From positions 1 to 64,000 of IMG/VR virus record IMGVR_UViG_3300022927_001391: a stretch of 64,000 bases of DNA. One strand, given 5' to 3'. Below are positions 1 through 64,000 of the stretch, piece after piece. The stretch's first letter is position 1; the number at the start of each line of letters is the position of its first letter. This DNA comes from a virus. The notes beneath the pieces are model-generated. The model was not told the DNA's origin, made no database searches, and saw only the letters and a program-made list of their open reading frames with translations. Made by a program: the position numbers and the translations under genes.

Positions 1-506
1 ACCATCTCTTTGATGCTAGTATAAAGTTCCCAGTACTCGCTGTCACCCACATCCTTAAAGAAATGTTCACTGAAGTCTGCTATACCTGTTGTTTGAGCAG
101 TAAGTTGGTTACGTTTATAATGATCAAAGATGGTCTCTTTAAAGTTCTTAAAAGCATCTAAAATAACATTTTGATCACGTTCATGTGTCCAGGGAGTTAT
201 AGTACACCAAGGACTTTCATGTTCATGGGTATCATATCTAAAACGAAACTCATAGCGACTAGGATAACTCCACATTACAGTTACAAATATGTCGTGCCCT
301 TGTTCTATGTGTTTTTGACATGCTGTCATAGTTCTACGTGCTATAGCACTGTTACCATGTCCTCCCCAGGCAGTACAGTCATAGCTCATGCCTAAATGAG
401 TTGCGAGGTTAGCAGCCCATGTATATTCACTAAAACTTTTCGGAGTGCAGTCGTCTAGTTCATTACCATAGGTAAAACTGTCACCGCCTGAGATTAAAAT
501 TGTCAT
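1..506 (-). CDS. SGNH/GDSL-like hydrolase, 3' end outside window
   Basis: This reverse-strand reading frame starts at an ATG at 504-506 and runs off the left edge without a stop, so at least 168 residues are present. The N terminus MTILISGGDSFTYGNEL carries a GDSxT block like block I of SGNH hydrolases, and WGGHGNSAIARR resembles the Gly/Asn oxyanion block. A second SGNH-like protein lies at 54664-55437. Such proteins occur in marine T4-like phages, where their substrate is unknown. It diverges from the methyltransferase at 558. The family is fairly clear and the function is not. Confidence 0.72.
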   Translation of the reverse strand, partial: MTILISGGDSFTYGNELDDCTPKSFSEYTWAANLATHLGMSYDCTAWGGHGNSAIARRTMTACQKHIEQGHDIFVTVMWSYPSRYEFRFRYDTHEHESPWCTITPWTHERDQNVILDAFKNFKETIFDHYKRNQLTAQTTGIADFSEHFFKDVGDSEYWELYTSIKEM

Positions 507-534
507 TGATTATGTAACCATTATATGCTACTAT

Positions 535-542
535 TATAAATA
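535..542 (+). promoter_or_regulatory. T4-type late promoter box TATAAATA
   Basis: An exact TATAAATA lies 15 nt before the ATG at 558. This is the T4 late consensus. Its repeated occurrence just before genes in this window supports function. Confidence 0.6.
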
Positions 543-557
543 TTTAGTGGAGTCGAA

Positions 558-1235
558 ATGAACCTTAAAATTCTTAATGAAGTAGAACACATGTTGCAAA
601 CTAGCCCACAGGCTGTTCGTAATCATGCAAAACTTAAACAATTAGTACGTGGCATATTTGATGTTGAACTGGAAAGTTCCAATTTTACAACAGTATATGA
701 GTTAACTGAAGAAATTGACAGACTAGTATTACACAAGTACTTTGGAGAAGTTTGGCAACCCGAAACTAAGAAGTTCAAATACAGTGGTCTTAAAGTTATT
801 GAAGAAGTTAATAGTCTTAATCCCCGCAATGTTCTAGACATTGGTTGTGGTTATAATGAATTTAAGGGTAAGATTCACAATCTGATTGGTATTGATCCCT
901 ATAATACGAATGCTGACTTGCAAGTTGATTTGCTAAGTTTTAATACTGAATTAAAATTTGATGTTGTCATTGCATTGGGCAGTATTAATTTCGGTAGCAC
1001 AGACAAAGTATTTTCTGAGCTTGAAAAGGCAGTAAGTCTTTGTGCGCCAGGCGCAGTAATGTTCTTTAGAGTTAATCCTGGTCATCAACATGACAAACCA
1101 GAAGCACGTTGGATTACATTCTACCCTTGGAACTCAAACTTTATTATTAACTGTGCAGATCATTTTAACGTAGATGTACTAGACCTACGTAACGATTCAA
1201 ATAATCGTATGTACTTTGTTTGGCGTACTAAATAA
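558..1235 (+). CDS. Class I SAM-dependent methyltransferase-like protein
   Basis: The 225-residue protein contains VLDIGCGYNEF at about residue 93, the glycine-rich SAM-binding motif I, followed by LIGIDPYN with the acidic residue ending strand 2, and FDVVIALGSINF as the post-II motif. These are the hallmarks of a Rossmann-fold methyltransferase. About 90 residues precede the SAM domain and have no recognised fold. The start has a purine-rich upstream stretch and a late box 15 nt earlier, so late expression is likely. The substrate cannot be told; DNA, protein and sugar are all possible. Confidence 0.75.
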   Translation: MNLKILNEVEHMLQTSPQAVRNHAKLKQLVRGIFDVELESSNFTTVYELTEEIDRLVLHKYFGEVWQPETKKFKYSGLKVIEEVNSLNPRNVLDIGCGYNEFKGKIHNLIGIDPYNTNADLQVDLLSFNTELKFDVVIALGSINFGSTDKVFSELEKAVSLCAPGAVMFFRVNPGHQHDKPEARWITFYPWNSNFIINCADHFNVDVLDLRNDSNNRMYFVWRTK

Positions 1236-1247
1236 AGTTGGTAACGC

Positions 1248-1259
1248 AGACCGCGGTCT
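1248..1259. repeat. 12-bp perfect palindrome AGACCGCGGTCT
   Basis: A perfect palindrome sits in the 55-nt gap between two co-directional genes. It could be a regulator site or the base of a small hairpin. There is no T-run after it, so it is not a classic terminator. Confidence 0.5.
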
Positions 1260-1290
1260 AGTTCACTGACTAATAATCAACAGGAAAATT

Positions 1291-1821
1291 ATGCTCCCTC
1301 GAAGACATTTCTTCACGGGTGTGCCTGGTAGTCGCTGGAGTGGCGTTAGCCAAGACATAGAGTCAAGCAGACTCTACGACACATCAGACCGCATACCCCA
1401 AAGAACATATACTCATAACCAATATTCCGGTCATGTTGGTGCTTACTTTGGCACCGGCATGGAATTTCCTGCCAGTTTGGATCCAGCTGTACTGGATGCT
1501 CCATACACTGGTTCAGGATGTCGTTTACATAAAAGTCACGAGTGGGCTTACATGCTGGATGATATCATCAAAACATATCCGGACTGTTGGATTACTTTAA
1601 TTTACAGACCTGATGCTGCCAGTTTCGAGTGGTGGAAGCAGGCTGGTGGTTGGGATATAAGTTATCCTAACTATGACTTTTATGTGGATGATGCTGGCAT
1701 GCAACAGCATATTAAGCTAATGAACGAAGCTATGCTAGAGTTTTCTCATCGTCACAACTTAGTATGGCACCATGTAGGGAAACACGCAGATATATTAAAA
1801 ACCACGTGGAAGGGGAAATAA
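1291..1821 (+). CDS. Phage protein, possibly P-loop/sulfotransferase-like
   Basis: The 176-residue protein begins MLPRRHFFTGVPGSRWSGVSQ. The strand-then-GVPGSRWS segment resembles the 5' phosphosulfate-binding loop of sulfotransferase-like P-loop proteins, and LIYRPDAASFEWW at about residue 108 sits where a 3' phosphate-binding strand would be. The similarity is weak and the cofactor-binding Lys/Ser are not in canonical spacing. A purine-rich stretch precedes the ATG. The stop overlaps the next start (TAATG). A better sulfotransferase candidate is at 34001-34627. Confidence 0.55.
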   Translation: MLPRRHFFTGVPGSRWSGVSQDIESSRLYDTSDRIPQRTYTHNQYSGHVGAYFGTGMEFPASLDPAVLDAPYTGSGCRLHKSHEWAYMLDDIIKTYPDCWITLIYRPDAASFEWWKQAGGWDISYPNYDFYVDDAGMQQHIKLMNEAMLEFSHRHNLVWHHVGKHADILKTTWKGK

Positions 1822-2552
1822 TGGATATTTCTTTAAACTATTTTGGCGGAAGTGGCGGGTTTTATGCATTATGGCATATTCTTTTAGGAACCAACTATAG
1901 ATGTGTGTTTGATATAGTTACATCAGAGGATATAAACAAAAAATACAATGTTTTAAGGGGAAGTGATTGGCCTGAAAAACTTAACGATGCTAGTGAAGAG
2001 AATGTTGATGCAGATTTATGGCCTGCAGTAAAAATGTTAAAAGAAGCTAAGATCTGGGAGTTAAAGCCCGATAATTTGTGTGTATATACAAATCACTGGA
2101 ATATTGAGAAAAAACAAGAATGGAAAAAAACAGAAATTTGGCCAGACAATGAAACGACAGCATCACTAAAATGTGATAAAGTCTTCTTTTACTGCAACCC
2201 AACTTTAGAAGACTGGGAAGCTAACAAAAATAATTTTAGAATATTTTTATATACAGATATTGAATTGCAATGGTTATTAGCTAAAAACAAAAGAGCATGG
2301 GCATTTGTTAACCCAACAAGAGATTTTAATAAAATGGCAAATCATGTAAAGTTTTTAAACTCTAATGTATATTACCAAATTCCAGAATATAAGGAAGGCG
2401 ATCTATACATTAAATTACAAGATATTGTGAAAACCAATGGTGGTGCAATATTAGAACCTCTTGGACATTCAGTAACGCAACGTAATATAGATCACAATAC
2501 AATGTGGTTGAATTTGCACAACGAAGAAGAAAGAAAACTACTAATAGTATAA
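1821..2552 (+). CDS. Hypothetical protein
   Basis: The 243-residue protein is not recognised. An earlier ATG in the same frame at 1764 lies inside the previous gene; the ATG at 1821 is chosen because AAGGGG sits upstream and it overlaps the previous stop as TAATG. It starts MDISLNYFGGSGGFYALW, a glycine-rich loop after a strand that could bind a nucleotide, and is otherwise a soluble, mixed-charge protein rich in Trp and Asn. It is AT-richer than its neighbours. Position directly before tctA suggests co-transcription. Confidence 0.7.
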   Translation: MDISLNYFGGSGGFYALWHILLGTNYRCVFDIVTSEDINKKYNVLRGSDWPEKLNDASEENVDADLWPAVKMLKEAKIWELKPDNLCVYTNHWNIEKKQEWKKTEIWPDNETTASLKCDKVFFYCNPTLEDWEANKNNFRIFLYTDIELQWLLAKNKRAWAFVNPTRDFNKMANHVKFLNSNVYYQIPEYKEGDLYIKLQDIVKTNGGAILEPLGHSVTQRNIDHNTMWLNLHNEEERKLLIV

Positions 2553-3976
2553 TGGAAACCCTGATAGCACTCATAGCCGGAACTCTTTACGGACTTGTAA
2601 TTGGCATTATACCAAGTGCAGGTGCTACTACTGGTTTGGTTGCATTGTTTGGCGTAATACATTACTTTGTTAGTGAGCCTTACTTGGGTGTAGTTTTTCT
2701 AATGGCAGTAGTAGCAGCAAGTACAACAGGCGACAGTTTTACAGGTATACTACTGGGAATACCGGGGGCTAATAGCGCAGCCGCTACAATGGTAGATGGC
2801 TTCCCATTAGCACAACAAGGTAGAGCAAGTTATGCTATCAGTGCCGCAGTAACCACAAGTACAGTAAATGGCGTGCTGTGGGGATGTTTAGTATTCCTAT
2901 TACTGCCATGGTATAGTAAGTTATTAATGATACTAGGCATACCTGAGCTTTGGGCATTTATGGTACTAGCACTAGCAACCGTAGGATTTGTTAGCACAAG
3001 TAATTGGATTAAAAGTATTATAGCAATAGCACTGGGCATATTCTTAGGACTAGTTGGCGTTAATCCAGAAACAAATGCTGCACGACTTACACTTGGATGG
3101 TTTTACTTACAAGATGGAATACAGTTAATGCCTGTAGTTGCTGGTTTGTTTGCTATTCCTGAACTCGTATATGGGTTACGCACAGGTCAAACAGCTCGTA
3201 TTGCTCGCAATGAACTTTGGCTAGGTGTTAGAGCAACATGGGAAAACCGTTGGCTTGCTTTACGCGGCGGTTTAATAGGTGCGTTCATTGGACTACTGCC
3301 TGGACTTGGCGGTGCTATGGCAGACTGGATGGCATATGGCAGTGCAGTAGCAGCCAATCCAAAAGAACAGTTTGGCAATGGTAACATCAAAGGTGTAATA
3401 GGACCAGAGGGTGCAAACAACGCACAAAAGGCAACTAGCATGATACCAACAGTGCTATTTGGTATACCTGGTGCTCCGTTTGCCGCAGTGTTAATGGCAT
3501 TGTTCATGTACCTGAACTTTGAATTGGGCACACCCGACATTGCAGCAGACAAAGAATTTTTTACTAGTATGAGTTTTGGGTTCTTAGCAGCAACAGTATT
3601 AGTTGCGCTACTTTGCTTAGTATTCATTAAACCTATCACACGTATTTGTACAGTACCCTACAAGTATTATTTTCCGTTCCTATTATTTGTTATCATATGG
3701 GCATGTATGCAGTACACAGGAACACTAGCAGATGTAGCAGTATTAGCAGCATTTAGCGTATTGGGCATGCTATGCAAACACTATAAGTTTAGCAGACCAG
3801 CACTACTAATGGCGTTTATACTAGCAGACAAGATTGAGAGTTTTACCCTACAACTCGCAAGTCTTTATTCAGTAGGGGATTTAATAACGAGACCTATCTT
3901 TATGGCAGTGATGCTGTTTACTGTAGGTATCTTCGCATATAGTTTAAAAAGGAAAGGATCCATCGATTATGCGTAA
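2552..3976 (+). CDS. tctA: TctA-family permease of a tripartite tricarboxylate transporter
   Basis: A 474-residue integral membrane protein, close to the usual ~500 for TctA. It has about ten or more hydrophobic segments. Family signatures are MVDGFPLAQQGRASYAI (about residue 73) and the pseudo-repeated GLLPGLGGAMADWMAYGS (about residue 248), matching the Gly/Pro re-entrant loops of TctA. TctA forms the large membrane subunit that imports carboxylates with periplasmic TctC and small TctB. The ATG at 2552 overlaps the preceding stop, and the 3' end overlaps tctC by 8 nt, so the pair is one operon. No obvious TctB is present, so it may use a host TctB or work without one. This looks like host-derived metabolic cargo. 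Confidence 0.85.
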   Translation: METLIALIAGTLYGLVIGIIPSAGATTGLVALFGVIHYFVSEPYLGVVFLMAVVAASTTGDSFTGILLGIPGANSAAATMVDGFPLAQQGRASYAISAAVTTSTVNGVLWGCLVFLLLPWYSKLLMILGIPELWAFMVLALATVGFVSTSNWIKSIIAIALGIFLGLVGVNPETNAARLTLGWFYLQDGIQLMPVVAGLFAIPELVYGLRTGQTARIARNELWLGVRATWENRWLALRGGLIGAFIGLLPGLGGAMADWMAYGSAVAANPKEQFGNGNIKGVIGPEGANNAQKATSMIPTVLFGIPGAPFAAVLMALFMYLNFELGTPDIAADKEFFTSMSFGFLAATVLVALLCLVFIKPITRICTVPYKYYFPFLLFVIIWACMQYTGTLADVAVLAAFSVLGMLCKHYKFSRPALLMAFILADKIESFTLQLASLYSVGDLITRPIFMAVMLFTVGIFAYSLKRKGSIDYA

Positions 3977-5012
3977 ATTATTTTTAGCACTCACGGTCAT
4001 GCTATTTGCAACACCAGCACTAGCAGACTACACACTTATTGTACCACAAAAGCCAGGTGGCGGTACAAGCGTCTGGGCACAGATTGTTGCTGCAGAATGG
4101 GAAAAGCACTTAGGCGAAAAGATTGTCATCAAGCACATTCCAGGTGCTCGTGACATTCCAGGCTTTAATGAGTACCACAATAACTTACAGAACGACCCAA
4201 AGACAATTATGGTATCACATGGTGGTAACGGTGTAAGTTTCCTACAGGAACAAGTAGATTACAACTATGCTGACTATGACAGTATAGGACTTATGAACTT
4301 GAATATTATTGCAGGTATCCGCAAGGACTATAAGGAGGGCGATAAGATCAAGTTCGCAGCAGGATCAGGCATGGTGCCAGAAGGACTTGCTATTGCACAG
4401 TTACTATGCGGTAACCTTAAGAGTATTGACGAGTATACAGCATGCTTTAAGAATAAGGTTGTATGGGTACCAGGTATGAGCGGCGGCGATCGCAGATTAG
4501 CTTTCAAGCGTGGCGAGCTAAATGGTACTAGAGAGAATCCAGCAGCATACAAAAAGCATGTTGAATCCAATCCTGATGCACAACTTTGGTTTACACACGG
4601 CATTCTACAAAAGGATGGCTCACATGCTGACGATCCAAACTATCCAGGCTATCAGTTCGAGATCCTATTTGAAAAGCAGTGGGGTGAGAAGCCCGACAAT
4701 GTTCTGTATCCTGCTTACAAGCTAGTCAAGAGTTTCCGTGATGGCTTACAAAAAGCACTATGGGTAGGCAAAGGCAATCCAAACATAGACCATTTGCGTA
4801 AGACACTTACAGCAATGACACGTGATCCAGCTAGTGTAAAGGCTATTCAAGCAAAAGTTGGTGACTATGAATGGCTAGTAGGTGTTGCTGGCAATCAACA
4901 GCGCGACACACTGATGACATTTGTTACAGCAGATGCCCTGAAAACACTTGTACAGTTCAACACAAGTGCTTTTGGACTTAAGAGTGTTTACAAACCTGAA
5001 CTAATAAAGTAA
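3969..5012 (+). CDS. tctC: TctC/Bug-family periplasmic solute-binding protein
   Basis: The 347-residue protein has a clear Sec signal peptide (MRKLFLALTVMLFATPALA, cleavage after ALA at about residue 19). The mature part opens YTLIVPQKPGGGTSVWAQIVA, the TctC/Bug ligand-pocket strand and Pro-Gly-Gly loop, and continues with KIVIKHIPGARDIPGFNEY, the family's second conserved block. The role is capture of an organic acid in the periplasm and delivery to TctA. AAAGGAAAGG precedes the ATG. Length is slightly above the family norm (~300-330). The ligand cannot be predicted. Confidence 0.83.
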   Translation: MRKLFLALTVMLFATPALADYTLIVPQKPGGGTSVWAQIVAAEWEKHLGEKIVIKHIPGARDIPGFNEYHNNLQNDPKTIMVSHGGNGVSFLQEQVDYNYADYDSIGLMNLNIIAGIRKDYKEGDKIKFAAGSGMVPEGLAIAQLLCGNLKSIDEYTACFKNKVVWVPGMSGGDRRLAFKRGELNGTRENPAAYKKHVESNPDAQLWFTHGILQKDGSHADDPNYPGYQFEILFEKQWGEKPDNVLYPAYKLVKSFRDGLQKALWVGKGNPNIDHLRKTLTAMTRDPASVKAIQAKVGDYEWLVGVAGNQQRDTLMTFVTADALKTLVQFNTSAFGLKSVYKPELIK

Positions 5013-5752
5013 TGAAAAATCAAACTAATAATAAGAAGCCATTAGCTGATCCCAATCAGTATAGTAGTAGTTGGGCATGGACACGAGCACATAGTGAATA
5101 CCATTTCAACAACAATATACAAGATCAGTATGGTGATTGGTTTGAAATTTTAGGAACTTTCCAGGGAGACTGGTCTACTGAACGTGATAATCTTATTGCT
5201 GGCAGTAGACCAGTTACTTGGGCAAGTAGAAAATATTATGACTTAATAAAAAGAATTTCTCCCATGCTTACTCAGGAAGAGTATGACATACAGCAGGCAG
5301 GAGTAGATCCTACTACATTAGAATTAACCAATATAGTAGATGACTGGGAAGAATATCCTACTCTATATAAAATGATGGACTATTTTGGATTAGAAGTTTT
5401 AGGTCCTGAACTTGGTATGAAGAAAAGAGCCCACATACAACTCACCGGGCAGATGTTTAACTATCATATAGACAAGTTATGGGATAGATGTCCCCAAGAT
5501 CCAGAACGTGTATGCCGTATTACTATAATGTTAGATGACTGGCAACCCGGGCAGTTTTACATGTATGGCAATTATCTATATAGTAAGTGGAAAGCAGGTG
5601 AGGCACATATATTTGATTGGGCTAGTGTTCCACATGCTACAGCAAACGCAAGTAATAGTCCTAGGGTAATATTACAAGTAACTGGTTTAAAAACTAATCG
5701 TACTAGAGAAATATTGGCTACAGCAAGCAAGGATAGAGTTTTTACTTTATGA
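5012..5752 (+). CDS. 2-oxoglutarate/Fe(II) oxygenase-like (AspH-type cupin) protein
   Basis: The 246-residue protein has a C-terminal half typical of aspartyl/asparaginyl hydroxylase-like oxygenases: FNYHIDKLWDR gives a His-x-Asp iron pair (near residue 152), RITIMLDDWQPGQFY is the next core strand, and HIFDWASVPHATANAS supplies the distal His. The protein at 40838-41359 shares the layout (HKD, then [11 protein letters not shown], then EHMAANLG), so they are paralogues. The gene follows tctC with a TAATG overlap. The substrate is unknown. The N-terminal 140 residues are not recognised. Confidence 0.68.
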   Translation: MKNQTNNKKPLADPNQYSSSWAWTRAHSEYHFNNNIQDQYGDWFEILGTFQGDWSTERDNLIAGSRPVTWASRKYYDLIKRISPMLTQEEYDIQQAGVDPTTLELTNIVDDWEEYPTLYKMMDYFGLEVLGPELGMKKRAHIQLTGQMFNYHIDKLWDRCPQDPERVCRITIMLDDWQPGQFYMYGNYLYSKWKAGEAHIFDWASVPHATANASNSPRVILQVTGLKTNRTREILATASKDRVFTL

Positions 5753-5976
5753 AAGAACATATAGTTTACATAAAGTATGCAAGTGCAGTAACTATCCTTT
5801 GTGCGATGGTCCTGCACGTTGCAGGTATTACTCCCTGGAATAGTATCCTACAAATGTTAGGCGCAAGTGGATGGGTATATGTAGGCTGGCGTTGGAACGA
5901 AAAGGCGCTCATCTTAAACTTCTTACCACAGTTTGCTATTATCATACCTATGCTAGTATACCTTTATTTCTTATAA
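5749..5976 (+). CDS. Small membrane protein (2-3 TM)
   Basis: The 75-residue, strongly hydrophobic protein has segments near residues 10-28, 33-48 and 55-74. It contains GASGWVYVGWRWNEKALILN, which aligns with ALVGWLWREQSLVVLN of the 74-residue protein at 29358-29582, so the window holds two copies of one small membrane family. Its place after tctA-tctC raises the idea of a TctB substitute, but TctB is about 150 residues with four TM segments and no TctB motif is seen. Confidence 0.6.
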   Translation: MKEHIVYIKYASAVTILCAMVLHVAGITPWNSILQMLGASGWVYVGWRWNEKALILNFLPQFAIIIPMLVYLYFL

Positions 5977-5979
5977 ATA
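5972..5979 (+). promoter_or_regulatory. Late promoter box TATAAATA
   Basis: An exact TATAAATA overlaps the stop codon of the previous gene and lies 24 nt before the ATG at 6004. Confidence 0.6.
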
Positions 5980-6003
5980 CACTATATACAAGGCAATATA
6001 CCC

Positions 6004-6528
6004 ATGGATGTTTTAGATATCGTTAAAAATAGCAAGCACATTTATATGAGCGAGAGCGCACTAGAGATTCTAACAGACTACGAAAGAGTGTTAGATGATC
6101 TAGACCTTTATGCTTTCAAGAACTGGAAACAGGGCGAGCTCGTAGAAGGTCCAATTAACAAGCGTTATTGGGTAGAATGCACATTTATGTGGCCCGAGCG
6201 TCTTATGCCCGATCCAGACGGTGCCCGTAGACTGTTAGACTATCGTGCAAAAGTTGAATACAGTAAGGATAAATTAACATCTCCTGTAAAAATTGAATCT
6301 CCTGATGACTATCGTCCTGGTACTCGTAAACCCGATCTCAAGGAAGAACCTGTTTGGCTAGTTAAAATTAGCATCCCCAGTGAGCTAATTACAGACTTTA
6401 AGCAAGGATTTATGGAACTAGAGGGACAGGAAATCGATCTTCAGGATATTGAAGATTCAGAGCAAGAGGAACTTGACGATACAAATAGTATGGAAGTACC
6501 AGGCGCTGAAGAGGAAACCAATGTATAA
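6004..6528 (+). CDS. Hypothetical acidic phage protein
   Basis: The 174-residue soluble protein has a predicted alpha/beta N-terminal part (residues 1-145) and a strongly acidic C-terminal tail rich in Glu and Asp (from about residue 146). No family is recognised. A late box precedes it, and it opens the block that leads into the lysis genes, so it is probably expressed late. The 3' end overlaps the next gene by 8 nt. Confidence 0.7.
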   Translation: MDVLDIVKNSKHIYMSESALEILTDYERVLDDLDLYAFKNWKQGELVEGPINKRYWVECTFMWPERLMPDPDGARRLLDYRAKVEYSKDKLTSPVKIESPDDYRPGTRKPDLKEEPVWLVKISIPSELITDFKQGFMELEGQEIDLQDIEDSEQEELDDTNSMEVPGAEEETNV

Positions 6529-7069
6529 GATTGTAGAAAACCTAGAAACACAAGACCTCGAGGGTAGAATCAGCCCAGTTATTCATTTTGATCAGTATGT
6601 TCCTAAAATGAGCAATGAAGATGAAGTTATTGTTAGTAGCTTCCGTGTATTTGGCAAGCATCCGGCAATCGATCTAGAGAACTTTATTGAAAAGGGGTAT
6701 GGTTGGGTATTGGATGCTGAAACATCGCCTGGTGAACTGAGTGAAGGTGATTACCTGGTATTCGTAGAAGCCAAGCGTCGTACCTATTTCGTAAGTGAGT
6801 TTATGAGTCTATTGGAAGACCTTAAGAATATTTGTGATGTCAAAGAGTGGCAAATGGTTTATTATAGTACACAACTAGATGAGCGTCACGTAAAGCCAGA
6901 GCCTGTCACAGAACAATCACTGAATACTATCCCACTAAGTCCGCGTGCTTACAGAGAAAGAAAAGCATCAAATAACGTTTTAGAGAGTATGCTAAACATA
7001 GCAAGAGTTCCAAGAAAACAGGGAGATATCGATGGATTTAAACCGTTTAAGAGAAGATTTAGAGACTGA
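6521..7069 (+). CDS. Hypothetical phage protein
   Basis: The 182-residue protein starts at the ATG at 6521, overlapping the previous stop; the frame is open further upstream but only inside the acidic tail of the previous gene. It is a soluble, mixed-charge protein with a basic C terminus (FKPFKRRFRD). It was not recognised. The stop lies 38 nt inside the lysozyme gene, so the pair is likely translationally linked. Confidence 0.65.
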   Translation: MYKIVENLETQDLEGRISPVIHFDQYVPKMSNEDEVIVSSFRVFGKHPAIDLENFIEKGYGWVLDAETSPGELSEGDYLVFVEAKRRTYFVSEFMSLLEDLKNICDVKEWQMVYYSTQLDERHVKPEPVTEQSLNTIPLSPRAYRERKASNNVLESMLNIARVPRKQGDIDGFKPFKRRFRD

Positions 7070-7478
7070 CGAAGGTGTTAAGTACGAGATCTATTTGGAT
7101 CATCTTGGCTATCCTACTTTTGGGATCGGGCACCTTATTCGCGAAAATGACCCCGAACACGGATGGGAAGTCGGAACAGAAATATCAGAGTCTAGAGTGG
7201 CTGAAGCCTTCGAGCAAGATGTCCAAACAGTCCTGTCAGACTGCAACACACTTTATCCAGACTTCGACGATTTGCCAGAAGAAGCTCAACTCGTTATAGC
7301 AAACATGATGTTTAATCTAGGCTATCCACGTTTAAGTGCTTTCAAGGGTATGAAGGCGGGTGTTGATGCACGAGATTGGAATCGTGCAGCAGACGAAATG
7401 ATCGACAGTCGTTGGTACAAGCAGGTTACTAATCGTGCACAAAGGCTTGTAGATCGCATCCGTGCACTAGCATCTTAA
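7032..7478 (+). CDS. T4-type lysozyme (endolysin, glycoside hydrolase family 24)
   Basis: The 148-residue muramidase cleaves the MurNAc-GlcNAc bond in peptidoglycan at lysis. Its N terminus aligns with T4 lysozyme: catalytic Glu in TDEG (E14, T4 E11), Asp in YLDHLGY (D23, T4 D20) and Thr in PTFGIGHL (T29, T4 T26). A helical C-terminal lobe follows (VIANMMFNLG, SRWYKQV). No signal peptide is seen, so release needs a holin, and the holin-like gene at 12355 is a candidate. GGGAGA lies 5 nt before the ATG. Spanin genes follow directly. Confidence 0.92.
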   Translation: MDLNRLREDLETDEGVKYEIYLDHLGYPTFGIGHLIRENDPEHGWEVGTEISESRVAEAFEQDVQTVLSDCNTLYPDFDDLPEEAQLVIANMMFNLGYPRLSAFKGMKAGVDARDWNRAADEMIDSRWYKQVTNRAQRLVDRIRALAS

Positions 7479-7513
7479 TAGTAAATTTTAACGTCTATAC
7501 GTCTGTATAATTC

Positions 7514-7521
7514 TATAAATA
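7514..7521 (+). promoter_or_regulatory. Late promoter box TATAAATA
   Basis: An exact late consensus in the 62-nt gap before the spanin pair, 19 nt upstream of the ATG at 7541. Confidence 0.6.
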
Positions 7522-7540
7522 CAGCTATAGGAAGAAGATC

Positions 7541-8029
7541 ATGGGTTTAAAACTAGCAGGCATAATGTTTATACTAATGCTCGCAATGGGCGGAGGTGCT
7601 TATTGGTATTATACGGATACACAAGAGCGCATGCGTGTACTTGCGGAAAACAATGCCAAGCTAGAGATTGCTGTTCAAACACAACAGCAGGCTATAGAAC
7701 AGCAGAAGAAAGACATAGCCGCTGTTAATGCAGAAAAAAATGCACTTAACGCTGAGTTCCAAGCTAGCAGACAACAGGTTGAAGATCTCAGAGGTAAATT
7801 TAATAAAACAAGTAAGTTACTTGGTCAGCGTGACATTGGAGAACGTGCTATTGCAAAACCTGGACTTATAGAAAAGGTAATAAGCAAAGGCAGTAACAAT
7901 GTTATGCGCTGTTTTGAAATACTAAGTGGTGCTCCGCGCACCGAGAAGGAAGAAAATGCTGAGAAGAAAAGTCAGATCAACAGTATGTGCCCTGACGTGG
8001 CCAATCCTCACTACATTCCTACTCCTTAG
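7541..8029 (+). CDS. Inner-membrane spanin-like protein (Rz-like)
   Basis: The 162-residue protein has one N-terminal TM segment (residues 5-24) followed by a long Gln/Glu/Lys-rich coiled coil (about 28-100). This is the N-in, C-out layout of i-spanins. The next gene, encoding a lipoprotein, overlaps its 3' end by 74 nt in another frame, as in Rz/Rz1 pairs, and the lysozyme gene lies just upstream. i-Spanins join an o-spanin to fuse inner and outer membranes at lysis. There is no specific sequence motif; the call rests on topology and context. Confidence 0.72.
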   Translation: MGLKLAGIMFILMLAMGGGAYWYYTDTQERMRVLAENNAKLEIAVQTQQQAIEQQKKDIAAVNAEKNALNAEFQASRQQVEDLRGKFNKTSKLLGQRDIGERAIAKPGLIEKVISKGSNNVMRCFEILSGAPRTEKEENAEKKSQINSMCPDVANPHYIPTP

Positions 8030-8438
8030 TTTGTCGGCATGTGGCTCAAGTGTTAAGCCAATTCAAATAGTTAGCGCACCACTAGAGCGTGTTCCACTTG
8101 ACTTACCACCAGTAGATGTGTTAAAGTTAGACGATGTCAATTGGATAATCGTAACAGAAGAGAATGTTCAATCAGTTTGGGAAGACCTTGAAAAGAAAAA
8201 GTACAGCGTAGTAATATTTGGACTTACTGACAAAGGCTACGAAGATCTAAGTGTAAACGTTGCTAAACTAAAGAAGCTAGTGCAGCAACAAAAAGCAGTA
8301 ATAGCAGCATATAAAAAGTATTATGAACAAACAGACAAGGCAGTAGAAGAGCGAAATAAAAAAATTGATGAAGAAAAAAATAACGTAAATAATAATGATA
8401 CGTCCATCTTTGATGGTATTAAAGGACTATTTAAATGA
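7956..8438 (+). CDS. Outer-membrane spanin-like lipoprotein (Rz1-like)
   Basis: The ATG at 7956 is chosen over an upstream GTG because GAGAAGGAAG precedes it and it gives a signal peptide ending in the lipobox LSAC (Cys about residue 29). The mature part is Pro-rich at first (LDLPPVDV) and then a helical, Lys/Gln-rich stretch. At 160 residues it is long for an o-spanin. Its overlap with the i-spanin candidate and the proximity to the lysozyme support the call. It could also be an unrelated lipoprotein. Confidence 0.68.
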   Translation: MLRRKVRSTVCALTWPILTTFLLLSLSACGSSVKPIQIVSAPLERVPLDLPPVDVLKLDDVNWIIVTEENVQSVWEDLEKKKYSVVIFGLTDKGYEDLSVNVAKLKKLVQQQKAVIAAYKKYYEQTDKAVEERNKKIDEEKNNVNNNDTSIFDGIKGLFK

Positions 8439-8779
8439 AAAAATATGTAATTACAGGAATTGCAGCAGCAGCAGTTATTGCAGCAGGCAGCGCAACCTAT
8501 GCAGCAATGGGAGACGATTGCGGCTATGATGATAAAGGCTACTTCCACAGCGGTGGCAAGGTTTATGCTATGGGTACAATGAATGATGCTCAAGCATGTG
8601 CGGCCAAGGGTATCCTACCAGAAATAGTAGCCAAGCGTTTAGGTAAATGGGGCGATGCAGCCACTAAAAAGGAAGCACAAGCCATTAAGGATCTAGATGC
8701 AAAAGTAAAGGCTGAGAAAGAAGCAGCCAAGAAAGCAGCAGCAGAAGCAGCCAAAGCAAAAGCATTAGAAAGCAAGTAA
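8435..8779 (+). CDS. Secreted small protein with Ala/Lys-rich helical tail
   Basis: The 114-residue protein has a Sec-type signal (MKKYVITGIAAAAVIAAGSATYAA). The mature region has two cysteines (GDDCGYDDKG, AQACAAKG) that could form a disulfide, then a highly charged Ala/Lys/Glu-rich C terminus resembling TolA-type helices. No family is recognised. It overlaps the o-spanin stop by 4 nt and could be an accessory periplasmic lysis factor. Confidence 0.65.
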   Translation: MKKYVITGIAAAAVIAAGSATYAAMGDDCGYDDKGYFHSGGKVYAMGTMNDAQACAAKGILPEIVAKRLGKWGDAATKKEAQAIKDLDAKVKAEKEAAKKAAAEAAKAKALESK

Positions 8780-8973
8780 TGACAATAGCAATAGGCGGGC
8801 CATATTGTCAAAACTGTGGCCGCCCAAGCCATTGTGGCGGCCCATATTATGAAGACTTTCGTAATTGGAAGCATGAGCATATGGGACAAATTAAAGTATG
8901 TGATAGTTGTAGATGCGAGTCATGCGCTCGCTCTAGTTATGATCTACCACCTCCGGGAGATACTGGGTGTTAA
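8779..8973 (+). CDS. Cysteine-rich small protein, probable metal-binding
   Basis: The 64-residue protein has YCQNCGRPSHCGGP near the start and CDSCRCESCARSS near the end. The two CxxC pairs are spaced to allow a zinc ribbon or similar metal site. It was not assigned to a family. It overlaps both neighbours by a few bases, so it belongs to the same operon. Confidence 0.6.
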   Translation: MTIAIGGPYCQNCGRPSHCGGPYYEDFRNWKHEHMGQIKVCDSCRCESCARSSYDLPPPGDTGC

Positions 8974-9182
8974 ATTTTCGTCATCCAGGTGATGTTGGAC
9001 AAAGTTATTTTCAGCATTTACTATTTGCACTAATAGAAGCAGTTAGGTGTATTGTGGTTGGAATATTGCTTATAATTCATGCTGTATTTCCGTTTGTATT
9101 TGATTACATTTACAGCAATCATATACGTAAAGCCAGTGAACGCATTAGTAAATTTGATAGGAAAAATGGAGATTCTAAATGA
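8967..9182 (+). CDS. DUF6356-like small membrane protein
   Basis: The 71-residue protein starts at a GTG overlapping the previous stop. The pattern FRHPGDVGQSYFQHLLFALIE followed by a hydrophobic helix with HAVFPFVF matches what I recall of DUF6356, short proteins found mainly in alphaproteobacteria. One or two TM segments are predicted (residues 17-45). The function of the family is unknown. Its presence hints at an alphaproteobacterial host. Confidence 0.6.
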   Translation: MLNFRHPGDVGQSYFQHLLFALIEAVRCIVVGILLIIHAVFPFVFDYIYSNHIRKASERISKFDRKNGDSK

Positions 9183-10099
9183 ACGAACAAGGTTTACAAG
9201 AGAAATTAGCAACAGGATATAAAGTAGAAGACCCTGATGAGATGACACCACGTTATCGTGACGTTCTTGTAAATACTATTCATATTGCAGCAGACTTAGA
9301 AGTAGTAACACTGCCAACATATTTTCCTGCTATTAAAAACTCACCTACACTAGAAGATAAACTAGCAGTTGCAGCAGCTTGTCAGGACGAACTTGGACAT
9401 GCACAAGTTATGTACAGACTTCTGGAAGACTTTGGGTATGACACACACGAATTTTTGTTTGAGCGTGATCCAGAAGAATGGCGTACATTCCAAATGTTAG
9501 AATTCCCCCACGAAGACTATATCGAAACTGTAGTAAGTATGTGTTATGGCGATAGAGCGGGGTACATTACAACTGTTGACCTAGAAGAGAATTGCAGTTA
9601 CGCACCTCTTGCACGTGGTTTACGCAAAGTAAACTTTGAAGAAACCTTCCATGTTAGTCATGGAGAACGCTGGACAAAGTTCTTTTGGAATAAAGATGAA
9701 GACAGTAGACGAAGAGTGCAGGAGTGCGTTGACTTTTATTTCCCATTATGTGCTGCATGGTTTGGTTTGCCAGATGAACATAAGACAAGAACAGATCAAC
9801 AGACTTACAGAATTCGTGGCGGAACAAATGACGAGATGCGTCAGATTTGGTTAAGTAGAGTTGTTCCCTTTAGTGAAGAAGTTGGAATTAAAGTTCCAGC
9901 TCACTATGATGCAGAACTAGGCAAGTTTGTGTTAGATTATACTGCTCCTATACGTTTAAATGAAGATACACGTAAATGGGACTATGAAGACACAATGACC
10001 TGGGAAGAGCAACTAGCTATTTGGAAACGTGGCAGCAAGCACAAAATTCCTAGTATCACAGAGGTTCAAACAGAAACTTGGGGTACAGAGCTCTGGTGA
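9179..10099 (+). CDS. PaaA-like diiron oxygenase (phenylacetyl-CoA epoxidase subunit A family)
   Basis: The 306-residue protein matches PaaA in length and in the four-helix diiron site: E41 in AADLEVVTLP, D70-E71-x-x-H74 in CQDELGHAQVMY, and E154-E155-x-x-H158 in NFEETFHVSHGERW. PaaA is the catalytic subunit that epoxidises ring-CoA substrates using O2. It normally works with PaaC, PaaB and the reductase PaaE, none of which is seen here, so the substrate may differ. The neighbour encodes a DUF59/PaaD-like protein. The ATG overlaps the preceding stop. This is unusual cargo for a phage. Confidence 0.82.
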   Translation: MNEQGLQEKLATGYKVEDPDEMTPRYRDVLVNTIHIAADLEVVTLPTYFPAIKNSPTLEDKLAVAAACQDELGHAQVMYRLLEDFGYDTHEFLFERDPEEWRTFQMLEFPHEDYIETVVSMCYGDRAGYITTVDLEENCSYAPLARGLRKVNFEETFHVSHGERWTKFFWNKDEDSRRRVQECVDFYFPLCAAWFGLPDEHKTRTDQQTYRIRGGTNDEMRQIWLSRVVPFSEEVGIKVPAHYDAELGKFVLDYTAPIRLNEDTRKWDYEDTMTWEEQLAIWKRGSKHKIPSITEVQTETWGTELW

Positions 10100-10407
10100 T
10101 TACAGAGCAGCAAATACGTCAATCCCTAGAACAAGTAAACGACCCACATGTGCCTGTTCCGATAAGTAGCATGGGCATGTTACGTGACATTACAGTTAAC
10201 AACAATAATGTTCACGTAGAAGTCTGTATACCATGTATGGGCTGTCCGGGCACTGGAGGACTAGTACAAGACATTAAAGATTGCCTATCAGCTATACCAG
10301 GCATAGGCACTGTAGATGTAGAGCTAGCATTTCATTTGCCGTGGGATAGAGACATGGTAACAGATGAAGTAAAGGAAAAAATGCGTCTTAACGGCATTCA
10401 AATTTGA
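10096..10407 (+). CDS. DUF59/MIP18-family (PaaD/SufT-like) protein
   Basis: The GTG at 10096 overlaps the paaA-like stop (GTGA) and yields 103 residues. The core NDPHVPVPISSMGMLRDI matches the DPE-x-P-x-DLG-x-V motif of DUF59 proteins, and CIPCMGCPGTGG supplies the conserved reactive cysteine region; AFHLPWDRDMV is the C-terminal PW motif. Family members help load iron-sulfur clusters or mature metalloenzymes, and PaaD is needed for the PaaABCE complex. The pairing suggests that it matures or assists the upstream diiron protein. Confidence 0.8.
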   Translation: MITEQQIRQSLEQVNDPHVPVPISSMGMLRDITVNNNNVHVEVCIPCMGCPGTGGLVQDIKDCLSAIPGIGTVDVELAFHLPWDRDMVTDEVKEKMRLNGIQI

Positions 10408-10418
10408 GGAGCAGGAAT

Positions 10419-10694
10419 GTGTGGGAAATGATTGAACGTATGGCGAGCGATCGTCTATGGATTTATACAAGTATAGCAGGTAGTATTGCAGGTGCTGCCT
10501 GTTTAGCATATCTGAGCACAACAAGAGTAGGCTTATGGGGATATGCAAAGTTTGATAAGATTGTTGATTTCTTAGTAGAACGCTGGGGACTAACCTGGCT
10601 AGAGCAACCAGAGGATGCTTGGCGTAAACGCTATCCAAAAATTACAGCTAAGATAGACGAACTTGAGGAACGCATCAAAAAATTAGAGAAGTAA
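10419..10694 (+). CDS. Small membrane-anchored protein
   Basis: The GTG at 10419 is preferred because GAGGAGCAGG lies directly before it; an upstream TTG at 10404 would overlap that ribosome-binding site. The 91-residue product has a TM helix (about residues 13-32) and a charged, coiled-coil C terminus (DELEERIKKLEK). It was not recognised. It is the last gene of the PaaA-like operon before a promoter region. Confidence 0.6.
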   Translation: MWEMIERMASDRLWIYTSIAGSIAGAACLAYLSTTRVGLWGYAKFDKIVDFLVERWGLTWLEQPEDAWRKRYPKITAKIDELEERIKKLEK

Positions 10695-10737
10695 CAAAAC
10701 TTTAACACTTTTTCCACACCCTTTTTTGTAAATAAAG

Positions 10738-10766
10738 TTGAAGCACGTATACAAATATAGTATACT
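10738..10766 (+). promoter_or_regulatory. Sigma70-like promoter
   Basis: TTGAAG (10738-10743), a 17-nt spacer and TATACT (10761-10766) lie in the 98-nt gap before the GTG at 10793. Confidence 0.65.
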
Positions 10767-10792
10767 CAATTATTAGCAGAGGGAGACACACA

Positions 10793-11752
10793 GTGGAATT
10801 AGTTACTTTTTGGATGGCCATAGGATTTCTCATGGCCGCTTACAGTGTTATAGCAAATGACAGTGTACAAACGCTAGGCACTTGGATTGCTAGCAATCAC
10901 GAACGTTTTAATTATAAAATTCTTTGGGCCGCCTCTTCGGCGGTTCTTTTATGGGCATTGTGGTACGGATGGTACGTCAATGGTGGGGATATTAGTTACG
11001 GGCGACTAACTAAAATTCCATTTATTGAGGTGCAATGGTATCATGCAGTAGCACCAGCAGTACTGTTATTAATGACAAGGGTGGGCGTACCAGTTAGTAC
11101 GTCCTTTTTAGTCTTAAGTGCATTTGCTAGTACGTTTGTATTAGAAAAGATGCTTATGAAATCAATCATGGGCTATGCTATTGCAGCAATCAGTGCATAT
11201 GCTCTGTGGCACATTGTCAGTAGACTTATTGATGAAAAGAAACCAATTGGTGATCACTGGAGTAGACCATACTGGCGTGTAGCACAGTGGGGAACAACAG
11301 GGTTGCTATGGTGGACATGGTTAAGTCATGACATGGCTAACATTGCAGTGTTCTTACCAAGACAGATTCCTGTAGACTTAATGATTGTTATTAGTGTCAT
11401 CTTTGTTGGCGGGCTAGCATGGATGTTCAAGGAGCGTGGCGGTAAGATCCAAAACATTGTGTTGGAAAAAAGCACCACACGATATATTAGAAGTGCTACG
11501 CTAATTGATCTAGTGTATTTTGTAATTCTCTACTTCTTTAAGGAACTTAACAGTATTCCAATGAGCACAACATGGGTATTCGTAGGCTTGTTAACAGGTA
11601 GAGAACTTGCTATTGCTACGGTTCATAATACTAAGATGAAGCAGGTATTCCCGCTGGTAACTAAAGACTTTATTAAAATGATGATTGGTTTAGGTGCTAG
11701 TGTAGGTATAGTTTTGTTCATTCATTACCTAGTTGTTCCAAACGGCTGGTAA
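10793..11752 (+). CDS. PiT-like integral membrane protein
   Basis: The 319-residue protein starts at GTG with GGGAG 7 nt upstream. It has about eight hydrophobic segments. Two motifs resemble the duplicated signature of inorganic-phosphate (PiT) transporters: SVIANDSVQTLGTWIAS near residue 19 (PiT has GANDxxNxxG) and VGVPVSTSFLVLSAFAS near residue 101. The relation looks distant, so the transported ion could be something else. A sigma70-like promoter stands just upstream, so it can be expressed apart from the operon before it. The 3' end overlaps the convergent hydrolase gene by 35 nt. Confidence 0.6.
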   Translation: MELVTFWMAIGFLMAAYSVIANDSVQTLGTWIASNHERFNYKILWAASSAVLLWALWYGWYVNGGDISYGRLTKIPFIEVQWYHAVAPAVLLLMTRVGVPVSTSFLVLSAFASTFVLEKMLMKSIMGYAIAAISAYALWHIVSRLIDEKKPIGDHWSRPYWRVAQWGTTGLLWWTWLSHDMANIAVFLPRQIPVDLMIVISVIFVGGLAWMFKERGGKIQNIVLEKSTTRYIRSATLIDLVYFVILYFFKELNSIPMSTTWVFVGLLTGRELAIATVHNTKMKQVFPLVTKDFIKMMIGLGASVGIVLFIHYLVVPNGW

Positions 11753-12308
11753 TAAGTTCTACTACTCGTTTACTCTGTACGATCTCGTAGTGATTGCGGT
11801 CTATTTCTATAAACTGCATATCACTACGAGACATCATACTATCTCTAGTAACAATACCATCATTCTTCCCCATTATCCAGGGAACACTGCCTACAGTAGT
11901 AACAACCTGAGTCCAGGGAATGTTTATTGATATATTTCTACTGTATTCTATAAAAGAACTTTCTGGAGTTATATCTCTAAAAAGTTTATAGCCAGGATTC
12001 ATGAATCTAGCCCAGCTAGCTATTTCACTACCGTTATAAGGAGTAGCAAGTGTAACCCCACCCTTTACTCGTTCAGGGAATTCATCTAAAATATACAGAT
12101 TGTATATACCTCCCAGACTGTGGCCTATTAGAAACAACTCGTCATCATCATAACTAAGTTCTTCAATAAATCTGTCAATGTTATTACTTGCTGTTGAAGT
12201 AGAGCTATCATAATTACAAAAATGCGTTCTATCATAATCTATAGATTGCTGAATAAACGCAAAACTTCTTTCCGACCCATTGGCGCCGTGTGTGTAAACT
12301 ATTCTCAT
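11718..12308 (-). CDS. Alpha/beta-hydrolase (lipase/esterase-like)
   Basis: The 196-residue protein begins MRIVYTHGANGSE, the HG oxyanion strand of the fold, and has the nucleophile elbow GHSLGG (Ser near residue 64). An Asp in KNDGIV and a His in RNHYEIV at the C-terminal end complete a plausible triad. The frame extends further upstream, but the ATG at 12308 is chosen because it gives a compact domain and sits next to a late box on this strand. A role in membrane-lipid attack at lysis is possible. It is divergent from the holin-like gene. Confidence 0.75.
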   Translation of the reverse strand: MRIVYTHGANGSERSFAFIQQSIDYDRTHFCNYDSSTSTASNNIDRFIEELSYDDDELFLIGHSLGGIYNLYILDEFPERVKGGVTLATPYNGSEIASWARFMNPGYKLFRDITPESSFIEYSRNISINIPWTQVVTTVGSVPWIMGKNDGIVTRDSMMSRSDMQFIEIDRNHYEIVQSKRVVELITSRLEQLGNE

Positions 12309-12313
12309 ATGAA

Positions 12314-12321
12314 TATTTATA
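12314..12321 (-). promoter_or_regulatory. Late promoter box, leftward half of a shared palindrome
   Basis: On the reverse strand these bases read TATAAATA, 5 nt before the ATG of the hydrolase at 12308. They are half of the palindrome TATTTATAAATA (12314-12325). The resulting leader would be extremely short. Confidence 0.45.
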
Positions 12322-12325
12322 AATA
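12318..12325 (+). promoter_or_regulatory. Late promoter box TATAAATA, rightward
   Basis: An exact late consensus 29 nt before the ATG at 12355. It overlaps the leftward box, forming a 12-bp palindrome. Confidence 0.6.
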
Positions 12326-12354
12326 CACAAAATAAGCAATCGAGGAGAGTAGAT

Positions 12355-12690
12355 ATGGCAGACGGAGCAGAACCAATTAGACGCAAGATTGAATTAGAAG
12401 TAGAATTAGATACTAGTGAAAAAGTAGTATTACCAAACAAGTATCAGAACATTATTGATCTTGCTAAAGCAGTAGACGCTTGGAGAATTTTCCCAAGACT
12501 ATTCCTAACAGTGTACATTATTTTATTGTACAAAACTGTGATTTGGTTTATGGCACTTGAAGATCCAAACATGAATCAAGCAGGACTTATCTCAGTAGTA
12601 GTAGGTGCTGGCGCAGCATGGTTTGGTTTATATACAGGCAGCAGTAAAAAGTTTGATGGCCCTGCTCCAACTGCTCCTGCTAAAAAATAA
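12355..12690 (+). CDS. Holin-like small membrane protein
   Basis: The 111-residue protein has a charged cytoplasmic N terminus, a TM helix at about 45-68 (FPRLFLTVYIILLYKTVIWF) and a second at about 78-95 (GLISVVVGAGAAWFGLY), then a Pro/Lys tail. This two-TM, charged-end layout fits class II holins. A late box and a strong ribosome-binding site (GAGGAG) precede it. No holin motif is definitive, and the lysozyme lies 5 kb upstream, so the function is inferred. Confidence 0.55.
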   Translation: MADGAEPIRRKIELEVELDTSEKVVLPNKYQNIIDLAKAVDAWRIFPRLFLTVYIILLYKTVIWFMALEDPNMNQAGLISVVVGAGAAWFGLYTGSSKKFDGPAPTAPAKK

Positions 12691-12696
12691 TAGCAG

Positions 12697-12724
12697 TTGA
12701 CAATATAATTCATTAATGTATAAT
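12697..12724 (+). promoter_or_regulatory. Consensus sigma70 promoter for the dnaJ-like gene
   Basis: TTGACA (12697-12702), a 16-nt spacer and TATAAT (12719-12724) match the consensus perfectly. The ATG at 12732 is only 7 nt after the -10 box, so the transcript would be leaderless or nearly so. Confidence 0.75.
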
Positions 12725-12731
12725 TACATGT

Positions 12732-13586
12732 ATGGATTACTATGAAACTTTAGGTGTAAAGCCCACCGCCACTGATGATGAGATCAAGAGTGCCTTTAGA
12801 TTAAAAGCAAAGGAGTATCATCCTGATCGTGGCGGTGATAAGGCTAAGTTTCAGCAAATTAATGAAGCTTATGATACACTAAAGGATAATAGTAAACGAA
12901 AGCAATATGATTATACACGCAGTGGTGCAAGACATAACAATTTCCACTTTAACATAAATGGACAGGACTTTAGTGGTGATCAATTTGGAGATGTCTTCGC
13001 TGACTTACACAGTGTATTTGGAGATCGTTTCGGATTTAGAAAAGCCAGACACCCAGGTCGTAATAAAGATCTCAATGTAACAGTTGAACTAGAATTACGA
13101 GATTTAATTAATATAGTAAAAAAGACTTTAAGTATAAGACACACTACCGGTGAACGGAAACTTGTAGACATTACGCTACCTCCTGGTGCAGAAAATAATA
13201 CAACAATGCGCTACAGAGGTTTAGGCGATAGTGCTATACCTAATTTGCCGCCTGGTGATCTATTTGTGGGTGTAAGAATTAACCCCGAGCGAAACTTCGT
13301 TGCTCAAGGATTTAATCTTATGACAACTGCTACTATTGATGCCTTTATGGCAATGGTAGGTGGCAAGATATTAGTAAAAACAATCGATGGTAAAAATATA
13401 AGTTTAACAATACCAGAAGGTACACAGTACGGAACTGTAATGAGTGTGCCGGGATATGGATTACTTGATAAGTCAGGAATACGAGCAAATATGCTTGTAC
13501 AGATATTAGTTAAAATTCCTGAGAACCTAACTCAGGATCGGTTAAATACAATTAGAAGAATGATGGGAGTTAACATTGAAGTTTAG
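12732..13586 (+). CDS. DnaJ/CbpA-like J-domain co-chaperone
   Basis: The 284-residue protein has an N-terminal J domain with YYETLGVKPTATDDEIK and the HPD motif (H30-P31-D32) that stimulates DnaK ATPase. The two beta-rich client-binding domains follow (from about residue 110, VTVELELRDL and DITLPPGAENN). The Cys-rich zinc finger of full DnaJ is absent, as in CbpA. It probably recruits host DnaK to phage proteins. A consensus promoter lies immediately upstream and the 3' end overlaps the ClpA-like gene, giving a two-gene chaperone operon. Confidence 0.9.
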   Translation: MDYYETLGVKPTATDDEIKSAFRLKAKEYHPDRGGDKAKFQQINEAYDTLKDNSKRKQYDYTRSGARHNNFHFNINGQDFSGDQFGDVFADLHSVFGDRFGFRKARHPGRNKDLNVTVELELRDLINIVKKTLSIRHTTGERKLVDITLPPGAENNTTMRYRGLGDSAIPNLPPGDLFVGVRINPERNFVAQGFNLMTTATIDAFMAMVGGKILVKTIDGKNISLTIPEGTQYGTVMSVPGYGLLDKSGIRANMLVQILVKIPENLTQDRLNTIRRMMGVNIEV

Positions 13587-15861
13587 TAAAGACATAGAAA
13601 AAATTGTTGAGGCAGCTACCAACTACGCATTTGCTAACAAAAGCAAATATGTTATGAGCGAACATCTACTATTGGCTTTACTTGATAATAAAAATTTTTA
13701 CAAAATATTAGTTGAGTATGGCATTGAAGCAGAAGCATTCCATAATGACGTCAAAGACTATGTAGCAAATAAAATCATAAAGCAGCATGGACTTGTACCT
13801 AACGCCATTATAAAAACTCAGGTTATAGAACGTATATTTAACCGCGCCTACACACAAGTATTGTTTAGTGGCAGAGATAAACTAACATCTTTCGACCTCT
13901 TTATTAGCATAATGGGTGAGAATAACACCCATAGCAATTACTTTATTATGAAGTATGGCGTTAGTAAAGAAGAATTTATTACATTTGTACAAAACTATTT
14001 GAGTAAAGCACAAAACAATGCTGAGAAACGCAACTATTATGCTAATGTACTAGAGGAATATTGTACTAATCTAAATGTACTTGCTAAAGACAACAAGATT
14101 GATCCTGTAATTGGCAGAGAAGATGAGCTAGATGAGATTTGTCAGACTTTTGCTAAACGCAATAAGAGCAATGTTTTGCTTGTGGGTGATCCTGGTGTAG
14201 GTAAAACAGCAATTGCTGAGGGACTTGCCAAACGTGTTGTGGATGGGCAGGTACCCAAATATCTCAAAGGATATAAAGTTTTTAATCTTGAGGTAGGAAC
14301 ATTACTTGCTGGTACACAGTATAGAGGCCAGTTTGAAGAGCGAGTTAAGGAAGTTATCGAGGCTCTAACTGAAACAGAGAAATGTATTCTGTTTATTGAC
14401 GAAGCTCATACAATGGCAGGAGCCGGTGCTGGCGGAAATGGCGGTACTGACTTTGCCAATATGCTGAAGCCTGCATTGGGCAAAGGAAAACTTAAAGTTA
14501 TAGCCAGTACTACCTGGGAAGAATATACCAAGAGCTTTGAAAAAGACCGCGCACTAATGCGCCGCTTCTATCGTATTACTGTGGATGAACCCACAGCAGA
14601 AGTTGCCAAAAAAATATTGCTGGCAACGAAACCCTACTATGAAAAGTTCCATTCAGCCACTATTATGCCGGAAGCAATCATCAGCGCAGTTGATTTGAGT
14701 ATTCGTTATCAGGCTGATAAAAGATTACCAGATAAGGCATTTGATTTAGTAGATAGTGCTTGTGCTAGACAGCGCAGATTGGAAGTAATAAATCCGGTTA
14801 TTACAAAAGACAGTATTAAGCTAGAAATTAGCAAGAGTACTAATATTCCACTGGACAGTTTGGAAACCAAAGATGCTCCCATAACAAATGTTATGGAGAT
14901 CGAGGATAAGATTAAAGCTAAACTGTATGGACAGGATAGTGCTGTAGAAACTGTGATGGAACATGTTTATGTTAGCAAGGCTGGGCTTAGTGCTAGTGAT
15001 AAACCAGTGGGTAGTTTTGTGTTTATTGGACCTACTGGTACTGGTAAGACTGAACTTGCTAAACAACTTGCTGAAAATTTAAGCATGAAACTACTGCGCT
15101 ATGACATGAGCGAATATCAGGAAAAACACAGTGTTGCTCGTTTTATTGGTGCTCCCCCGGGATATGTGGGCTATGAGGACAGTAATTTGAGTGGTGGGTT
15201 GTTGATTAAAGATATCGAACGCAAACCACATAGTGTTATCCTGTTTGACGAAATCGAGAAGGCACATCCTGATGTAAGCAATGTTCTGTTACAGATGCTA
15301 GACGAGGGATATATCACAAGCAGTAATGGCAAACGAGCAGATGCTCGAAACTGTATCATAATTATGACTACCAACCTGGGTGCTGAAATGGCCGAACGTA
15401 ATACTATTGGTTTTGGTAGTCTGGAAAGAACTGGCGAGGAAGAAGCAGCCTTTAAGGAATTCTTCCGTCCGGAGTTCCGTAATCGTATATCAGGTGTTTG
15501 TAAGTTCAACAAGCTAGACGATCTGAGCAAGCGCAAGGTTGTTATGAAGTTTATCAAATCTCTTGAAGCACAGTTACAAGAAAAAAGTATTCGTATTATT
15601 GTAAATGAACAAGCAATTGACAAGCTCATTGAGATTGGTTACGATGACAAAATGGGAGCAAGGCCCTTGGATAGGTGTATCAACAAATACTTGCGAGTAC
15701 CTATTAGTAGACAAATATTGGTTGACAAAAACTTATCTAATAGTAAAATAAAGATAGGAGTTGAGGGTTCAAACTTTATCATAATATTTAGGAACAGTAA
15801 TGTCGACACAACCAAAGAAGACCCATCCGCCGGAAGTACAAGAATTAGCGTCCCAGTATAA
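13576..15861 (+). CDS. ClpA-like Hsp100 AAA+ unfoldase
   Basis: The 761-residue protein starts at TTG with GGGAG 6 nt upstream. It has a Clp N domain (1-150) and two AAA+ modules with Walker A GDPGVGKT (about 204) and GPTGTGKT (about 485). There is no ClpB-type middle domain between them, so the layout is ClpA-like. The loop RNTIGFGS places an IGF tripeptide at 611-613, where ClpA has the IGL loop that docks on ClpP. It could therefore redirect host ClpP to chosen targets. It forms an operon with the J-domain protein. Confidence 0.9.
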
Positions 15862-16441
15862 AGTATCTGTCAAACTAAGTGATAGAAAATTCTATGGCAA
15901 GTACCAGTACAGGTTTACCTACTGGTTTTTAAAAAACAATGGTTATGCTAGCTACTTACAGACGATATGTTTAATTAGAGATCAAGCAGTAGCAAATGGT
16001 TTAGATATCAAGGCAAGACACGAAGGTCGATATGGTAATTTCTATACAAATGACCTAGAACATTGCAATGTAATCACAAGCTGGCTAGGAGAAAATACTA
16101 GACTGTCTGAAATAGCATATAGTTTGGACATTACTAAAAATACTAGAATTAGAAAAACTAATTTGCCGTTCGGTGGATGTAGATGGCAGATAGAGTTAAC
16201 GAATGTTAATACACCTGAAAAGTTCCAGAATATTCTCCAGTTTTATAATAACTATCAGTCTGACATAGTGCCCAATAAAACATTTAATAAATCAATCGAT
16301 AGTCAAAGATTTTATAGGTGGTATCCAGGGTCATTATACTTTCTAAAAGAAGAGATCCTACAACTGTTTTGCCTGAGTCATCCGGATTCAGTTAGCAAAA
16401 TTATTGAATACAAACTACTATCCGAAATGGAAAACGTCTAA
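15800..16441 (+). CDS. Hypothetical protein
   Basis: The 213-residue protein overlaps the 3' end of the ClpA-like gene by 62 nt and ends in TAATG overlap with the next gene. It is Lys/Tyr/Asn-rich with an alpha/beta pattern (KFYGKYQYRFTYWF, GGCRWQIELTNV). It was not recognised. The operon position suggests translation coupling with the unfoldase, so an adaptor role is possible but unsupported by sequence. Confidence 0.65.
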   Translation: MSTQPKKTHPPEVQELASQYKVSVKLSDRKFYGKYQYRFTYWFLKNNGYASYLQTICLIRDQAVANGLDIKARHEGRYGNFYTNDLEHCNVITSWLGENTRLSEIAYSLDITKNTRIRKTNLPFGGCRWQIELTNVNTPEKFQNILQFYNNYQSDIVPNKTFNKSIDSQRFYRWYPGSLYFLKEEILQLFCLSHPDSVSKIIEYKLLSEMENV

Positions 16442-16707
16442 TGGAAAAACTATTTGCTACACTGATCGAACGCAATTTAATTAATACTAACACTGTAGTA
16501 ACGGCAACATTGCCTACTGTGATTTTTGGTGGTGCTGTAGTTGATAAGCGCAGGGAACTACACTGGAACTCAAAGATTCCCTGTGATAGTATTCATGAAA
16601 TCGAAGGCATGGACCCAGTTAGGTATGCTCGTAGTTATGATATTAAGCCTGATGGCAGTGTCAAAACCTATAAGAGACGAGGTCGTAAACCAAAAGTAAC
16701 AGCATAA
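16441..16707 (+). CDS. Hypothetical basic small protein
   Basis: The 88-residue protein ends in a very basic tail (KTYKRRGRKPKVTA) of AT-hook-like character (RGRKP), which can bind the DNA minor groove. It was not assigned to a family. The start overlaps the previous stop, and the stop lies inside a late promoter box. Confidence 0.6.
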   Translation: MEKLFATLIERNLINTNTVVTATLPTVIFGGAVVDKRRELHWNSKIPCDSIHEIEGMDPVRYARSYDIKPDGSVKTYKRRGRKPKVTA

Positions 16708-16710
16708 ATA
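16703..16710 (+). promoter_or_regulatory. Late promoter box CATAAATA
   Basis: One mismatch from TATAAATA, 20 nt before the ATG at 16731, with TAGGAG as ribosome-binding site between. Confidence 0.5.
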
Positions 16711-16730
16711 CTCTATATAGGAGTATTACT

Positions 16731-16895
16731 ATGGCTAAACTCAATGAAGAAATGGTAGTCATTAAAATCAGCAAGCTCTTAAGAGACGACGAAACAGTTA
16801 GTACTATGCTTGATGATGAAATGAGTGCCAGTCTAGAAGCAGTAATTCAGGAACTAGCAGGGTCAGACAAGCTCGTAGAAGTGATTAAAGAATAA
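16731..16895 (+). CDS. Hypothetical 54-residue protein
   Basis: A short gene beginning MAKLNEEMVVIKISKLLRDD. The evidence is a good ribosome-binding site (TAGGAG), a late box upstream and TAATG overlap with the next gene. It is acidic and probably helical. The function is unknown. Confidence 0.6.
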   Translation: MAKLNEEMVVIKISKLLRDDETVSTMLDDEMSASLEAVIQELAGSDKLVEVIKE

Positions 16896-17269
16896 TGTCA
16901 GCAACAACCACTATCACCCTATTGACAACTACTTCACATGGAACCGCTGTGGGTAACTATGATGGTTCAAGTGAGAGTTTTAGTAGTGACAAAGTAAAGG
17001 GTGATGGTTATTACGGCTTTGCTGACGGGGTTCACACTGTACAAACTCGTGTAACTAACTTTGTTGGCACTATTAAAGTTCAGGCTACACTGGCAACTAC
17101 GCCAACAAGTACTGACTGGTCAGATATTAGTAATATTATTACTAGTGATGGTAGTACAGCAGTGACTAGTGGATACATGACCAACTTCACTGGAAATTAT
17201 GTTTGGGTACGTATTAGTGTAAGTAGTTTTACATCGGGTACTATTAACTTAGTACAAATGGGCCACTAG
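16895..17269 (+). CDS. Ser/Thr-rich beta protein, possible virion decoration protein
   Basis: The 124-residue protein is rich in Thr, Ser and Gly with alternating hydrophobics typical of a beta-sandwich. It contains TIKVQATLATTPTSTDWSDI and TGNYVWVRISVSSFTSGTIN, a pattern common to phage decoration or tail-surface proteins that report a value with its deviation. It lies in a late-transcribed block. The call is by composition and context only. Confidence 0.5.
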   Translation: MSATTTITLLTTTSHGTAVGNYDGSSESFSSDKVKGDGYYGFADGVHTVQTRVTNFVGTIKVQATLATTPTSTDWSDISNIITSDGSTAVTSGYMTNFTGNYVWVRISVSSFTSGTINLVQMGH

Positions 17270-17277
17270 GAACACTA

Positions 17278-17565
17278 ATGTTATCAGATAAGTTTATACG
17301 GATAACATTGCCTAGGCCACTAACAGTAAGTGAACAAACTCTACTGGGTTTGCTTGTTAACAATCATATTAACGAAAACTTGTATACTGAGTTACAGGAA
17401 GGCGTTGGTGATATTTTTACCGGCACCATTTTCGAAACAGAACTAGGACATTCAATTGAATTCGCCCTTAACCAGGATCTAGACGATACATCAGCAGATA
17501 GTATTGTTGAAGAAGTTTTTAATTACTTTAAAGACTGCGATGTTGAGGTAAGCGGCGGCAAATAA
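17278..17565 (+). CDS. Hypothetical acidic protein
   Basis: The 95-residue protein has an alternating hydrophobic pattern (FIRITLPRPLTVSEQTLLG) and an acidic C-terminal half. It was not recognised. It is co-directional with neighbours, with 8-nt gaps on either side. Confidence 0.6.
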   Translation: MLSDKFIRITLPRPLTVSEQTLLGLLVNNHINENLYTELQEGVGDIFTGTIFETELGHSIEFALNQDLDDTSADSIVEEVFNYFKDCDVEVSGGK

Positions 17566-17574
17566 AAGGTCGTT

Positions 17575-18774
17575 ATGATTACATGGTTATTTGACCATCG
17601 CACAGATTATGGATATATACCCAATCTTGTCAAGGACCTATCACTTAGGCCTAAAACTAATGCTTGGCATGATTTATGTATACAAAAACCCTACAGCTAT
17701 GAATTCCGCTTTTTAAAATACTGTGATCTGGATAAGGTACAGTACAACTGTGCTCTAGTATCAGAGGACTGGTCTGGGCCGGCTTACTATCCCATCAACT
17801 TAAATTTTTATGATCCTGAGATAGATTACTTTTCTTTAATGGAACCTGAAAGTTTAGCAAAACTAAAAGCAGGTGAGTTTAGAGTTTTATTTTACTATAG
17901 TGAGGGCGATGATCCTAAAATTGATATAGTACCCAGTCTTATAAAGTTGTGTAAACGGCATGATCTAACTTTTAATGATATTAGATTTGTACTGGCAAAC
18001 TGGTCAATTCACGACAAACCTCCGTTTATATACTTTCCAGATGATGAATTATACTATAGGTATCTTCATTCTTACAATAGCAATTTTGTTAGAGATATTA
18101 ATCTAGCCCCAAGAAGTAAAAAAACAACCTGTTTAATCCGAGCTGACAAACTCTGGCGCAGAGTATTTGGTAGTATATTCGTAGATCTTGGATTACATAC
18201 TGACAGTTATTTTAGTTACACTGGTTACAAATACGAAACAAGTAGTATAGATGAGGAAAAGCTATCTGACTGGGAAGCAATTGATGATGAGTTATTAATT
18301 ACATTATGTAGGTTTGAATTAGGAATACCCTACAAGGCTGACGCAAACACAGATCAGGAACACAACAACCATAAACTTATTGACAGAAAGTTCTTTAATG
18401 ACAGTTACTGGAACATAGTTGTAGAAACACATTTTCGTCAGAATACAATATTCCTGACAGAAAAGACATTTAAGCCTATACTAAACTTACAGCCTTTCTG
18501 CATTGTTGGTAACCCTGGAAGTTTACGATTATTAAAGCATCTTGGATATAAAACATTTGGGAATATTATTAACGAAGAATATGACGAGATAGATGATCCA
18601 GAAGCTCGCATGAAAGAAATGCTAGAAATAGCTTACAGCATACATAATAGAAATCACCTCGAACTTCAAAATATTACAGCAGCTATTGTTGATGTATTAA
18701 AACACAATCAGGAAAATTTCCTAAGACCTAAAACAAGTAGAATACAAAACCTACTAAATCAATTGGAATATTAA
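17575..18774 (+). CDS. Glycosyltransferase-like phage protein
   Basis: The 399-residue protein has a C-terminal block VVETHFRQNTIFLTEKTFKPI...LQPFCIVGNPGSL that resembles the donor-binding region of GT-B fold enzymes such as GT10 fucosyltransferases (SEKxxxxL followed by a PIVxG strand). This arrangement recurs in marine T4-like phages. The N-terminal 270 residues are not recognised. It sits directly before a GT-A-type glycosyltransferase, supporting a role in decorating virion or host glycans. Confidence 0.5.
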   Translation: MITWLFDHRTDYGYIPNLVKDLSLRPKTNAWHDLCIQKPYSYEFRFLKYCDLDKVQYNCALVSEDWSGPAYYPINLNFYDPEIDYFSLMEPESLAKLKAGEFRVLFYYSEGDDPKIDIVPSLIKLCKRHDLTFNDIRFVLANWSIHDKPPFIYFPDDELYYRYLHSYNSNFVRDINLAPRSKKTTCLIRADKLWRRVFGSIFVDLGLHTDSYFSYTGYKYETSSIDEEKLSDWEAIDDELLITLCRFELGIPYKADANTDQEHNNHKLIDRKFFNDSYWNIVVETHFRQNTIFLTEKTFKPILNLQPFCIVGNPGSLRLLKHLGYKTFGNIINEEYDEIDDPEARMKEMLEIAYSIHNRNHLELQNITAAIVDVLKHNQENFLRPKTSRIQNLLNQLEY

Positions 18775-19488
18775 ATGTCAGAAGAATTAGAACAATCTAT
18801 AGATACAGTACACTTTTGTACACCCTGTTATGGTGGACAAATAAGCGAAGTCACATTTAGCAGTTACTTGCGATTTACCGTCTTCGCAATGCAGACTGGC
18901 GTTAACTTCATGGTAGATACTCTTAGCAATGAGAGTAACATCAATCGCGGACGTAATAGTTTAGTTGCTAAGTTTCTGCGTAATAAATGTTCTCACCTCA
19001 TGTTTGTTGATAGCGATATCCAGTTTAATAACATGGATATTTTAAAACTATTGGGTGCTAATAAAGATGTAATTGGTGGTATATATCCACAAAAAGTTAT
19101 TCCCACCAAGTATGTTGTAAACAGACTACCAGATGCAGAGCCAGAAGGGCGTGATGGTGAGATAATTGAAGTGGATACACTGGGTACTGGGTTTTTACTT
19201 ATTAAGCGTAGTGTATTTGAAAGGATGATTACTGAAGGTGTAGCACAAAAGTATCATGATAATATTGGTTTAGGTGCTGAATTTGATGATTATACTTACA
19301 ACTTCTTTCCAACACAGATTGGTGATGATGGATACTATTTGACTGAGGACTGGGCGTTCTGCCGCAACTGGCGTAAAATGGGTGGACAAATATTTGCAGA
19401 TACTAGTATCAATCTAACGCATGTGGGCTATCATAGATTTGCTGGAGATACTGAAATATTAAAGGAAACAATTAATGGAAACAGTTAA
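18775..19488 (+). CDS. GT-A fold glycosyltransferase
   Basis: The 237-residue protein shows the nucleotide-sugar fold: TPCYGGQISEVTFSSYL at the start, NINRGRNSLVAKFL, then HLMFVDSDIQF containing the DxD metal motif (near residue 78-80) and GGIYPQK. The later TEDWAFCRNWRKMGG resembles the acceptor-side ED motif. It transfers a sugar to an unknown acceptor and follows the GT-B-like gene without a gap. Confidence 0.75.
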   Translation: MSEELEQSIDTVHFCTPCYGGQISEVTFSSYLRFTVFAMQTGVNFMVDTLSNESNINRGRNSLVAKFLRNKCSHLMFVDSDIQFNNMDILKLLGANKDVIGGIYPQKVIPTKYVVNRLPDAEPEGRDGEIIEVDTLGTGFLLIKRSVFERMITEGVAQKYHDNIGLGAEFDDYTYNFFPTQIGDDGYYLTEDWAFCRNWRKMGGQIFADTSINLTHVGYHRFAGDTEILKETINGNS

Positions 19489-19933
19489 TTTAAAGTTAGT
19501 ATTAACAGGAACAGGTTGGGAAGATCACTGGCCAAGCTGTAGAGTATCTGTCAATGACACTGAATTCTACAACAATGAGATTATTGGCGAGCAGACAGTT
19601 GAGTTTGATTTAGATTTACAAGATGATAGTGAAAATGTTTTAAAAGTAGAATACTATAACTTAGACTTCCGTAAAGATATAGTACTAAATGACTCAGGCG
19701 AACAAATTAAAAGCAAATATGTTACAATTAATAAGTTATTTGTTGACGACATAGATTGTTGTAATATTCCCTACGATTTAAGCGAAGTATATGTAAATGA
19801 CGGTTGGTATACAAAACAGGATCCACAAGATTTTCCCAATCCACGTAAGAATGAAATGCAATTAAGCTGGAATAGCACCTGGTGTTTAAAGTTTAATAGT
19901 CCAGTCTATCTGTGGTTATTAGAAAACTTATAA
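19475..19933 (+). CDS. Beta-sandwich, possible carbohydrate-binding protein
   Basis: The 152-residue protein has alternating beta-strand patterns (LVLTGTGWEDHWPSCRVSVN, TVEFDLDLQDDSENVLKVEY) like small carbohydrate-binding modules of the xylan-binding type. The shorter protein at 23997-24233 has the same opening pattern (strand, then RVFVNGELMLERDF). The 3' end contains a late box. Virion surface binding is a guess. Confidence 0.5.
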   Translation: METVNLKLVLTGTGWEDHWPSCRVSVNDTEFYNNEIIGEQTVEFDLDLQDDSENVLKVEYYNLDFRKDIVLNDSGEQIKSKYVTINKLFVDDIDCCNIPYDLSEVYVNDGWYTKQDPQDFPNPRKNEMQLSWNSTWCLKFNSPVYLWLLENL

Positions 19934-19936
19934 ATA
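19929..19936 (+). promoter_or_regulatory. Late promoter box TATAAATA, 4 nt from a start codon
   Basis: An exact late consensus ends 4 nt before the ATG at 19941. If used, transcription would begin at or just inside the start codon, giving a leaderless message, or the functional start lies further in. Confidence 0.5.
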
Positions 19937-19940
19937 TGGT

Positions 19941-22900
19941 ATGCGTATTACAGAAGCAATCCAGCAAGTCGTAGCAATATATCCCGGGCGTTTTCACCCT
20001 TTCCACAAGGGTCACGCCAGTGTATATGGCTATCTTAAACAGAAATATGGCAGTGCTTATGTAGCAACAAGTAATAAAGTAGATCCACCCAAGAGTCCTT
20101 TTAGTTTCCCAGAAAAACGTGCAATGATGTTACATGCTGGTATTCCCAGTGATAGAATTGTACAAACAAAGAACCCCTATAAAGCAGAAGAGATACTAGA
20201 TTGGTACAATCCCGAAACAACAGCAGTAGTGTTTGCTGTTAGTGCCAAGGACATGGCTGATAATCCACGCTTTAGTTTTGCGCCCAAGAAGGACGGATCA
20301 GCCAGCTATTTCCAACCATTAGCTGGGCAAAAGAATTTAGAACCATTTAGTAAACATGCTTATATTGAAGTCGCACCAACTTTAGACTTTAAAGTCTTGG
20401 CTGAACCCATGCGCAGTGCTACAGAGTTACGCAAGAAATTTGCGCAGGCTGACACTGATACACAAAAGGATATAATAACAGATCTATATGGAACCTATAA
20501 TGCTCGTATTCACAGTATTATGGCCAATAAGATTAATGAAGCGTACTTGAAGTTTGAAGACTTACATAATATTATATTAGAGTTGTGGCGTTTAGACGTT
20601 GCTAAACCACTAGCAGAAGACGTAAAAGCTAAAATTATTGAACAAGTGCAGACAGCTAGAGAAGCCTGGCACAAAAAATACAAGCGCAATAAAAAAGTAC
20701 AGGAAGGTGATCTAATTCCATTTCCTGACAATACTATTGTCCTACAAACAACAAGTGATGAGGACTGGTATGAGCTGGGTAAAGACATTGCTAATTTAAG
20801 CAAAGCAGAAAAAGCAGAGTACGGACATGATGACTCTGATACACTAATGGTACTACCAGCACCTCTAGAAAAATATATTAAGGACAGAATAAAAAAGTTT
20901 ACTGGTTTGAAGTTCAAAGATACTAAACATCATGACAGTTACGAGTTAGCTGATATTGCTCACAAAGTATCAGAAGAAGATCAGCAACGCATTATTGAAA
21001 AGATTAGATCTCTTACTGAAACAATACGTAAGACTGGTAGTCAGTATACTGTTTACAGTAAAAAGGGTAAGCGCATGGGCACTTATCCAAGTAAAAAACA
21101 GGCTAAAGAACGTCTTAGACAGATTGAATACTTCAAGCATGTAAACGAAGCATTTGACAGTCCTTATCCACTAGTATGGGAAGGCAATCCAAATGGAGAT
21201 TCATCTGCTCTTGCTGAAATACCTACATCCAACGGCAACACTGCTTATTTGGATATAGAATTTAACACGTCAGGTGATAGTGGTCGTTTTGATATTAGCT
21301 TCACAAGAAATAGTAGAAGCAAAGCAGCAGGCACGGGCGATGAGTTTAGAGTTTTTGCTACAGTAATAGAAGCCATAAAGCAATGGTGGAATAAAGTTGA
21401 CCAGGATCGGGTTGTTAGTATAACTTTTAGTGCAGCAAAAAATACTAACGATAGTGCGATGTACCGTGGCGCTCCTGATAGTCCTCGTAGACACATACTC
21501 TATTCAAGATTTGCCAAACAATTTGCTAAACAAATTGGGTTTAAACTAAACATAGAAGATTTAGGTACTGGGGTTTATTTTTTCCTTACTAATCCAAAGA
21601 GCCTGTCAGATAATAAATTGGAGGAAGCATTTGACACCAAAGTTGAATGGGTCAAAGAGCTCGGACCAAGTGGGTCAACTGTATATGCTACTAAAGTAGA
21701 AGATGCTTATATAGAACTAACCTACAGGCCTGTGAGTAAGGGTGTATACATCAGTTTTACTCGTGGCGGTGTTATGAGTGTTACAGGTGAAGGTTCGCAA
21801 AATAAAATCTTTGGCGCTGTTATCAATCATATCAAACAATGGGCAGCAAAAAATAAACCAGAACAGATTATGTTTAGTGCCTTTAAACCTCGCACAGGCG
21901 CCTTTGGAAGTCAGGACAGTACTCGCAGTGGATTGTATCGCAAAATGGTACAACGCTTTGCTAACCAAAATGGTTATGAGTATGATGTAGAAGACACTGG
22001 AAACGAAGACACTTTTATTCTTAAAAGACAAGGTGTGGCGGAAGGTAAGAAAACAAACAAAGCATTTGTTAAACCACAGTTTGATGTAGAATGGGAAGAA
22101 GCAGCTCGCTATCCAGAGTTTCAAAAGATTGGCAAGGATGCCTGGATTGAACTTGCTAAGAAGGGCAAGTCAGTTACCATTAAAAGTGCTAAAGGTATTA
22201 ACAATACAGATGCCGCAGATCCTGATAGTTTTAAATCATTAGAACCAGAAAAACAAAAACGAGCTCTAGCACAACTAGAAAAAGGCACAGTTGAAATGCC
22301 CATTGTTGCTGTATACAGTGATGGCTACAAAGAATTAATTGGCGGCAATACAAGACTTACTGCTATGATGGCTAGAGACGGTAAGGCAACTGTGTGGGCA
22401 TTTAAAGTGCCAGACGAAGTTGCTAAACTAGCAGAAAACTTTGCGGAAGGTAAGAGTCCACATAAAAAAGGCACTAAGAAATACAAGGCACATATGGCAG
22501 CAATGCATGCTGGTATGAATGAAAGCTATAAACTACAACTAGAACGTGACGATGATCTACTCGTACTACACATTAAAGACACAAAGACTGGAAAGCGCAC
22601 TGAAGTAAGAGGAAAGCCCAACTACGAGGGCGATGGTTATGATGCCACAGATCCATTGCATCAACTCTTGGATAAGGTTGGCAAAGCAGCGAACATAAGT
22701 GAGCTTATGAATGGCGAGGTAGTAAGCATTAATCCACGTCATCCAGATGGACCACGTGCTAGAAAACATGCTGACAAGGCATTTAATGAAGACGTTGCCA
22801 AAGACTTAGAAGCAGAGTTTCCGGGTTTATACTTAGACTTATATAAAACAAAAGCAGGTTACATACTTGGCAAAATAGAACTACCTAAAGAAGAACGTGG

Positions 22901-23726
22901 TGAGGGCATTGGTACCCGAGTCATGCAACGAATCGTTGACATAGCAGACAGTGAAGGTGAAGTTGTTGCACTAACGCCCGATACAGCATTTGGTGCTAGC
23001 AGTAAAGGCAGACTCGAAAAGTTCTACAAGCGTTTTGGTTTCGTATTCAACAAAGGACGCAACAAAGATTATAGTTTTAGAGAAACAATGATTCGCTATC
23101 CTCAGGGCCCTCAAGCACGAGCAACAGTAAAAGATATAGCAGGCGAATCCATAGTTGAAATGGCCAAAAAGGTTCCAGGTGAACCTGGGTCCTATACAAT
23201 GAAACAGGGTAAAACAGAATATAAAATATCACCACAATTGAATAGTAATGATCGACCATCTGGTGAGTGGCAAATTTATGTGAAGGACAGAGGCGATTGG
23301 GAATGGGACAGGACAGTTGGTAGTAAAAGAGATGCTATTAATTGGATCAAAACCCAAAAAGACGAATCCATAAACGAAGCAGGTGTTGGGCGTATTACAA
23401 AACAGAACGCAACCAAAGACGCACCAATTGGTAGTGAGTTTGCAAATGTTAAGAAGCTAGGGTTGGGCAGTGGTAAGCCCAAAGAGCTACATGCTAAAGC
23501 AAGAAAGAATTCAGATCCCAATACACTATTCAATTTAGGTATTGGAGAATCTAAAGAACAAGAATTAGATGAAAGAGGCAGCATTACAGTACCATTTGCC
23601 AGTGGAACAAGTGTTACTATTGCGCCACATCGACCATTACGAGTTAAAAAGTCCACTAAAGGGAGACTACGTTATGAAAACCCTACAGCCAACACAAATA
23701 AATCTAAACGAGGAAAAACAGTATGA
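19941..23726 (+). CDS. Giant multidomain protein: nucleotidyltransferase, tandem domains, ParB-like, GNAT; possible internal-head polyprotein
   Basis: The 1261 residues contain, in order: a nucleotidyltransferase domain (1-165) with HPFHKGH at 19-25; a basic motif at 367-399; two tandem homologous ~135-residue domains (404-555 and 563-697); a ParB/Srx-like segment with GGNTRLTAMMARDG at 801-814; an unknown domain (862-945); a GNAT-like acetyltransferase (951-1055) with GEGIGTRVMQ at 988-997; and a basic tail. Nearly every junction has a site like the T4 prohead-protease consensus (I/L)xE: INE-A (200), VNE-A (403), LEE-A (562), VAE-G (701), FAE-G (836), INE-A (1146), IGE-S (1203). The inference is a capsid-packaged precursor cut into separate enzymes. 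Confidence 0.75.
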   Translation: MRITEAIQQVVAIYPGRFHPFHKGHASVYGYLKQKYGSAYVATSNKVDPPKSPFSFPEKRAMMLHAGIPSDRIVQTKNPYKAEEILDWYNPETTAVVFAVSAKDMADNPRFSFAPKKDGSASYFQPLAGQKNLEPFSKHAYIEVAPTLDFKVLAEPMRSATELRKKFAQADTDTQKDIITDLYGTYNARIHSIMANKINEAYLKFEDLHNIILELWRLDVAKPLAEDVKAKIIEQVQTAREAWHKKYKRNKKVQEGDLIPFPDNTIVLQTTSDEDWYELGKDIANLSKAEKAEYGHDDSDTLMVLPAPLEKYIKDRIKKFTGLKFKDTKHHDSYELADIAHKVSEEDQQRIIEKIRSLTETIRKTGSQYTVYSKKGKRMGTYPSKKQAKERLRQIEYFKHVNEAFDSPYPLVWEGNPNGDSSALAEIPTSNGNTAYLDIEFNTSGDSGRFDISFTRNSRSKAAGTGDEFRVFATVIEAIKQWWNKVDQDRVVSITFSAAKNTNDSAMYRGAPDSPRRHILYSRFAKQFAKQIGFKLNIEDLGTGVYFFLTNPKSLSDNKLEEAFDTKVEWVKELGPSGSTVYATKVEDAYIELTYRPVSKGVYISFTRGGVMSVTGEGSQNKIFGAVINHIKQWAAKNKPEQIMFSAFKPRTGAFGSQDSTRSGLYRKMVQRFANQNGYEYDVEDTGNEDTFILKRQGVAEGKKTNKAFVKPQFDVEWEEAARYPEFQKIGKDAWIELAKKGKSVTIKSAKGINNTDAADPDSFKSLEPEKQKRALAQLEKGTVEMPIVAVYSDGYKELIGGNTRLTAMMARDGKATVWAFKVPDEVAKLAENFAEGKSPHKKGTKKYKAHMAAMHAGMNESYKLQLERDDDLLVLHIKDTKTGKRTEVRGKPNYEGDGYDATDPLHQLLDKVGKAANISELMNGEVVSINPRHPDGPRARKHADKAFNEDVAKDLEAEFPGLYLDLYKTKAGYILGKIELPKEERGEGIGTRVMQRIVDIADSEGEVVALTPDTAFGASSKGRLEKFYKRFGFVFNKGRNKDYSFRETMIRYPQGPQARATVKDIAGESIVEMAKKVPGEPGSYTMKQGKTEYKISPQLNSNDRPSGEWQIYVKDRGDWEWDRTVGSKRDAINWIKTQKDESINEAGVGRITKQNATKDAPIGSEFANVKKLGLGSGKPKELHAKARKNSDPNTLFNLGIGESKEQELDERGSITVPFASGTSVTIAPHRPLRVKKSTKGRLRYENPTANTNKSKRGKTV

Positions 23727-24000
23727 TGAACACTTACAGCGTTGTATTAAAGAACTTGAACAAATTGTGGAGGATCTCACAGGGTCAGAAAAACCAGGTA
23801 GTCGTCCAGGTAGTTTAAAACGGAAAGCAGCGCAGTATTTGGGCAAAGGAGCCGGAGAAGAACTAACTAGAACAGAACTAAAGCAGTTACGTGCCAAGGC
23901 AAACAAGATGAAAAAGTCCACCAAAAAGGACGAACGCGATCGTGGTATACAACTAGCTAGGCAAGTTAGTTTTGCTTTTAATATGCGAGATAGCAAATGA
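23674..24000 (+). CDS. Basic helical protein, possibly internal head protein
   Basis: The ATG at 23674, with GGGAG upstream, gives 108 residues; the frame is open further up only inside the previous gene, which it overlaps by 53 nt. The protein is helical and very basic in its C-terminal two thirds (SLKRKAAQYLGKG, KQLRAKANKMKKSTKKDERDRG). This could bind DNA inside the head, in line with the neighbouring set of putative internal proteins. No family is recognised. Confidence 0.6.
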   Translation: MKTLQPTQINLNEEKQYDEHLQRCIKELEQIVEDLTGSEKPGSRPGSLKRKAAQYLGKGAGEELTRTELKQLRAKANKMKKSTKKDERDRGIQLARQVSFAFNMRDSK

Positions 24001-24233
24001 AACTTAACTTTGATATCAAATGTAGTGATTACACGAACACACCAGCGTACAGAGTATTTGTAAATGGTGAACTCATGCTTGAACGTGATTTTGTGATACC
24101 CAACGACGAGTTCAGTCACTATAACTTTACTGGATTTATTGATAGTGAAACAGCAAATATACAAGTTGAGAGCGTTACACCAGGCATTACATTTACATAC
24201 GACAATGTGAGATTGACCAATGAGAGCGAATGA
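23997..24233 (+). CDS. Small beta-sandwich protein
   Basis: The 78-residue protein has an all-beta pattern (YRVFVNGELMLERDFVIPN) related in layout to 19475-19933. It overlaps both neighbours by 4-14 nt. It could be a carbohydrate-binding-like module; the function is unknown. Confidence 0.55.
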   Translation: MKLNFDIKCSDYTNTPAYRVFVNGELMLERDFVIPNDEFSHYNFTGFIDSETANIQVESVTPGITFTYDNVRLTNESE

Positions 24234-24417
24234 ATTTATTAAAGAAACAGCAAGTGCTGGTGCTACCACAAGCGGAAATATTGCTGTAGTAGTAAATCCA
24301 GCAGTTGCTCGCAGTAAGAAAAAAGCAAAGAGTGTGAGTGCTTTGGATACAAACTATAGTTTGTTTGGCGCTGGTATGATCAAGCGCAATCCTAAAAAGC
24401 CGCTAGCCGCATTATAG
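24220..24417 (+). CDS. Small protein with T4 internal-protein-like N terminus
   Basis: The 65-residue protein starts MRANEFIKE-TASAGATTSG. This resembles the capsid-targeting peptide of T4 internal proteins IPI and IPIII (MKTYQEFIAE), where the prohead protease cuts after the Glu. The rest is Lys/Ala-rich (ARSKKKAKS, KRNPKKP). It is probably packaged in the head and processed. The interpretation is by analogy only. Confidence 0.6.
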   Translation: MRANEFIKETASAGATTSGNIAVVVNPAVARSKKKAKSVSALDTNYSLFGAGMIKRNPKKPLAAL

Positions 24418-24425
24418 CATAAATA
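24418..24425 (+). promoter_or_regulatory. Late promoter box CATAAATA
   Basis: One mismatch from the late consensus, 26 nt before the ATG at 24452; TTTTTGAGG lies between. Confidence 0.5.
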
Positions 24426-24451
24426 TAATATATGTTTTTGAGGTTTTAACT

Positions 24452-24847
24452 ATGAATGATATTGCTAATACACGCAAAAAATTAAAACAGATTGCTGAAG
24501 GCAGCTTGGGCGATATGGCCAATCGCTGCGAAACAGATCACGAAGTTCAAATGGCACGTGCAGATCTATACAAGATCGGCAAGTACGCAATTGAGCTACA
24601 CGATATGCTTCGTAACGTAAGCGAAGAACAGGGATTAGAAGGCTGGGTACAATCTAAGATCACCAAGGCAGCAGATTACATGGGCAGTGTTAAGCATCAT
24701 CTCGAGTATGAGATGAGCGGAATGAATTCTGACAATCAGGAAGCGATGCCAGCAGATGCATTAGATGCACTTGAATCTACAGAAGCAGACCAAAACAAAA
24801 AGAATATGAAAGCCGAAAGTAAATTTAGCGATTGGAGTAAGAAATGA
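24452..24847 (+). CDS. Helical acidic phage protein
   Basis: The 131-residue protein is predicted to be almost entirely helical (TRKKLKQIAEGSLGD, ARADLYKIGKYAIELHDML). IAE-GS near residue 16 fits the prohead-protease consensus, so the first 16 residues could be a removable targeting peptide. It overlaps the next gene by 4 nt. A late box precedes it. An internal or scaffold-like role is inferred. Confidence 0.6.
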   Translation: MNDIANTRKKLKQIAEGSLGDMANRCETDHEVQMARADLYKIGKYAIELHDMLRNVSEEQGLEGWVQSKITKAADYMGSVKHHLEYEMSGMNSDNQEAMPADALDALESTEADQNKKNMKAESKFSDWSKK

Positions 24848-25449
24848 GCGATTTTTCAGACCTAGTAAAAAAACTAAATGCAATCTCAAATAACGAGGAA
24901 ACAGTAAGTGCAACAGGCGATACTGTTTATAAGCCAGTTGAGGAAGCAGTCGCTGGAACACGTGAAACAGCAAGTATTCTCAAAGCGTTTAATGAACTTG
25001 AAGAAGCAGCAAAGCCAGACTATATTGATTTAGATGGCGATGGCGATAAAGAAGAATCCATGAAGAAGGCTGCCGCTGACAAGAAAGCCAAGAAGGAATC
25101 TGTAGCTGAAGACAAAGCTAACGAAGATGTGCTAGGTGATATTGCTAGTCGATATCGTGACTTTATGAAGAGTGAAGTAGCACAGGGTAATGATCTAACC
25201 ACAGTTGATAGCGCAGTTAAAGAAGCCACAAGTTCTGCAACAGCAATCGATGATAGTTTTCAAAAGATGTTTAATATGATGGGCCGTCTTATGAACGTTA
25301 CAGCAGAAGGTGCAGTGCTTAGTAAAATGGTAGAACGTGAAGGTGGTGATGCTGCATGGATTGCAGATGCACATCAAAAACTAATTGAAGCTATGGAAGC
25401 TCTAGAAGAAGCACATATGTATAGCAACCCACCAGGGGAAGATGACTAA
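24844..25449 (+). CDS. Acidic phage protein with EF-hand-like calcium loop
   Basis: The 201-residue protein contains DYIDLDGDGDKEESMKKA near residue 60, matching the DxDxDG calcium-binding loop, followed by a Lys/Ala/Glu-rich segment. This arrangement recurs in marine T4-like phages in proteins of unknown role. Several prohead-protease-like sites are present (PVEE-A, LEE-A). The C-terminal half is helical. It may be a processed head component. Confidence 0.6.
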   Translation: MSDFSDLVKKLNAISNNEETVSATGDTVYKPVEEAVAGTRETASILKAFNELEEAAKPDYIDLDGDGDKEESMKKAAADKKAKKESVAEDKANEDVLGDIASRYRDFMKSEVAQGNDLTTVDSAVKEATSSATAIDDSFQKMFNMMGRLMNVTAEGAVLSKMVEREGGDAAWIADAHQKLIEAMEALEEAHMYSNPPGEDD

Positions 25450-25454
25450 TTATT

Positions 25455-25646
25455 ATGCGTTCCTCAGAATTTATTTCAAAAGCAATTACTGAGGCTGAGT
25501 TTGATGAAGCAGCCGGCGAAAAGGATGCCTGCTATCATAAAGTAAAATCACGTTACAAAGTTTGGCCAAGCGCATATGCTAGCGGTGCACTTGTAAAGTG
25601 TCGCAAGGTTGGCGCAGCTAACTGGGGCAATAAGAGTAAAAAGTAA
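25455..25646 (+). CDS. Small basic protein with internal-protein-like N terminus
   Basis: The 63 residues begin MRSSEFISKAITE-AEFDE-AAGEKD, again resembling a T4 capsid-targeting peptide with two possible cleavage points after Glu. The remainder (DACYHKVKSRYKVW, VKCRKVGAANWGNKSKK) is strongly basic, as expected for a DNA-bound internal protein. Two cysteines are present. TAATG overlap links it to the next gene. Confidence 0.6.
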   Translation: MRSSEFISKAITEAEFDEAAGEKDACYHKVKSRYKVWPSAYASGALVKCRKVGAANWGNKSKK

Positions 25647-26056
25647 TGCGGGTCCACGAGTTTACAACCAACGAAGATCTACGCAAGTGGTTTAAGGACA
25701 AATGGGTTCGTTTCGGTCCTGATGGTAAAATTCGTGGCGACTGTGCTAGGGATAGTAATAGTGAAGGCAAGCCCAAGTGCTTACCACAAAGTAAAGCACA
25801 TGCACTGGGCAAAAAGAAGCGTGCTACAGCAGCAGGCCGCAAGCGTAGAGAAGATCCTAATAAAAATCGTAAGGGTGCAGCAAAGAACGTTGCTACCGAA
25901 GGCCCAATTGGTAAAGCAGTTGGTGCTACAGTAGGTGCGGTTACTGGCACAGCAGTAGGTACAGTAGGTGCCGCAGTGACAGGAAAACCAAGTAAGATAT
26001 ATAAGGGTGCTAAAAAAGGTGCCAAGCTAGGTAAAAAAGCACTAGGGTGGGCATAA
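25646..26056 (+). CDS. Basic protein with glycine-rich hydrophobic tail, possible internal or injected protein
   Basis: The 136-residue protein begins MRVHEFTTNEDLRKWFKDKW. The first 90 residues are very basic (GKKKRATAAGRKRREDPNKNRKG). ATE-G near residue 92 fits a protease site. A Gly/Ala/Val-rich segment follows (about 93-118, AVGATVGAVTGTAVG) that could insert in a membrane, as glycine-zipper proteins do. This combination would suit a protein ejected with DNA, but no homologue is recognised. Confidence 0.6.
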   Translation: MRVHEFTTNEDLRKWFKDKWVRFGPDGKIRGDCARDSNSEGKPKCLPQSKAHALGKKKRATAAGRKRREDPNKNRKGAAKNVATEGPIGKAVGATVGAVTGTAVGTVGAAVTGKPSKIYKGAKKGAKLGKKALGWA

Positions 26057-26901
26057 TGAGATTTACTGAATTTGATTTAACTCCAGCGCAACGGGCTATT
26101 AGAGAACACATTAAGCGTGGCGTTCCTTTTAGTGAATGCATGTTCCGTCCCGGTAGTGAAGCATTTACAGAGTTTTATACTCGTGTACGTGAGATGCGTG
26201 AAAATCTTGACCTAGACTGGCAGGATGCTGAACTACTTGATACAAACATTGGTGAATGCATTATGGTAGAGGGCGAGAGTGTTCCTCTTGATGTTCCTAT
26301 AGAAGAGATACCAGATGATGCGGTATCCGACAGTGATCCTTTTAACGATGTTGCAAGAAAAGAAATGAAACAAATGATTGCAACTCGATTAAATGACTTG
26401 GCGCCTGTAGAGCGACAGGTAGTTTTATTAAGATATTGGGAAGATATGTCAGTAAAAGAAATAGGCGAATACACTGGGTTAGGAACAAGACTTGCAAAAT
26501 CTAATCTAACCAAAGCTCTTCATAAAATGTATAAAAATTGGGGTAAGGGCAAACACAGCGTAAATTTAAGGCAACTTATACAAAAAGAGTCTGTTGACAT
26601 TGACGAAGCAGAGTACCAGGGACGCAAAGTTAAACTAAACTCACCCAAGCGTGGTGGTCCTAAGAAGTTCTATGTATACACTAAGAATGACAAGGGTAAT
26701 GTTATTAAAGTAGCATTTGGTGCAAAGGATGGTGGCGGCAATCTTGCAGTTAAACTAAAAGATCCTAAAGCACGTAGAGCATTTGCTGACAGACATAACT
26801 GCGAGAAAAAGAACGATAAAACCAAGCCAGGTTATTGGGCTTGCCGGTTGCCACGTTACGCAAAGTCGCTCGGACTGAGTGGTGGTGGTACCTGGTGGTA
26901 A
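26056..26901 (+). CDS. Sigma-70 region 4 (HTH) protein fused to a basic phage C-terminal domain
   Basis: The ATG at 26056 overlaps the previous stop; the 281-residue product has an HTH of sigma region 4 at about 112-160 (LAPVERQVVLLRYWEDMSV, then KEIGEYTGLGTRLAKSN). Regions 2 and 3 of normal sigma factors are not seen, and it does not resemble T4 gp55. The C terminus (186-281) is a basic domain starting YQGRKVKLNSPKRG with KKFYVYTKNDKGNVIKV and RHNCEKKNDKTKPGYWACR, a domain I associate with structural loci of marine T4-like phages. IDE-A at 182-185 lies exactly between the two parts and fits the prohead-protease consensus. Confidence 0.7.
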   Translation: MRFTEFDLTPAQRAIREHIKRGVPFSECMFRPGSEAFTEFYTRVREMRENLDLDWQDAELLDTNIGECIMVEGESVPLDVPIEEIPDDAVSDSDPFNDVARKEMKQMIATRLNDLAPVERQVVLLRYWEDMSVKEIGEYTGLGTRLAKSNLTKALHKMYKNWGKGKHSVNLRQLIQKESVDIDEAEYQGRKVKLNSPKRGGPKKFYVYTKNDKGNVIKVAFGAKDGGGNLAVKLKDPKARRAFADRHNCEKKNDKTKPGYWACRLPRYAKSLGLSGGGTWW

Positions 26902-27164
26902 AGCCCTATACTGAAACTCGTAATAATAACGTAATTATAAGACGTTTCTCCGCAGACATTAATAGTGAAGAACTAGTCTGGCACAGAGATCATTCTGATC
27001 GTTATATAAGTATAATTGAAGGTACAGGCTGGCGCTTACAAATGGATAACCGGTTGCCTATGATATTGGAGCCCGGTGATAGTTTGCCTATCCCTAAAAA
27101 TACCTATCACAGAGTATTAGCCGGCAGTACAGACCTACTAGTAGAGATAGTAGAGTATAAATAG
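26895..27164 (+). CDS. Small cupin-fold protein
   Basis: The GTG at 26895 overlaps the previous stop by 7 nt and yields an 89-residue single cupin. LVWHRDHSDRYISIIEGTGW carries the HxDxxR/E motif and LEPGDSLPIPKNTYHRVLAG the second cupin motif with its His. Metal binding is plausible; the role is unknown. It is coupled to the sigma-region-4 gene. Confidence 0.7.
   Translation: MVKPYTETRNNNVIIRRFSADINSEELVWHRDHSDRYISIIEGTGWRLQMDNRLPMILEPGDSLPIPKNTYHRVLAGSTDLLVEIVEYK
27156..27163 (+). promoter_or_regulatory. Late promoter box TATAAATA
   Basis: An exact late consensus overlapping the end of the cupin gene, 17 nt before the ATG at 27181, followed by AGAGGG. Confidence 0.6.
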
Positions 27165-27180
27165 TATAGAGGGTAATACA

Positions 27181-27492
27181 ATGCGAGCAGATCTTATTCG
27201 TCAGACACTATCACTACTAGAAGAAGTAGGCATGGAGTATGTAGCAGGCCGTGACTTTAACAAAGTCATGGATTTAGCTGATTACACACTAGGTTCCTTC
27301 TCACACGATGAGCCAGATGTTCGTAAGGTGGATTATGAAGTATTCCAAAAGACACGCGATGGTGGTTTTGAATATAACGATAAATTTTATCCTCAGGAAT
27401 TCTACAAGAAGGTAGCTGATCTCAAACTCAGCCCCTATGTAAAACCACAAGAAGCCGTCGAAGCTTTCAAAGCCTGGGTAGCAGCCCATTAA
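27181..27492 (+). CDS. Hypothetical late protein
   Basis: The 103-residue soluble protein begins MRADLIRQTLSLLEE-VGMEY; LLEE resembles a prohead-protease site after a helical leader, so it may belong to the internal-protein set. The rest has no recognised motif. A late box and AGAGGG ribosome-binding site precede it. Confidence 0.6.
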   Translation: MRADLIRQTLSLLEEVGMEYVAGRDFNKVMDLADYTLGSFSHDEPDVRKVDYEVFQKTRDGGFEYNDKFYPQEFYKKVADLKLSPYVKPQEAVEAFKAWVAAH

Positions 27493-27499
27493 ATAAATA
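27492..27499 (+). promoter_or_regulatory. Late promoter box AATAAATA
   Basis: One mismatch from TATAAATA, 18 nt before the ATG at 27518 with AGCAGGAG between. It would drive the ExbB/ExbD-like module. Confidence 0.45.
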
Positions 27500-27517
27500 C
27501 ATAAGCAGGAGACGGCT

Positions 27518-28000
27518 ATGTTATCAAACACCACATTTCTGAAATGGTGGGTTCAACTCACCATTACTGTATTCTCTGTAGCAGTCATTACACATCTTGG
27601 CTGGTGGGAAGCACTATGGAATGCTGATCAAACTAAACTCAGCCTGGCTATTCTAGCTATGTTTGTATTTGCAACTGGTTTAACAGGTGTTATGAGCAAA
27701 AATCCAAATAGACAGGATCTTAGACCTCTAGGTAACTATGTCTGGTTTTGCAGTGAAGGTATGATTACGCTGGGTATGATTGGAACAGTCGCCGGCTTTC
27801 TTATGATGTTGGGTACAGCATTTCAAAATCTAGATGTTAGTAACATAACACAGATCCAGGGTGCTATGAAAGACATGGCTGTAGGTATGAGCACAGCCCT
27901 TAGCACCACACTAGTGGGCCTTGTTTGTAGTATTCTTACTAAGGTACAGATGGTAATCTTGGAGAACAGCTGGGACAATGGCGAACAAACCAAGATATAA
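27518..28000 (+). CDS. MotA/TolQ/ExbB-like proton-channel protein
   Basis: The 160-residue protein has TM segments at about 9-28, 38-57, 80-100 and 117-140. The block LGMIGTVAGFLMMLG, then AMKDMAVGMSTALSTTLVGLV matches the conserved TM pair of MotA/TolQ/ExbB, where a Thr/Ser-lined helix faces the ExbD-type Asp. The large cytoplasmic loop of MotA is missing, giving a short channel. With the next gene it could form a proton-driven motor or energy transducer in the inner membrane. A late box precedes it. Confidence 0.78.
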   Translation: MLSNTTFLKWWVQLTITVFSVAVITHLGWWEALWNADQTKLSLAILAMFVFATGLTGVMSKNPNRQDLRPLGNYVWFCSEGMITLGMIGTVAGFLMMLGTAFQNLDVSNITQIQGAMKDMAVGMSTALSTTLVGLVCSILTKVQMVILENSWDNGEQTKI

Positions 28001-28598
28001 AACTAGCTTTGGATTTATAGACCTACTGTTTAACCTACTGGTTGGGTTTACATTTCTGTTCATACTAGCATTTATTCTTATCAATCCAGTAGCAAAAAAA
28101 TATGACTTTGATCCCAAGGCTGAATATCTAGTTATAGTAAACTGGAACCCTGAAAGTTCTAGTGATATAGATTCTTGGATAAAAGATAACAATGGCAATG
28201 TGGTTGGGTTTAGAAACAAAGATTTTGCACTAATGAATTTAGATAGGGATGACCTTGGGTTTTCTAATGATACGATAATTGATCCAACTGGAAAAATATC
28301 ACAAATAAAGATCAATCGTGAAGTAATTAGTATACGCAGTAATGATCCCAGGACTTATACAGTTACAGTACACTGGTATAGAAACACAATAAAATCAGTC
28401 ACACAAGAAGAAGTAACTGTAGAGTTAATAAAGGTAAATCCATATTTTATAGTTAAAGAAAAAAAAATTGTGTTAAGTAAGGAAGGTCAAGAAGTTCACC
28501 TGTTCAATTTGAAAATTAACGCTGATAAATCTATAGAAATAACTGAAACAGGTGAGTTAATCATTTATAATCCTAACAACCTAAGAAAGAAATTTTAA
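27978..28598 (+). CDS. MotB/TolR/ExbD-like membrane protein
   Basis: The 206-residue protein has a short basic N terminus and one TM helix with FGFIDLLFNLLVGFTFLFI. Asp15 in FID lies where ExbD/TolR/MotB carry their essential proton-carrying Asp. The rest (35-206) is a beta-rich periplasmic domain without the OmpA-like peptidoglycan motif of MotB. It overlaps the ExbB-like gene by 23 nt, as expected for partners. The periplasmic target is unknown. Confidence 0.72.
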   Translation: MANKPRYKTSFGFIDLLFNLLVGFTFLFILAFILINPVAKKYDFDPKAEYLVIVNWNPESSSDIDSWIKDNNGNVVGFRNKDFALMNLDRDDLGFSNDTIIDPTGKISQIKINREVISIRSNDPRTYTVTVHWYRNTIKSVTQEEVTVELIKVNPYFIVKEKKIVLSKEGQEVHLFNLKINADKSIEITETGELIIYNPNNLRKKF

Positions 28599-29047
28599 TG
28601 AACAGTTATCTATTAATGGTATGGGTTGGAGTAGGCATAGTTTGCTTTATACCTTTCTTTAGCAAAAGCAAAGCAGCATTGTTTCTTGCTCCACTTATTA
28701 TGCTAAGTGTATACGGAAGTTTTTACTACAGTGAAAGTCAGATAGGTAGACCCTATTACGACAAACCGGTGAAATTTCTTTACCAGTATCATAAAGTTGA
28801 TACTATAGATAACCAAAAATGGATTACACTACTAGCAATAGTAGATAACGACGACAGACTTTATAGATTTCCATACGATAAGAACACAGAAGAAGAACTA
28901 AAACGGGCACAGGATCGAAGCAAGAGCGGAACTCCGCAAGTTGGAGAGTTTAAGAACAACAAAAAGAAAAAAGGGGTTGATCGCAACATGCAGGATCTTA
29001 AAATGTATGATCTGCCACACACCAAAATAGTTCCCAAGGCTGGTTGA
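28598..29047 (+). CDS. Two-TM protein linked to the ExbB/ExbD-like pair
   Basis: The 149-residue protein has two N-terminal TM helices (5-21, 28-44) and a soluble, Lys-rich C-terminal domain (KNNKKKKGVDRNM). The ATG overlaps the stop of the ExbD-like gene, so the three are translated together. No family is recognised. Its C terminus overlaps the promoter of the next gene. It is a likely third subunit or effector of the module. Confidence 0.6.
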   Translation: MNSYLLMVWVGVGIVCFIPFFSKSKAALFLAPLIMLSVYGSFYYSESQIGRPYYDKPVKFLYQYHKVDTIDNQKWITLLAIVDNDDRLYRFPYDKNTEEELKRAQDRSKSGTPQVGEFKNNKKKKGVDRNMQDLKMYDLPHTKIVPKAG

Positions 29048-29072
29048 CAAACTACAGCGTTACAAGTATAAT
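29044..29072 (+). promoter_or_regulatory. Strong sigma70-like promoter before the dsbA-like gene and polymerase
   Basis: TTGACA (29044-29049), a 17-nt spacer and TATAAT (29067-29072) are perfect consensus boxes. AAGGAG follows 9-14 nt before the ATG at 29095. Confidence 0.8.
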
Positions 29073-29094
29073 ATATTATCATAAGGAGATATTA

Positions 29095-29361
29095 ATGAGC
29101 AACGGTGATCGTGTTTTCAATCAAGAAGAAAAAGGTAAACTAACACAACTAATTAACGAGGGCCTGTCAGTTTTACAGGAAGTTGACGACCTCAGTGGCG
29201 GCCTAGATGACACAGTAAAGGCTATTGCAGAAGAAATGCAGATTAAGCCAGCAGTACTTAAAAAAGCAATTAAAACAGCATACAAGGCCGACTTTGCACG
29301 CCATAGTGAAGACCTAGCAGAACTGGAAAACATTCTAGCAACTGTTGGCAAACTTCAGTGA
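29095..29361 (+). CDS. dsbA: DsbA-like dsDNA-binding phage protein
   Basis: The 88-residue helical protein resembles T4 DsbA (89 residues) in size and pattern: an acidic N-terminal half (LQEVDDLSGGLDDTVKAIAEE), KPAVLKKAIKTAYKADFARHSED, then LAELENIL. In T4, DsbA binds dsDNA and modulates late transcription. The ATG at 29095 follows AAGGAG; the upstream in-frame GTG overlaps the promoter. The GTGA overlap links it to the next gene and the polymerase. Confidence 0.65.
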   Translation: MSNGDRVFNQEEKGKLTQLINEGLSVLQEVDDLSGGLDDTVKAIAEEMQIKPAVLKKAIKTAYKADFARHSEDLAELENILATVGKLQ

Positions 29362-29582
29362 ATCAAAAGAAACCTTATCAACAACTAGCATGGTTGGGAA
29401 CTGCTGCAATTCTAGTAGGATCAGTTCTTGCAGCCTTTAATGTTTTTCCGTTATACTTGTATGTGTTTCTGGTAGCTAATGCTATCTGGGCACTCGTAGG
29501 ATGGCTGTGGCGGGAACAAAGCCTAGTAGTACTAAATGCTGGTATTACTGTGGTTTATATAGCAGGGTTGGTGTTTAAGTAA
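29358..29582 (+). CDS. Small membrane protein, paralogue of 5749-5976
   Basis: The 74-residue protein starts at GTG overlapping the previous stop (GTGA). Three hydrophobic segments are predicted. ALVGWLWREQSLVVLN aligns with the corresponding part of the protein at 5749-5976. The function is unknown; a SWEET-like half-transporter layout is possible but not supported by a motif. Confidence 0.6.
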   Translation: MNQKKPYQQLAWLGTAAILVGSVLAAFNVFPLYLYVFLVANAIWALVGWLWREQSLVVLNAGITVVYIAGLVFK

Positions 29583-32257
29583 TGTATGTAGATGCATATT
29601 TTGATAGGGGACATGATCGTATAAATGTAGTAGAACGTGTGGATGGCAGAAGAGAGTATAGAGAGTTTCCTGCTAACTACGTGTTCTATTACAACGATCC
29701 ACGTGGCAAATTTCAGACTATCTATGGAAATAGAGTAAGTCGTTTCAGTACACGTAACGGCAAAGAGTTCCAGAAAGAACTTAAAATGCATGGCAAACAA
29801 GGAATCTGGGAGAGCGACATCAATCCAGTATTCCGCTGTTTGGCAGAAAACTATTTGGGCGTGGATGCTCCTGAACTACAAACCTGCTTTTTTGATATCG
29901 AGGTAGACTTTGATCCCGAACGTGGCTATAGCAGTACAGACGATCCCTTTAATGCTATAACAAGTATCAGTCTTTACTTGAACTGGATCAATAAACTAGT
30001 TACACTGGCTGTACCTCCCAAAAGTTTGAGTATGGAGAGTGCTAAAGATATTGTGAAGGATTTTGACAACACGATCCTGTTTGAACGTGAAAGTGAGATG
30101 CTGGAGGTATTCCTAGATCTCATTGATGACGCAGATATCCTAAGCGGTTGGAACTCAGAAGGATACGATATTCCTTACACAGTTAATCGCATTATCCGTG
30201 TGCTCAGCAAAGATGATACACGCCGCTTTTGTTTGTGGGGTCAGTTACCACGTGAACGCAAGTTTGAACGTTTTGGTAAGGAACAGTTTACTTTTGATAT
30301 TATAGGCAGACAGCATCTGGACTATATGCAGTTGTATCGCAAGTATACATATCATGAGATGCACAGTTACAGTTTGGATGCTATTGGCGAGTATGAACTA
30401 GGTGAGCGCAAAGTTGCCTATGAGGGTACGCTGGATCAGTTGTACAATCAGGACTTTTACACGTTTATTGACTATAACAGGCAGGACACCATGCTCCTGC
30501 ATAAGTTGGATACCAAGCTAAAGTTTATTGATCTTAGTAACGAGCTAGCTCACGCTAACACTGTTTTACTTCCTACTACAATGGGCGCGGTTGCTGTTAC
30601 AGAACAGGCAATTATTAACGAAGCACATGAACAGGGTTTGATTGTTCCCAATAAAAAGGACGCAGGTGAAAAGCATACAGCAGCAGGTGCATATGTTGCA
30701 GATCCTAAAAAAGGTATTCACGAATGGATTGGTTCAATTGACTTAAACAGTCTATATCCTAGTGCAATTCGTGCTCTTAACATGGCACCAGAAACTATCG
30801 TGGGCCAACTACGTCCCATAATGACAGACAATGAGTTAGGCAGACGTATATCTGAAGATGGTGCTTCATTCGCTGGTAGTTGGGAAAACATGTTTGGTAC
30901 GCTAGAGTATAAGGCAGTGATGGCTGGCGAGCGTGGAACGGAAATTACTATTGATTGGGAAACCGGCGGATCGGATACTCTTAGTGCTGCTGAAGTTTGG
31001 CGTTTAATCTTTGACAGTAATAATCCCTGGATACTTACTGCTAATGGTACAATCTTTACATACGAGAAAAAAGGTGTAATCCCAGCACTCCTAGAACGCT
31101 GGTATGCTGAACGTAAAGAACTGCAAGCGAAAATGCGTGAAGCAACTGGCGAGGAACGTGCGTTCTGGGACAAGCGACAGCTAGTTAAGAAGATTAACCT
31201 TAACAGTTTGTATGGCGCTATTCTTAATCCATACTGTCGTTTCTTTGACCGTCGTATTGGACAGTCCACTACACTCACAGGCAGATGTATTGCAAAGCAT
31301 ATGAGTGCAAAGACTAACGAGCTACTCACAGGCAAATACGATCACGTGGGTGATACAATCATATATGGTGACACTGACTCTGTATATTTTAGTGCTTGGC
31401 CAGTAATTCGTGATCAAGTTGAACGTGGAGAAATGCGCTGGGGCAAGGATGAATGTGTAGCATTATACGATACTATTGCAGATGAAGTGAACACTACATT
31501 TCCAGCATTCATGGAAAAAGACTTCCACTGTCCGCGTAAAAATGGCGAGATCATTGCTGCCGGCAGAGAAATCATTGGCAGCCGCGGCATCTTTATTACA
31601 AAGAAGCGTTATGCAGTACTAGTGTATGATCAGGAAGGTTATCGTACAGACAAAGATGGCAAGCCTGGCAAAGTAAAGGCTATGGGACTGGATCTCAAGC
31701 GTAGTGATACACCTAAGGTTATGCAGGACTTTATGAGTGAGCTACTTGAAGAAGTACTGGATGGCAAGGGGTCCGAACATGCCGTGGAACGTATTCTAGA
31801 ATTCAAACGTGATTTTGCTAATCTCCCAGGCTGGGAAAAGGGCACACCCAAGCGTGTTAATAACCTAACCAAGTTTACTAACCTAGAGTGGGGCAAAGAA
31901 GACGGCAAAGAAGTATACAAGGGCAAAGCAAACATGCCCGGACATGTCAGGGCCGCTATTAACTGGAACCGTCTAAAGAAAATGCATGGCGACAACTACA
32001 GCATGAATATTGTGGACGGTATGAAAACTATCGTATGCAAACTCAAAGACAATCCCTTGGGTTACACCAGCGTTGGCTATCCAGTGGACGAACTAAACCT
32101 ACCTAACTGGTTTAAAGAACTTCCGTTTAATCATAAGGAAATGGAAGCAACTATTGTAGATCAGAAGCTAGATAACTTGTTGGGAGAGCTTGGCTGGAAC
32201 TTAACACAAAAGACACAAATACATAGCACGTTTGAAAGTTTATTTACATTTGAGTAA
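29582..32257 (+). CDS. Family B replicative DNA polymerase (T4 gp43 type)
   Basis: The 891-residue enzyme replicates the phage genome. The 3'-5' exonuclease motifs are Exo I FFDIEVDFD (about 103-110) and Exo II GWNSEGYDIPY; polymerase motif A is DLNSLYPS (about 386), motif B KKINLNSLYGA and motif C YGDTDSVYF (about 595). Length equals T4 gp43 (898). TAATG overlap with the preceding small gene and the promoter at 29044 place it in an early/middle operon. The sliding clamp lies 1 kb downstream. Confidence 0.97.
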   Translation: MYVDAYFDRGHDRINVVERVDGRREYREFPANYVFYYNDPRGKFQTIYGNRVSRFSTRNGKEFQKELKMHGKQGIWESDINPVFRCLAENYLGVDAPELQTCFFDIEVDFDPERGYSSTDDPFNAITSISLYLNWINKLVTLAVPPKSLSMESAKDIVKDFDNTILFERESEMLEVFLDLIDDADILSGWNSEGYDIPYTVNRIIRVLSKDDTRRFCLWGQLPRERKFERFGKEQFTFDIIGRQHLDYMQLYRKYTYHEMHSYSLDAIGEYELGERKVAYEGTLDQLYNQDFYTFIDYNRQDTMLLHKLDTKLKFIDLSNELAHANTVLLPTTMGAVAVTEQAIINEAHEQGLIVPNKKDAGEKHTAAGAYVADPKKGIHEWIGSIDLNSLYPSAIRALNMAPETIVGQLRPIMTDNELGRRISEDGASFAGSWENMFGTLEYKAVMAGERGTEITIDWETGGSDTLSAAEVWRLIFDSNNPWILTANGTIFTYEKKGVIPALLERWYAERKELQAKMREATGEERAFWDKRQLVKKINLNSLYGAILNPYCRFFDRRIGQSTTLTGRCIAKHMSAKTNELLTGKYDHVGDTIIYGDTDSVYFSAWPVIRDQVERGEMRWGKDECVALYDTIADEVNTTFPAFMEKDFHCPRKNGEIIAAGREIIGSRGIFITKKRYAVLVYDQEGYRTDKDGKPGKVKAMGLDLKRSDTPKVMQDFMSELLEEVLDGKGSEHAVERILEFKRDFANLPGWEKGTPKRVNNLTKFTNLEWGKEDGKEVYKGKANMPGHVRAAINWNRLKKMHGDNYSMNIVDGMKTIVCKLKDNPLGYTSVGYPVDELNLPNWFKELPFNHKEMEATIVDQKLDNLLGELGWNLTQKTQIHSTFESLFTFE

Positions 32258-32265
32258 TAATAGCA

Positions 32266-32273
32266 TATAAATA
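32266..32273 (+). promoter_or_regulatory. Late promoter box TATAAATA
   Basis: An exact late consensus 17 nt before the ATG at 32291. Confidence 0.6.
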
Positions 32274-32290
32274 CCCATGGAGATAGTGCC

Positions 32291-33229
32291 ATGGAAAGCA
32301 GATTTATACAAAAGTTTCTAAGACTAGACCTAGTAAAAAGGTCAATAAGCAAGCTTGGGTTCGACTTTTCCCAGGAACTAATCCAGGATCGCGAACTAAT
32401 AAATTATAACAAAGAATTTTTTGCTAATAACGAGAATTTCCACGCAGCACTTGTAGCATTAGATAACCTAGAAAAAGCTAAATCTGAATATGATAACTCT
32501 ATTTCCAAAATTTGCAATGATGTAGAAGATATATTTAGAAGGCGTGAGCTCCGCATCTTACAGACCGATTATCATAACTTCGAAACTCGCACACTGACCT
32601 TTGAAGAGTACATTAGCAGTAATAATGTTTTAAGTCTGGCAGCTAAAGATTTTATAATATCAGAAATACAAAGTAAAAGTGATTGGCAGTTTGCAGCAGT
32701 AGACCTTAATCCAGTAGATGGTGAATTTACTAGAATGATGACTGCTAATGATCCACTATATGTAATTTATAGAGACGAAAATCATAAAGAAATTGTTAGA
32801 AAAAAGTTTAATGAATTCTATGGCACACGAAGGTTAAGAGCATACACTGATATTAACGAACTTCCAGATAACCAACTCGGTTTAGCATATTGCTTCAATA
32901 TGTTCGAGCTTATGCCTTTAGACCCTATTAAAGAGTTTTGTAAAACGCTGTTCCAAAAAATGCGTCCGGGTGGTACATTCATTTTCAGTTATACAGACTG
33001 TAGCCAAAGGGCAACTATAGAAATGTTACCTTATGAAGGGCGAGCTTACAACACCAAAGAAGCAATGAAAGGTACGATGTTTAGTTTAGGCTGGGACATT
33101 GTAAGTGCTGACAGCATCGAACAAATATTCAGTTATATGATTTTTAAGCGTCCGGGCGAGCTAGGATCTATTAAATTAAACACACCGAGTGTTGATATCG
33201 CAAAAGTTATTGACTCACAATCCAAATAA
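32291..33229 (+). CDS. Methyltransferase-like protein
   Basis: The 312-residue protein has about 110 helical residues and then a Rossmann-like part: FAAVDLNPVDGEF in the motif I position, GLAYCFNMFELMPLD as motif II, and MRPGGTFIFSYTD as the motif III strand typical of SAM methyltransferases. The glycine-rich loop is degenerate, so it may be inactive or bind another ligand. A late promoter box precedes it, although it sits between polymerase and clamp genes. Confidence 0.62.
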   Translation: MESRFIQKFLRLDLVKRSISKLGFDFSQELIQDRELINYNKEFFANNENFHAALVALDNLEKAKSEYDNSISKICNDVEDIFRRRELRILQTDYHNFETRTLTFEEYISSNNVLSLAAKDFIISEIQSKSDWQFAAVDLNPVDGEFTRMMTANDPLYVIYRDENHKEIVRKKFNEFYGTRRLRAYTDINELPDNQLGLAYCFNMFELMPLDPIKEFCKTLFQKMRPGGTFIFSYTDCSQRATIEMLPYEGRAYNTKEAMKGTMFSLGWDIVSADSIEQIFSYMIFKRPGELGSIKLNTPSVDIAKVIDSQSK

Positions 33230-33238
33230 TCTTACAAT
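33210..33238 (+). promoter_or_regulatory. Sigma70-like promoter of the sliding-clamp gene
   Basis: TTGACT (33210-33215, inside the end of the previous gene), a 17-nt spacer and TACAAT (33233-33238). A 30-nt leader with AAAGGAAC precedes the ATG at 33270. Confidence 0.7.
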
Positions 33239-33269
33239 AAACTATCAACTTTAACAAAAGGAACAATCT

Positions 33270-34001
33270 ATGAAAGATTATCTACTTGATGTTGTGCAGC
33301 ATACGCACAGCCTAGGCTTTATTGATCTGGTTAAGATCACAGGAACTGACGACGAAACACTTGTTGAGGGTCTAGCAGAAGACCGTTCAGTTATTCTCAA
33401 AGGCAAGTTTCACAAGCCAGTACCAGAGTTCATGGGTACATTTGGTATGCCCAACTTGAGTACCCTAAACACAATCCTCCGTATTACTGAGTATGCTGAA
33501 AACGAAAAGATTTCAATTAACACACAGGAACGTAATGGTGAGACAGTACCAGTTGGCGTACACTTTGAGAACGCTACCGGCGACTTCCAGAACGATTATC
33601 GTTTTATGGCAAGTGAGATTGTAAATGACAAGCTCAAGACAGTACAGATGAAGAACGTAAACTGGGGTGTAGAGTTTGAACCCTCAGTAGCAAGCGTACA
33701 GCGTCTCAAGATGATGATCAGTGCTAATAGTACCGAGACTGTGTTCGTTGCTCGTACCGAAGGCAAGGACCTCAAGTTTACTTTTGGTGATGCTAGCACA
33801 CATGCCGGTAACTTCGTATTTCAACATGATGTTGGTGGTAAACTAAGCAAGGGCTGGGCGTGGCCAGTTGAGCAGGTTAGCAAGATCCTAAGCCTAAGTG
33901 GTGATGTAAACTACAAGATCAGTGATGACGGTGTTAGCCAGATTAGTGTTGACAGTGGACTTGGTGTTTATGACTATCTACTACCTGCACAAACAAAGTA
34001 A
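33270..34001 (+). CDS. DNA polymerase sliding clamp (T4 gp45 type)
   Basis: The 243-residue protein matches gp45 in length (228) and layout. EFMGTFGMPNLSTLNTILR in the first third and the repeated beta-alpha-beta pattern (SVASVQRLKMMISANSTETVFV) are those of trimeric phage clamps. The clamp tethers polymerase and, in T4, activates late transcription through gp33/gp55. It has its own sigma70-like promoter. The ending GVYDYLLPAQTK fits the conserved C terminus. Confidence 0.88.
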   Translation: MKDYLLDVVQHTHSLGFIDLVKITGTDDETLVEGLAEDRSVILKGKFHKPVPEFMGTFGMPNLSTLNTILRITEYAENEKISINTQERNGETVPVGVHFENATGDFQNDYRFMASEIVNDKLKTVQMKNVNWGVEFEPSVASVQRLKMMISANSTETVFVARTEGKDLKFTFGDASTHAGNFVFQHDVGGKLSKGWAWPVEQVSKILSLSGDVNYKISDDGVSQISVDSGLGVYDYLLPAQTK

Positions 34002-34627
34002 TGCACTTTTCCGTAAAACTTCTGCCCATACTGATAAGTCCACAACTAGACTGCATTTGGATTAATATTCCAAAGAACGCTAGCAGTTTTATGCAGAAGA
34101 TACTACAGGATAATGGCTGGCGTGAGCCAGATTCTAGTATACGGCTTGATCTATTAAACAGCAGTATTCGTAAACTTTGTATTTTTAGAAATCCTGTTGA
34201 AAGATGGATCAGCGGTTTTGCAGAATGTTTTATGGATATGCCGGAGATCATTGATTTATTAGACACCCCAGCATTTATAAAAGTCGTAGAGCGTTCTCCA
34301 ATATTTGATAATCATACAGAATTGCAGAGTACATTTGTAATTAATTCCACAAATCTAGAATATATTCATTTAAGATCTGTAGTCGACGCCAATAGTTTTT
34401 TTACTAACGTGGAACAGTGGATAAAAGAGAACGGTGGTCAGGCTGACTGTGGTAGATGGCAGGATCCAATAAACCCCAGTAGCAATGACGAAATAAAGCA
34501 TATGATTAACAAGAAATTGAAAAAAATAGTCGAACAGAATACACTTCTAAGAGCATCGTTAGATAATTTTTTCTCTCCTGATGTAGAATTGATTAATAAA
34601 GCAAGAAGAATATCCTATGGAAACTAA
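34001..34627 (+). CDS. Sulfotransferase-like protein
   Basis: The 208-residue protein carries CIWINIPKNASSFMQKIL, the 5' phosphosulfate-binding loop of sulfotransferases, and KLCIFRNPVERWISGF, the 3' phosphate-binding motif with its Arg and Ser/Gly. These enzymes move sulfate from PAPS to sugars or other acceptors. It is short but retains both cofactor motifs. TAATG overlap with the clamp gene. The acceptor is unknown; the glycan genes downstream make a sugar plausible. Confidence 0.72.
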   Translation: MHFSVKLLPILISPQLDCIWINIPKNASSFMQKILQDNGWREPDSSIRLDLLNSSIRKLCIFRNPVERWISGFAECFMDMPEIIDLLDTPAFIKVVERSPIFDNHTELQSTFVINSTNLEYIHLRSVVDANSFFTNVEQWIKENGGQADCGRWQDPINPSSNDEIKHMINKKLKKIVEQNTLLRASLDNFFSPDVELINKARRISYGN

Positions 34628-36074
34628 CCTAACTGCACAACAATCAGACTATGCTGTGTTCCTCCCAGCACTCAGTAGTTTTTATTCTACGTTTGTGGGT
34701 AGACAGCGATATGAAAACTATGTTGATCCAGCACGTATTCCCAGTCACTTTACTAACGGTTTAGAGAGTGGTAACTGGTTGAGTAATGATGGTCTGTTTA
34801 ATTACAAGTGGAGTCTGTATAGTTCAGGACATGTGGACTTAGACACTACCAAGCATCTCCCTAAAGAAGCAATGATACGTGAACGTGATCGTAGCACAAG
34901 TTTTATTGTTGGTGACTCAGGTGGATATCAGATTGGTAAGGGTGTATGGGAAGCAGACTGGAAGGATCCCAACTGTCCTAAAGCTCACGCCAAACGTGAC
35001 GCTGTTCTAAAGTGGATGGATGCCTATATGGATTACGGCATGACACTTGATGTTCCAAGTTGGTTACAGCGTAGTAGTCAGGAAGCCAGAGATCGTACCG
35101 GCATTCATAGCTATGAAGATGCGTGTTCAGCAACTGAGATCAATAATGAATATTGGATACGTAATCGCAAGGGGGAATGTCGTTTCCTAAACACACTTCA
35201 GGGTGAGAATCATACAGAGGCAGATGACTGGTACAACCGTATGAAGAAATACTGTGATCCAAAACAGTATGAGAATCACTTTAATGGTTGGGCAATGGGT
35301 GGACAAAACGTAAGTGATGTGCACCTTATTCTAAAGCGTATAGTTACTCTAATGCGTGATGGCTTACTTGAAAAGGGACTACACGATTGGATGCACGTAC
35401 TAGGTACTAGTAAACTAGAATGGGCGTGTCTACTAACAGATGTTCAACGTGCGGTACGCAAACATTACAACGAGAACTTTACTGTCAGCTTTGATTGTGC
35501 CAGTCCTTTCCTTGCAGTAGCAAATGGTCAAGTATACTATCAGCTTACAATGGAAGATCGCAAGCGTTGGAGTTATCGTATGACGAAATGCTTTGACGAT
35601 AAGAACTTGAGCAAGGATACTACACCGTTTGGACAGGCATTTGTGCGCGAAGGCTGCGCAGAGTCATTCCATGAAACAGTTGTAAGCAAGGGACTTACAG
35701 CAGCAGACATTTGTGCATATAGTCCTGGTGACCTAAATAAAATAGGCAAGGAAGGACGCACAAGCTGGGATAGTTTTACATACTTCCTACTAATGGCGCA
35801 CAGTGTAGCCCTTCATATTGAAGCGTGTCAGGAAAGCAATAGACGTTACGATAAGGGCATTATTCCCAGTATGTTGGTGCAAGAAGACTTTGATCGTGTA
35901 CTAATGCGTGACATAATTAATGAAATAATTGGTTGCGCGGATTCAGATAAGGCGTTACAATTAGTAGACGAGTACAGCAAATTATGGATGGAAGCAGTGG
36001 GTACTCGAGGTTATACCGGTAAACGTGCTATAAATTCTAATACAAAATTTTATGATCTTTTCCAAGAGGTTTAG
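34617..36074 (+). CDS. TGT/DpdA-like 7-deazaguanine transglycosylase
   Basis: The 485-residue protein has the tRNA-guanine transglycosylase barrel pattern: FIVGDSGGYQIGKG with Asp100 (TGT DSGGFQ), GMTLDVPSW, NGWAMGGQN (TGT NGGLAVGE block) and MHVLGTSKLEW (TGT YLMGVG), then FTVSFDCASPF with Asp293 in the place of the TGT nucleophile (DCVxPTR). The tRNA-specific zinc CxCxxC site is absent. DpdA enzymes use this fold to swap guanine for a 7-deazaguanine in phage DNA. FolE, QueD, QueE and a YhhQ-type transporter in the same window support that role over tRNA modification. Confidence 0.8.
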   Translation: METNLTAQQSDYAVFLPALSSFYSTFVGRQRYENYVDPARIPSHFTNGLESGNWLSNDGLFNYKWSLYSSGHVDLDTTKHLPKEAMIRERDRSTSFIVGDSGGYQIGKGVWEADWKDPNCPKAHAKRDAVLKWMDAYMDYGMTLDVPSWLQRSSQEARDRTGIHSYEDACSATEINNEYWIRNRKGECRFLNTLQGENHTEADDWYNRMKKYCDPKQYENHFNGWAMGGQNVSDVHLILKRIVTLMRDGLLEKGLHDWMHVLGTSKLEWACLLTDVQRAVRKHYNENFTVSFDCASPFLAVANGQVYYQLTMEDRKRWSYRMTKCFDDKNLSKDTTPFGQAFVREGCAESFHETVVSKGLTAADICAYSPGDLNKIGKEGRTSWDSFTYFLLMAHSVALHIEACQESNRRYDKGIIPSMLVQEDFDRVLMRDIINEIIGCADSDKALQLVDEYSKLWMEAVGTRGYTGKRAINSNTKFYDLFQEV

Positions 36075-36296
36075 ATGAATAACATTGATAGGCTAACTGA
36101 ACAACACAATCGCCTACATGCCAGTGTTGAAAAGCTAGAAAAAGAACACGAGCAGTTTCCAGATGATACGGAAATCAAAAACAGGCTTATGGATCTTAAA
36201 AAGAAAAAGCTACAAGTAAAAGATAATATTAACCAGCTAATGCGTGAAGAATATAAGTCACGTGAGCAATTTAATTTCGAGGAATATGACCGATGA
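36075..36296 (+). CDS. DUF465/YdcH-like coiled-coil protein
   Basis: The 73-residue helical protein has RLTEQHNRLHASVEKLEKEH followed by DLKKKKLQVKDNINQLMRE, the conserved pattern of the DUF465 (YdcH) family. Its function is unknown in bacteria and phages. It overlaps the next gene by 4 nt. Confidence 0.7.
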   Translation: MNNIDRLTEQHNRLHASVEKLEKEHEQFPDDTEIKNRLMDLKKKKLQVKDNINQLMREEYKSREQFNFEEYDR

Positions 36297-36943
36297 GATA
36301 CTATCGTATTCTAATTCAAGGATATGGCGGTGAGCAGTGCTTCGGTAGCCTTACCAAGGAACAGTACGACTTCTGGAAGGACATGGAAGAAGAACATATC
36401 ATCTCTCATATGATTGATCCCCATGAAGAATGTGATGAAAATCCTGTGTTTGATGATACTGATCCACGATGGATCGGTGAGTACTATGAACAAGAAGATA
36501 TTATGTGTCTTAGTGCAGCCGCACTAGATACAGCGTACATTACTATCGAGGAGCACGATGGTGCTGAATATGATAGCAAGCACGTTAAAGATATCCTTGA
36601 TGCAACAGACTGGAGCGAGTTATTCAACAAGTATGAAGAACAGGGTATCGAAGATAACATTACTTACGAATGGGTAAACTTTCCCAAGGATTATCCTGAG
36701 GTTAAATATGTTTTCTATGGTGCTAGTATCGAGAAAGGGTGCTTTGGAGACTATACTGTAGAGCTACCCGATGACGAAGAGTTTGACTTTATGAAACTAA
36801 AGTGGTGTCAAACTGAAACACCTAATGGTGAAGACTTTATTGAGTTACTGTCTTATGGTGAGCAGGAACTGGACAACTGTGGCCACGATACAAATGGAAA
36901 AGGCATGGCCGCTGCCGTATGGGAACTAAACAAAAGTGAATAA
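36293..36943 (+). CDS. Hypothetical very acidic protein
   Basis: The 216-residue protein begins MRYYRILIQGYGGEQCFGSL and is rich in Asp and Glu throughout, with a mixed alpha/beta pattern. It could mimic DNA, as acidic anti-restriction proteins do, but no family motif is seen. It is in an operon with its neighbours by 4-8 nt overlaps. Confidence 0.65.
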   Translation: MRYYRILIQGYGGEQCFGSLTKEQYDFWKDMEEEHIISHMIDPHEECDENPVFDDTDPRWIGEYYEQEDIMCLSAAALDTAYITIEEHDGAEYDSKHVKDILDATDWSELFNKYEEQGIEDNITYEWVNFPKDYPEVKYVFYGASIEKGCFGDYTVELPDDEEFDFMKLKWCQTETPNGEDFIELLSYGEQELDNCGHDTNGKGMAAAVWELNKSE

Positions 36944-37094
36944 AAAACAGTACACAGAATGGGCGTATTCTCAAATGAAAAAGTATGGTATTCCAATGCC
37001 CGAAACATATTCAGCTGAGGAAATTAAAAAGTATTGCCCGGATATCCCGTCTAAGTTTATTAATAATCATGTAAGGGAAAGAGACAATGGCTGA
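36936..37094 (+). CDS. Hypothetical 52-residue protein
   Basis: A short gene bridging the otherwise empty stretch between two genes: it starts at GTG overlapping the previous stop by 8 nt and ends 8 nt inside the next gene. The product is Lys/Tyr-rich (YSQMKKYGIPMPETYSAEEI). The ribosome-binding site is weak. The function is unknown. Confidence 0.55.
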   Translation: MNKKQYTEWAYSQMKKYGIPMPETYSAEEIKKYCPDIPSKFINNHVRERDNG

Positions 37095-37542
37095 AACAAG
37101 AGAGAGTCATGACGAGTTTATCCTACGTAGTATGCGTGAAGAAGGTCTAAAGGATCGAGTACGCAAAGCCTCACGTATGGTATGGGTTAAGTTTGAAAAG
37201 GAAGGTATGCATCGCTATCCAGCGGCTGCTGATGATCCTAAACTAGCAACAGGCGATGAATATGATGTAAGTTTCCTTGCACATCCTCATCGTCACATCT
37301 TCAAGTTCCGTGTATGGATTGAAGTATTCCATGATGATCGTGACATTGAGTTTATTCAGTTTAAACGTTGGATGAATAAACTTTACGAAGGTGAACTTGA
37401 CGTAGACTTTAAGTCATGTGAAATGCTTTCAGATGACCTTTATTTAACCATCCAGGATCGCTATCCAGGTCGTGATATTTGGATTGACGTATCCGAAGAC
37501 GGCGAAAATGGCGCACTAACACAATATTCAAAGGACGTATAA
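37087..37542 (+). CDS. Hypothetical phage protein with conserved HPHRH segment
   Basis: The 151-residue protein contains FLAHPHRHIFKFRVWIEV and HDDRDIEFIQFKRWM, a segment I associate with many T4-like phages. The HxxRHxFxF strand loosely recalls the metal-binding strand of QueD/PTPS enzymes but the Cys and other ligands are missing, so no enzyme call is made. AAGGGAAAGAG precedes the ATG and it overlaps the next gene. Confidence 0.65.
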   Translation: MAETRESHDEFILRSMREEGLKDRVRKASRMVWVKFEKEGMHRYPAAADDPKLATGDEYDVSFLAHPHRHIFKFRVWIEVFHDDRDIEFIQFKRWMNKLYEGELDVDFKSCEMLSDDLYLTIQDRYPGRDIWIDVSEDGENGALTQYSKDV

Positions 37543-37754
37543 TGAAAAACGAAGTGCAAAAGGTATTTGATGACCTAGACGATTACAAGCGTTTCTGCAC
37601 AGTATTTGGTCATCCTTATAATGAGGCTGACCTTTATCGACAGAGTTCACCAGCATATGCTGAATATGCCGCATTTAAAACTGGCAAGCGTATAAGTAAT
37701 AACTGGATCAGGGACGCTAAAGTTTTTGGTCGTAACATCTTTGGATCACGATAA
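37542..37754 (+). CDS. Hypothetical small protein
   Basis: The 70-residue soluble protein has one cysteine and a basic C terminus (RDAKVFGRNIFGSR). It was not recognised. TAATG overlap with the previous gene shows co-translation. Confidence 0.6.
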   Translation: MKNEVQKVFDDLDDYKRFCTVFGHPYNEADLYRQSSPAYAEYAAFKTGKRISNNWIRDAKVFGRNIFGSR

Positions 37755-37760
37755 GAAGTT

Positions 37761-38810
37761 ATGACTGTCTACTTAATAGATTTAGAAGCTGTTGAAACCC
37801 GGTATACTTCCGAGTGGAAACAGTATCTACCTAAACAAATTAAACAGAAAACTAAAGAAGATACTGTAGTTATTTCCGGTGGTGAAGTTCCTCAGGCGAC
37901 TACTCCTGGAGCCTTCCTAAACTTTGCTGGTACTAACAACTATAAATCCCAGCAAATGTTAGAAATTAGTACACTGTTTGCCAATGGAGAAGTGAAAGAT
38001 GGAGATTATTTCCTATATACGGACGCTTGGAACCCAACTGTTATCCAGCTTCGTTACATGGCTGAGCTACTGGGCGTTAATATTAGAATCGGTGGTCTTT
38101 GGCATGCTGGTAGTTATGATCCTGCTGACTTCTTAGGTAGACTGATTGGAGCAAAGGCATGGGTAAGGCATGCTGAAGCAAGTATGTTTGAATGTTACGA
38201 TGATAACTTCTTCGCCAGTGAATTCCACATTGACCTGTTCTGTAGTGCGTTTACAGCAAATAAAAGTGAGAAGTTTGTTCGAACAGGCTGGCCAATGGAA
38301 TATGAAAAGAAGCAGATGTCAGCATTTAAGGACATGGAAAAGACTAATACTATCCTGTTCCCACATCGCATTGCTTCTGAAAAGCAGCCTGAGATATTCC
38401 GTGATCTGGCAGAGAGTATGCCAGAATATGAATGGATCACATGTATGGAAAAGGGCTACACAAAGGATGATTATCACCGCGCATTAGGTACAGCAAAATT
38501 AGTGTTTAGTGCAAACCTACAAGAAACTCTAGGCATCAGTTGGTATGAAGGCCTTCTAGTTGATACTATACCAATGGTTCCAGATCGTTTGAGCTATAGT
38601 GAAATGGCAATGGATGAGTTTAAGTACCCAAGCGAGTGGACAGAAAGCTGGGATAAATACTTGGAGCATAAGAACAGCATAATCGAAAGAATAAACGATT
38701 ATATTCATAACTATGATAGTTATCTTAGTATTATGTCAAAACAATCCAAACAACTTTCTGAAAATTATTTCAGTGGCAAACTAATTTACGAACGAATTAA
38801 GAATAGATGA
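37761..38810 (+). CDS. GT-B fold glycosyltransferase-like protein
   Basis: The 349-residue protein has the GT4-type C-terminal half: NTILFPHRIASEKQPEIF as the phosphate-binding strand and loop, MPEYEWITCM, and LGTAKLVFSANLQETLGISW followed by YEGLL, where GT4 enzymes carry the E-x7-E donor motif. It begins the nucleotide-sugar cluster (epimerase, UDP-sugar dehydrogenase, DegT-like) that follows with overlapping genes. It could glycosylate DNA bases, virion or host glycan. The acceptor is unknown. Confidence 0.68.
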   Translation: MTVYLIDLEAVETRYTSEWKQYLPKQIKQKTKEDTVVISGGEVPQATTPGAFLNFAGTNNYKSQQMLEISTLFANGEVKDGDYFLYTDAWNPTVIQLRYMAELLGVNIRIGGLWHAGSYDPADFLGRLIGAKAWVRHAEASMFECYDDNFFASEFHIDLFCSAFTANKSEKFVRTGWPMEYEKKQMSAFKDMEKTNTILFPHRIASEKQPEIFRDLAESMPEYEWITCMEKGYTKDDYHRALGTAKLVFSANLQETLGISWYEGLLVDTIPMVPDRLSYSEMAMDEFKYPSEWTESWDKYLEHKNSIIERINDYIHNYDSYLSIMSKQSKQLSENYFSGKLIYERIKNR

Positions 38811-39646
38811 ACATTCTTTTAATCGGCGGCGCCGGATTTATAGGAAAACACCTAGAGCGTGACCTTGTACAAGATCATACTATATGGAGTATCGATAAAA
38901 GTTTTGGTACCAATGTAAACAATAATCAGGACTTGGAACTAATTAGCCCTGATTATGATTGTGTTATATTTCTAGCAGCGGAACCAAACCTAGCCGCAGT
39001 AAAACGCAACCCTATTGAAGCTACACATACACTTACAACAGGACTTATAAATTGCTTAGAGCGTTTTAAAAACAGTCATTTCGTTTATTTTAGTAGCAGT
39101 ATGGTTTACGGTAATTGGGATGGGCATTCCACAAAATTGGAATATGACCATCCGGCACCAATTGACTTGTACGGCAGACTTAAACTAGTAGGTGAAGGAC
39201 TAGTTAAAGAACTACACGATAACTGGACTATTGTTAGACCCACAGCAGTTTATGGTGTGGGCGATGATCCAAAACGTGTACTACCTACTTTTATCCGCAT
39301 TGCTCGCAGTGGTGGAGAAATTGAAGTAAAAGGTGTAGATAACTGTTTGGACTTTACTCATGTAAGTGATGTGGTTCAGGCTGTTAGACTTATTATCGAA
39401 AAGCATGACAGTTTGTCCTACAACAAAAATATTTTCAATGTAAGTTATGGTCAAAGTCACGCACTGGATATTATTGCAGAATATATCTGCACACTGGTTG
39501 GATCTGGATCTTATAAGATTGTTGACCGCGATTATGACTACCCTAAACGTGGCGCACTTGACATTCAAAAGGCTAGAACAGAACTTGGTTACCATCCCAA
39601 GGTTAATGTTCAAGCAGGTATTAAAAAGTTATTGGAGGAACTATGA
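38807..39646 (+). CDS. NAD-dependent sugar epimerase/dehydratase (extended SDR)
   Basis: The 279-residue protein begins MNILLIGGAGFIGKHL, the NAD-binding GxxGxxG of extended SDRs, with FSSSMVYGNWDG giving the catalytic Ser and YGRLKLVGE the YxxxK pair. DFTHVSDVV is the conserved C-terminal substrate loop. It would interconvert or dehydrate a nucleotide-sugar. It overlaps both neighbours by 4 nt, in the operon with the UDP-sugar dehydrogenase. Confidence 0.87.
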   Translation: MNILLIGGAGFIGKHLERDLVQDHTIWSIDKSFGTNVNNNQDLELISPDYDCVIFLAAEPNLAAVKRNPIEATHTLTTGLINCLERFKNSHFVYFSSSMVYGNWDGHSTKLEYDHPAPIDLYGRLKLVGEGLVKELHDNWTIVRPTAVYGVGDDPKRVLPTFIRIARSGGEIEVKGVDNCLDFTHVSDVVQAVRLIIEKHDSLSYNKNIFNVSYGQSHALDIIAEYICTLVGSGSYKIVDRDYDYPKRGALDIQKARTELGYHPKVNVQAGIKKLLEEL

Positions 39647-40860
39647 AAGTAGGATTTATTGGATTAGGAAAGCTAGGTCTGCCTTGTGCAGAAGCAATGG
39701 CTGTAAAATACTCAGTTACGGGGTTTGATATTGAAGACCGTGCTAGTGATAATATAAAAGTTGTCACAGATGTAAAAGATGCAGTACAAAACAAAGATCT
39801 AGTTTTTGTTGCTATTCAAACACCACATCATCCACAGTATGATGGTAGCATGCCTTGTATGGACTATGAGCCGCAGGACTTTAACTATGATCAAGTAAAG
39901 CAGTGTTTAACTGAAGTAAACCAGTATGCGAATGAGCATACTCTTATAGTTCTTATTAGCACAGTATTGCCCGGCACTGTACGCAGAGAACTTGCACCTT
40001 TAATTACACAAGCACGTTTTATCTATAACCCATATCTAATTGCTATGGGCAGTGTAGCATGGGATATGGTCAATCCAGAAATGGTTATCATTGGCACAGA
40101 GGATGGTAGTGAAACAGGTGATGCAAGTCTGCTTATTAACTTCTATAAAGAACTTATGCAGAATAATCCTCGCTATAGTGTAGGAACATGGGAAGAAGCA
40201 GAGAGTATAAAGATATTCTATAACACATTTATCAGTGCAAAACTCAGCCTTGTTAACATGATCCAGGACGTTGCAATGAAACTGGGCAACATGAATGTTG
40301 ATGTAGTTACAGATGCTCTCGCTAACAGCACCCAACGTATTATGGGCCCAAAGTATATGACAGCGGGGATGGGAGATGGTGGTCCTTGTCATCCACGTGA
40401 CAATATTGCACTACGTTACATGGCTAAGGAATTAAATTTAGAATATGATCTGTTCCATGCTATTATGAACAGTAGAGAAGTACAAGCACGTAATCTTGCA
40501 AACTTTCTATGTGATCTTGCCAAGGAACATGAACTGCCTGTACTCATACACGGCTATGCATACAAGCCAGATGTGCCATATACTGAAGGTAGCTACAGTA
40601 GTTTGGTTGCACATTACTGTAGCGAACGAGGGTTTCATCCTATGATTGTTGATCCTCTTACACATCCAGATCCTGGTCCTTATAGTGCAGTTGTACTTCT
40701 TGCTCACAATCCAAGTGTTACTTATAACTACATTAACAATCAACAATCTAACAACTTATATTGCAAACTTAATGAGGACAGCGTTATTGTTGATCCTTGG
40801 CGCAGTTTTTCAGACACTAGTTATAAGGTGATTCATTATGGCAACACCCGTATTACATAG
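39643..40860 (+). CDS. UDP-glucose/GDP-mannose 6-dehydrogenase family protein
   Basis: The 405-residue protein starts KVGFIGLGKLGLPCAEAM, an NAD-binding fold, has ISTVLPGT (binding-loop motif) and MGDGGPCHPRDN, corresponding to the GxGGxCxPKD motif with the catalytic Cys. Lys is replaced by Arg in that motif. It oxidises C6 of a nucleotide-sugar to the uronic acid. The C-terminal domain (from about 300) is present. It overlaps both neighbours. Confidence 0.83.
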   Translation: MKVGFIGLGKLGLPCAEAMAVKYSVTGFDIEDRASDNIKVVTDVKDAVQNKDLVFVAIQTPHHPQYDGSMPCMDYEPQDFNYDQVKQCLTEVNQYANEHTLIVLISTVLPGTVRRELAPLITQARFIYNPYLIAMGSVAWDMVNPEMVIIGTEDGSETGDASLLINFYKELMQNNPRYSVGTWEEAESIKIFYNTFISAKLSLVNMIQDVAMKLGNMNVDVVTDALANSTQRIMGPKYMTAGMGDGGPCHPRDNIALRYMAKELNLEYDLFHAIMNSREVQARNLANFLCDLAKEHELPVLIHGYAYKPDVPYTEGSYSSLVAHYCSERGFHPMIVDPLTHPDPGPYSAVVLLAHNPSVTYNYINNQQSNNLYCKLNEDSVIVDPWRSFSDTSYKVIHYGNTRIT

Positions 40861-41359
40861 TCATATTGATCCTTTTTGGGACGACGAATATAAAAGTTTG
40901 TCGTATAAGTTAGAACCTTTTAACAATCGAGACGATCTAACTGAGTGGAAACGACAAGGATATGTACATCCTGAAAGTCATTACACAGGCTTCCTATGTG
41001 ACATGCGTAGCCCTCAACCTGGTTGGAATGACAAGGTTATGCACTGGGCAGAGGATCAATTTGGTCTTAAAGACATAGGTACAAGTTACTATAGAATGGG
41101 TACAGGTGTAATATTGCCTTGTCATAAGGATACCTATGCAAAGTATTGTGAGTTGTTTGATTTAAAAGTCAGTGATTGTGAACGTATTGTCGTATTCCTT
41201 GAGGACTGGCAGAGTGGTCATTACTTCGAGATAGATGGCTGTGGAAAAGTAAATTGGAAAAAGGGTGACTATGTTTACTGGAAAGGCGACACAGAACATA
41301 TGGCTGCAAACTTAGGTACCACAAAGAGATACACACTTCAAATAACAGGACACAAATAA
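40838..41359 (+). CDS. 2OG/Fe(II) oxygenase-like protein
   Basis: The 173-residue protein has [16 protein letters not shown] (HxD iron pair, about residue 92), [16 protein letters not shown] and [21 protein letters not shown], giving the distal His and the Arg that binds 2-oxoglutarate. It has the same layout as 5012-5752. Its place inside the sugar cluster suggests a sugar or modified-base substrate, but this is unproven. It overlaps the dehydrogenase gene by 23 nt. Confidence 0.7.
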
Positions 41360-42534
41360 TGAAACGTATATTATTACTAGGTAGCGGTGAACTTGGCAAG
41401 GAGTTTGTTATCAGTGCTAAAAGACTTGGCTGTTATGTTGTTGCTTGTGATAGCTATGCAGGTGCGCCGGCGATGCAAGTAGCAGATCAATATGTTGTTT
41501 TTGATATGTTAGATGGCGAAATGTTATCTAATATTATAGATGAATACAAACCAGATCTCATAGTACCAGAGATTGAAGCTATCCGTACAGAAGTCTTACT
41601 GGAAAAGGAAACACAGGGTTATACAGTTGTTCCTACAGCAAGAGCAACTAACCTAACAATGAATCGAGATCGTATTAGGGATCGTGCAGTTGAACTTGGT
41701 TTGCGTACAGCAAAGTTTGAATATGCTGAGGATTTAGAAATACTACAAAGTGCTTGTAGACGGATTGGGTTTCCCTGCGTTGTAAAGCCTGTAATGAGCT
41801 CAAGCGGTAAAGGACAGAGTGTAATTGATGAGGAGCGTGAGGTGGATGCTGCATGGAAATATGCAGTATCAGGCATGCGTGGCGACAGGCAGCGTGTTAT
41901 TGTAGAAGAGTTTATTGATTTTGATTTAGAACTTACACTGCTAACTGTAAAGCAACATGATGGACCTACGCTTTTCTGTCCACCAATTGGTCATTATCAG
42001 GAGCGTGGAGACTATCAGTACAGTTGGCAACCTGCACTAGAACAAACTTTTACAGGGCATATTATCGAAACACATGCACAAGAGATGGCAAAAATCATTA
42101 CAGATGATTTGGGTGGTGCTGGTATATTTGGTGTAGAGTTTTTTGTTAAGACCAAAGGCAATAGTCCTGAGGTTATCTTCAGCGAACTGAGTCCACGCCC
42201 ACACGATACTGGAATGGTAACCATGTTTACGCAAAACCTAAGTGAGTTTGACTTACATGCAAGAGCTATACTGGGATTACCAATTGGTGAAATTAAACTG
42301 GTACGTCCGGGCGCAAGTCACGTTGTACTAGCACATGAAACTATACATGAGTTTATTATAAGCGGTATTAACGATGCACTTAAAATACCAGACGTTGATG
42401 TAAGAGTGTTTGGTAAGCCTACGACTAGACCATATCGTAGAATGGCAGTTGTACTTGCACCTAGTTTAGAAATTGCAAAAGAAGCAGCCGGTAAAATTAG
42501 TGTGATAGATATTGCAAGTGATGCAGGTGCATAA
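41359..42534 (+). CDS. purT: PurT-type formate-dependent GAR transformylase (ATP-grasp)
   Basis: The 391-residue protein has almost the same length as E. coli PurT (392) and its motifs: [51 protein letters not shown], the ATP-grasp segment [32 protein letters not shown] and [13 protein letters not shown]. PurT makes formyl-GAR from formate, ATP and GAR in purine synthesis. Embedding in a sugar cluster is odd; it may supply purines or act on an amino sugar. All conserved motifs look intact. Confidence 0.9.
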
Positions 42535-43136
42535 TGGAATACAAAATTTTAGATAAGTTTGAACATGCGCTTAGTGTATATACTGGTGCACCATTTGTTG
42601 TACTCACTGATAGTTGTACTCATGCTATTGAACTTTGTCTACGACTAAAGCATCCCAAAGGACCTGTAATACTTCCCAAACACACCTACATTAGTATCCC
42701 AATGACAATACACAAGTTGGGATTAGAGTTATATTGGGACAAGGATTATAACTGGGAGTATGAATATCGTATTGCTCCTACAAATATCTGGGATAGTGCT
42801 AGAGCATTTGATGAAAATATGTATGTCAGCGGTCGTATGCAATGTCTAAGTTTTGGCTGGGATAAACGTTTGGCTATTGGTCATGGCGGTGCTATTCTAC
42901 TTGATAGTAGGAGCGATTACTTCCAGTTAAAGCGTATGGCGTATGATGGCAGAACGTTAGATACTTCTCCTTGGGAGAATCAAACTTATTGGCGTTTAGG
43001 GTTTCATTACAATATGAGACTAGAAGATGCAGCAAAGGGCATAGATATGATGTTTCATCCAGAAGAAATGCCAAACAAAGAAAGTCAGTTAAAGACTTAT
43101 CCAGACTGTAGCAATATTAAAGTTGACTTATCTTAA
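42534..43136 (+). CDS. Short DegT/DnrJ/EryC1-like aminotransferase
   Basis: The 200-residue protein matches the PLP aminotransferase family in order: VVLTDSCTHAIELCLRL (cofactor phosphate loop), PKHTYISIPMTIHKLG, WDSARAFDENMY (Asp near the pyridine N) and QCLSFGWDKRLAIGHGGAIL, with Lys in the PLP position. FHYNMRLEDAAKGI follows. The family is usually 370-400 residues, and the C-terminal domain is missing here, although no frameshift is visible. It is either a compact phage form or a truncated enzyme. Confidence 0.72.
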   Translation: MEYKILDKFEHALSVYTGAPFVVLTDSCTHAIELCLRLKHPKGPVILPKHTYISIPMTIHKLGLELYWDKDYNWEYEYRIAPTNIWDSARAFDENMYVSGRMQCLSFGWDKRLAIGHGGAILLDSRSDYFQLKRMAYDGRTLDTSPWENQTYWRLGFHYNMRLEDAAKGIDMMFHPEEMPNKESQLKTYPDCSNIKVDLS

Positions 43137-43151
43137 TTTATATCTTATAAT
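43123..43151 (+). promoter_or_regulatory. Sigma70-like promoter of folE
   Basis: TTGACT (43123-43128, in the end of the previous gene), a 17-nt spacer and TATAAT (43146-43151). AAAGGAAC lies before the ATG at 43179. Confidence 0.72.
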
Positions 43152-43178
43152 TAAAAAAATTACAAAGGAACACAGTAC

Positions 43179-43859
43179 ATGAGAAAGACTTCCGATATTA
43201 TTCGTAATCGCATTCGCGAGACAAACACACGTTTTCATTCTAATGATAACATTAGTGAGTTCATTGAAGAAGGTGAACTGACACTACTTCAACAAGAAGT
43301 TGAAGATAGATTCCAAGAAGTTCTCGATGCACTAATAATTGATACAGAGAACGATCACAATACACAAGAGACAGCCAAGCGTGTTGCCAAGATGTTTATT
43401 AATGAAACATTTGGCGGCCGTTACGCACCAATGCCACGGGTTACGGCATTTCCTAATATGGGTTACAAGAGCATGTATACCAGCGGCCCTATTAGTATCC
43501 GTAGTACCTGTGCTCACCACTTCCAAAACATCGTGGGCAACTGCTGGGTCGGAATTATCCCAGAAGATGAAGTAATTGGTCTTAGTAAGTTCAATCGCAT
43601 CATTCACCATATCGCTGAACGCCCACAGATTCAGGAAGAAATGACTACACAGATTGCAGAAGCATTAAAAGAATATGCAAAGACAGAGCATATCGCTGTA
43701 GTAGTTAAAGCTGAACATCATTGTATGACACATCGTGGTGTTCGCGAACATGAGAGCGATATGACTACCGCAGTGATGTGTGGTGGATTTCTAAATGATC
43801 CAAGTGTAAAGCAGGAGTTTTACAACATCTGTTTGAGCATGAAGGGTCATAGTAACTAA
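43179..43859 (+). CDS. folE: GTP cyclohydrolase I
   Basis: The 226-residue enzyme converts GTP to dihydroneopterin triphosphate, the first step to 7-deazaguanines. The zinc ligands are visible as C111 and H114 in RSTCAHHFQNIVG and C182 in AEHHCMTHRGV. ETAKRVAKMF and GLSKFNRIIH are further family blocks. Length matches E. coli FolE (222). A sigma70-like promoter precedes it, and the precursor transporter follows after a 14-nt gap. Confidence 0.95.
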   Translation: MRKTSDIIRNRIRETNTRFHSNDNISEFIEEGELTLLQQEVEDRFQEVLDALIIDTENDHNTQETAKRVAKMFINETFGGRYAPMPRVTAFPNMGYKSMYTSGPISIRSTCAHHFQNIVGNCWVGIIPEDEVIGLSKFNRIIHHIAERPQIQEEMTTQIAEALKEYAKTEHIAVVVKAEHHCMTHRGVREHESDMTTAVMCGGFLNDPSVKQEFYNICLSMKGHSN

Positions 43860-43873
43860 TCAGGGAGAAACAT

Positions 43874-44497
43874 ATGTTGAAGTTACTAGAAGGTGTAGAT
43901 CGCAAGTTGGTTAATCAGCTTGTTATCATGCACGTAATCGTAATTGCACTTTCAAATTACTTGGTGCAGTTCAAGTTTAACCTGTTCCCAGGTGCTAACT
44001 TGCCATTCTTTGGTGAGTTTCCACTTGCAGTTGCAGCATTTACATTTCCAATTGTAGTTGTTGCCACTGACTTGACCGTCCGTATGGTGGGCAAGGAAGC
44101 AGGCAGGGCAGTTGTTGCCCTAGCAGTCATCCCAGCAATCATTGTAAGTATTTTGGTTGTTTGGGGCGGCGGTGCACCAGTTGAGAAGGCACTACGTATT
44201 GGTGCAGCAAGTGGTGTTGCATATGGCGTTGGTACAATGCTAGACGTTTATGTATTCCAGCATATTCGTGAGAAGTTCACAGAGATGTGGTGGGCTGCTC
44301 CAGCATTTTCAACAGTCTGTGCAAACGTACTAGACACTTATGCGTTCTTCTATACAGCATTTTATCCAGCACCTTGGGTACATGCTGTTGCGTTCAACCA
44401 AACAATTACAAAGATCGTTGTAGGGTTGATTGTGTTCCTACCAGCATATGGTTTCCTACTAGGCCATCTGCGTAAGAAACTAGGGCGTACTCTATAA
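43874..44497 (+). CDS. YhhQ-type queuosine-precursor transporter
   Basis: The 207-residue protein has about six TM helices. PLAVAAFTFPIVVVATDLTVRMVGKEAGR matches in pattern the VUR/QPTR (YhhQ) family signature of Pro, Asp and Arg residues, and TVCANVLDTYAFFY the second conserved block. YhhQ imports preQ0/preQ1. The phage thus has both synthesis and uptake routes. A terminator hairpin follows at 44511. Confidence 0.85.
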   Translation: MLKLLEGVDRKLVNQLVIMHVIVIALSNYLVQFKFNLFPGANLPFFGEFPLAVAAFTFPIVVVATDLTVRMVGKEAGRAVVALAVIPAIIVSILVVWGGGAPVEKALRIGAASGVAYGVGTMLDVYVFQHIREKFTEMWWAAPAFSTVCANVLDTYAFFYTAFYPAPWVHAVAFNQTITKIVVGLIVFLPAYGFLLGHLRKKLGRTL

Positions 44498-44510
44498 CAA
44501 TAACGCTATG

Positions 44511-44543
44511 AAACGGAGGGTCCGTGTTGGGCCCTCCGTTTTC
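44511..44543 (+). terminator. Rho-independent terminator after folE-transporter
   Basis: AAACGGAGGG pairs with CCCTCCGTTT around a GC-rich loop, followed by a short T-run. It ends the folE operon. Confidence 0.8.
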
Positions 44544-44559
44544 ATAAAGGACAACTTTA

Positions 44560-44862
44560 ATGCCAAAAATATATGAATCACCAGACGGTGGTATTACTAT
44601 ACGTGCAAGAGAAATAGGCGATCCTATTTCAAGTACTATTACAATCGGGGGCTCGACCTCAACGGTGACAAGTACTGGATTTGGAAATGCAGCTAACATT
44701 ACCATAACTCCTCCAACTGATCCTCTTGAGGAATATTTGCAACAAAGACTTGATATGATGGACAAGTATCCAGAATTAAAAGAAAAATGGGAAGAGTTTG
44801 CAGAGTTAGAACGCCATTACAAAGCCTGGGATTTACTTAATATAAAGGAAAGTAAAGTATGA
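44560..44862 (+). CDS. Hypothetical protein
   Basis: The 100-residue protein begins MPKIYESPDGGITIRAREIG, has a Ser/Thr/Gly-rich middle (STITIGGSTSTVTSTG) and a charged helical C terminus. It follows the terminator at 44511 with AAAGGAC upstream. The function is unknown; the first part resembles short virion-related proteins in composition only. Confidence 0.6.
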   Translation: MPKIYESPDGGITIRAREIGDPISSTITIGGSTSTVTSTGFGNAANITITPPTDPLEEYLQQRLDMMDKYPELKEKWEEFAELERHYKAWDLLNIKESKV

Positions 44863-45179
44863 AATGGTTTGATAAATGGTTTTATAAACAAAGTAAAAAG
44901 GCGTGGGAATCGCAATCTTGTAATTCAACCCCTAGCGTCGACGCTAGGAGTATTCCTAACGTCCCTACTCATGGTAGGCCTACTCCCAGTAATATAGGGG
45001 TAGAAGGATTAAATATGCAAGTTGCTAGAGCTACAGGTGGATATATAATTCAATTCAATAGATATGATGGTCTTAACGACGTTAATAATAGTAATCTTTA
45101 TATTATCAATGACGAAGATGATTTTGATACAAAAATTAGTAGTATTATTAAGTTGGAAATGTTTAAACTTCCACATTAA
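44859..45179 (+). CDS. Hypothetical protein
   Basis: The 106-residue protein has an N-terminal aromatic, basic stretch (MKWFDKWFYKQSKKAW), a Pro/Ser linker and a C-terminal alpha/beta segment (GGYIIQFNRYDGLNDVNNS). It overlaps the previous gene by 4 nt. It was not recognised. A terminator hairpin lies about 50 nt downstream. Confidence 0.6.
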   Translation: MKWFDKWFYKQSKKAWESQSCNSTPSVDARSIPNVPTHGRPTPSNIGVEGLNMQVARATGGYIIQFNRYDGLNDVNNSNLYIINDEDDFDTKISSIIKLEMFKLPH

Positions 45180-45227
45180 CAAAAAATTTAAGAAACGGTA
45201 GACAAGTCTAGACTCTGTGTTATTATA

Positions 45228-45258
45228 AGAGTATGTTCAAGGTGAACATGCTCTTTTT
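45228..45258 (+). terminator. Rho-independent terminator or attenuator before the S8 protease gene
   Basis: AGAGTATGTTCA pairs with TGAACATGCTCT (one G-T pair) across a 3-nt loop, then TTTTT. It ends the upstream pair of genes. A weak -10-like TATAAG overlaps the left arm, so attenuation of the protease gene is also possible. Confidence 0.75.
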
Positions 45259-45281
45259 AGTCAAACTAACACGGGGTTAAA

Positions 45282-48200
45282 ATGACTTATAAGACACTAG
45301 CAAGCGCATTGCTCGCCACTACAATGCTGACAGCGTGTCAGGGTGGCGGAAGCGCAGTTAACACAGTAAAGCGTGAACTTAGTCCTACAGCGAATATCAA
45401 TTTTGCTGCTATCTCAGGTGAAATTTCTGCTCTAGAGGCAGCAGTAATGGAAGCACAGGGCGCATCAAGCCTTAGTGCAATCCTTAATCCTACACAAGCA
45501 GACAAACATATGGCAGGAGACATTGTCAGCAAGATTGACAATGTTATAGCTAGTTGGGATAGCCATAAGGCAGAAATGAATGCCAAACTCTTGGCAGTAA
45601 AACTAGCTGATCCTGACTTTCAGAAAGCTGAAGCTGTAGTAAACATCCTCAAAAATCAGGTGCGTCCACTTGTTGTTAACGTAACTGAAGGCAAGGCTTA
45701 CGATACTACCAAGTTTGTCTTTATGGAAAAGAAAGAATCACTGGATAAGGTTATTGAAGATACTAAAAAGGATATCTTTAATAATGTTGTACCAACTCTT
45801 ATTAGCTCAAGCACAAGCGCAGTAAAGGTATCTGAAACTACAGCTACAAGTTCGGCAGAGCGTATTAGTGAAACCGTTGTTACAGACGGTGAGCAGACAG
45901 TGCGTGGCGGCACTGGAATTAGTGACCTAACTCGTACTGCTAGCTGGACACGCACTACAACTAAGAAGATGGTATATGATCGTAGCTGGAGTGTTACATT
46001 ACAGAACGTAACAACCTCTGTATTCAGCGATGGTACAACTAAGACTGAAAATGGTGCAGAACGAGAAGTTCCTTATAAGGTAACTCTTGATGCATCACCG
46101 CAGGTAAGTACTGAATCGCTATCTAAAACTATTGCTTACAGTGTTAAAGAAAATAACGATCCTGCAATTACGGTTACACGCGGTTCAGCGTCAGTCGAGA
46201 ATGTATACGAAGATCGTGTAGAGAAGGTTACACAGAGTGATGGTAGCATTCTACACAATACGATTCGTAAGACAACTACAACGACTACCACGCCAGTTAC
46301 TACTACTAAAACTTATCCTAAGATCAGCGTCTATACATATGAGGATGGACACTCGTTCACTCATGATGCTACGGATGAAGTTATTAGTAGTGTGGAAAAC
46401 GAAGTAGTAGTAACTACTAGTGAGTCCACTATTAACTCAACTACTGAACATGTGGTTACCAAGGAAACAACAACAAACGAAATCATTACTGAAGTAGTAG
46501 AGAGCGAGCCGGTATTTGATACTGTTTATGAGGATAAAACTACAACTGAAACAGTTGATAGCAAAATCATTACAACAGTTACTCGTTACTATACCACTAC
46601 AGCCACAGTAACAACTACTACTACCACAAAAACTACTCCAGTCACCAAGCAGATTTGGACTGATGGTACTGAGAAGATTATTCGTGGTGACACTGTTACT
46701 GATGTAAAGACTGCTAGTACTGTTGCCAAGGATACCTGGACCAAGGTAATGAGCACCACAACCACAGATGCGCCGGCTGATACTACGCCTATTGCTGACG
46801 ATCACCCGGATATGGGAACTCGCACAGCAGGTTATAATACTGATCCAACAAGTTATCGTACATCAGAATTTACAGGCACTAAAGGCGTAAACTTTCTGAG
46901 TGCTGTTAAAGCAGATGTTGCTTACTCACGTGGTTGGACAGGTAAAGGCAGTCTAATTACCATTGCTGATACTGGCTGGGACAGAGATCATACAGATCTT
47001 TCTAGTGCGGTGAAGCATGAGTATAATACACTAACTGGCGGCACTAACACTTTTATGGATGACAACGTTGGTCACGGTAGTCATGTGTTGGGCATCGCGG
47101 CTGGGCGTAAGAACGGGTCAGGCATCCACGGTGTTGCATTCGATGCAGACGTAGCTGTAGTTAAGGTGACTGACAGCACTGTTTATAGCTTCCAGCGAGC
47201 TAGAGCTGGCGCAGCATGGGCCAGAGATTTGGGTAGTATTGCTTTCAGTGCCAGTGCAAACTGGAATGAAGACAGTGCGTTCAGAAGCAGTATCGTAAAT
47301 ATCGGTTCTGGAATGAATTACAGTAATCACTGGTACTACGGTGAGAATGGATACAATGGTGCTGTAGACGAAGCCAAGTTGTGGGCGACTGCACTAGGTA
47401 GCGAACAGATCCTTGTGAACAGTGCTGGTAACTTTGCTAAAGACTATGTATCAGGCAGTGCACAGATGGCCCATGCTACTGATGCAAATGGAAACCTTAT
47501 TATGGGCGGACGCATGCTGATTGTTGGTAGCTATGATGTTACTAACAATAAAATCTCTAGTTTCAGCAACAAGGCTGGTACTGTTTGTGCCACCTGGGAC
47601 TTTACAAATAATCTCTGTAAAGATGCTGCAAGGGCTAGCGACTTCTATATCCTTGCTCCAGGCGAACGTATTGAAAGTGCTTACAAGGATGGCACAACTG
47701 TAACAATGAGTGGTACAAGTATGGCTGCTCCTGTGGTTACAGGATCACTTGCTATCCTACACCAGATGTGGCCACATATGAAAGGTGAAAACCTCGTTAA
47801 ACTTGTTCTGCAGACTACTAACAAGGACCTGCCAGGTTACACTGTGGAAACACATGGACAAGGCATGTTGGACTTGGACAAGGCTACACAGCCTGTAGGT
47901 GCAACAGGTATTCCAACAAGCGGGCGTACGAGTGGTGCTATTGCTAACCTTGAAACACTAAGTGGTGGCGCTGCTGTCGGAAGTATTAGTAGCGATGCAT
48001 TTGCGGCACTAAGTAATGTTACGGTGCTTGATAGCTTTGAGCGTGATTTTACAATCAATCTAAACAACACTCAAGCTATTGATACTCGTCCTGGATCGTC
48101 AACAGAAGCACTAAGTTTTGGTGCAAACTATGACGGTTATTGGAATCTTGCTAATGCCGGCGAAGGCACTAGTGACTTGTTTGGTATTAGGACATCATTC

Positions 48201-48830
48201 AAGTTTGACCCAGATGCTAAAGCCAATGGCGACTGGGGCATGCGTACAGAGTATGATGTGCATAGTAGCGAAGAAACTACTATTACTGCCGCACTTGGAA
48301 TGATTAAGGAGACAGGTAAGTTCCTTAACAACGTTCAGGAAGGCTTTATGGGAGTTGGTGAGTCACACACCACAAACTATGCAGGCTTGCGTCTCAATCA
48401 CAAGTTTGATGAGAACTGGTTTGGGTTTGGTAACTTCCAGTTGGGCATGACAGACGTTGAGTCATCCAAGGAGTTTAGTCTAGTAACTGGGTACAGCACC
48501 CTAGTAAGTAACAGTTGGGGTGTCGGTGCAGGTTACAAGTTTACTAACGGGTGGACTGTTGGCGCTAACTTTAGTCAGCCAATGACAGTTACAAGCGGTA
48601 AGATGAACTACAAGGTTCCAGTAGGACGTACACTTGACGGACAGGTATTATTTAATGAAGGAAGTGCTGATGCAAGTACGAAAAATATTGAATATGATAC
48701 CGGTTTGTTTGTAAAATATAATGTAAACAATGTTGCACTTGCTGGCTATGCAGAGCATCGTAGCAATGTTGCAGGTGTCTCAGGTAACAATGAAGTTAAC
48801 CTAGGCATGAAAGTGAACTTGAAGTTCTAA
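45282..48830 (+). CDS. Subtilisin-like (S8) serine protease lipoprotein with autotransporter-like C terminus
   Basis: The 1182-residue protein has a lipoprotein signal ending in LTAC (Cys19), a helical region, a Thr/Val-rich low-complexity stretch (about 280-510) and an S8 domain with Asp563 (IADTGWD), His598 (GHGSHVLG) and Ser813 (SGTSMAAP). About 300 C-terminal residues have alternating strands ending in KVNLKF, as in an outer-membrane barrel with a terminal Phe. This layout fits a surface-exposed autotransporter protease, more typical of bacteria than phages. Targets could be host receptors or competing phage proteins. The gene stands between terminators and its own short leader. Confidence 0.82.
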   Translation: MTYKTLASALLATTMLTACQGGGSAVNTVKRELSPTANINFAAISGEISALEAAVMEAQGASSLSAILNPTQADKHMAGDIVSKIDNVIASWDSHKAEMNAKLLAVKLADPDFQKAEAVVNILKNQVRPLVVNVTEGKAYDTTKFVFMEKKESLDKVIEDTKKDIFNNVVPTLISSSTSAVKVSETTATSSAERISETVVTDGEQTVRGGTGISDLTRTASWTRTTTKKMVYDRSWSVTLQNVTTSVFSDGTTKTENGAEREVPYKVTLDASPQVSTESLSKTIAYSVKENNDPAITVTRGSASVENVYEDRVEKVTQSDGSILHNTIRKTTTTTTTPVTTTKTYPKISVYTYEDGHSFTHDATDEVISSVENEVVVTTSESTINSTTEHVVTKETTTNEIITEVVESEPVFDTVYEDKTTTETVDSKIITTVTRYYTTTATVTTTTTTKTTPVTKQIWTDGTEKIIRGDTVTDVKTASTVAKDTWTKVMSTTTTDAPADTTPIADDHPDMGTRTAGYNTDPTSYRTSEFTGTKGVNFLSAVKADVAYSRGWTGKGSLITIADTGWDRDHTDLSSAVKHEYNTLTGGTNTFMDDNVGHGSHVLGIAAGRKNGSGIHGVAFDADVAVVKVTDSTVYSFQRARAGAAWARDLGSIAFSASANWNEDSAFRSSIVNIGSGMNYSNHWYYGENGYNGAVDEAKLWATALGSEQILVNSAGNFAKDYVSGSAQMAHATDANGNLIMGGRMLIVGSYDVTNNKISSFSNKAGTVCATWDFTNNLCKDAARASDFYILAPGERIESAYKDGTTVTMSGTSMAAPVVTGSLAILHQMWPHMKGENLVKLVLQTTNKDLPGYTVETHGQGMLDLDKATQPVGATGIPTSGRTSGAIANLETLSGGAAVGSISSDAFAALSNVTVLDSFERDFTINLNNTQAIDTRPGSSTEALSFGANYDGYWNLANAGEGTSDLFGIRTSFKFDPDAKANGDWGMRTEYDVHSSEETTITAALGMIKETGKFLNNVQEGFMGVGESHTTNYAGLRLNHKFDENWFGFGNFQLGMTDVESSKEFSLVTGYSTLVSNSWGVGAGYKFTNGWTVGANFSQPMTVTSGKMNYKVPVGRTLDGQVLFNEGSADASTKNIEYDTGLFVKYNVNNVALAGYAEHRSNVAGVSGNNEVNLGMKVNLKF

Positions 48831-48842
48831 GGAGAAAAGGTA

Positions 48843-49301
48843 TTGAACCTAACTACGCTGACATATGAAAATGTAGAAGCACTACAGTTTGATACCAACC
48901 ACGACCCCGTGAGACCCGAGCTTGACCTTAATTTTAGGTTGGGCCCGGGTCGTCGGGTTTATGTGTTGGAAACGGACGGTAAGTATCAGGCAGCAATTTG
49001 CGTTGCCTATACTAATGAAGTACCAACTACTGTAAAGGAACTTGACCTTATGAGTCAGGCTGCTTGTCAGGAAGATCAACACGGTTCTATTTGCGTAGCA
49101 TATACAGTTTGGAGTCGTGCGCCACGTGCTGGCAGAGACGTTGTTTTTCGTTTGCTAGATGAATGTCGTGCAAATGATAAAGTCAAACGTCTTATTACAC
49201 TAAGTCCAAAAACGGATATGGCACGGAGGTTTCACTTAAACAATGGAGCAGTTACTTTGCAGAACAATACTGCAACTGATAACTACGAATACAGTTTATG
49301 A
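48843..49301 (+). CDS. GNAT-like acetyltransferase
   Basis: The 152-residue protein starts at TTG with GGAG 10 nt upstream. WSRAPRAGRDVVFRLLDECR resembles the acetyl-CoA-binding motif A of GNAT enzymes (R/Q-x-x-G-x-G/A degenerate), and ITLSPKTDMARRFHLNNGAV the motif B region. The glycine loop is imperfect. It overlaps the next gene by 4 nt. The substrate is unknown. Confidence 0.6.
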   Translation: MNLTTLTYENVEALQFDTNHDPVRPELDLNFRLGPGRRVYVLETDGKYQAAICVAYTNEVPTTVKELDLMSQAACQEDQHGSICVAYTVWSRAPRAGRDVVFRLLDECRANDKVKRLITLSPKTDMARRFHLNNGAVTLQNNTATDNYEYSL

Positions 49302-49735
49302 ATATGTTCAAAGATAGGAAACGTGTAATCCTAGATCGCATTGGGCAGAAGCCCTACTTGGTTAGGTATTACTTGTTTCTAAAAGATCGTAAATGGTTTC
49401 CATTTAATGTATTTTTACATAAGTTTTTACAAAGCGATCCGGATGAACTACACGATCATCCCTGGCCCTACTTCACGCTAATCTTACGTGGGGGTTATTG
49501 GGAGACTACTCCTAAAGGACGCTTCTGGCGTGGTCCAGGACACATGCGTTTTAGCGGTCCTAAGAGTCTACATCGTGTAGAACTAGAACCAGGAGTATGT
49601 GCTTGGTCACTATTCATTCCTGGTCCTAAACTACGTGAGTGGGGTTTCATTGTCAACGGCAAATGGATGCACAATGAAAAGTATTTTGAATGGCGTAAGC
49701 AAAAGGTGAGAGATGAAAAAATTATATCTGTCTAA
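49298..49735 (+). CDS. Cupin-fold protein
   Basis: The 145-residue protein has LHDHPWPYFTLILRGGYWE (HxH... G motif) and FSGPKSLHRVELEPGVCAW (second motif His), the two conserved cupin motifs with probable metal ligands. It is found near PRTase and 2OG oxygenase genes here. It overlaps the next gene by 23 nt. The role is unknown. Confidence 0.72.
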   Translation: MNMFKDRKRVILDRIGQKPYLVRYYLFLKDRKWFPFNVFLHKFLQSDPDELHDHPWPYFTLILRGGYWETTPKGRFWRGPGHMRFSGPKSLHRVELEPGVCAWSLFIPGPKLREWGFIVNGKWMHNEKYFEWRKQKVRDEKIISV

Positions 49736-50225
49736 TCGAGATATTGAAAAGGGTGTACATAACGTTATAAAGCAAATGTATGCTGACAACTGGCGGCCCG
49801 ATTATATTGTAGGTATTACCAGAGGTGGATTAATTCCTGCTGTTCTAATGAGTCATCTTACAGGTATTAAAATGCACACACTGGATGTTCGTTTGCGTGA
49901 TGGCGATGAACAAGAATCCAACTGTTGGATGGCAGAAGATGCATTTGGTATTTTCCAAATGGGTGGCATATATGAAGATAAGAAAATTCTTATCCTAGAC
50001 GATATTAACGATAGTGGTGCTACATTCCAATGGATTAAAGAAGATTGGCCGGCAGGCTGTCATCCAAATGAACACCGATGGGATAAAGTTTGGAATCAGA
50101 ATGTTCGCTTTGCAACTATTGTAAACAATCTTGCAAGTCCATTTAACATCGATTATACAAGCATTGAAATTAACAAAGCTGAAGAAGATACATGGGTCGT
50201 ATTCCCCTATGAGGAGTGGTGGTGA
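49713..50225 (+). CDS. Phosphoribosyltransferase (xanthine/hypoxanthine type)
   Basis: The 170-residue protein has the PRPP-binding motif ILILDDINDSGATF and an N-terminal IVGITRGGLIPAVLMSH, typical of purine PRTases. It would attach ribose-5-phosphate to a purine base. With FolE/QueD/QueE nearby it might act on a deazaguanine base, but ordinary purine salvage is equally likely. It overlaps both neighbours. Confidence 0.82.
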   Translation: MKKLYLSNRDIEKGVHNVIKQMYADNWRPDYIVGITRGGLIPAVLMSHLTGIKMHTLDVRLRDGDEQESNCWMAEDAFGIFQMGGIYEDKKILILDDINDSGATFQWIKEDWPAGCHPNEHRWDKVWNQNVRFATIVNNLASPFNIDYTSIEINKAEEDTWVVFPYEEWW

Positions 50226-50587
50226 TGATTGAACTCTTAATAGCACTGCTAGTTAAGCACTGGCTCAGCGACTTCTGTTTACAAACTCCGTGGATGATCC
50301 AGGCAAAAAGTAAACCATTTGGTCTAGGTGGACTGATCCATGCAGCTATACACGGTGTCTTTACATTTGTTATTTGTTATTATTTTATTGGTTGGCCTTT
50401 TGCTCTATTTGTTGGATTAGCTGATTTCGCCGTACACTACACTATTGATTATTGTAAAGAACTAGTATCGCGTGTTATGAAACTGACACCAGCACATCAG
50501 CAGTATTGGATATTGTTTGGTTTTGATCAACTATTACATATGTTAACATATGTTGCTATTTGGAGTTATGCACGTGGCATTATTTGA
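50225..50587 (+). CDS. DUF3307-like membrane protein
   Basis: The ATG at 50225 is preferred among four adjacent in-frame start codons because it forms TGATG with the previous stop. The 120-residue protein has LLVKHWLSDFCLQTPWMIQAKSK and three to four TM helices with HAAIHG and DFAVHYTIDYCKE, the His/Asp pattern of DUF3307. The function of the family is unknown. Confidence 0.7.
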   Translation: MIELLIALLVKHWLSDFCLQTPWMIQAKSKPFGLGGLIHAAIHGVFTFVICYYFIGWPFALFVGLADFAVHYTIDYCKELVSRVMKLTPAHQQYWILFGFDQLLHMLTYVAIWSYARGII

Positions 50588-51149
50588 AACACACAAAGAC
50601 TGGATCTCAGAGGATGAACATGGCATGTTACAAGCATTGGTGTTGTATGCTCCACGCTGGCGTTTTGGTCAGGTAAGCGACAATACAATCCAACCAAACT
50701 ATCCCATGTGGTTCCAAAACTTTTGGGATATTAGAACATTTGAGTTCAAACCAGATCAAGAGATAGTGACCAATCTGTTACGTTCACTAAAAGATAGATT
50801 TTTAGAGTTATGCCCGGGCAATTATAAACTTGTTAGGTTTATGGCCAGTAGTAATACGTTTGGCATTGATGGTGATATCCATACAGACTGGCCACATCCT
50901 GATGTAAGTATTACAGGTGTACTTTATACAGACAAGGTATGGGAACAGAACTGGGGCGGGGAAACGGCCTTTTATAAGGATGGTGTCGTAGAAGCTAGCG
51001 AATATGAACCCAGAAAGCTTATTACATTTGATAGTAGTATTGCCCATGTAGGCAAAGGGCCGCAGCGACGTTGTAAGGAAATGAGAACAATTATAGCGTT
51101 TCAAGCAGTTAGCGAAGATGCTCTAAATGCTAAAATGAGAAAGAATTAA
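50568..51149 (+). CDS. 2OG/Fe(II) oxygenase (prolyl-hydroxylase type)
   Basis: The ATG at 50568 gives 193 residues. GDIHTDWPHPDVSITGVLY has the HxD iron pair, WGGETAFYKDG is the typical strand after it, and RKLITFDSSIAHVGKGPQRRCKEMRTI supplies the distal His and the Arg for 2-oxoglutarate. It is the third 2OG-oxygenase-like protein in the window and of a different subgroup. The substrate is unknown; modified DNA base or peptide are possible. Confidence 0.8.
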   Translation: MHVALFETHKDWISEDEHGMLQALVLYAPRWRFGQVSDNTIQPNYPMWFQNFWDIRTFEFKPDQEIVTNLLRSLKDRFLELCPGNYKLVRFMASSNTFGIDGDIHTDWPHPDVSITGVLYTDKVWEQNWGGETAFYKDGVVEASEYEPRKLITFDSSIAHVGKGPQRRCKEMRTIIAFQAVSEDALNAKMRKN

Positions 51150-51970
51150 TGATCATAACTGGCGATGGTGGATTAGATAACTGGTATAATGTCACTGTAA
51201 ATACGTCATTGAACACATTTGAGGTTAATTTTAATCACAAGTCTCCGGCTCGACAACTGAATTTTTTTGAAGCTGCTGATTACACTGCAAGAACAATAGC
51301 TGAAAAATACAAAGATATCTTCCTAGGACTTAGTGGAGGCATGGATAGTCAATTTGTTGCTGAAACTTTGTATAAAAATAATATTAACTTTACACCATTA
51401 ATAGGAATAAACCCTACTAATAATGATCATGAATTTGCTATAGATTGGTGTAATGCGCGGAATATAAAATCTATCATTCTTGACTTAGAATTTTATTCAC
51501 AAGATATTTTAAAAATTTATACGACCTTTTTAAAAAAAGTTCCGTTTGTTAATATAGGAAATTGCATAGATCTTTTTTTAAGTAGTATTGCAAAAAAACA
51601 TTCTGGTCATTTAATAGTCGGTGGTCCTACACTTCCTTTAACACCTTATCACCCAAAGCAAGCTAGTAAAGAACCCATTTATTCTGTAGAGATAAGTGAA
51701 TTTGCTCTTGAGTTGACCAATCAACTAATTGGTGGATTCTTCTTCTTTACTCCCGAAATTCTACTATCACAGGCAATCAATCTAGATATTACAAAGACGG
51801 ATGATTACTCTCGAGCTGCTTTATATAATTTTCCTGTCAGACATAAGACACTAGAATATAGATTATTTCCAGATTCTATTCATCTTAAACTAGTACATAT
51901 AACTAAAAATAGAAAAATCAATAACCAAGATTGGTCAAAAACTAATCTCATTAACTTACTTCAGAATTAA
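51149..51970 (+). CDS. PP-loop ATP pyrophosphatase-like protein
   Basis: The 273-residue protein has IFLGLSGGMDSQFVAETLY, the SGGxDS PP-loop of N-type ATP pyrophosphatases (QueC, asparagine synthetase, TilS families). The four-Cys zinc site of QueC is absent, so it is not a canonical QueC. Position next to queD and queE, and lack of another QueC, make a part in the 7-deazaguanine pathway possible. It is AT-richer and Ile/Asn-richer than its neighbours. TAATG overlap with the oxygenase. Confidence 0.7.
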   Translation: MIITGDGGLDNWYNVTVNTSLNTFEVNFNHKSPARQLNFFEAADYTARTIAEKYKDIFLGLSGGMDSQFVAETLYKNNINFTPLIGINPTNNDHEFAIDWCNARNIKSIILDLEFYSQDILKIYTTFLKKVPFVNIGNCIDLFLSSIAKKHSGHLIVGGPTLPLTPYHPKQASKEPIYSVEISEFALELTNQLIGGFFFFTPEILLSQAINLDITKTDDYSRAALYNFPVRHKTLEYRLFPDSIHLKLVHITKNRKINNQDWSKTNLINLLQN

Positions 51971-51971
51971 A

Positions 51972-52000
51972 TTGACTCTCAATCATAAATATCTTACAAT
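51972..52000 (+). promoter_or_regulatory. Sigma70-like promoter of queD, overlapping a late-like box
   Basis: TTGACT (51972-51977), a 17-nt spacer and TACAAT (51995-52000). A CATAAATA (51984-51991) lies inside the spacer, so both early and late use are possible. Confidence 0.65.
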
Positions 52001-52006
52001 GTAATT

Positions 52007-52075
52007 ACATTAGAGGACTAAGGTGTTCGACCCTCTTTAAATATTCCGCACACTCCATAACCAAGGAGTATAAAC
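52007..52075 (+). promoter_or_regulatory. Structured leader of queD
   Basis: The 69-nt leader has AGAGG (52012-52016) able to pair with CCTCT (52032-52036), with GGT-ACC inside, followed by an AT-rich tail and CAAGGAG before the ATG. The AGAGG...CCCTCT plus tail layout loosely recalls preQ1-I riboswitches, but the loop does not match the strict consensus. Confidence 0.3.
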
Positions 52076-52549
52076 ATGGCAAAATATATTAGTACAAAAA
52101 CATACAGGCATTTAGGTCCAGTAGCATACAGACAGTGGAGAGCAGATTCACACTGCAATCTTATCCACGGATACGCATTAAGTTTCCATTTTGAATTTGA
52201 AACTGATGACCTAGATGCTCGTAACTGGGTAGTAGACTTTGGTGGATTACGTCCACTAAAGGATAGCTTAGAAGATTGGTTTGATCACACTCTGCTAGTA
52301 GCACAGGATGATCCAGACCGCGACACGCTACTAGAACTAGGCAAGAAAGGCCTAGCAAAGATTACAGAAGTTGAAAAGACTGGATGTGAAGGTCTGTCAG
52401 ACTTTTTGTATGAATACGTAAACACAATATTTTTACCTAGTTGGGAACCTGGCACTAGGGTATGGTGCTGTAAGGTTGAGGTAAGAGAAACTGACTCAAA
52501 TATGGCTATGCGAGTTGGTCACAGAGAAGATGGAGAATTCGATGTTTAA
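52076..52549 (+). CDS. queD: 6-carboxytetrahydropterin synthase (QueD)
   Basis: The 157-residue protein has SHCNLIHGYALSFHFEFE, with the catalytic Cys27 and the HGH motif changed to HGY (Tyr in place of a zinc-binding His), then DFGGLRPLKDSLEDWFDHTLLV with the catalytic Asp-His pair and KVEVRETDSNMA with the substrate-binding Glu. QueD converts dihydroneopterin triphosphate to 6-carboxytetrahydropterin. It has its own promoter and a 75-nt leader. The His-to-Tyr change needs compensation by another ligand. Confidence 0.85.
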   Translation: MAKYISTKTYRHLGPVAYRQWRADSHCNLIHGYALSFHFEFETDDLDARNWVVDFGGLRPLKDSLEDWFDHTLLVAQDDPDRDTLLELGKKGLAKITEVEKTGCEGLSDFLYEYVNTIFLPSWEPGTRVWCCKVEVRETDSNMAMRVGHREDGEFDV

Positions 52550-52730
52550 ATGCATTATGAAATGGCTAGGAGTTGGAGACACACCTGCTGTTATTACAGA
52601 AGCTGAGCTTAACAAGATGACAAAGAAGCAAGTTGATGACTGGGCAGCAGATCATGGTATCAACCTCGATCGTCGTCTTACAAAGGCTAAGATGATTGAT
52701 GAACTAAAAAAACACGTAACTGTAGACTAA
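52542..52730 (+). CDS. Small HeH/SAP-like domain protein
   Basis: The ATG at 52542 gives 62 residues. LNKMTKKQVDDWAADHGINLDRRLTKAKMIDELKK splits into two helices joined by a turn, as in the HeH/LEM/Rho-N class of small DNA or RNA-binding folds. It overlaps queD by 8 nt and precedes queE by 9 nt. A DNA-binding helper is possible. Confidence 0.62.
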   Translation: MFKCIMKWLGVGDTPAVITEAELNKMTKKQVDDWAADHGINLDRRLTKAKMIDELKKHVTVD

Positions 52731-52739
52731 GAGGCGTCA

Positions 52740-53603
52740 ATGAAAGTAAGATATACTGAAGCGTTTTATTCAGTTCAAGGAGAAGGTCGCTGGACAGGTG
52801 TGCCCAGTGTATTCCTTCGTATGTATGGTTGTAACTTTACTTGTCCTAAGTTTGGTATTGCTAGGAACAGTAACGAAACAGCAGAGCCTCAGATCCAAAA
52901 GATTGTAGATGAGATTGATAACTATGATACACTTGAGGATCTCCCACTTGTGACTGTAGGGTGCGATAGCTATGCTGCTTGGCACCCTGCATTCAAACGT
53001 TTTCAACATGATGTAGACATTGATCAGCTGGTTGATGATCTACTTGCACTTACACCAACAGGTGCATGGTCATTGGATAATGGTCAGGATATCCATTTGG
53101 TAATCACAGGCGGTGAGCCTCTATTAGGTTGGCAACGAGCATATATACAGTTGCTAGAACATCCACGCATGAAGGACTTGAAGAATGTCACGTTCGAAAC
53201 TAATACTACACAATCTCTGTCAGAGGATTTCAAAACGTACCTCACAGATAATCAACAGGTACACATTACATTCTCTTGCTCCCCTAAACTATCGGTTAGT
53301 GGACATACTTGGGTTGATGCTATCAAGCCTGATGTTGCTGTTAAGTACGCTAGTGTTCCTAACAGCCACTTGTATCTTAAGTTCGTTGTTTCTGATGATG
53401 TTGACGTGGCAGAAGTTGATAGAGCTGTTGCAGAATATAGATCTGCGGGACTTGAAGCGCCGGTTTACCTCATGCCTGTTGGCGGTACGACAGACAGTTA
53501 CTTCAAAAACGGTCGTCAAGTCGCAGAGCTCGCCCTCGAAAAAGGCTACAGATATAGCCCACGCCTCCACGTCGACGTCTTCGGTAACGCCTGGGGAACC
53601 TAA
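52740..53603 (+). CDS. queE: 7-carboxy-7-deazaguanine synthase (QueE), radical SAM
   Basis: The 287-residue protein begins YTEAFYSVQGEGRWTGVPSVF, the QueE signature, followed by RMYGCNFTCPKFG. C31 and C35 are present but the usual third cluster Cys at the next position is not; after an insertion of about 40 residues, VGCDSYAAWH provides C75 as the likely third ligand. HLVITGGEPLL is the GGEP motif. QueE makes CDG from carboxytetrahydropterin using SAM. It is co-transcribed with queD. Confidence 0.9.
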   Translation: MKVRYTEAFYSVQGEGRWTGVPSVFLRMYGCNFTCPKFGIARNSNETAEPQIQKIVDEIDNYDTLEDLPLVTVGCDSYAAWHPAFKRFQHDVDIDQLVDDLLALTPTGAWSLDNGQDIHLVITGGEPLLGWQRAYIQLLEHPRMKDLKNVTFETNTTQSLSEDFKTYLTDNQQVHITFSCSPKLSVSGHTWVDAIKPDVAVKYASVPNSHLYLKFVVSDDVDVAEVDRAVAEYRSAGLEAPVYLMPVGGTTDSYFKNGRQVAELALEKGYRYSPRLHVDVFGNAWGT

Positions 53604-53636
53604 CTTAGAAAATAAGTTACGTAAAGCTGGTGCAAT

Positions 53637-54194
53637 ATGAGAACAGTTTGGGTAAGACACGGACAAAGCGAATATAATGCTAAAAATTTAGCAACGGGTT
53701 GGCACGATCCTGATCTTACCCAACTTGGGGTAGAACAGGCATTTGAAACAGCTAGAATTTTAGCTCAAAGATACACAATGATCGCTAGTATACATACTAG
53801 CGATCTTCGTAGAGCAGTACAGACAGCTAGTATAATTTTACAAAGCTCGCCATGGTTTGTTGAGACAGAAATAGATAGTAGATTGCGTGAACGTGACTAT
53901 GGTGATTGGAGCGGTAAAAACAAGGATGAAAACCGTTTAAGTGTAGGAGATGAAAGATTTTTATCTATACGCCGAGGCTGGGACATTGCTCCCCCTAACG
54001 GTGAGAGTTTGAAAGATACTGCTAGTAGAGTAGCAAATTATTTGGACAATATAGAACAAAGTAATCTTCCGATTATTTTTGTTTGTCACGGAAATACTAT
54101 AAGAGCAGCAAGTGTGATTTTTGGAAAAAATACACCGGAATCTGTTGTAGATTGGGAAATAGAGACTGGAGGTTTCATAGAATGGGAATACTAG
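53637..54194 (+). CDS. Histidine phosphatase (phosphoglycerate-mutase-like)
   Basis: The 185-residue protein has VWVRHGQSEYN with the catalytic His (RHG), TSDLRRAVQTA, LRERDYGDWSG and FVCHGNTIRAAS with the second His. This is the branch 1 histidine phosphatase fold (PGAM/CobC). It could remove phosphate from a pathway intermediate. The substrate is unknown. It follows queE after 33 nt, and the 3' end overlaps the next gene by 13 nt. Confidence 0.85.
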   Translation: MRTVWVRHGQSEYNAKNLATGWHDPDLTQLGVEQAFETARILAQRYTMIASIHTSDLRRAVQTASIILQSSPWFVETEIDSRLRERDYGDWSGKNKDENRLSVGDERFLSIRRGWDIAPPNGESLKDTASRVANYLDNIEQSNLPIIFVCHGNTIRAASVIFGKNTPESVVDWEIETGGFIEWEY

Positions 54195-54550
54195 ACGACG
54201 CAAAAAGTGCTATGGGTTTGGGTAAAGCCAAACGTGTTGAGGAACCTAAGCCACGCGCACCTAAAAAATCAGAAAAGGAAATTGCTACAGAAAAGGGTGA
54301 GCCCTGGGTTAGTGTCCTTAGTGTAGAAGTTGATCAGGAAAATCCTGGCAATGGTGCTTTTGAATTAGACTGGAACCAACCTTTTATTAAATTGCTTTGG
54401 AAAAAAGGTTACCGTGACGAAAATGAAAACGATATGGTAGATCGCTGGTTTCAGGATGTCTGCAGGCACGTGGTTATGGAAAGCTATGAAAAAGATGAAG
54501 CTATGGTAACTCGTAACGACTTAGGTGATGGCAGAGTAGAGTATAAATGA
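54182..54550 (+). CDS. Conserved T4-like hypothetical protein
   Basis: The ATG at 54182 overlaps the phosphatase gene and gives 122 residues. A Lys/Pro-rich linker (EEPKPRAPKKSEKE) is followed by GEPWVSVLSVEVDQENPGNG and AFELDWNQPFIKLLWKKGY, a segment I associate with many marine T4-like phages. The function is unknown. Confidence 0.7.
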   Translation: MGILDDAKSAMGLGKAKRVEEPKPRAPKKSEKEIATEKGEPWVSVLSVEVDQENPGNGAFELDWNQPFIKLLWKKGYRDENENDMVDRWFQDVCRHVVMESYEKDEAMVTRNDLGDGRVEYK

Positions 54551-54648
54551 TACGAGCAGTTCCTGCTGAATATGCAAACCACTATTTAAATGGTAGCTGG
54601 GTTTTTAATTCTCTTATCACATTTTTAATACATAATGCCCTGCTATAA
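54547..54648 (+). CDS. Tiny ORF, 33 residues, uncertain
   Basis: The frame starts at ATG overlapping the previous stop (ATGA) and ends at 54648. The product begins MIRAVPAEYANHYLNGSW, an opening like that of some phage acetyltransferase-type proteins, then stays hydrophobic. It could be a remnant of a longer gene or a real small peptide. It fills most of the gap to the next gene. Confidence 0.35.
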   Translation: MIRAVPAEYANHYLNGSWVFNSLITFLIHNALL

Positions 54649-54663
54649 AAGAAGTAAATTATA

Positions 54664-55437
54664 ATGCTTGTCTATGTTAATGGAGATAGTCATAGTGCAG
54701 GAGCAGAGCTAGTAGAAGATTTCTGCTTTGCCATGGACGACAGAAGATACATTCATCTAGGTCGCACACCACACCCTGAAGCTATACCCTATACCTTTGG
54801 ATATTTTCTCAGCCAGAGTTTAAATGCTGGTTACTTCTTAGATGCAGAAAGTGCAGGTAGTAACCAGAGAATACTAAGAACTACAACTACATTCTTAGAA
54901 GAAAAATATAGTTCTCATACCACCATAATTATTGGCTGGAGTACATGGGAAAGAGAAGAATGGCTACACGAAGATTTATACTATCAGGTTACAGCAAGCG
55001 GTACTGATAGTGTTCCAGCAGAACTTGTAGACAAATATAAACAATGGGTAACAGAGCAAACCCAACAAGAGTTGGCTAAAAAACAAAGGTACTGGCACAA
55101 TAAAATCTATGAATTCCATTTAGATTTACAAAGTAAAAATATCTCACATTTGTTTTTTAATAGTTACAATCACTTTAATATGTCTGATGCAGAAAAGTTT
55201 GATTGGCAAAACTGTTATATAAATCCCTATGAAGACGCAGGCACTTATTTTAACTGGTGTAAGGAACACGGCTTTAAAACAGTCAACAATGGTTTACATT
55301 ATGGAAGAGATGCCCAAATAGCCTGGGGAAAGTATCTGTTGCCCTGGTTGACAAACACCAATCAAAGTAGTATAATACAAGCAGTAAAGGTTAATCCCAA
55401 CCAACAAGTAAAATTTGGACCTACGAGGACTGGATGA
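54664..55437 (+). CDS. SGNH/GDSL-like hydrolase
   Basis: The 257-residue protein has VNGDSHSAGAEL (GDSxS nucleophile block), AGSNQRIL (block with oxyanion Asn) and a C-terminal HYGRDAQIAWG with the catalytic His of block V. It shares the general layout with the partial protein at 1-506. The substrate is unknown; esterified glycans are typical of the family. A promoter for the next gene lies inside its 3' end. Confidence 0.75.
   Translation: MLVYVNGDSHSAGAELVEDFCFAMDDRRYIHLGRTPHPEAIPYTFGYFLSQSLNAGYFLDAESAGSNQRILRTTTTFLEEKYSSHTTIIIGWSTWEREEWLHEDLYYQVTASGTDSVPAELVDKYKQWVTEQTQQELAKKQRYWHNKIYEFHLDLQSKNISHLFFNSYNHFNMSDAEKFDWQNCYINPYEDAGTYFNWCKEHGFKTVNNGLHYGRDAQIAWGKYLLPWLTNTNQSSIIQAVKVNPNQQVKFGPTRTG
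55348..55376 (+). promoter_or_regulatory. Internal sigma70-like promoter for the exonuclease gene
   Basis: TTGACA (55348-55353), a 17-nt spacer and TATAAT (55371-55376) lie inside the 3' end of the SGNH gene, 58 nt before the ATG at 55434. Confidence 0.75.
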
Positions 55438-56438
55438 CGACTTATCTACTAGTTGATACCGCTAACACATTCTTTCGTGCAAGACACGTTGCCCATCGTG
55501 GCATGGATTCATGGACTAAACTGGGCTTTGCAATTCATGTAACACTTAATGCTGTAAACAAAGCACACAGAATCGCCGGGGCTGATCATGTAATATTTGC
55601 GCTGGAAGGCAGAAGCTGGCGTAAGGACTATTACACACCTTATAAGCGCAACAGGTCAGATGCAAGAGCAGCACTAACAGAAGCAGAGCAGGAAGAAGAT
55701 AAACTGTTCTGGGAGGCATATGATGAACTTACGACATTCCTAAAAGATAGTTCAAATTGCAGCGTCCTTAGATGCGAAATTGCGGAGGCTGACGATATTA
55801 TCGCACGGTTTATTAATATGCACCCTAACGACAACCACGTTATTGTTAGCAGTGATACTGATTTTGTTCAGCTAGTTAGTGATAACGTTCGTCAATACAA
55901 CGGTATTCAAAATCATATGATTACCCTAGAGGGTATCTTTGACGATTATGGCAAGCCTGTTAAGGATAAAAAAACTGGGGAAGCAAAGATTGCTCCAGAT
56001 CCAGAGTGGCTGCTATTTGAAAAATGCATGCGTGGTGATCCTACTGACAATGTATTCAGTGCTTATCCAGGTGTCCGAACCAAAGGCAGTAAAAATAAGG
56101 TAGGACTATTAGAAGCATATGAGGATCGTGCCAATCGCGGTTATAACTGGAATAACATGATGCTACAGCGTTGGGTAGATCATAACGGTGAAGAGCATCG
56201 TGTTCTCGACGACTACGAGCGCAATCGCACACTGGTGGATCTCACAGCACAGCCTGCAGAGATCAAAGAGTATGTTGACGAAACAATCCGTTCGCAGGTT
56301 ACGGACAAGCACATGGGTATGGTTGGTGCTAAGTTCCTAAAGTTCTGCGGTAAGTATGAACTCAATAGGCTAGCTGAAGACGCTACAAAGTTTGCAGAAT
56401 GGTTGAACAAAGGCTATGAATATGAAGTTACAAGCTAA
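55434..56438 (+). CDS. 5'-3' exonuclease / RNase H (T4 Rnh-like FEN family)
   Basis: The 334-residue protein removes RNA primers or flaps. It has LLVDTANTFFRA (metal-binding Asp), YKRNRSDAR, EADDIIARF, HVIVSSDTDFVQL and KCMRGDPTDNVFSAYPGVRTKG, the conserved acidic and helix-hairpin-helix blocks of the FEN/5' nuclease superfamily. Length is near T4 RNase H (305). An internal promoter with perfect boxes precedes it, giving early expression with other replication genes. Confidence 0.92.
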   Translation: MTTYLLVDTANTFFRARHVAHRGMDSWTKLGFAIHVTLNAVNKAHRIAGADHVIFALEGRSWRKDYYTPYKRNRSDARAALTEAEQEEDKLFWEAYDELTTFLKDSSNCSVLRCEIAEADDIIARFINMHPNDNHVIVSSDTDFVQLVSDNVRQYNGIQNHMITLEGIFDDYGKPVKDKKTGEAKIAPDPEWLLFEKCMRGDPTDNVFSAYPGVRTKGSKNKVGLLEAYEDRANRGYNWNNMMLQRWVDHNGEEHRVLDDYERNRTLVDLTAQPAEIKEYVDETIRSQVTDKHMGMVGAKFLKFCGKYELNRLAEDATKFAEWLNKGYEYEVTS

Positions 56439-56892
56439 AGCTATTGTAGATAATACCTTCTGGATTATCGAACGCAATGGCGAAAAGGTAGGTACCCTTC
56501 GCCACAGTAATGACTATGTGCTAACAGTAAATAGTAAAAACTTCCGTTATCCGGATTTGAAATCGCTGAGTACTAAGTTGGATATAGACTTTCAAAATAA
56601 TTTAGTGAGGATTGAACCTGCCGGCAAAAAGCAGTTTGATGTACATGGGTATCCATGCAAGACATTACCATTTAATGGTATTTTTGACCTAAAGCGTAAA
56701 CTACCATTGTATACCAAGACTGAAAAAAGCCAATGCTTCTACTGCGCTGGATATTATGCAATCAATTTTGAGAACGGCTGGGTTCCTGCATATTGCCCTA
56801 AACTTATTACTTTGGGTAGAAACGAACATAAGGGACCATACAAAACAAAGTTAGAGATGCAGGAAGTTATTAGAAACCTATCAAATGGCTAA
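56416..56892 (+). CDS. Hypothetical phage protein with CxxC
   Basis: The 158-residue protein starts at ATG 56416 or 56422, overlapping the exonuclease gene. An N-terminal beta-rich half (FWIIERNGEKVGTLRHSND) is followed by SQCFYCAGYYAIN, a CxxC pair, and a further Cys (AYCPKL). The function is unknown. It overlaps the next gene by 8 nt. Confidence 0.65.
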   Translation: MNMKLQAKAIVDNTFWIIERNGEKVGTLRHSNDYVLTVNSKNFRYPDLKSLSTKLDIDFQNNLVRIEPAGKKQFDVHGYPCKTLPFNGIFDLKRKLPLYTKTEKSQCFYCAGYYAINFENGWVPAYCPKLITLGRNEHKGPYKTKLEMQEVIRNLSNG

Positions 56893-57100
56893 AATCCCAC
56901 ACTTCGGCAATCTTGAAAAACTAGCAAGCAAATGTGCTTTAATTAAATCAGAAAATCTGATAATTAATAAAACTGAAGCACAACACATTGCAATGGAATA
57001 CCAGAAGCTTATTGGATACATAACTCAGATACAGGATGAGTTATTAGCTGAGCGAGAACGTCAGGCTACTGAGATAGAGATCTTAGGTCCAAATTTTTAA
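56885..57100 (+). CDS. Hypothetical helical protein
   Basis: The 71-residue protein is almost wholly helical (HIAMEYQKLIGYITQIQDEL, LAERERQATEIE), possibly a coiled coil. It was not recognised. It ends 52 nt before the next gene. Confidence 0.6.
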   Translation: MAKIPHFGNLEKLASKCALIKSENLIINKTEAQHIAMEYQKLIGYITQIQDELLAERERQATEIEILGPNF

Positions 57101-57152
57101 TAAACTACTCATATTTCCAGATAAATAATATTGTATTATAATTGGAAAATCC

Positions 57153-57449
57153 ATGAGTAGACCCAAGCCCACAGTTTTATTAGAAAAGGTTGATAAGCAG
57201 ACTTACAAGTCTGATCAGGTCCTTGCTAGCGAAGGAATCTGGAGTGTATTCTATAAAAACCAACCTATTAATCTAAAGAGTAGTAATATGCTTATTAGCT
57301 ATCCTGGTCCTAAATATAAGAAGGTCTCATTCAGCAATCCAGGCCATGCTATAAATCTTGCCAAAAAGCTTAATAAGAATTTCAACTGCTCTGACTTCAC
57401 GGTAGTATTACTGAGCAGTGGTGAGATCATCTACCCAGATGCCCAATAA
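57153..57449 (+). CDS. Hypothetical protein
   Basis: The 98-residue basic protein has an alternating pattern (GIWSVFYKNQPINLKSSN, FTVVLLSSGEIIY). It was not recognised. A TATAAT-like sequence and a GATAAATA lie in the gap upstream. The ribosome-binding site is weak (TTGGAA). Confidence 0.6.
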   Translation: MSRPKPTVLLEKVDKQTYKSDQVLASEGIWSVFYKNQPINLKSSNMLISYPGPKYKKVSFSNPGHAINLAKKLNKNFNCSDFTVVLLSSGEIIYPDAQ

Positions 57450-57807
57450 ACAAGAATACACACAAGCATTTCTAAAAAACATTGAAACTACTACTGTGCC
57501 CGCCGGTGACGAGCTTGCATTCTTTTGGCTTAATATTAGAGATACTGGAGGGTTAAGGCTAACTGAAAATGGGTATTTTTGTCTAGTAGAAGATATTAAG
57601 TTAGAAAGCTGGGAAATAGACATCCGTGAACAAAAGATAACCCAAAGGTTCCTTTTAGACTTGGATCGTTTTATGAACTGCCCCTACTATGTGCAGCGCG
57701 GCCGGTGGCCCAAAGTTATCCTGTTTAGTGAACAAACCTATTTCTGGCTGGTACTACATAACCAGGATTTTGAAAGGTTCTTAAATGCCAACAAAATATC
57801 GTCTTAG
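57439..57807 (+). CDS. Hypothetical protein
   Basis: The ATG at 57439 overlaps the previous gene by 11 nt and gives 122 residues; the upstream GTG is less likely. The protein is rich in Phe, Trp and Tyr (ELAFFWLNIRDTGG, QTYFWLVLHNQDF). It was not recognised. It overlaps the next gene by 23 nt. Confidence 0.6.
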   Translation: MPNKQEYTQAFLKNIETTTVPAGDELAFFWLNIRDTGGLRLTENGYFCLVEDIKLESWEIDIREQKITQRFLLDLDRFMNCPYYVQRGRWPKVILFSEQTYFWLVLHNQDFERFLNANKISS

Positions 57808-58099
57808 ACACAATAAGCACCTAGAAAACTGTCAGTGGTTACATCTAATAAGTGTAGATTTCCCTGAAACTCGTCATAGGCCTTATGATTATGATTACTG
57901 GGGATATCGTAACGTAGAAATAATTGACAGTGTAGAAGAACAAAAGGAAACCATCCTGGGCCTACTACACGAAAGTTATGGGCCGCAGGATGGTTTATGG
58001 AATATAAGATGGAGTGACGCAGGTGCAGACATCAGATTTAAAACTGAATCTGATGCTGCTAGTTTCCTGATGCTGTATACCCTTCAGCCTATTAGTTAA
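57785..58099 (+). CDS. Hypothetical protein
   Basis: The 104-residue protein is rich in His, Tyr and Trp (WLHLISVDFPETRHRPYDYD). It was not recognised. It is the last rightward gene before the convergent VWA gene, which it overlaps by 8 nt at their 3' ends. Confidence 0.6.
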   Translation: MPTKYRLRHNKHLENCQWLHLISVDFPETRHRPYDYDYWGYRNVEIIDSVEEQKETILGLLHESYGPQDGLWNIRWSDAGADIRFKTESDAASFLMLYTLQPIS

Positions 58100-59384
58100 C
58101 CTTTTTGTCGTAATAAGCCCAGTTACCAAATGCTGGCTTGATGTTATCCGGACCATGGATAATAAACACAGTATCGCAGTAGAATTCGTCACCCCAGGTA
58201 CCACAGGGATAACCATCAGTAAACATCACAAACCGGTTAGGCTGGATGTCGTTGTCCTTCATAAATTTCCAGTTACATTCAAACATCGTACCGCCACCGC
58301 CCTGGGGCTCATATGTCATGATGTCGTCGATGTTGGTAGCGTCAAACTCAGCGTAGTTATAGACTTCGGTATCGAAGCACCAGAGCTTGATCTTGAAGTC
58401 TGTGTACATATCCATGATGGCCTTAATCTCGCTAAAGAAATCACGGGCCTGTTCGTTGCTGATGCTGCCGCTCATATCCACAGCAACCGCAATATCAATG
58501 GTAGTCTCAGGAACCATGCCGGGCAGCAGGAAGTCACTGCCCCAGCTCTTACGGCTACGGCGCATAAAACTGTAGTCGCTTTTGATTGAGCTTTCAATGC
58601 TCATCGCAAGCATGCTGCGCCAGTCCATCTTGGGCTCAGTAAGATCCTTAACAATGCGAGCAACACCTGCAGGAAGGTTACCAGCGCCACCAGCCTGCTT
58701 GGCACTGTTGATTAATGCTTCCTTAATCTCATCACGGATCTTCTTGCGCTCTTCGTCAGAATAAGTGGGCTTACCCGAGCTCTTGAGGTTACCGTTCTCG
58801 TCCTCACTAATGCCGCCAGAACCGCCCTCGCCATCATCGCCTTCAAGATGCTCGTCCAGCAGCATATCAATATACTGCTCTAGATCAATCTTTTCAGCGT
58901 TGTCATAGAGATCGTCGTAAATCTCCTCCATGCTCATATTGTAGTACTTACGGTCATGTAGAGCAGGCACTGTAGTAATAAGCTCACCAATGCGGCTCTG
59001 CACCAGATCTCCGTTTACAGCAAAGTCAGCAGCAATGTTCGCAATCTGAGCGTCATGTTTGTTGAGCTTGCTACGGCCCAGATGCTCGTAGACATTGTGA
59101 AGTACCTCATGCCCAAACAGGAACTCTACTTCCTTGCTCTTGAGCATGTTGATGAACTTGCTATTATAATAGAAGTGGCGACCGTCAGTAGCTGCTGTGG
59201 GCAACCACTGATCTGCATTCACAAGCGGCAACCGAGTTGCCATATTACCAAACCATGCTGCCTTGAGAAGCAGGCTAACGCGAGCAGTAGTGAGCTTCTC
59301 GCGAGCATCTAGATCTTCCTGACGAACTGTCTCGAACCCCACAGGGAGGTTTACGTGCTTCTTGTTTGCTGTAGTCGTGGTCAT
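58092..59384 (-). CDS. DUF2201-type HExxH putative metallopeptidase with VWA-like domain
   Basis: The 430-residue protein has an N-terminal domain with GHEVLHNVYEHLGR (HExxH, H92-E93-H96), an acidic Gly-rich linker (180-205), and a C-terminal VWA-like domain with the MIDAS motif DMSGSIS (303-309) and FTDGYPCG. This arrangement defines the DUF2201 type. Such proteins pair with MoxR AAA+ ATPases, and one lies on the other strand at 60614. ATAGGAGATAC precedes the ATG. The gene is GC-richer than the rest of the window. Confidence 0.85.
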   Translation of the reverse strand: MTTTTANKKHVNLPVGFETVRQEDLDAREKLTTARVSLLLKAAWFGNMATRLPLVNADQWLPTAATDGRHFYYNSKFINMLKSKEVEFLFGHEVLHNVYEHLGRSKLNKHDAQIANIAADFAVNGDLVQSRIGELITTVPALHDRKYYNMSMEEIYDDLYDNAEKIDLEQYIDMLLDEHLEGDDGEGGSGGISEDENGNLKSSGKPTYSDEERKKIRDEIKEALINSAKQAGGAGNLPAGVARIVKDLTEPKMDWRSMLAMSIESSIKSDYSFMRRSRKSWGSDFLLPGMVPETTIDIAVAVDMSGSISNEQARDFFSEIKAIMDMYTDFKIKLWCFDTEVYNYAEFDATNIDDIMTYEPQGGGGTMFECNWKFMKDNDIQPNRFVMFTDGYPCGTWGDEFYCDTVFIIHGPDNIKPAFGNWAYYDKKVN

Positions 59385-59403
59385 ATGTATCTCCTATATG
59401 TAT

Positions 59404-59431
59404 ATATTAACATAAGGACAGCGGCTGTCAA
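59404..59431 (-). promoter_or_regulatory. Extended -10 promoter of the VWA gene, with operator-like repeat
   Basis: On the reverse strand: TTGACA (59431-59426), a 16-nt spacer and TAATAT (59409-59404), preceded by TGT. GACAGC-G-GCTGTC (59417-59429) is an inverted repeat over the -35 side. Confidence 0.75.
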
Positions 59432-59435
59432 CCGC

Positions 59436-59726
59436 TTACCCCCCAATTTGCAGAGGGGTAAGCATGTTAGCAGGAACCTTCCAAACAGTGTTGGTATTGC
59501 CTTCGAACACATTCACCCACTTGCGACCAACCTTGCGGACCTTGCCCGTTACAGTTGAGCCAGTGCGGGTGGACTCAAAGCTGACAATATCACCAACCAT
59601 CAGCTTGCGAATGTTCTGCTTAGTGAGCTGCTGACGACGCATCTTAATAGCATGGACGACATCGTCCAGCTGGCGGTCTGTCATCTGCTGAATATCTGCT
59701 ACGACACTGTCTACTACGTGGATCAT
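59436..59726 (-). CDS. Hypothetical protein of the MoxR/VWA block
   Basis: The 96-residue protein has a helical N-terminal half (MTDRQLDDVVHAIKMRRQQL) and a C-terminal KOW/SH3-like beta pattern (LMVGDIVSFESTRTGSTVTG, then KVRKVGRKWVNVFEG). A nucleic-acid or protein-binding role is possible. It has its own promoter with a large inverted repeat and a GAGGAGCAAG ribosome-binding site shared with two genes on the other strand. Confidence 0.68.
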   Translation of the reverse strand: MIHVVDSVVADIQQMTDRQLDDVVHAIKMRRQQLTKQNIRKLMVGDIVSFESTRTGSTVTGKVRKVGRKWVNVFEGNTNTVWKVPANMLTPLQIGG

Positions 59727-59756
59727 CTCTTGCTCCTCAATTTCAACTTATAATGT

Positions 59757-59784
59757 ATAATAGCACGGATGCTATTATCGTCAA
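59757..59784 (-). promoter_or_regulatory. Extended -10 promoter with 9-bp operator-like inverted repeat
   Basis: On the reverse strand: TTGACG (59784-59779), 16-nt spacer, TATTAT (59762-59757) preceded by TGC. ATAATAGCA and TGCTATTAT (59757-59765, 59770-59778) form a perfect 9-bp inverted repeat filling the spacer and -10. Confidence 0.78.
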
Positions 59785-59794
59785 CCAAAAAAAC

Positions 59795-59846
59795 CCGCAG
59801 AAAACTACGATTCTATTATTTTTTTAAACCGCAGAAAACTGCGATT
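59795..59846 (+). repeat. Two 18-bp near-identical direct repeats
   Basis: CCGCAGAAAACTACGATT (59795-59812) and CCGCAGAAAACTGCGATT (59829-59846) differ at one base. The second can fold as a perfect CGCAG-AAAA-CTGCG hairpin. They lie between divergent promoters. Confidence 0.8.
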
Positions 59847-59851
59847 TTTTT
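59830..59851 (+). terminator. Rho-independent terminator between divergent promoters
   Basis: CGCAG (59830-59834), AAAA loop, CTGCG (59839-59843), then A and seven T. It would stop rightward transcripts that run antisense through the VWA gene before the rightward promoter at 59865. Confidence 0.7.
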
Positions 59852-59864
59852 AGGTTAGAAACGG

Positions 59865-59892
59865 TTGACTATCTGGTTACCCGTGCTATTAT
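59865..59892 (+). promoter_or_regulatory. Extended -10 promoter
   Basis: TTGACT (59865-59870), 16-nt spacer, TATTAT (59887-59892) preceded by TGC. It shares GTGCTA at the -10 with the promoters at 60157 and 60558. Confidence 0.78.
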
Positions 59893-59904
59893 GAAGCATA
59901 AGTT

Positions 59905-59922
59905 GGAAATGAGGAGCAAGCA
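59905..59922 (+). promoter_or_regulatory. Repeated leader/ribosome-binding cassette, copy 1
   Basis: GGAAATGAGGAGCAAGCA is identical to 60194-60211, and its core GAGGAGCAAG recurs on the reverse strand at 59729-59738 before the 96-residue protein. It provides a strong Shine-Dalgarno and decides the ATG at 59924. Confidence 0.75.
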
Positions 59923-59923
59923 T

Positions 59924-60151
59924 ATGTTTATAAGCGAATGGAAGAAATCGGATTGGCGTACCACAGAAACGTGGGAGTCGATCAACTGTTCGAGCGGTGA
60001 TGTAACAATCACCAAGATTGGCGATGGATTCATGGGTCGCGACCCTAACGGCATGCTGGTTTCACAGTTTCCTGATACCTGGGAAAACACTGTTCGGATG
60101 ATGGAATCTTGCTTTGATTGGCGTATAGATTTAGGTGAAAAAATAGCCTAA
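59924..60151 (+). CDS. Hypothetical small protein
   Basis: The ATG at 59924 follows the shared GAGGAG leader; the upstream in-frame ATG overlaps the promoter. The 75-residue protein begins MFISEWKKSDWRTTETW and has a beta pattern (DVTITKIGDGFMGRDPNG). It was not recognised. A strong promoter suggests early, high expression. Confidence 0.65.
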   Translation: MFISEWKKSDWRTTETWESINCSSGDVTITKIGDGFMGRDPNGMLVSQFPDTWENTVRMMESCFDWRIDLGEKIA

Positions 60152-60156
60152 AACGG

Positions 60157-60184
60157 TTGACGAAACCCTTATACGTGCTAATAT
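60157..60184 (+). promoter_or_regulatory. Extended -10 promoter
   Basis: TTGACG (60157-60162), 16-nt spacer, TAATAT (60179-60184) preceded by TGC. Confidence 0.78.
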
Positions 60185-60193
60185 GTATATATA

Positions 60194-60211
60194 GGAAATG
60201 AGGAGCAAGCA
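60194..60211 (+). promoter_or_regulatory. Repeated leader/ribosome-binding cassette, copy 2
   Basis: Identical 18 bases to 59905-59922; sets the ATG at 60213. Confidence 0.75.
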
Positions 60212-60212
60212 C

Positions 60213-60554
60213 ATGGACAAGATGTACAAAGTTATCGAAGATTTGGACAACAAGCGCAACGAGCAGGGTTTTGAGACTCGTTGGAGCATGTTTGGCGAAG
60301 AGATTGTTGATCTCAACGACCGTGTTGTTAACGAAGAGCGTGATATGTATCGTGTAACTTATCGTGCTTTTGACGAGAACCTGCAGGAATATGAGTTTAG
60401 CTCGTTCACTGCTACGAACACTGTAGAGGGTTTTTGGGCAGCGGCTGAGTCCGTTTTCCAGCAGGCCAGACGTGAAGTTGGTGATTGGCATGTGTTTGTC
60501 GAAGGCTTTAATCTCGTTGAGGATGGTAGCTTCCGGCTTACCACTGGCTCGTAA
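60213..60554 (+). CDS. Hypothetical protein of the MoxR/VWA block
   Basis: The 113-residue protein begins MDKMYKVIEDLDNKRNEQGF and is soluble, acidic, with alternating strands (MYRVTYRAFDENLQEYEFSS). It was not recognised. Its promoter and leader match those of the preceding gene, so the two are expressed in the same way. Confidence 0.65.
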   Translation: MDKMYKVIEDLDNKRNEQGFETRWSMFGEEIVDLNDRVVNEERDMYRVTYRAFDENLQEYEFSSFTATNTVEGFWAAAESVFQQARREVGDWHVFVEGFNLVEDGSFRLTTGS

Positions 60555-60557
60555 AGG

Positions 60558-60585
60558 TTGACACATAGCACAGATGTGCTATGTT
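60558..60585 (+). promoter_or_regulatory. Extended -10 promoter of the MoxR gene with operator-like repeat
   Basis: TTGACA (60558-60563), 16-nt spacer, TATGTT (60580-60585) preceded by TGC. CATAGCAC (60564-60571) and GTGCTATG (60576-60583) form a perfect 8-bp inverted repeat inside the promoter. Confidence 0.78.
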
Positions 60586-60613
60586 TAGATATTAGTTAAA
60601 CAAGGAGAAAGAA

Positions 60614-61723
60614 ATGGCAGACATTGATGCCCGTACTGTTACTCTTGCAGAAGCCGAGAATCGTATCGTTCGTGCTTTCCGCAATAAGCTTCCGGTTTTC
60701 CTCTGGGGGCCTCCGGGTGTAGGCAAGAGCGAGCTTATGGCTGGCATTGCTGACAAGGGCACCTTGGGTAATACTGCCCTGGTAGATATCCGTGTTGCTC
60801 TTATGGAGCCTACGGACCTGCGTGGCATGCCGTTCCTTAGCAAGAGTCAGGATAACATGCTCTGGGCTCCCCCTGTGGATCTGCCCAGCGAGGAGATGGC
60901 TGCTGAGTATGATACTGTCATCCTGTTCCTGGATGAAATGAACTCAGCCGCGCCGGCTGTGCAGGCCGCTGCCTACCAGCTGATTCTCAACCGTCGCATC
61001 GGCACCTACAAGCTTCCCGATAACGTGGTTATCGTTGCTGCTGGTAACCGTGAGAGCGACAAGGGTGTTACCTACCGTATGCCCACTCCGCTGGCCAACC
61101 GTTTCGTCCACCTTGAGGTCCGTCCGGACTATGAGAGCTGGCTGAACTGGGCTGTTAACAACCAGATCAATGAAGATGTGGTGGGTTATATCAGCTTCGC
61201 CAAGCAGGATCTCATGGACTTTGATCCTCGCTCTAGCGGCCGCTCGTTTGCTACGCCGCGTAGCTGGACCTATGTTAGCCGCTTCCTGGAGGACGACGCA
61301 ATCTCTGACAGCGAGCTCACTGACCTAGTCAGCGGTTGCGTGGGTGAGGGTGTTGCGATTAAGTTTATGGCGCACCGTAAGGTTGCCAAGGACATGCCGC
61401 ATCCTGCGGATATCCTTGCTGGCAAGGTTAAGGAGCTCAAGATTAAGGAGATCAGCGCCCAGTATGCCCTGACTATTGGCATGTGTTACGAGCTCAAGAA
61501 TGCCTACGACGACTTTGGTAAGAAGGACGCCAAGCGGTGGCACGAGATGGCTGACAACTTCTTCCGGTTCATGATGGACTTCTTCCCCACGGAGATGACT
61601 GTTATGGGTGCTCGTACGGCTATCACCAACTACAACCTGCCCTTCCAGCCGGACAAGCTGGCGAACTTTAAGGAGTTTTTTGACCGGTTTGGCAAGTATG
61701 TTGTTAAGGCTATGGAGAACTAA
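60614..61723 (+). CDS. MoxR-type AAA+ ATPase
   Basis: The 369-residue protein has Walker A GPPGVGKS (32-39), Walker B VILFLDEMNSA, and sensor/Arg segments (VVIVAAGNRESDKG, TPLANRFVHLEV). The helical C terminus is typical of MoxR. MoxR proteins work with VWA partners to remodel or activate enzymes; the DUF2201/VWA protein at 58092 is the likely partner. AAGGAGAAAG precedes the ATG. The gene is clearly GC-richer than most of the window, with codon choice biased to CTG, GGC and AAG. Confidence 0.88.
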   Translation: MADIDARTVTLAEAENRIVRAFRNKLPVFLWGPPGVGKSELMAGIADKGTLGNTALVDIRVALMEPTDLRGMPFLSKSQDNMLWAPPVDLPSEEMAAEYDTVILFLDEMNSAAPAVQAAAYQLILNRRIGTYKLPDNVVIVAAGNRESDKGVTYRMPTPLANRFVHLEVRPDYESWLNWAVNNQINEDVVGYISFAKQDLMDFDPRSSGRSFATPRSWTYVSRFLEDDAISDSELTDLVSGCVGEGVAIKFMAHRKVAKDMPHPADILAGKVKELKIKEISAQYALTIGMCYELKNAYDDFGKKDAKRWHEMADNFFRFMMDFFPTEMTVMGARTAITNYNLPFQPDKLANFKEFFDRFGKYVVKAMEN

Positions 61724-61724
61724 G

Positions 61725-61994
61725 ATGACTGACCTTACACTCGCGGAAGACTTTGCGCCCTGGTGGGAGTTGTACAAGTACAAAGATCGTGAAATTCCAG
61801 CCAGGGAGTTTGGTGACCAAAAGGTTGTTTATAAGCATGGTAGCAACCGCGGATGGCCTGGCGATGAAGAGGATGTACAGTATTGGGTGGAACTTGAGAA
61901 CGGATTTGCTGTAGGTATGCGTCATGGACGTGGACCCAGCGGCGCTCGTAGAGCACAGTATGCTGAATTTCCTGTGGTTAGAATGAAAGCTTAA
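61725..61994 (+). CDS. Hypothetical small protein
   Basis: The ATG at 61725 follows the MoxR stop by 1 nt and gives 89 residues. The protein is acidic and aromatic-rich (EDFAPWWELYKYKDREIP, DVQYWVELENGFAVG). It was not recognised. It shares the MoxR transcript and may be a cofactor of that system. Confidence 0.65.
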   Translation: MTDLTLAEDFAPWWELYKYKDREIPAREFGDQKVVYKHGSNRGWPGDEEDVQYWVELENGFAVGMRHGRGPSGARRAQYAEFPVVRMKA

Positions 61995-62023
61995 CCAAGT
62001 CTAATTTTTAAGAAGTTTGGTTA
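61992..62023. repeat. Inverted repeat at convergent gene ends
   Basis: TAACCAA (61992-61998) and TTGGTTA (62017-62023) flank the two stop codons. There is no T-run, so terminator activity is doubtful. Confidence 0.4.
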
Positions 62024-62459
62024 GTTCCTCTATAACTTTGGAACACTGAGCGCTTTTGTGGAATAACATCTGTATCTGCTCCTTAGCAGGTACAGATTCC
62101 ACAATTTTTTGTAATAACGTAGTTTGCTCTAAGGTGTACAGCGCCATAATTTGATCGTTAGTAATGCTATTAGATTGAATAAGTATGTTGCCTATCTCTA
62201 CGGATATCTTTTCGCCGGCATCCCAGTCAGCTTTAAGATTTTCCTTTATAGCATTGGCACTAGCGGCAGGTTCAGTTTTTTCTAGGTCCTCCTTAAACGC
62301 CTGGTAAATATCAACATAAACTGCTGCTATTTTATATGAGGCCTGGCAGGATATTATAGAACTTAGTCCGTTACGTAACGTGTCTATTTTAGATTGAGCA
62401 TACGCCATATTACTAAAGAGAAAAAAAGACAATAAAGTTAAGATTAATTTTGACTTCAT
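62001..62459 (-). CDS. Secreted helical protein
   Basis: The ATG at 62459 gives 152 residues with a Sec signal peptide (MKSKLILTLLSFFLFSNMAYA). The mature part is helical with two cysteines (ISCQASYK, SAQCSKV) that could form a disulfide. AAAGG lies 12 nt upstream. It is convergent with the gene at 61725 and divergent from 62508. A periplasmic role such as superinfection exclusion or lysis control is possible, but no family is recognised. Confidence 0.65.
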   Translation of the reverse strand: MKSKLILTLLSFFLFSNMAYAQSKIDTLRNGLSSIISCQASYKIAAVYVDIYQAFKEDLEKTEPAASANAIKENLKADWDAGEKISVEIGNILIQSNSITNDQIMALYTLEQTTLLQKIVESVPAKEQIQMLFHKSAQCSKVIEELTKLLKN

Positions 62460-62507
62460 GATAAACAACCTTTATCATATACTTATACATATATCTAGGA
62501 GATAACA

Positions 62508-62780
62508 ATGACAGATGAAACACAAGTAGAAACAAGCGAGACAGAAGCAGAAGCAGAACAGGCCGAAGCGCCTGCTGCACCCAACTTAGAAATTAATGAC
62601 CTAGTTTTGGTCGCTAATGTAATCCAGGCAGTAGCACAGAGGGGCGCCATTCGTGCCAACGAGATGGCTACTGTAGGCAATCTATACAACAAACTAATGG
62701 CATTTCTAACAGCTAACGGTGCGATTGCTGCGCCACAGGCTGATGAGGCTGAAGAACAAACAGGAGATACTGATGCTTAA
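62508..62780 (+). CDS. Acidic N-terminal tail protein with helical core
   Basis: The 90-residue protein has an acidic start (SETEAEAEQAEAPAAPN) followed by LEINDLVLVANVIQAVAQRGAIRANEMATVG and YNKLMAFL, a helical core I associate with T4-like marine phages. The acidic tail also recurs at the C terminus. The function is unknown. AGGAGAT precedes the ATG, and it overlaps the next gene by 8 nt. Confidence 0.65.
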   Translation: MTDETQVETSETEAEAEQAEAPAAPNLEINDLVLVANVIQAVAQRGAIRANEMATVGNLYNKLMAFLTANGAIAAPQADEAEEQTGDTDA

Positions 62781-63405
62781 ACATGTTGGGAGACAAGGTG
62801 GGGAGAACGTCGTAGTAGTTTTCCGTGAAGTTCCCGGTGAGGAACATATGTGCCTGGTAGTTTACCCAGGTCAACTACCCACATCATTTCATGATGACCT
62901 TATGCGGTGTATTGAGAGTAACGCAGGACAATCATCAAGTCATCTAGGCGAAGCAATGAGTCGTGTAGTAGGTACTGATGGTCGTAATCTGCTACAAGCA
63001 GTACATGCAGAACGATGGATGAAGAAGATTCGTTGTCAGGATGTTATCATGACTCCAGTACCAAATAAACCAGGCGCTCGGTTAGATGAAATTAACAAGA
63101 TCATTGCTGAAATGGAATCAGGTGCAGATGCTGCCAAGCGTATGGCAGAGATTGATGCACAAGCTGGTCTAGCAGATCCGGCTAAGACTATTGACAATAC
63201 AGCATATGCTGCAAGTGCTCAGGGTGTACTAACTGATGCAGATATTGCTGCAGACCTGCTGAAGCAGGCAACACAAATGGAATCACAGATTGCAGGACTA
63301 CAGGCAGAAGTTGCACGTCTTACTGAAGAAGCAACTGCACTTGATCCGAGTGTTGCTCCAGCACCTGCTCCTAAGAAGCGTGGCCGTAAGAAGGCTGCTG
63401 CCTAA
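62773..63405 (+). CDS. Hypothetical protein with basic AT-hook-like C terminus
   Basis: The ATG at 62773 follows AGGAGA and gives 210 residues. The N-terminal 90 residues are alpha/beta (NVVVVFREVPGEEHMCLVVY), then a helical, Ala/Glu-rich coiled-coil stretch, ending in APKKRGRKKAAA, a basic tail likely to bind nucleic acid. It was not recognised. It overlaps thyX by 1 nt. Confidence 0.68.
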   Translation: MLKHVGRQGGENVVVVFREVPGEEHMCLVVYPGQLPTSFHDDLMRCIESNAGQSSSHLGEAMSRVVGTDGRNLLQAVHAERWMKKIRCQDVIMTPVPNKPGARLDEINKIIAEMESGADAAKRMAEIDAQAGLADPAKTIDNTAYAASAQGVLTDADIAADLLKQATQMESQIAGLQAEVARLTEEATALDPSVAPAPAPKKRGRKKAAA

Positions 63406-64000
63406 TGAAGGTAAGCCTGGTTAGTTTTAGTCAAGCCAGTCCAGAGTTTTTAACTGAACACGGTCTTACTGACGCAGATGTGCAGGACCTTATTGCGTTC
63501 TGTGCTAGAGTCAGCAACCCTAGTGGACAGTTAAACATGGAAACTAGCGCCAAGCTCATCAAATATCTCATCAAACACAAGCACTGGTCTCCCCTAGAAA
63601 TGGTTAGTGCTTGTATGGAGATTGAAACTACTCGTGACATAGCAAGGCAGATCCTACGTCACAGGAGTTTTAGTTTCCAGGAATTTAGTCAACGCTATGC
63701 TGATCCCACAAAGGATTTAGAGTTCGTTACCCGTGAAGCACGTTTGCAGGATACTACAAACAGGCAGAACAGCATTGATACAGAAGATGCTAGTCTACAA
63801 GCAACATGGGAAAATAAACAGCTCAATGTTATCGAAGCTGCTCAAAAGGCATATGCGTGGGCTATTGAGAATGGTATTGCTAAAGAACAAGCCAGAGCTG
63901 TATTGCCTGAGGGCAATACAGTAAGCCGCATGTATATGAACGGTACGCTACGTAGTTGGGTACACTACATTGAACTACGTGGTGCTAATGGTACTCAAAA
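63405..64000 (+). CDS. thyX: Flavin-dependent thymidylate synthase ThyX, 3' end outside window
   Basis: The first 198 residues are present and the frame is open at the right edge. ARQILRHRSFSFQEFSQRY is the ThyX motif RHRxxSxxExSxRY that binds FAD and dUMP. HKHWSPLEMV and LPEGNTVSRMYMNG are further family blocks. ThyX methylates dUMP to dTMP using methylenetetrahydrofolate and FADH2. TAATG overlap with the previous gene. Confidence 0.95.
   Translation, partial: MKVSLVSFSQASPEFLTEHGLTDADVQDLIAFCARVSNPSGQLNMETSAKLIKYLIKHKHWSPLEMVSACMEIETTRDIARQILRHRSFSFQEFSQRYADPTKDLEFVTREARLQDTTNRQNSIDTEDASLQATWENKQLNVIEAAQKAYAWAIENGIAKEQARAVLPEGNTVSRMYMNGTLRSWVHYIELRGANGTQ

Follow-up and report, generated by a model that had tools for sequence, protein, structure and literature searches.

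A palindromic pair of late boxes in a marine T4-like phage: a probable divergent late promoter with a predicted leaderless left side

Introduction

Bidirectional bacterial promoters that arise from symmetry of the -10 element are established (Warman, Grainger and others; PMC12825309, PMC10268837). In the accessible text of these papers, symmetric core elements overlap on the two strands and polymerase binds in either orientation. The locus described here has the same layout, except that a phage late box stands in place of the sigma-70 -10 element, the predicted starts are 23 bp apart instead of the usual 18, and the two mRNAs would use different translation routes.

The late promoters of phage T4, served by gp55, gp33 and gp45, provide a closer comparison. 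According to the accessible text of PMC1524935, the T4 late box spans -13 to -6. With this spacing, a box that ends five bases before an ATG has its +1 on the A. T4 carries the 12-mer studied here once, at 116450-116461, between late genes 26 (minus strand) and 51 (plus strand), with boxes 21 and 17 nt before the two ATGs. With T4, the present phage shares the 8-bp box, the placing of the palindrome between divergent late genes and the lack of a -35-type site there. Because of the T4 26/51 palindrome, the divergent late arrangement is not new in kind. T4 differs in that genes 26 and 51 are both leadered, in that none of its 65 boxes lies 4-6 nt before an ATG, and in that gp55 was not found in the record studied here. 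Our literature search, with few subscription journals within reach, returned nothing on the T4 26/51 palindrome.

Mycobacteria have many leaderless genes (PMC4633059, accessible text). These genes have no Shine-Dalgarno sequence and their initiation codon is at the mRNA 5' end, as predicted here for one of the two genes. In mycobacteria, GTG also serves as a 5'-terminal start codon, whereas the phage genes described below use almost only ATG and are preceded by a box of the phage late type. The cyanophage method of late-promoter prediction reportedly failed on pelagimyophages (PMC7029224, accessible text). In Melnitz, 15 late promoters were predicted, with no remark on leaders in the accessible part of the paper (PMC9004378). 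A pelagiphage RNA-seq paper deals, in its accessible part, with other phage groups (PMC12753301). On leaderless late genes in T4-like phages, the same literature search, again with few subscription journals within reach, found nothing.

Results

Two late boxes overlap in a palindrome

We analysed the first 64 kb (the window) of a virus record of 105,168 bp, named G000, which contains a T4-type DNA polymerase gene (phrog_262). A sequence-only reading had proposed that a 12-bp palindrome with a late box on each strand faces a hydrolase gene and a holin-like gene and could drive these two lysis-related genes in opposite directions. The palindrome and the two flanking ORFs are real (Table 1). TATTTATAAATA occurs once in the window and in none of 100 dinucleotide shuffles, and its origin by chance is unlikely. 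Within it, the T4-type late box TATAAATA is exact on both strands. Chance was set aside on these shuffles for the palindrome, but not for the count of single boxes: the window contains eight TATAAATA against 6.3 expected, and at least eight were found in 33 of 100 shuffles.

Position rather than number marks the boxes: 12 of 14 NATAAATA in the window are followed by the ATG of an ORF. The sole minus-strand NATAAATA is the hydrolase box. Two boxes are unusually close to their ATG, that of the hydrolase (5 nt) and the one at 19929 (4 nt); the remaining ten with an ORF are at 15-29 nt. A consensus scan revealed no sigma-70-like site overlapping the palindrome, hence no -35 element there, and an Rfam search of the window gave no match. 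No Shine-Dalgarno site was found before the hydrolase ATG.

Table 1 Features of the divergent locus and of the second short-gap box (window coordinates)
Feature	Position	Strand	Remarks
Alpha/beta hydrolase, lipase/esterase-like, 196 aa	11718..12308 (12308..11718)	-	Pfam PF00561, E 2.9e-7; Foldseek
Hydrolase late box	12314..12321	-	ends 5 nt before its ATG; predicted start 12308 = A of ATG (leaderless)
12-bp palindrome TATTTATAAATA	12314..12325	.	two late boxes overlapping by TATA; invariant in window, L002 and L003
Right-gene late box	12318..12325	+	ends 29 nt before its ATG; predicted start ~12331 by T4 spacing
Shine-Dalgarno-like GAGGAG of right gene	12342..12347	+	invariant in three-way alignment (window, L002, L003)
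Putative small membrane protein, 111 aa (right gene)	12355..12690	+	phrog_10198 (family without assigned function)
Second short-gap late box	19929..19936	+	4 nt before ATG of ORF 19941-23726

The palindrome may thus be described as two T4-type late promoters with a common central TATA, on which RNA polymerase with a gp55-like late sigma would sit in either orientation, one at a time. Rightward transcription would yield a leadered mRNA with a Shine-Dalgarno sequence for the small putative membrane protein. Leftward transcription would begin on the A of the hydrolase AUG and yield a leaderless mRNA, of which the ribosome must take the 5' AUG. We consider this full reading, a divergent late promoter with a leaderless left side, to be probable. 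The sequence-only reading had overlooked that the spacing of the left box is too short for any leader.

Each box is kept separately in relatives

Relatives of the right gene were found at 146 places in viral contigs, and 80 of these were kept as loci (L001-L080). Two of the 80, L002 and L003, have the hydrolase gene divergently upstream. Both keep the whole palindrome and the two A that precede it, and much of the remaining spacer differs from the window in the three-way alignment. Conservation thus holds in both of the other contigs found with the divergent pair, and the palindrome is conserved in only these two. A pattern search of the viral contigs for the palindrome followed by GAGGAG gave 56 distinct sites, few with ORFs on both sides. 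It was not used as a count of conservation because the sites were mostly AT-rich chance occurrences.

L001, which has neither hydrolase nor palindrome, retains a GATAAATA box, 28 nt upstream of its right gene. Such a box is not general: it lies within 60 nt of the right gene in 11 of the 52 distinct loci listed. Among those 11, five or six have it 6 nt before the ATG (L074 has two candidate starts).

For the hydrolase, a single-sequence search found no relatives and a profile search then gave nine loci. These include L084-L090, where the gene stands outside the divergent pair (contig ends truncate L087-L090; L084/L089 and L088/L090 are identical in the stretch shown). An ATAAATA box lies 4 nt before the hydrolase ATG in all of L084-L090 (L085 has two ATGs, at 1 and 4 nt). 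With this same proviso for L085, the hydrolase box is 4-5 nt from the ATG in the window and in all nine loci.

These data bear on two other explanations. In one, promoter activity is confined to the right-hand box: the left half of the palindrome would be a chance product of AT-rich DNA, and hydrolase transcription would begin at a different start upstream. The spacer is indeed AT-rich, single boxes are no commoner in the window than in shuffles, and leftward transcription is itself a prediction. However, the hydrolase keeps its box 4-5 nt before the ATG where the right gene is not its neighbour, and has no Shine-Dalgarno sequence in those loci, which makes this explanation unlikely. In the other, the palindrome is the operator of a dimeric regulator. 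Operators are commonly found between divergent genes, as is this perfect inverted repeat. Homologues with one of the two genes, however, keep one box and not the symmetry, and the symmetry is accounted for by the overlap of two TATAAATA; an operator seems very improbable.

Since each box is kept alone in relatives, the palindrome seems to consist of two promoters that are each maintained in their own right and came to overlap. A true divergent late promoter, as the sequence-only reading had it, is therefore likely from its conservation with the gene pair, the separate retention of each box and the T4 26/51 palindrome.

Products of the two genes

The left gene encodes a hydrolase, as had been proposed. 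A structure model (mean pLDDT 79) has lipases and esterases as its best Foldseek matches. Residues S64, D150 and H173, invariant across six homologues, are taken for the putative catalytic triad. The protein belongs to no PHROG family, and neither PHROG, Pfam nor fold searches revealed a match to an endolysin or other lysis family, or any tie to lysis. It was not found in INPHARED phages or in a scan of genome contigs, and a plasmid search returned two weak matches.

The hydrolase gene shares its last 35 bp (11718-11752) with the 3' end of a convergent ORF, 10793-11752. This ORF encodes a 319-aa membrane protein with a sub-threshold PHO4 match. Near the hydrolase, L002 (1996-3012) and L003 (1992-3002) have a PstS-like protein, as judged by eye. 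The PHO4-like and PstS-like genes are perhaps exchangeable phosphate-uptake genes.

The right gene product has two hydrophobic segments, identified by eye. It matched no holin family and no Pfam family, its PHROG family being the only match. Its relatives occur in 356 phage records, mostly Vibrio phages. The KVP40 homologue is located about 3 kb from Rz-like spanins, and the window itself has a spanin-like gene (phrog_739) at 7541-8029, about 4 kb from the palindrome. Because of these neighbours, a lysis role for the right gene stays possible, if weakly supported. PHROG, Pfam and fold matches do not support a holin on the right or an endolysin on the left, and the proposal of two lysis-related genes is not supported for the lipase/esterase-like left gene.

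In the region 7541-8438, another ORF, in which a lipobox-like stretch was recognized by eye, overlaps the spanin-like gene. At 9179-10407, two adjacent phage genes encode PaaA/PaaC-type and FeS_assembly_P iron-sulfur assembly proteins; L001 and L002 have the same pair by sequence.

A class of late boxes directly before the ATG

We then counted ATAAATA boxes by their gap to the ATG over whole records. A gap class required an ATG within 45 nt and an ORF of at least 60 aa; shorter ORFs and boxes without such an ATG remain in the denominators and in no gap class. Repeats of the same downstream context were counted once. The first ATG was taken, and the hydrolase of G007 (ATGs at gaps 1 and 4) is hence outside the short class. 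G004, a near-duplicate of G002 by matching sites, was left out. The ten marine records were picked as relatives of the right gene, the hydrolase or gp55, and are thus not a sample of phages at large.

In these ten T4-like records, 67 of 396 boxes are at gap 4-6, versus 220 of 16,457 sites for 20 anagrams of the box (G000 2/17, G001 6/24, G002 8/33, G003 9/55, G005 11/67, G006 7/25, G007 6/32, HTVC008M 9/45, Mosig 6/56, Melnitz 3/42). The phage studied here thus contributes just two. Four control phages have 2/196 when pooled (C48C1 1/34, Syn9 0/38, S-PM2 1/59, T4 0/65). The class is absent from C48C1 and from the cyanophages Syn9 and S-PM2, though all three are assigned to Kyanoviridae, the family of HTVC008M, Mosig and Melnitz. 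On loci L001-L080, an earlier count had found 36/152 at gap 4-6 versus 71/4,732 for anagrams. By pattern count alone, gaps 4-6 are found at one site in KVP40, four in P-SSM2 and none in S-ShM2.

The pooled gaps show a sharp peak at 5, with 16 boxes at 4, 50 at 5, one at 6, two at 7, five at 8 and none at 9. Seven follow at 10-14, and another 146 are spread broadly over 15-40. Shine-Dalgarno-like words precede 6/67 short-gap genes versus 128/146 long-gap genes. Start codons at gaps 4-5 are ATG 67, GTG 0, TTG 1 and CTG 1; at anagram sites they are ATG 162, GTG 48, TTG 50 and CTG 17. A pyrimidine stands before the ATG in 64/67 short-gap genes versus 481/1,108 Shine-Dalgarno-led ORFs of the same records (p 6e-19). 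Bacterial polymerase prefers a pyrimidine at -1 and a purine at +1. Few Shine-Dalgarno words, ATG-only starts and a pyrimidine before the ATG would all fit a 5'-terminal AUG.

Both promoters could also be real with a leadered left mRNA, arising from a start further upstream or by processing; the short gap would then reflect compact gene packing. The exact start site is a prediction, and the 6/67 short-gap genes with Shine-Dalgarno-like words agree with this possibility. Packing, however, predicts neither a peak at exactly 4-5 nt nor just 12/396 boxes at 8-14 nt, and neither ATG-only starts nor the pyrimidine before the ATG. We therefore regard a leadered left mRNA as quite unlikely, and favour the hydrolase box as one case of a wider class of putatively leaderless late genes in pelagiphage-type T4-like phages.

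The 68 short-gap proteins form 52 families, eleven of which have more than one member. One of these eleven is the DNA end protector gene (HTVC008M annotation), whose HTVC008M, Mosig and Melnitz members share about 40% identity and are all short-gap. The depositors' own annotation of HTVC008M places the start of nine CDS at gap 5. The 1261-aa product of the ORF behind the second short-gap box of the window resembles a cytidylyltransferase at its start and matches GNAT weakly; related genes of G001 and G003 belong to the short-gap class as well. Several short-gap genes of G007 (the contig of L085) start with MR-x-x-E-L-like sequences (MRLKEL, MRYQEL, MRFIEL).

Late sigma factor and possible early leaderless genes

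A PHROG search did not find gp55 in G000, a record that may be a fragment. In the ORFs of G000, phmmer with T4 gp55, gp45 and gp33 and three distant homologues found nothing. The PHROG search likewise did not find gp55 in G001, G005, G006 and G007, which may be fragments or carry a distant sigma. It found gp55 in W01-W07 and, distantly, in G002-G004. The window encodes a 284-aa protein with a sigma-70 region 4 domain (26047-26901). Its relative in G001 matches the two ends only (residues 4-87 and 181-284); the sigma-like middle may therefore be an insertion.

Beside the right gene, a perfect sigma-70 consensus, TTGACA-16-TATAAT, is located at 12697-12732. As it ends 7 nt before the ATG of a dnaJ-like gene, an early leaderless dnaJ-like mRNA is possible. 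Genes with similar first residues (MNYY, MDYY) have sigma-70-like sites 6-7 nt upstream in G001 and G006. In the ten marine records, 35/601 strong sigma-70-like sites are 5-8 nt before an ATG, 21 of the 35 at 6 nt (controls: Syn9 0/43, S-PM2 0/57, T4 1/49, C48C1 3/53). This count, made without a null, gives only a lead that early promoters may be placed for leaderless starts.

Discussion

The unexpected feature is the putative leaderless left side, with a short-gap layout that is common in the ten marine records and not in T4. It seems fairly likely that marine pelagiphage-type T4-like phages have a whole class of leaderless genes, with about one-sixth of late boxes placing +1 on the A of the AUG, and perhaps early sigma-70-type promoters placed in the same way. 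Phage proteins in these hosts would then regularly be made by leaderless translation, and the palindromic promoter pair would serve both translation modes at once.

The short-gap position of the boxes may bear on the unsuccessful late-promoter prediction for pelagimyophages by the cyanophage method (PMC7029224, accessible text). HTVC008M, Mosig and Melnitz are cultured phages, which makes the leaderless reading directly testable. The palindrome itself would provide a compact natural test of how polymerase is divided at a single late promoter site between opposite directions and two modes of translation. If the reading is true, some late proteins of this group of ocean phages are translated from leaderless mRNAs, by a ribosome route unlike that of T4 mRNAs.
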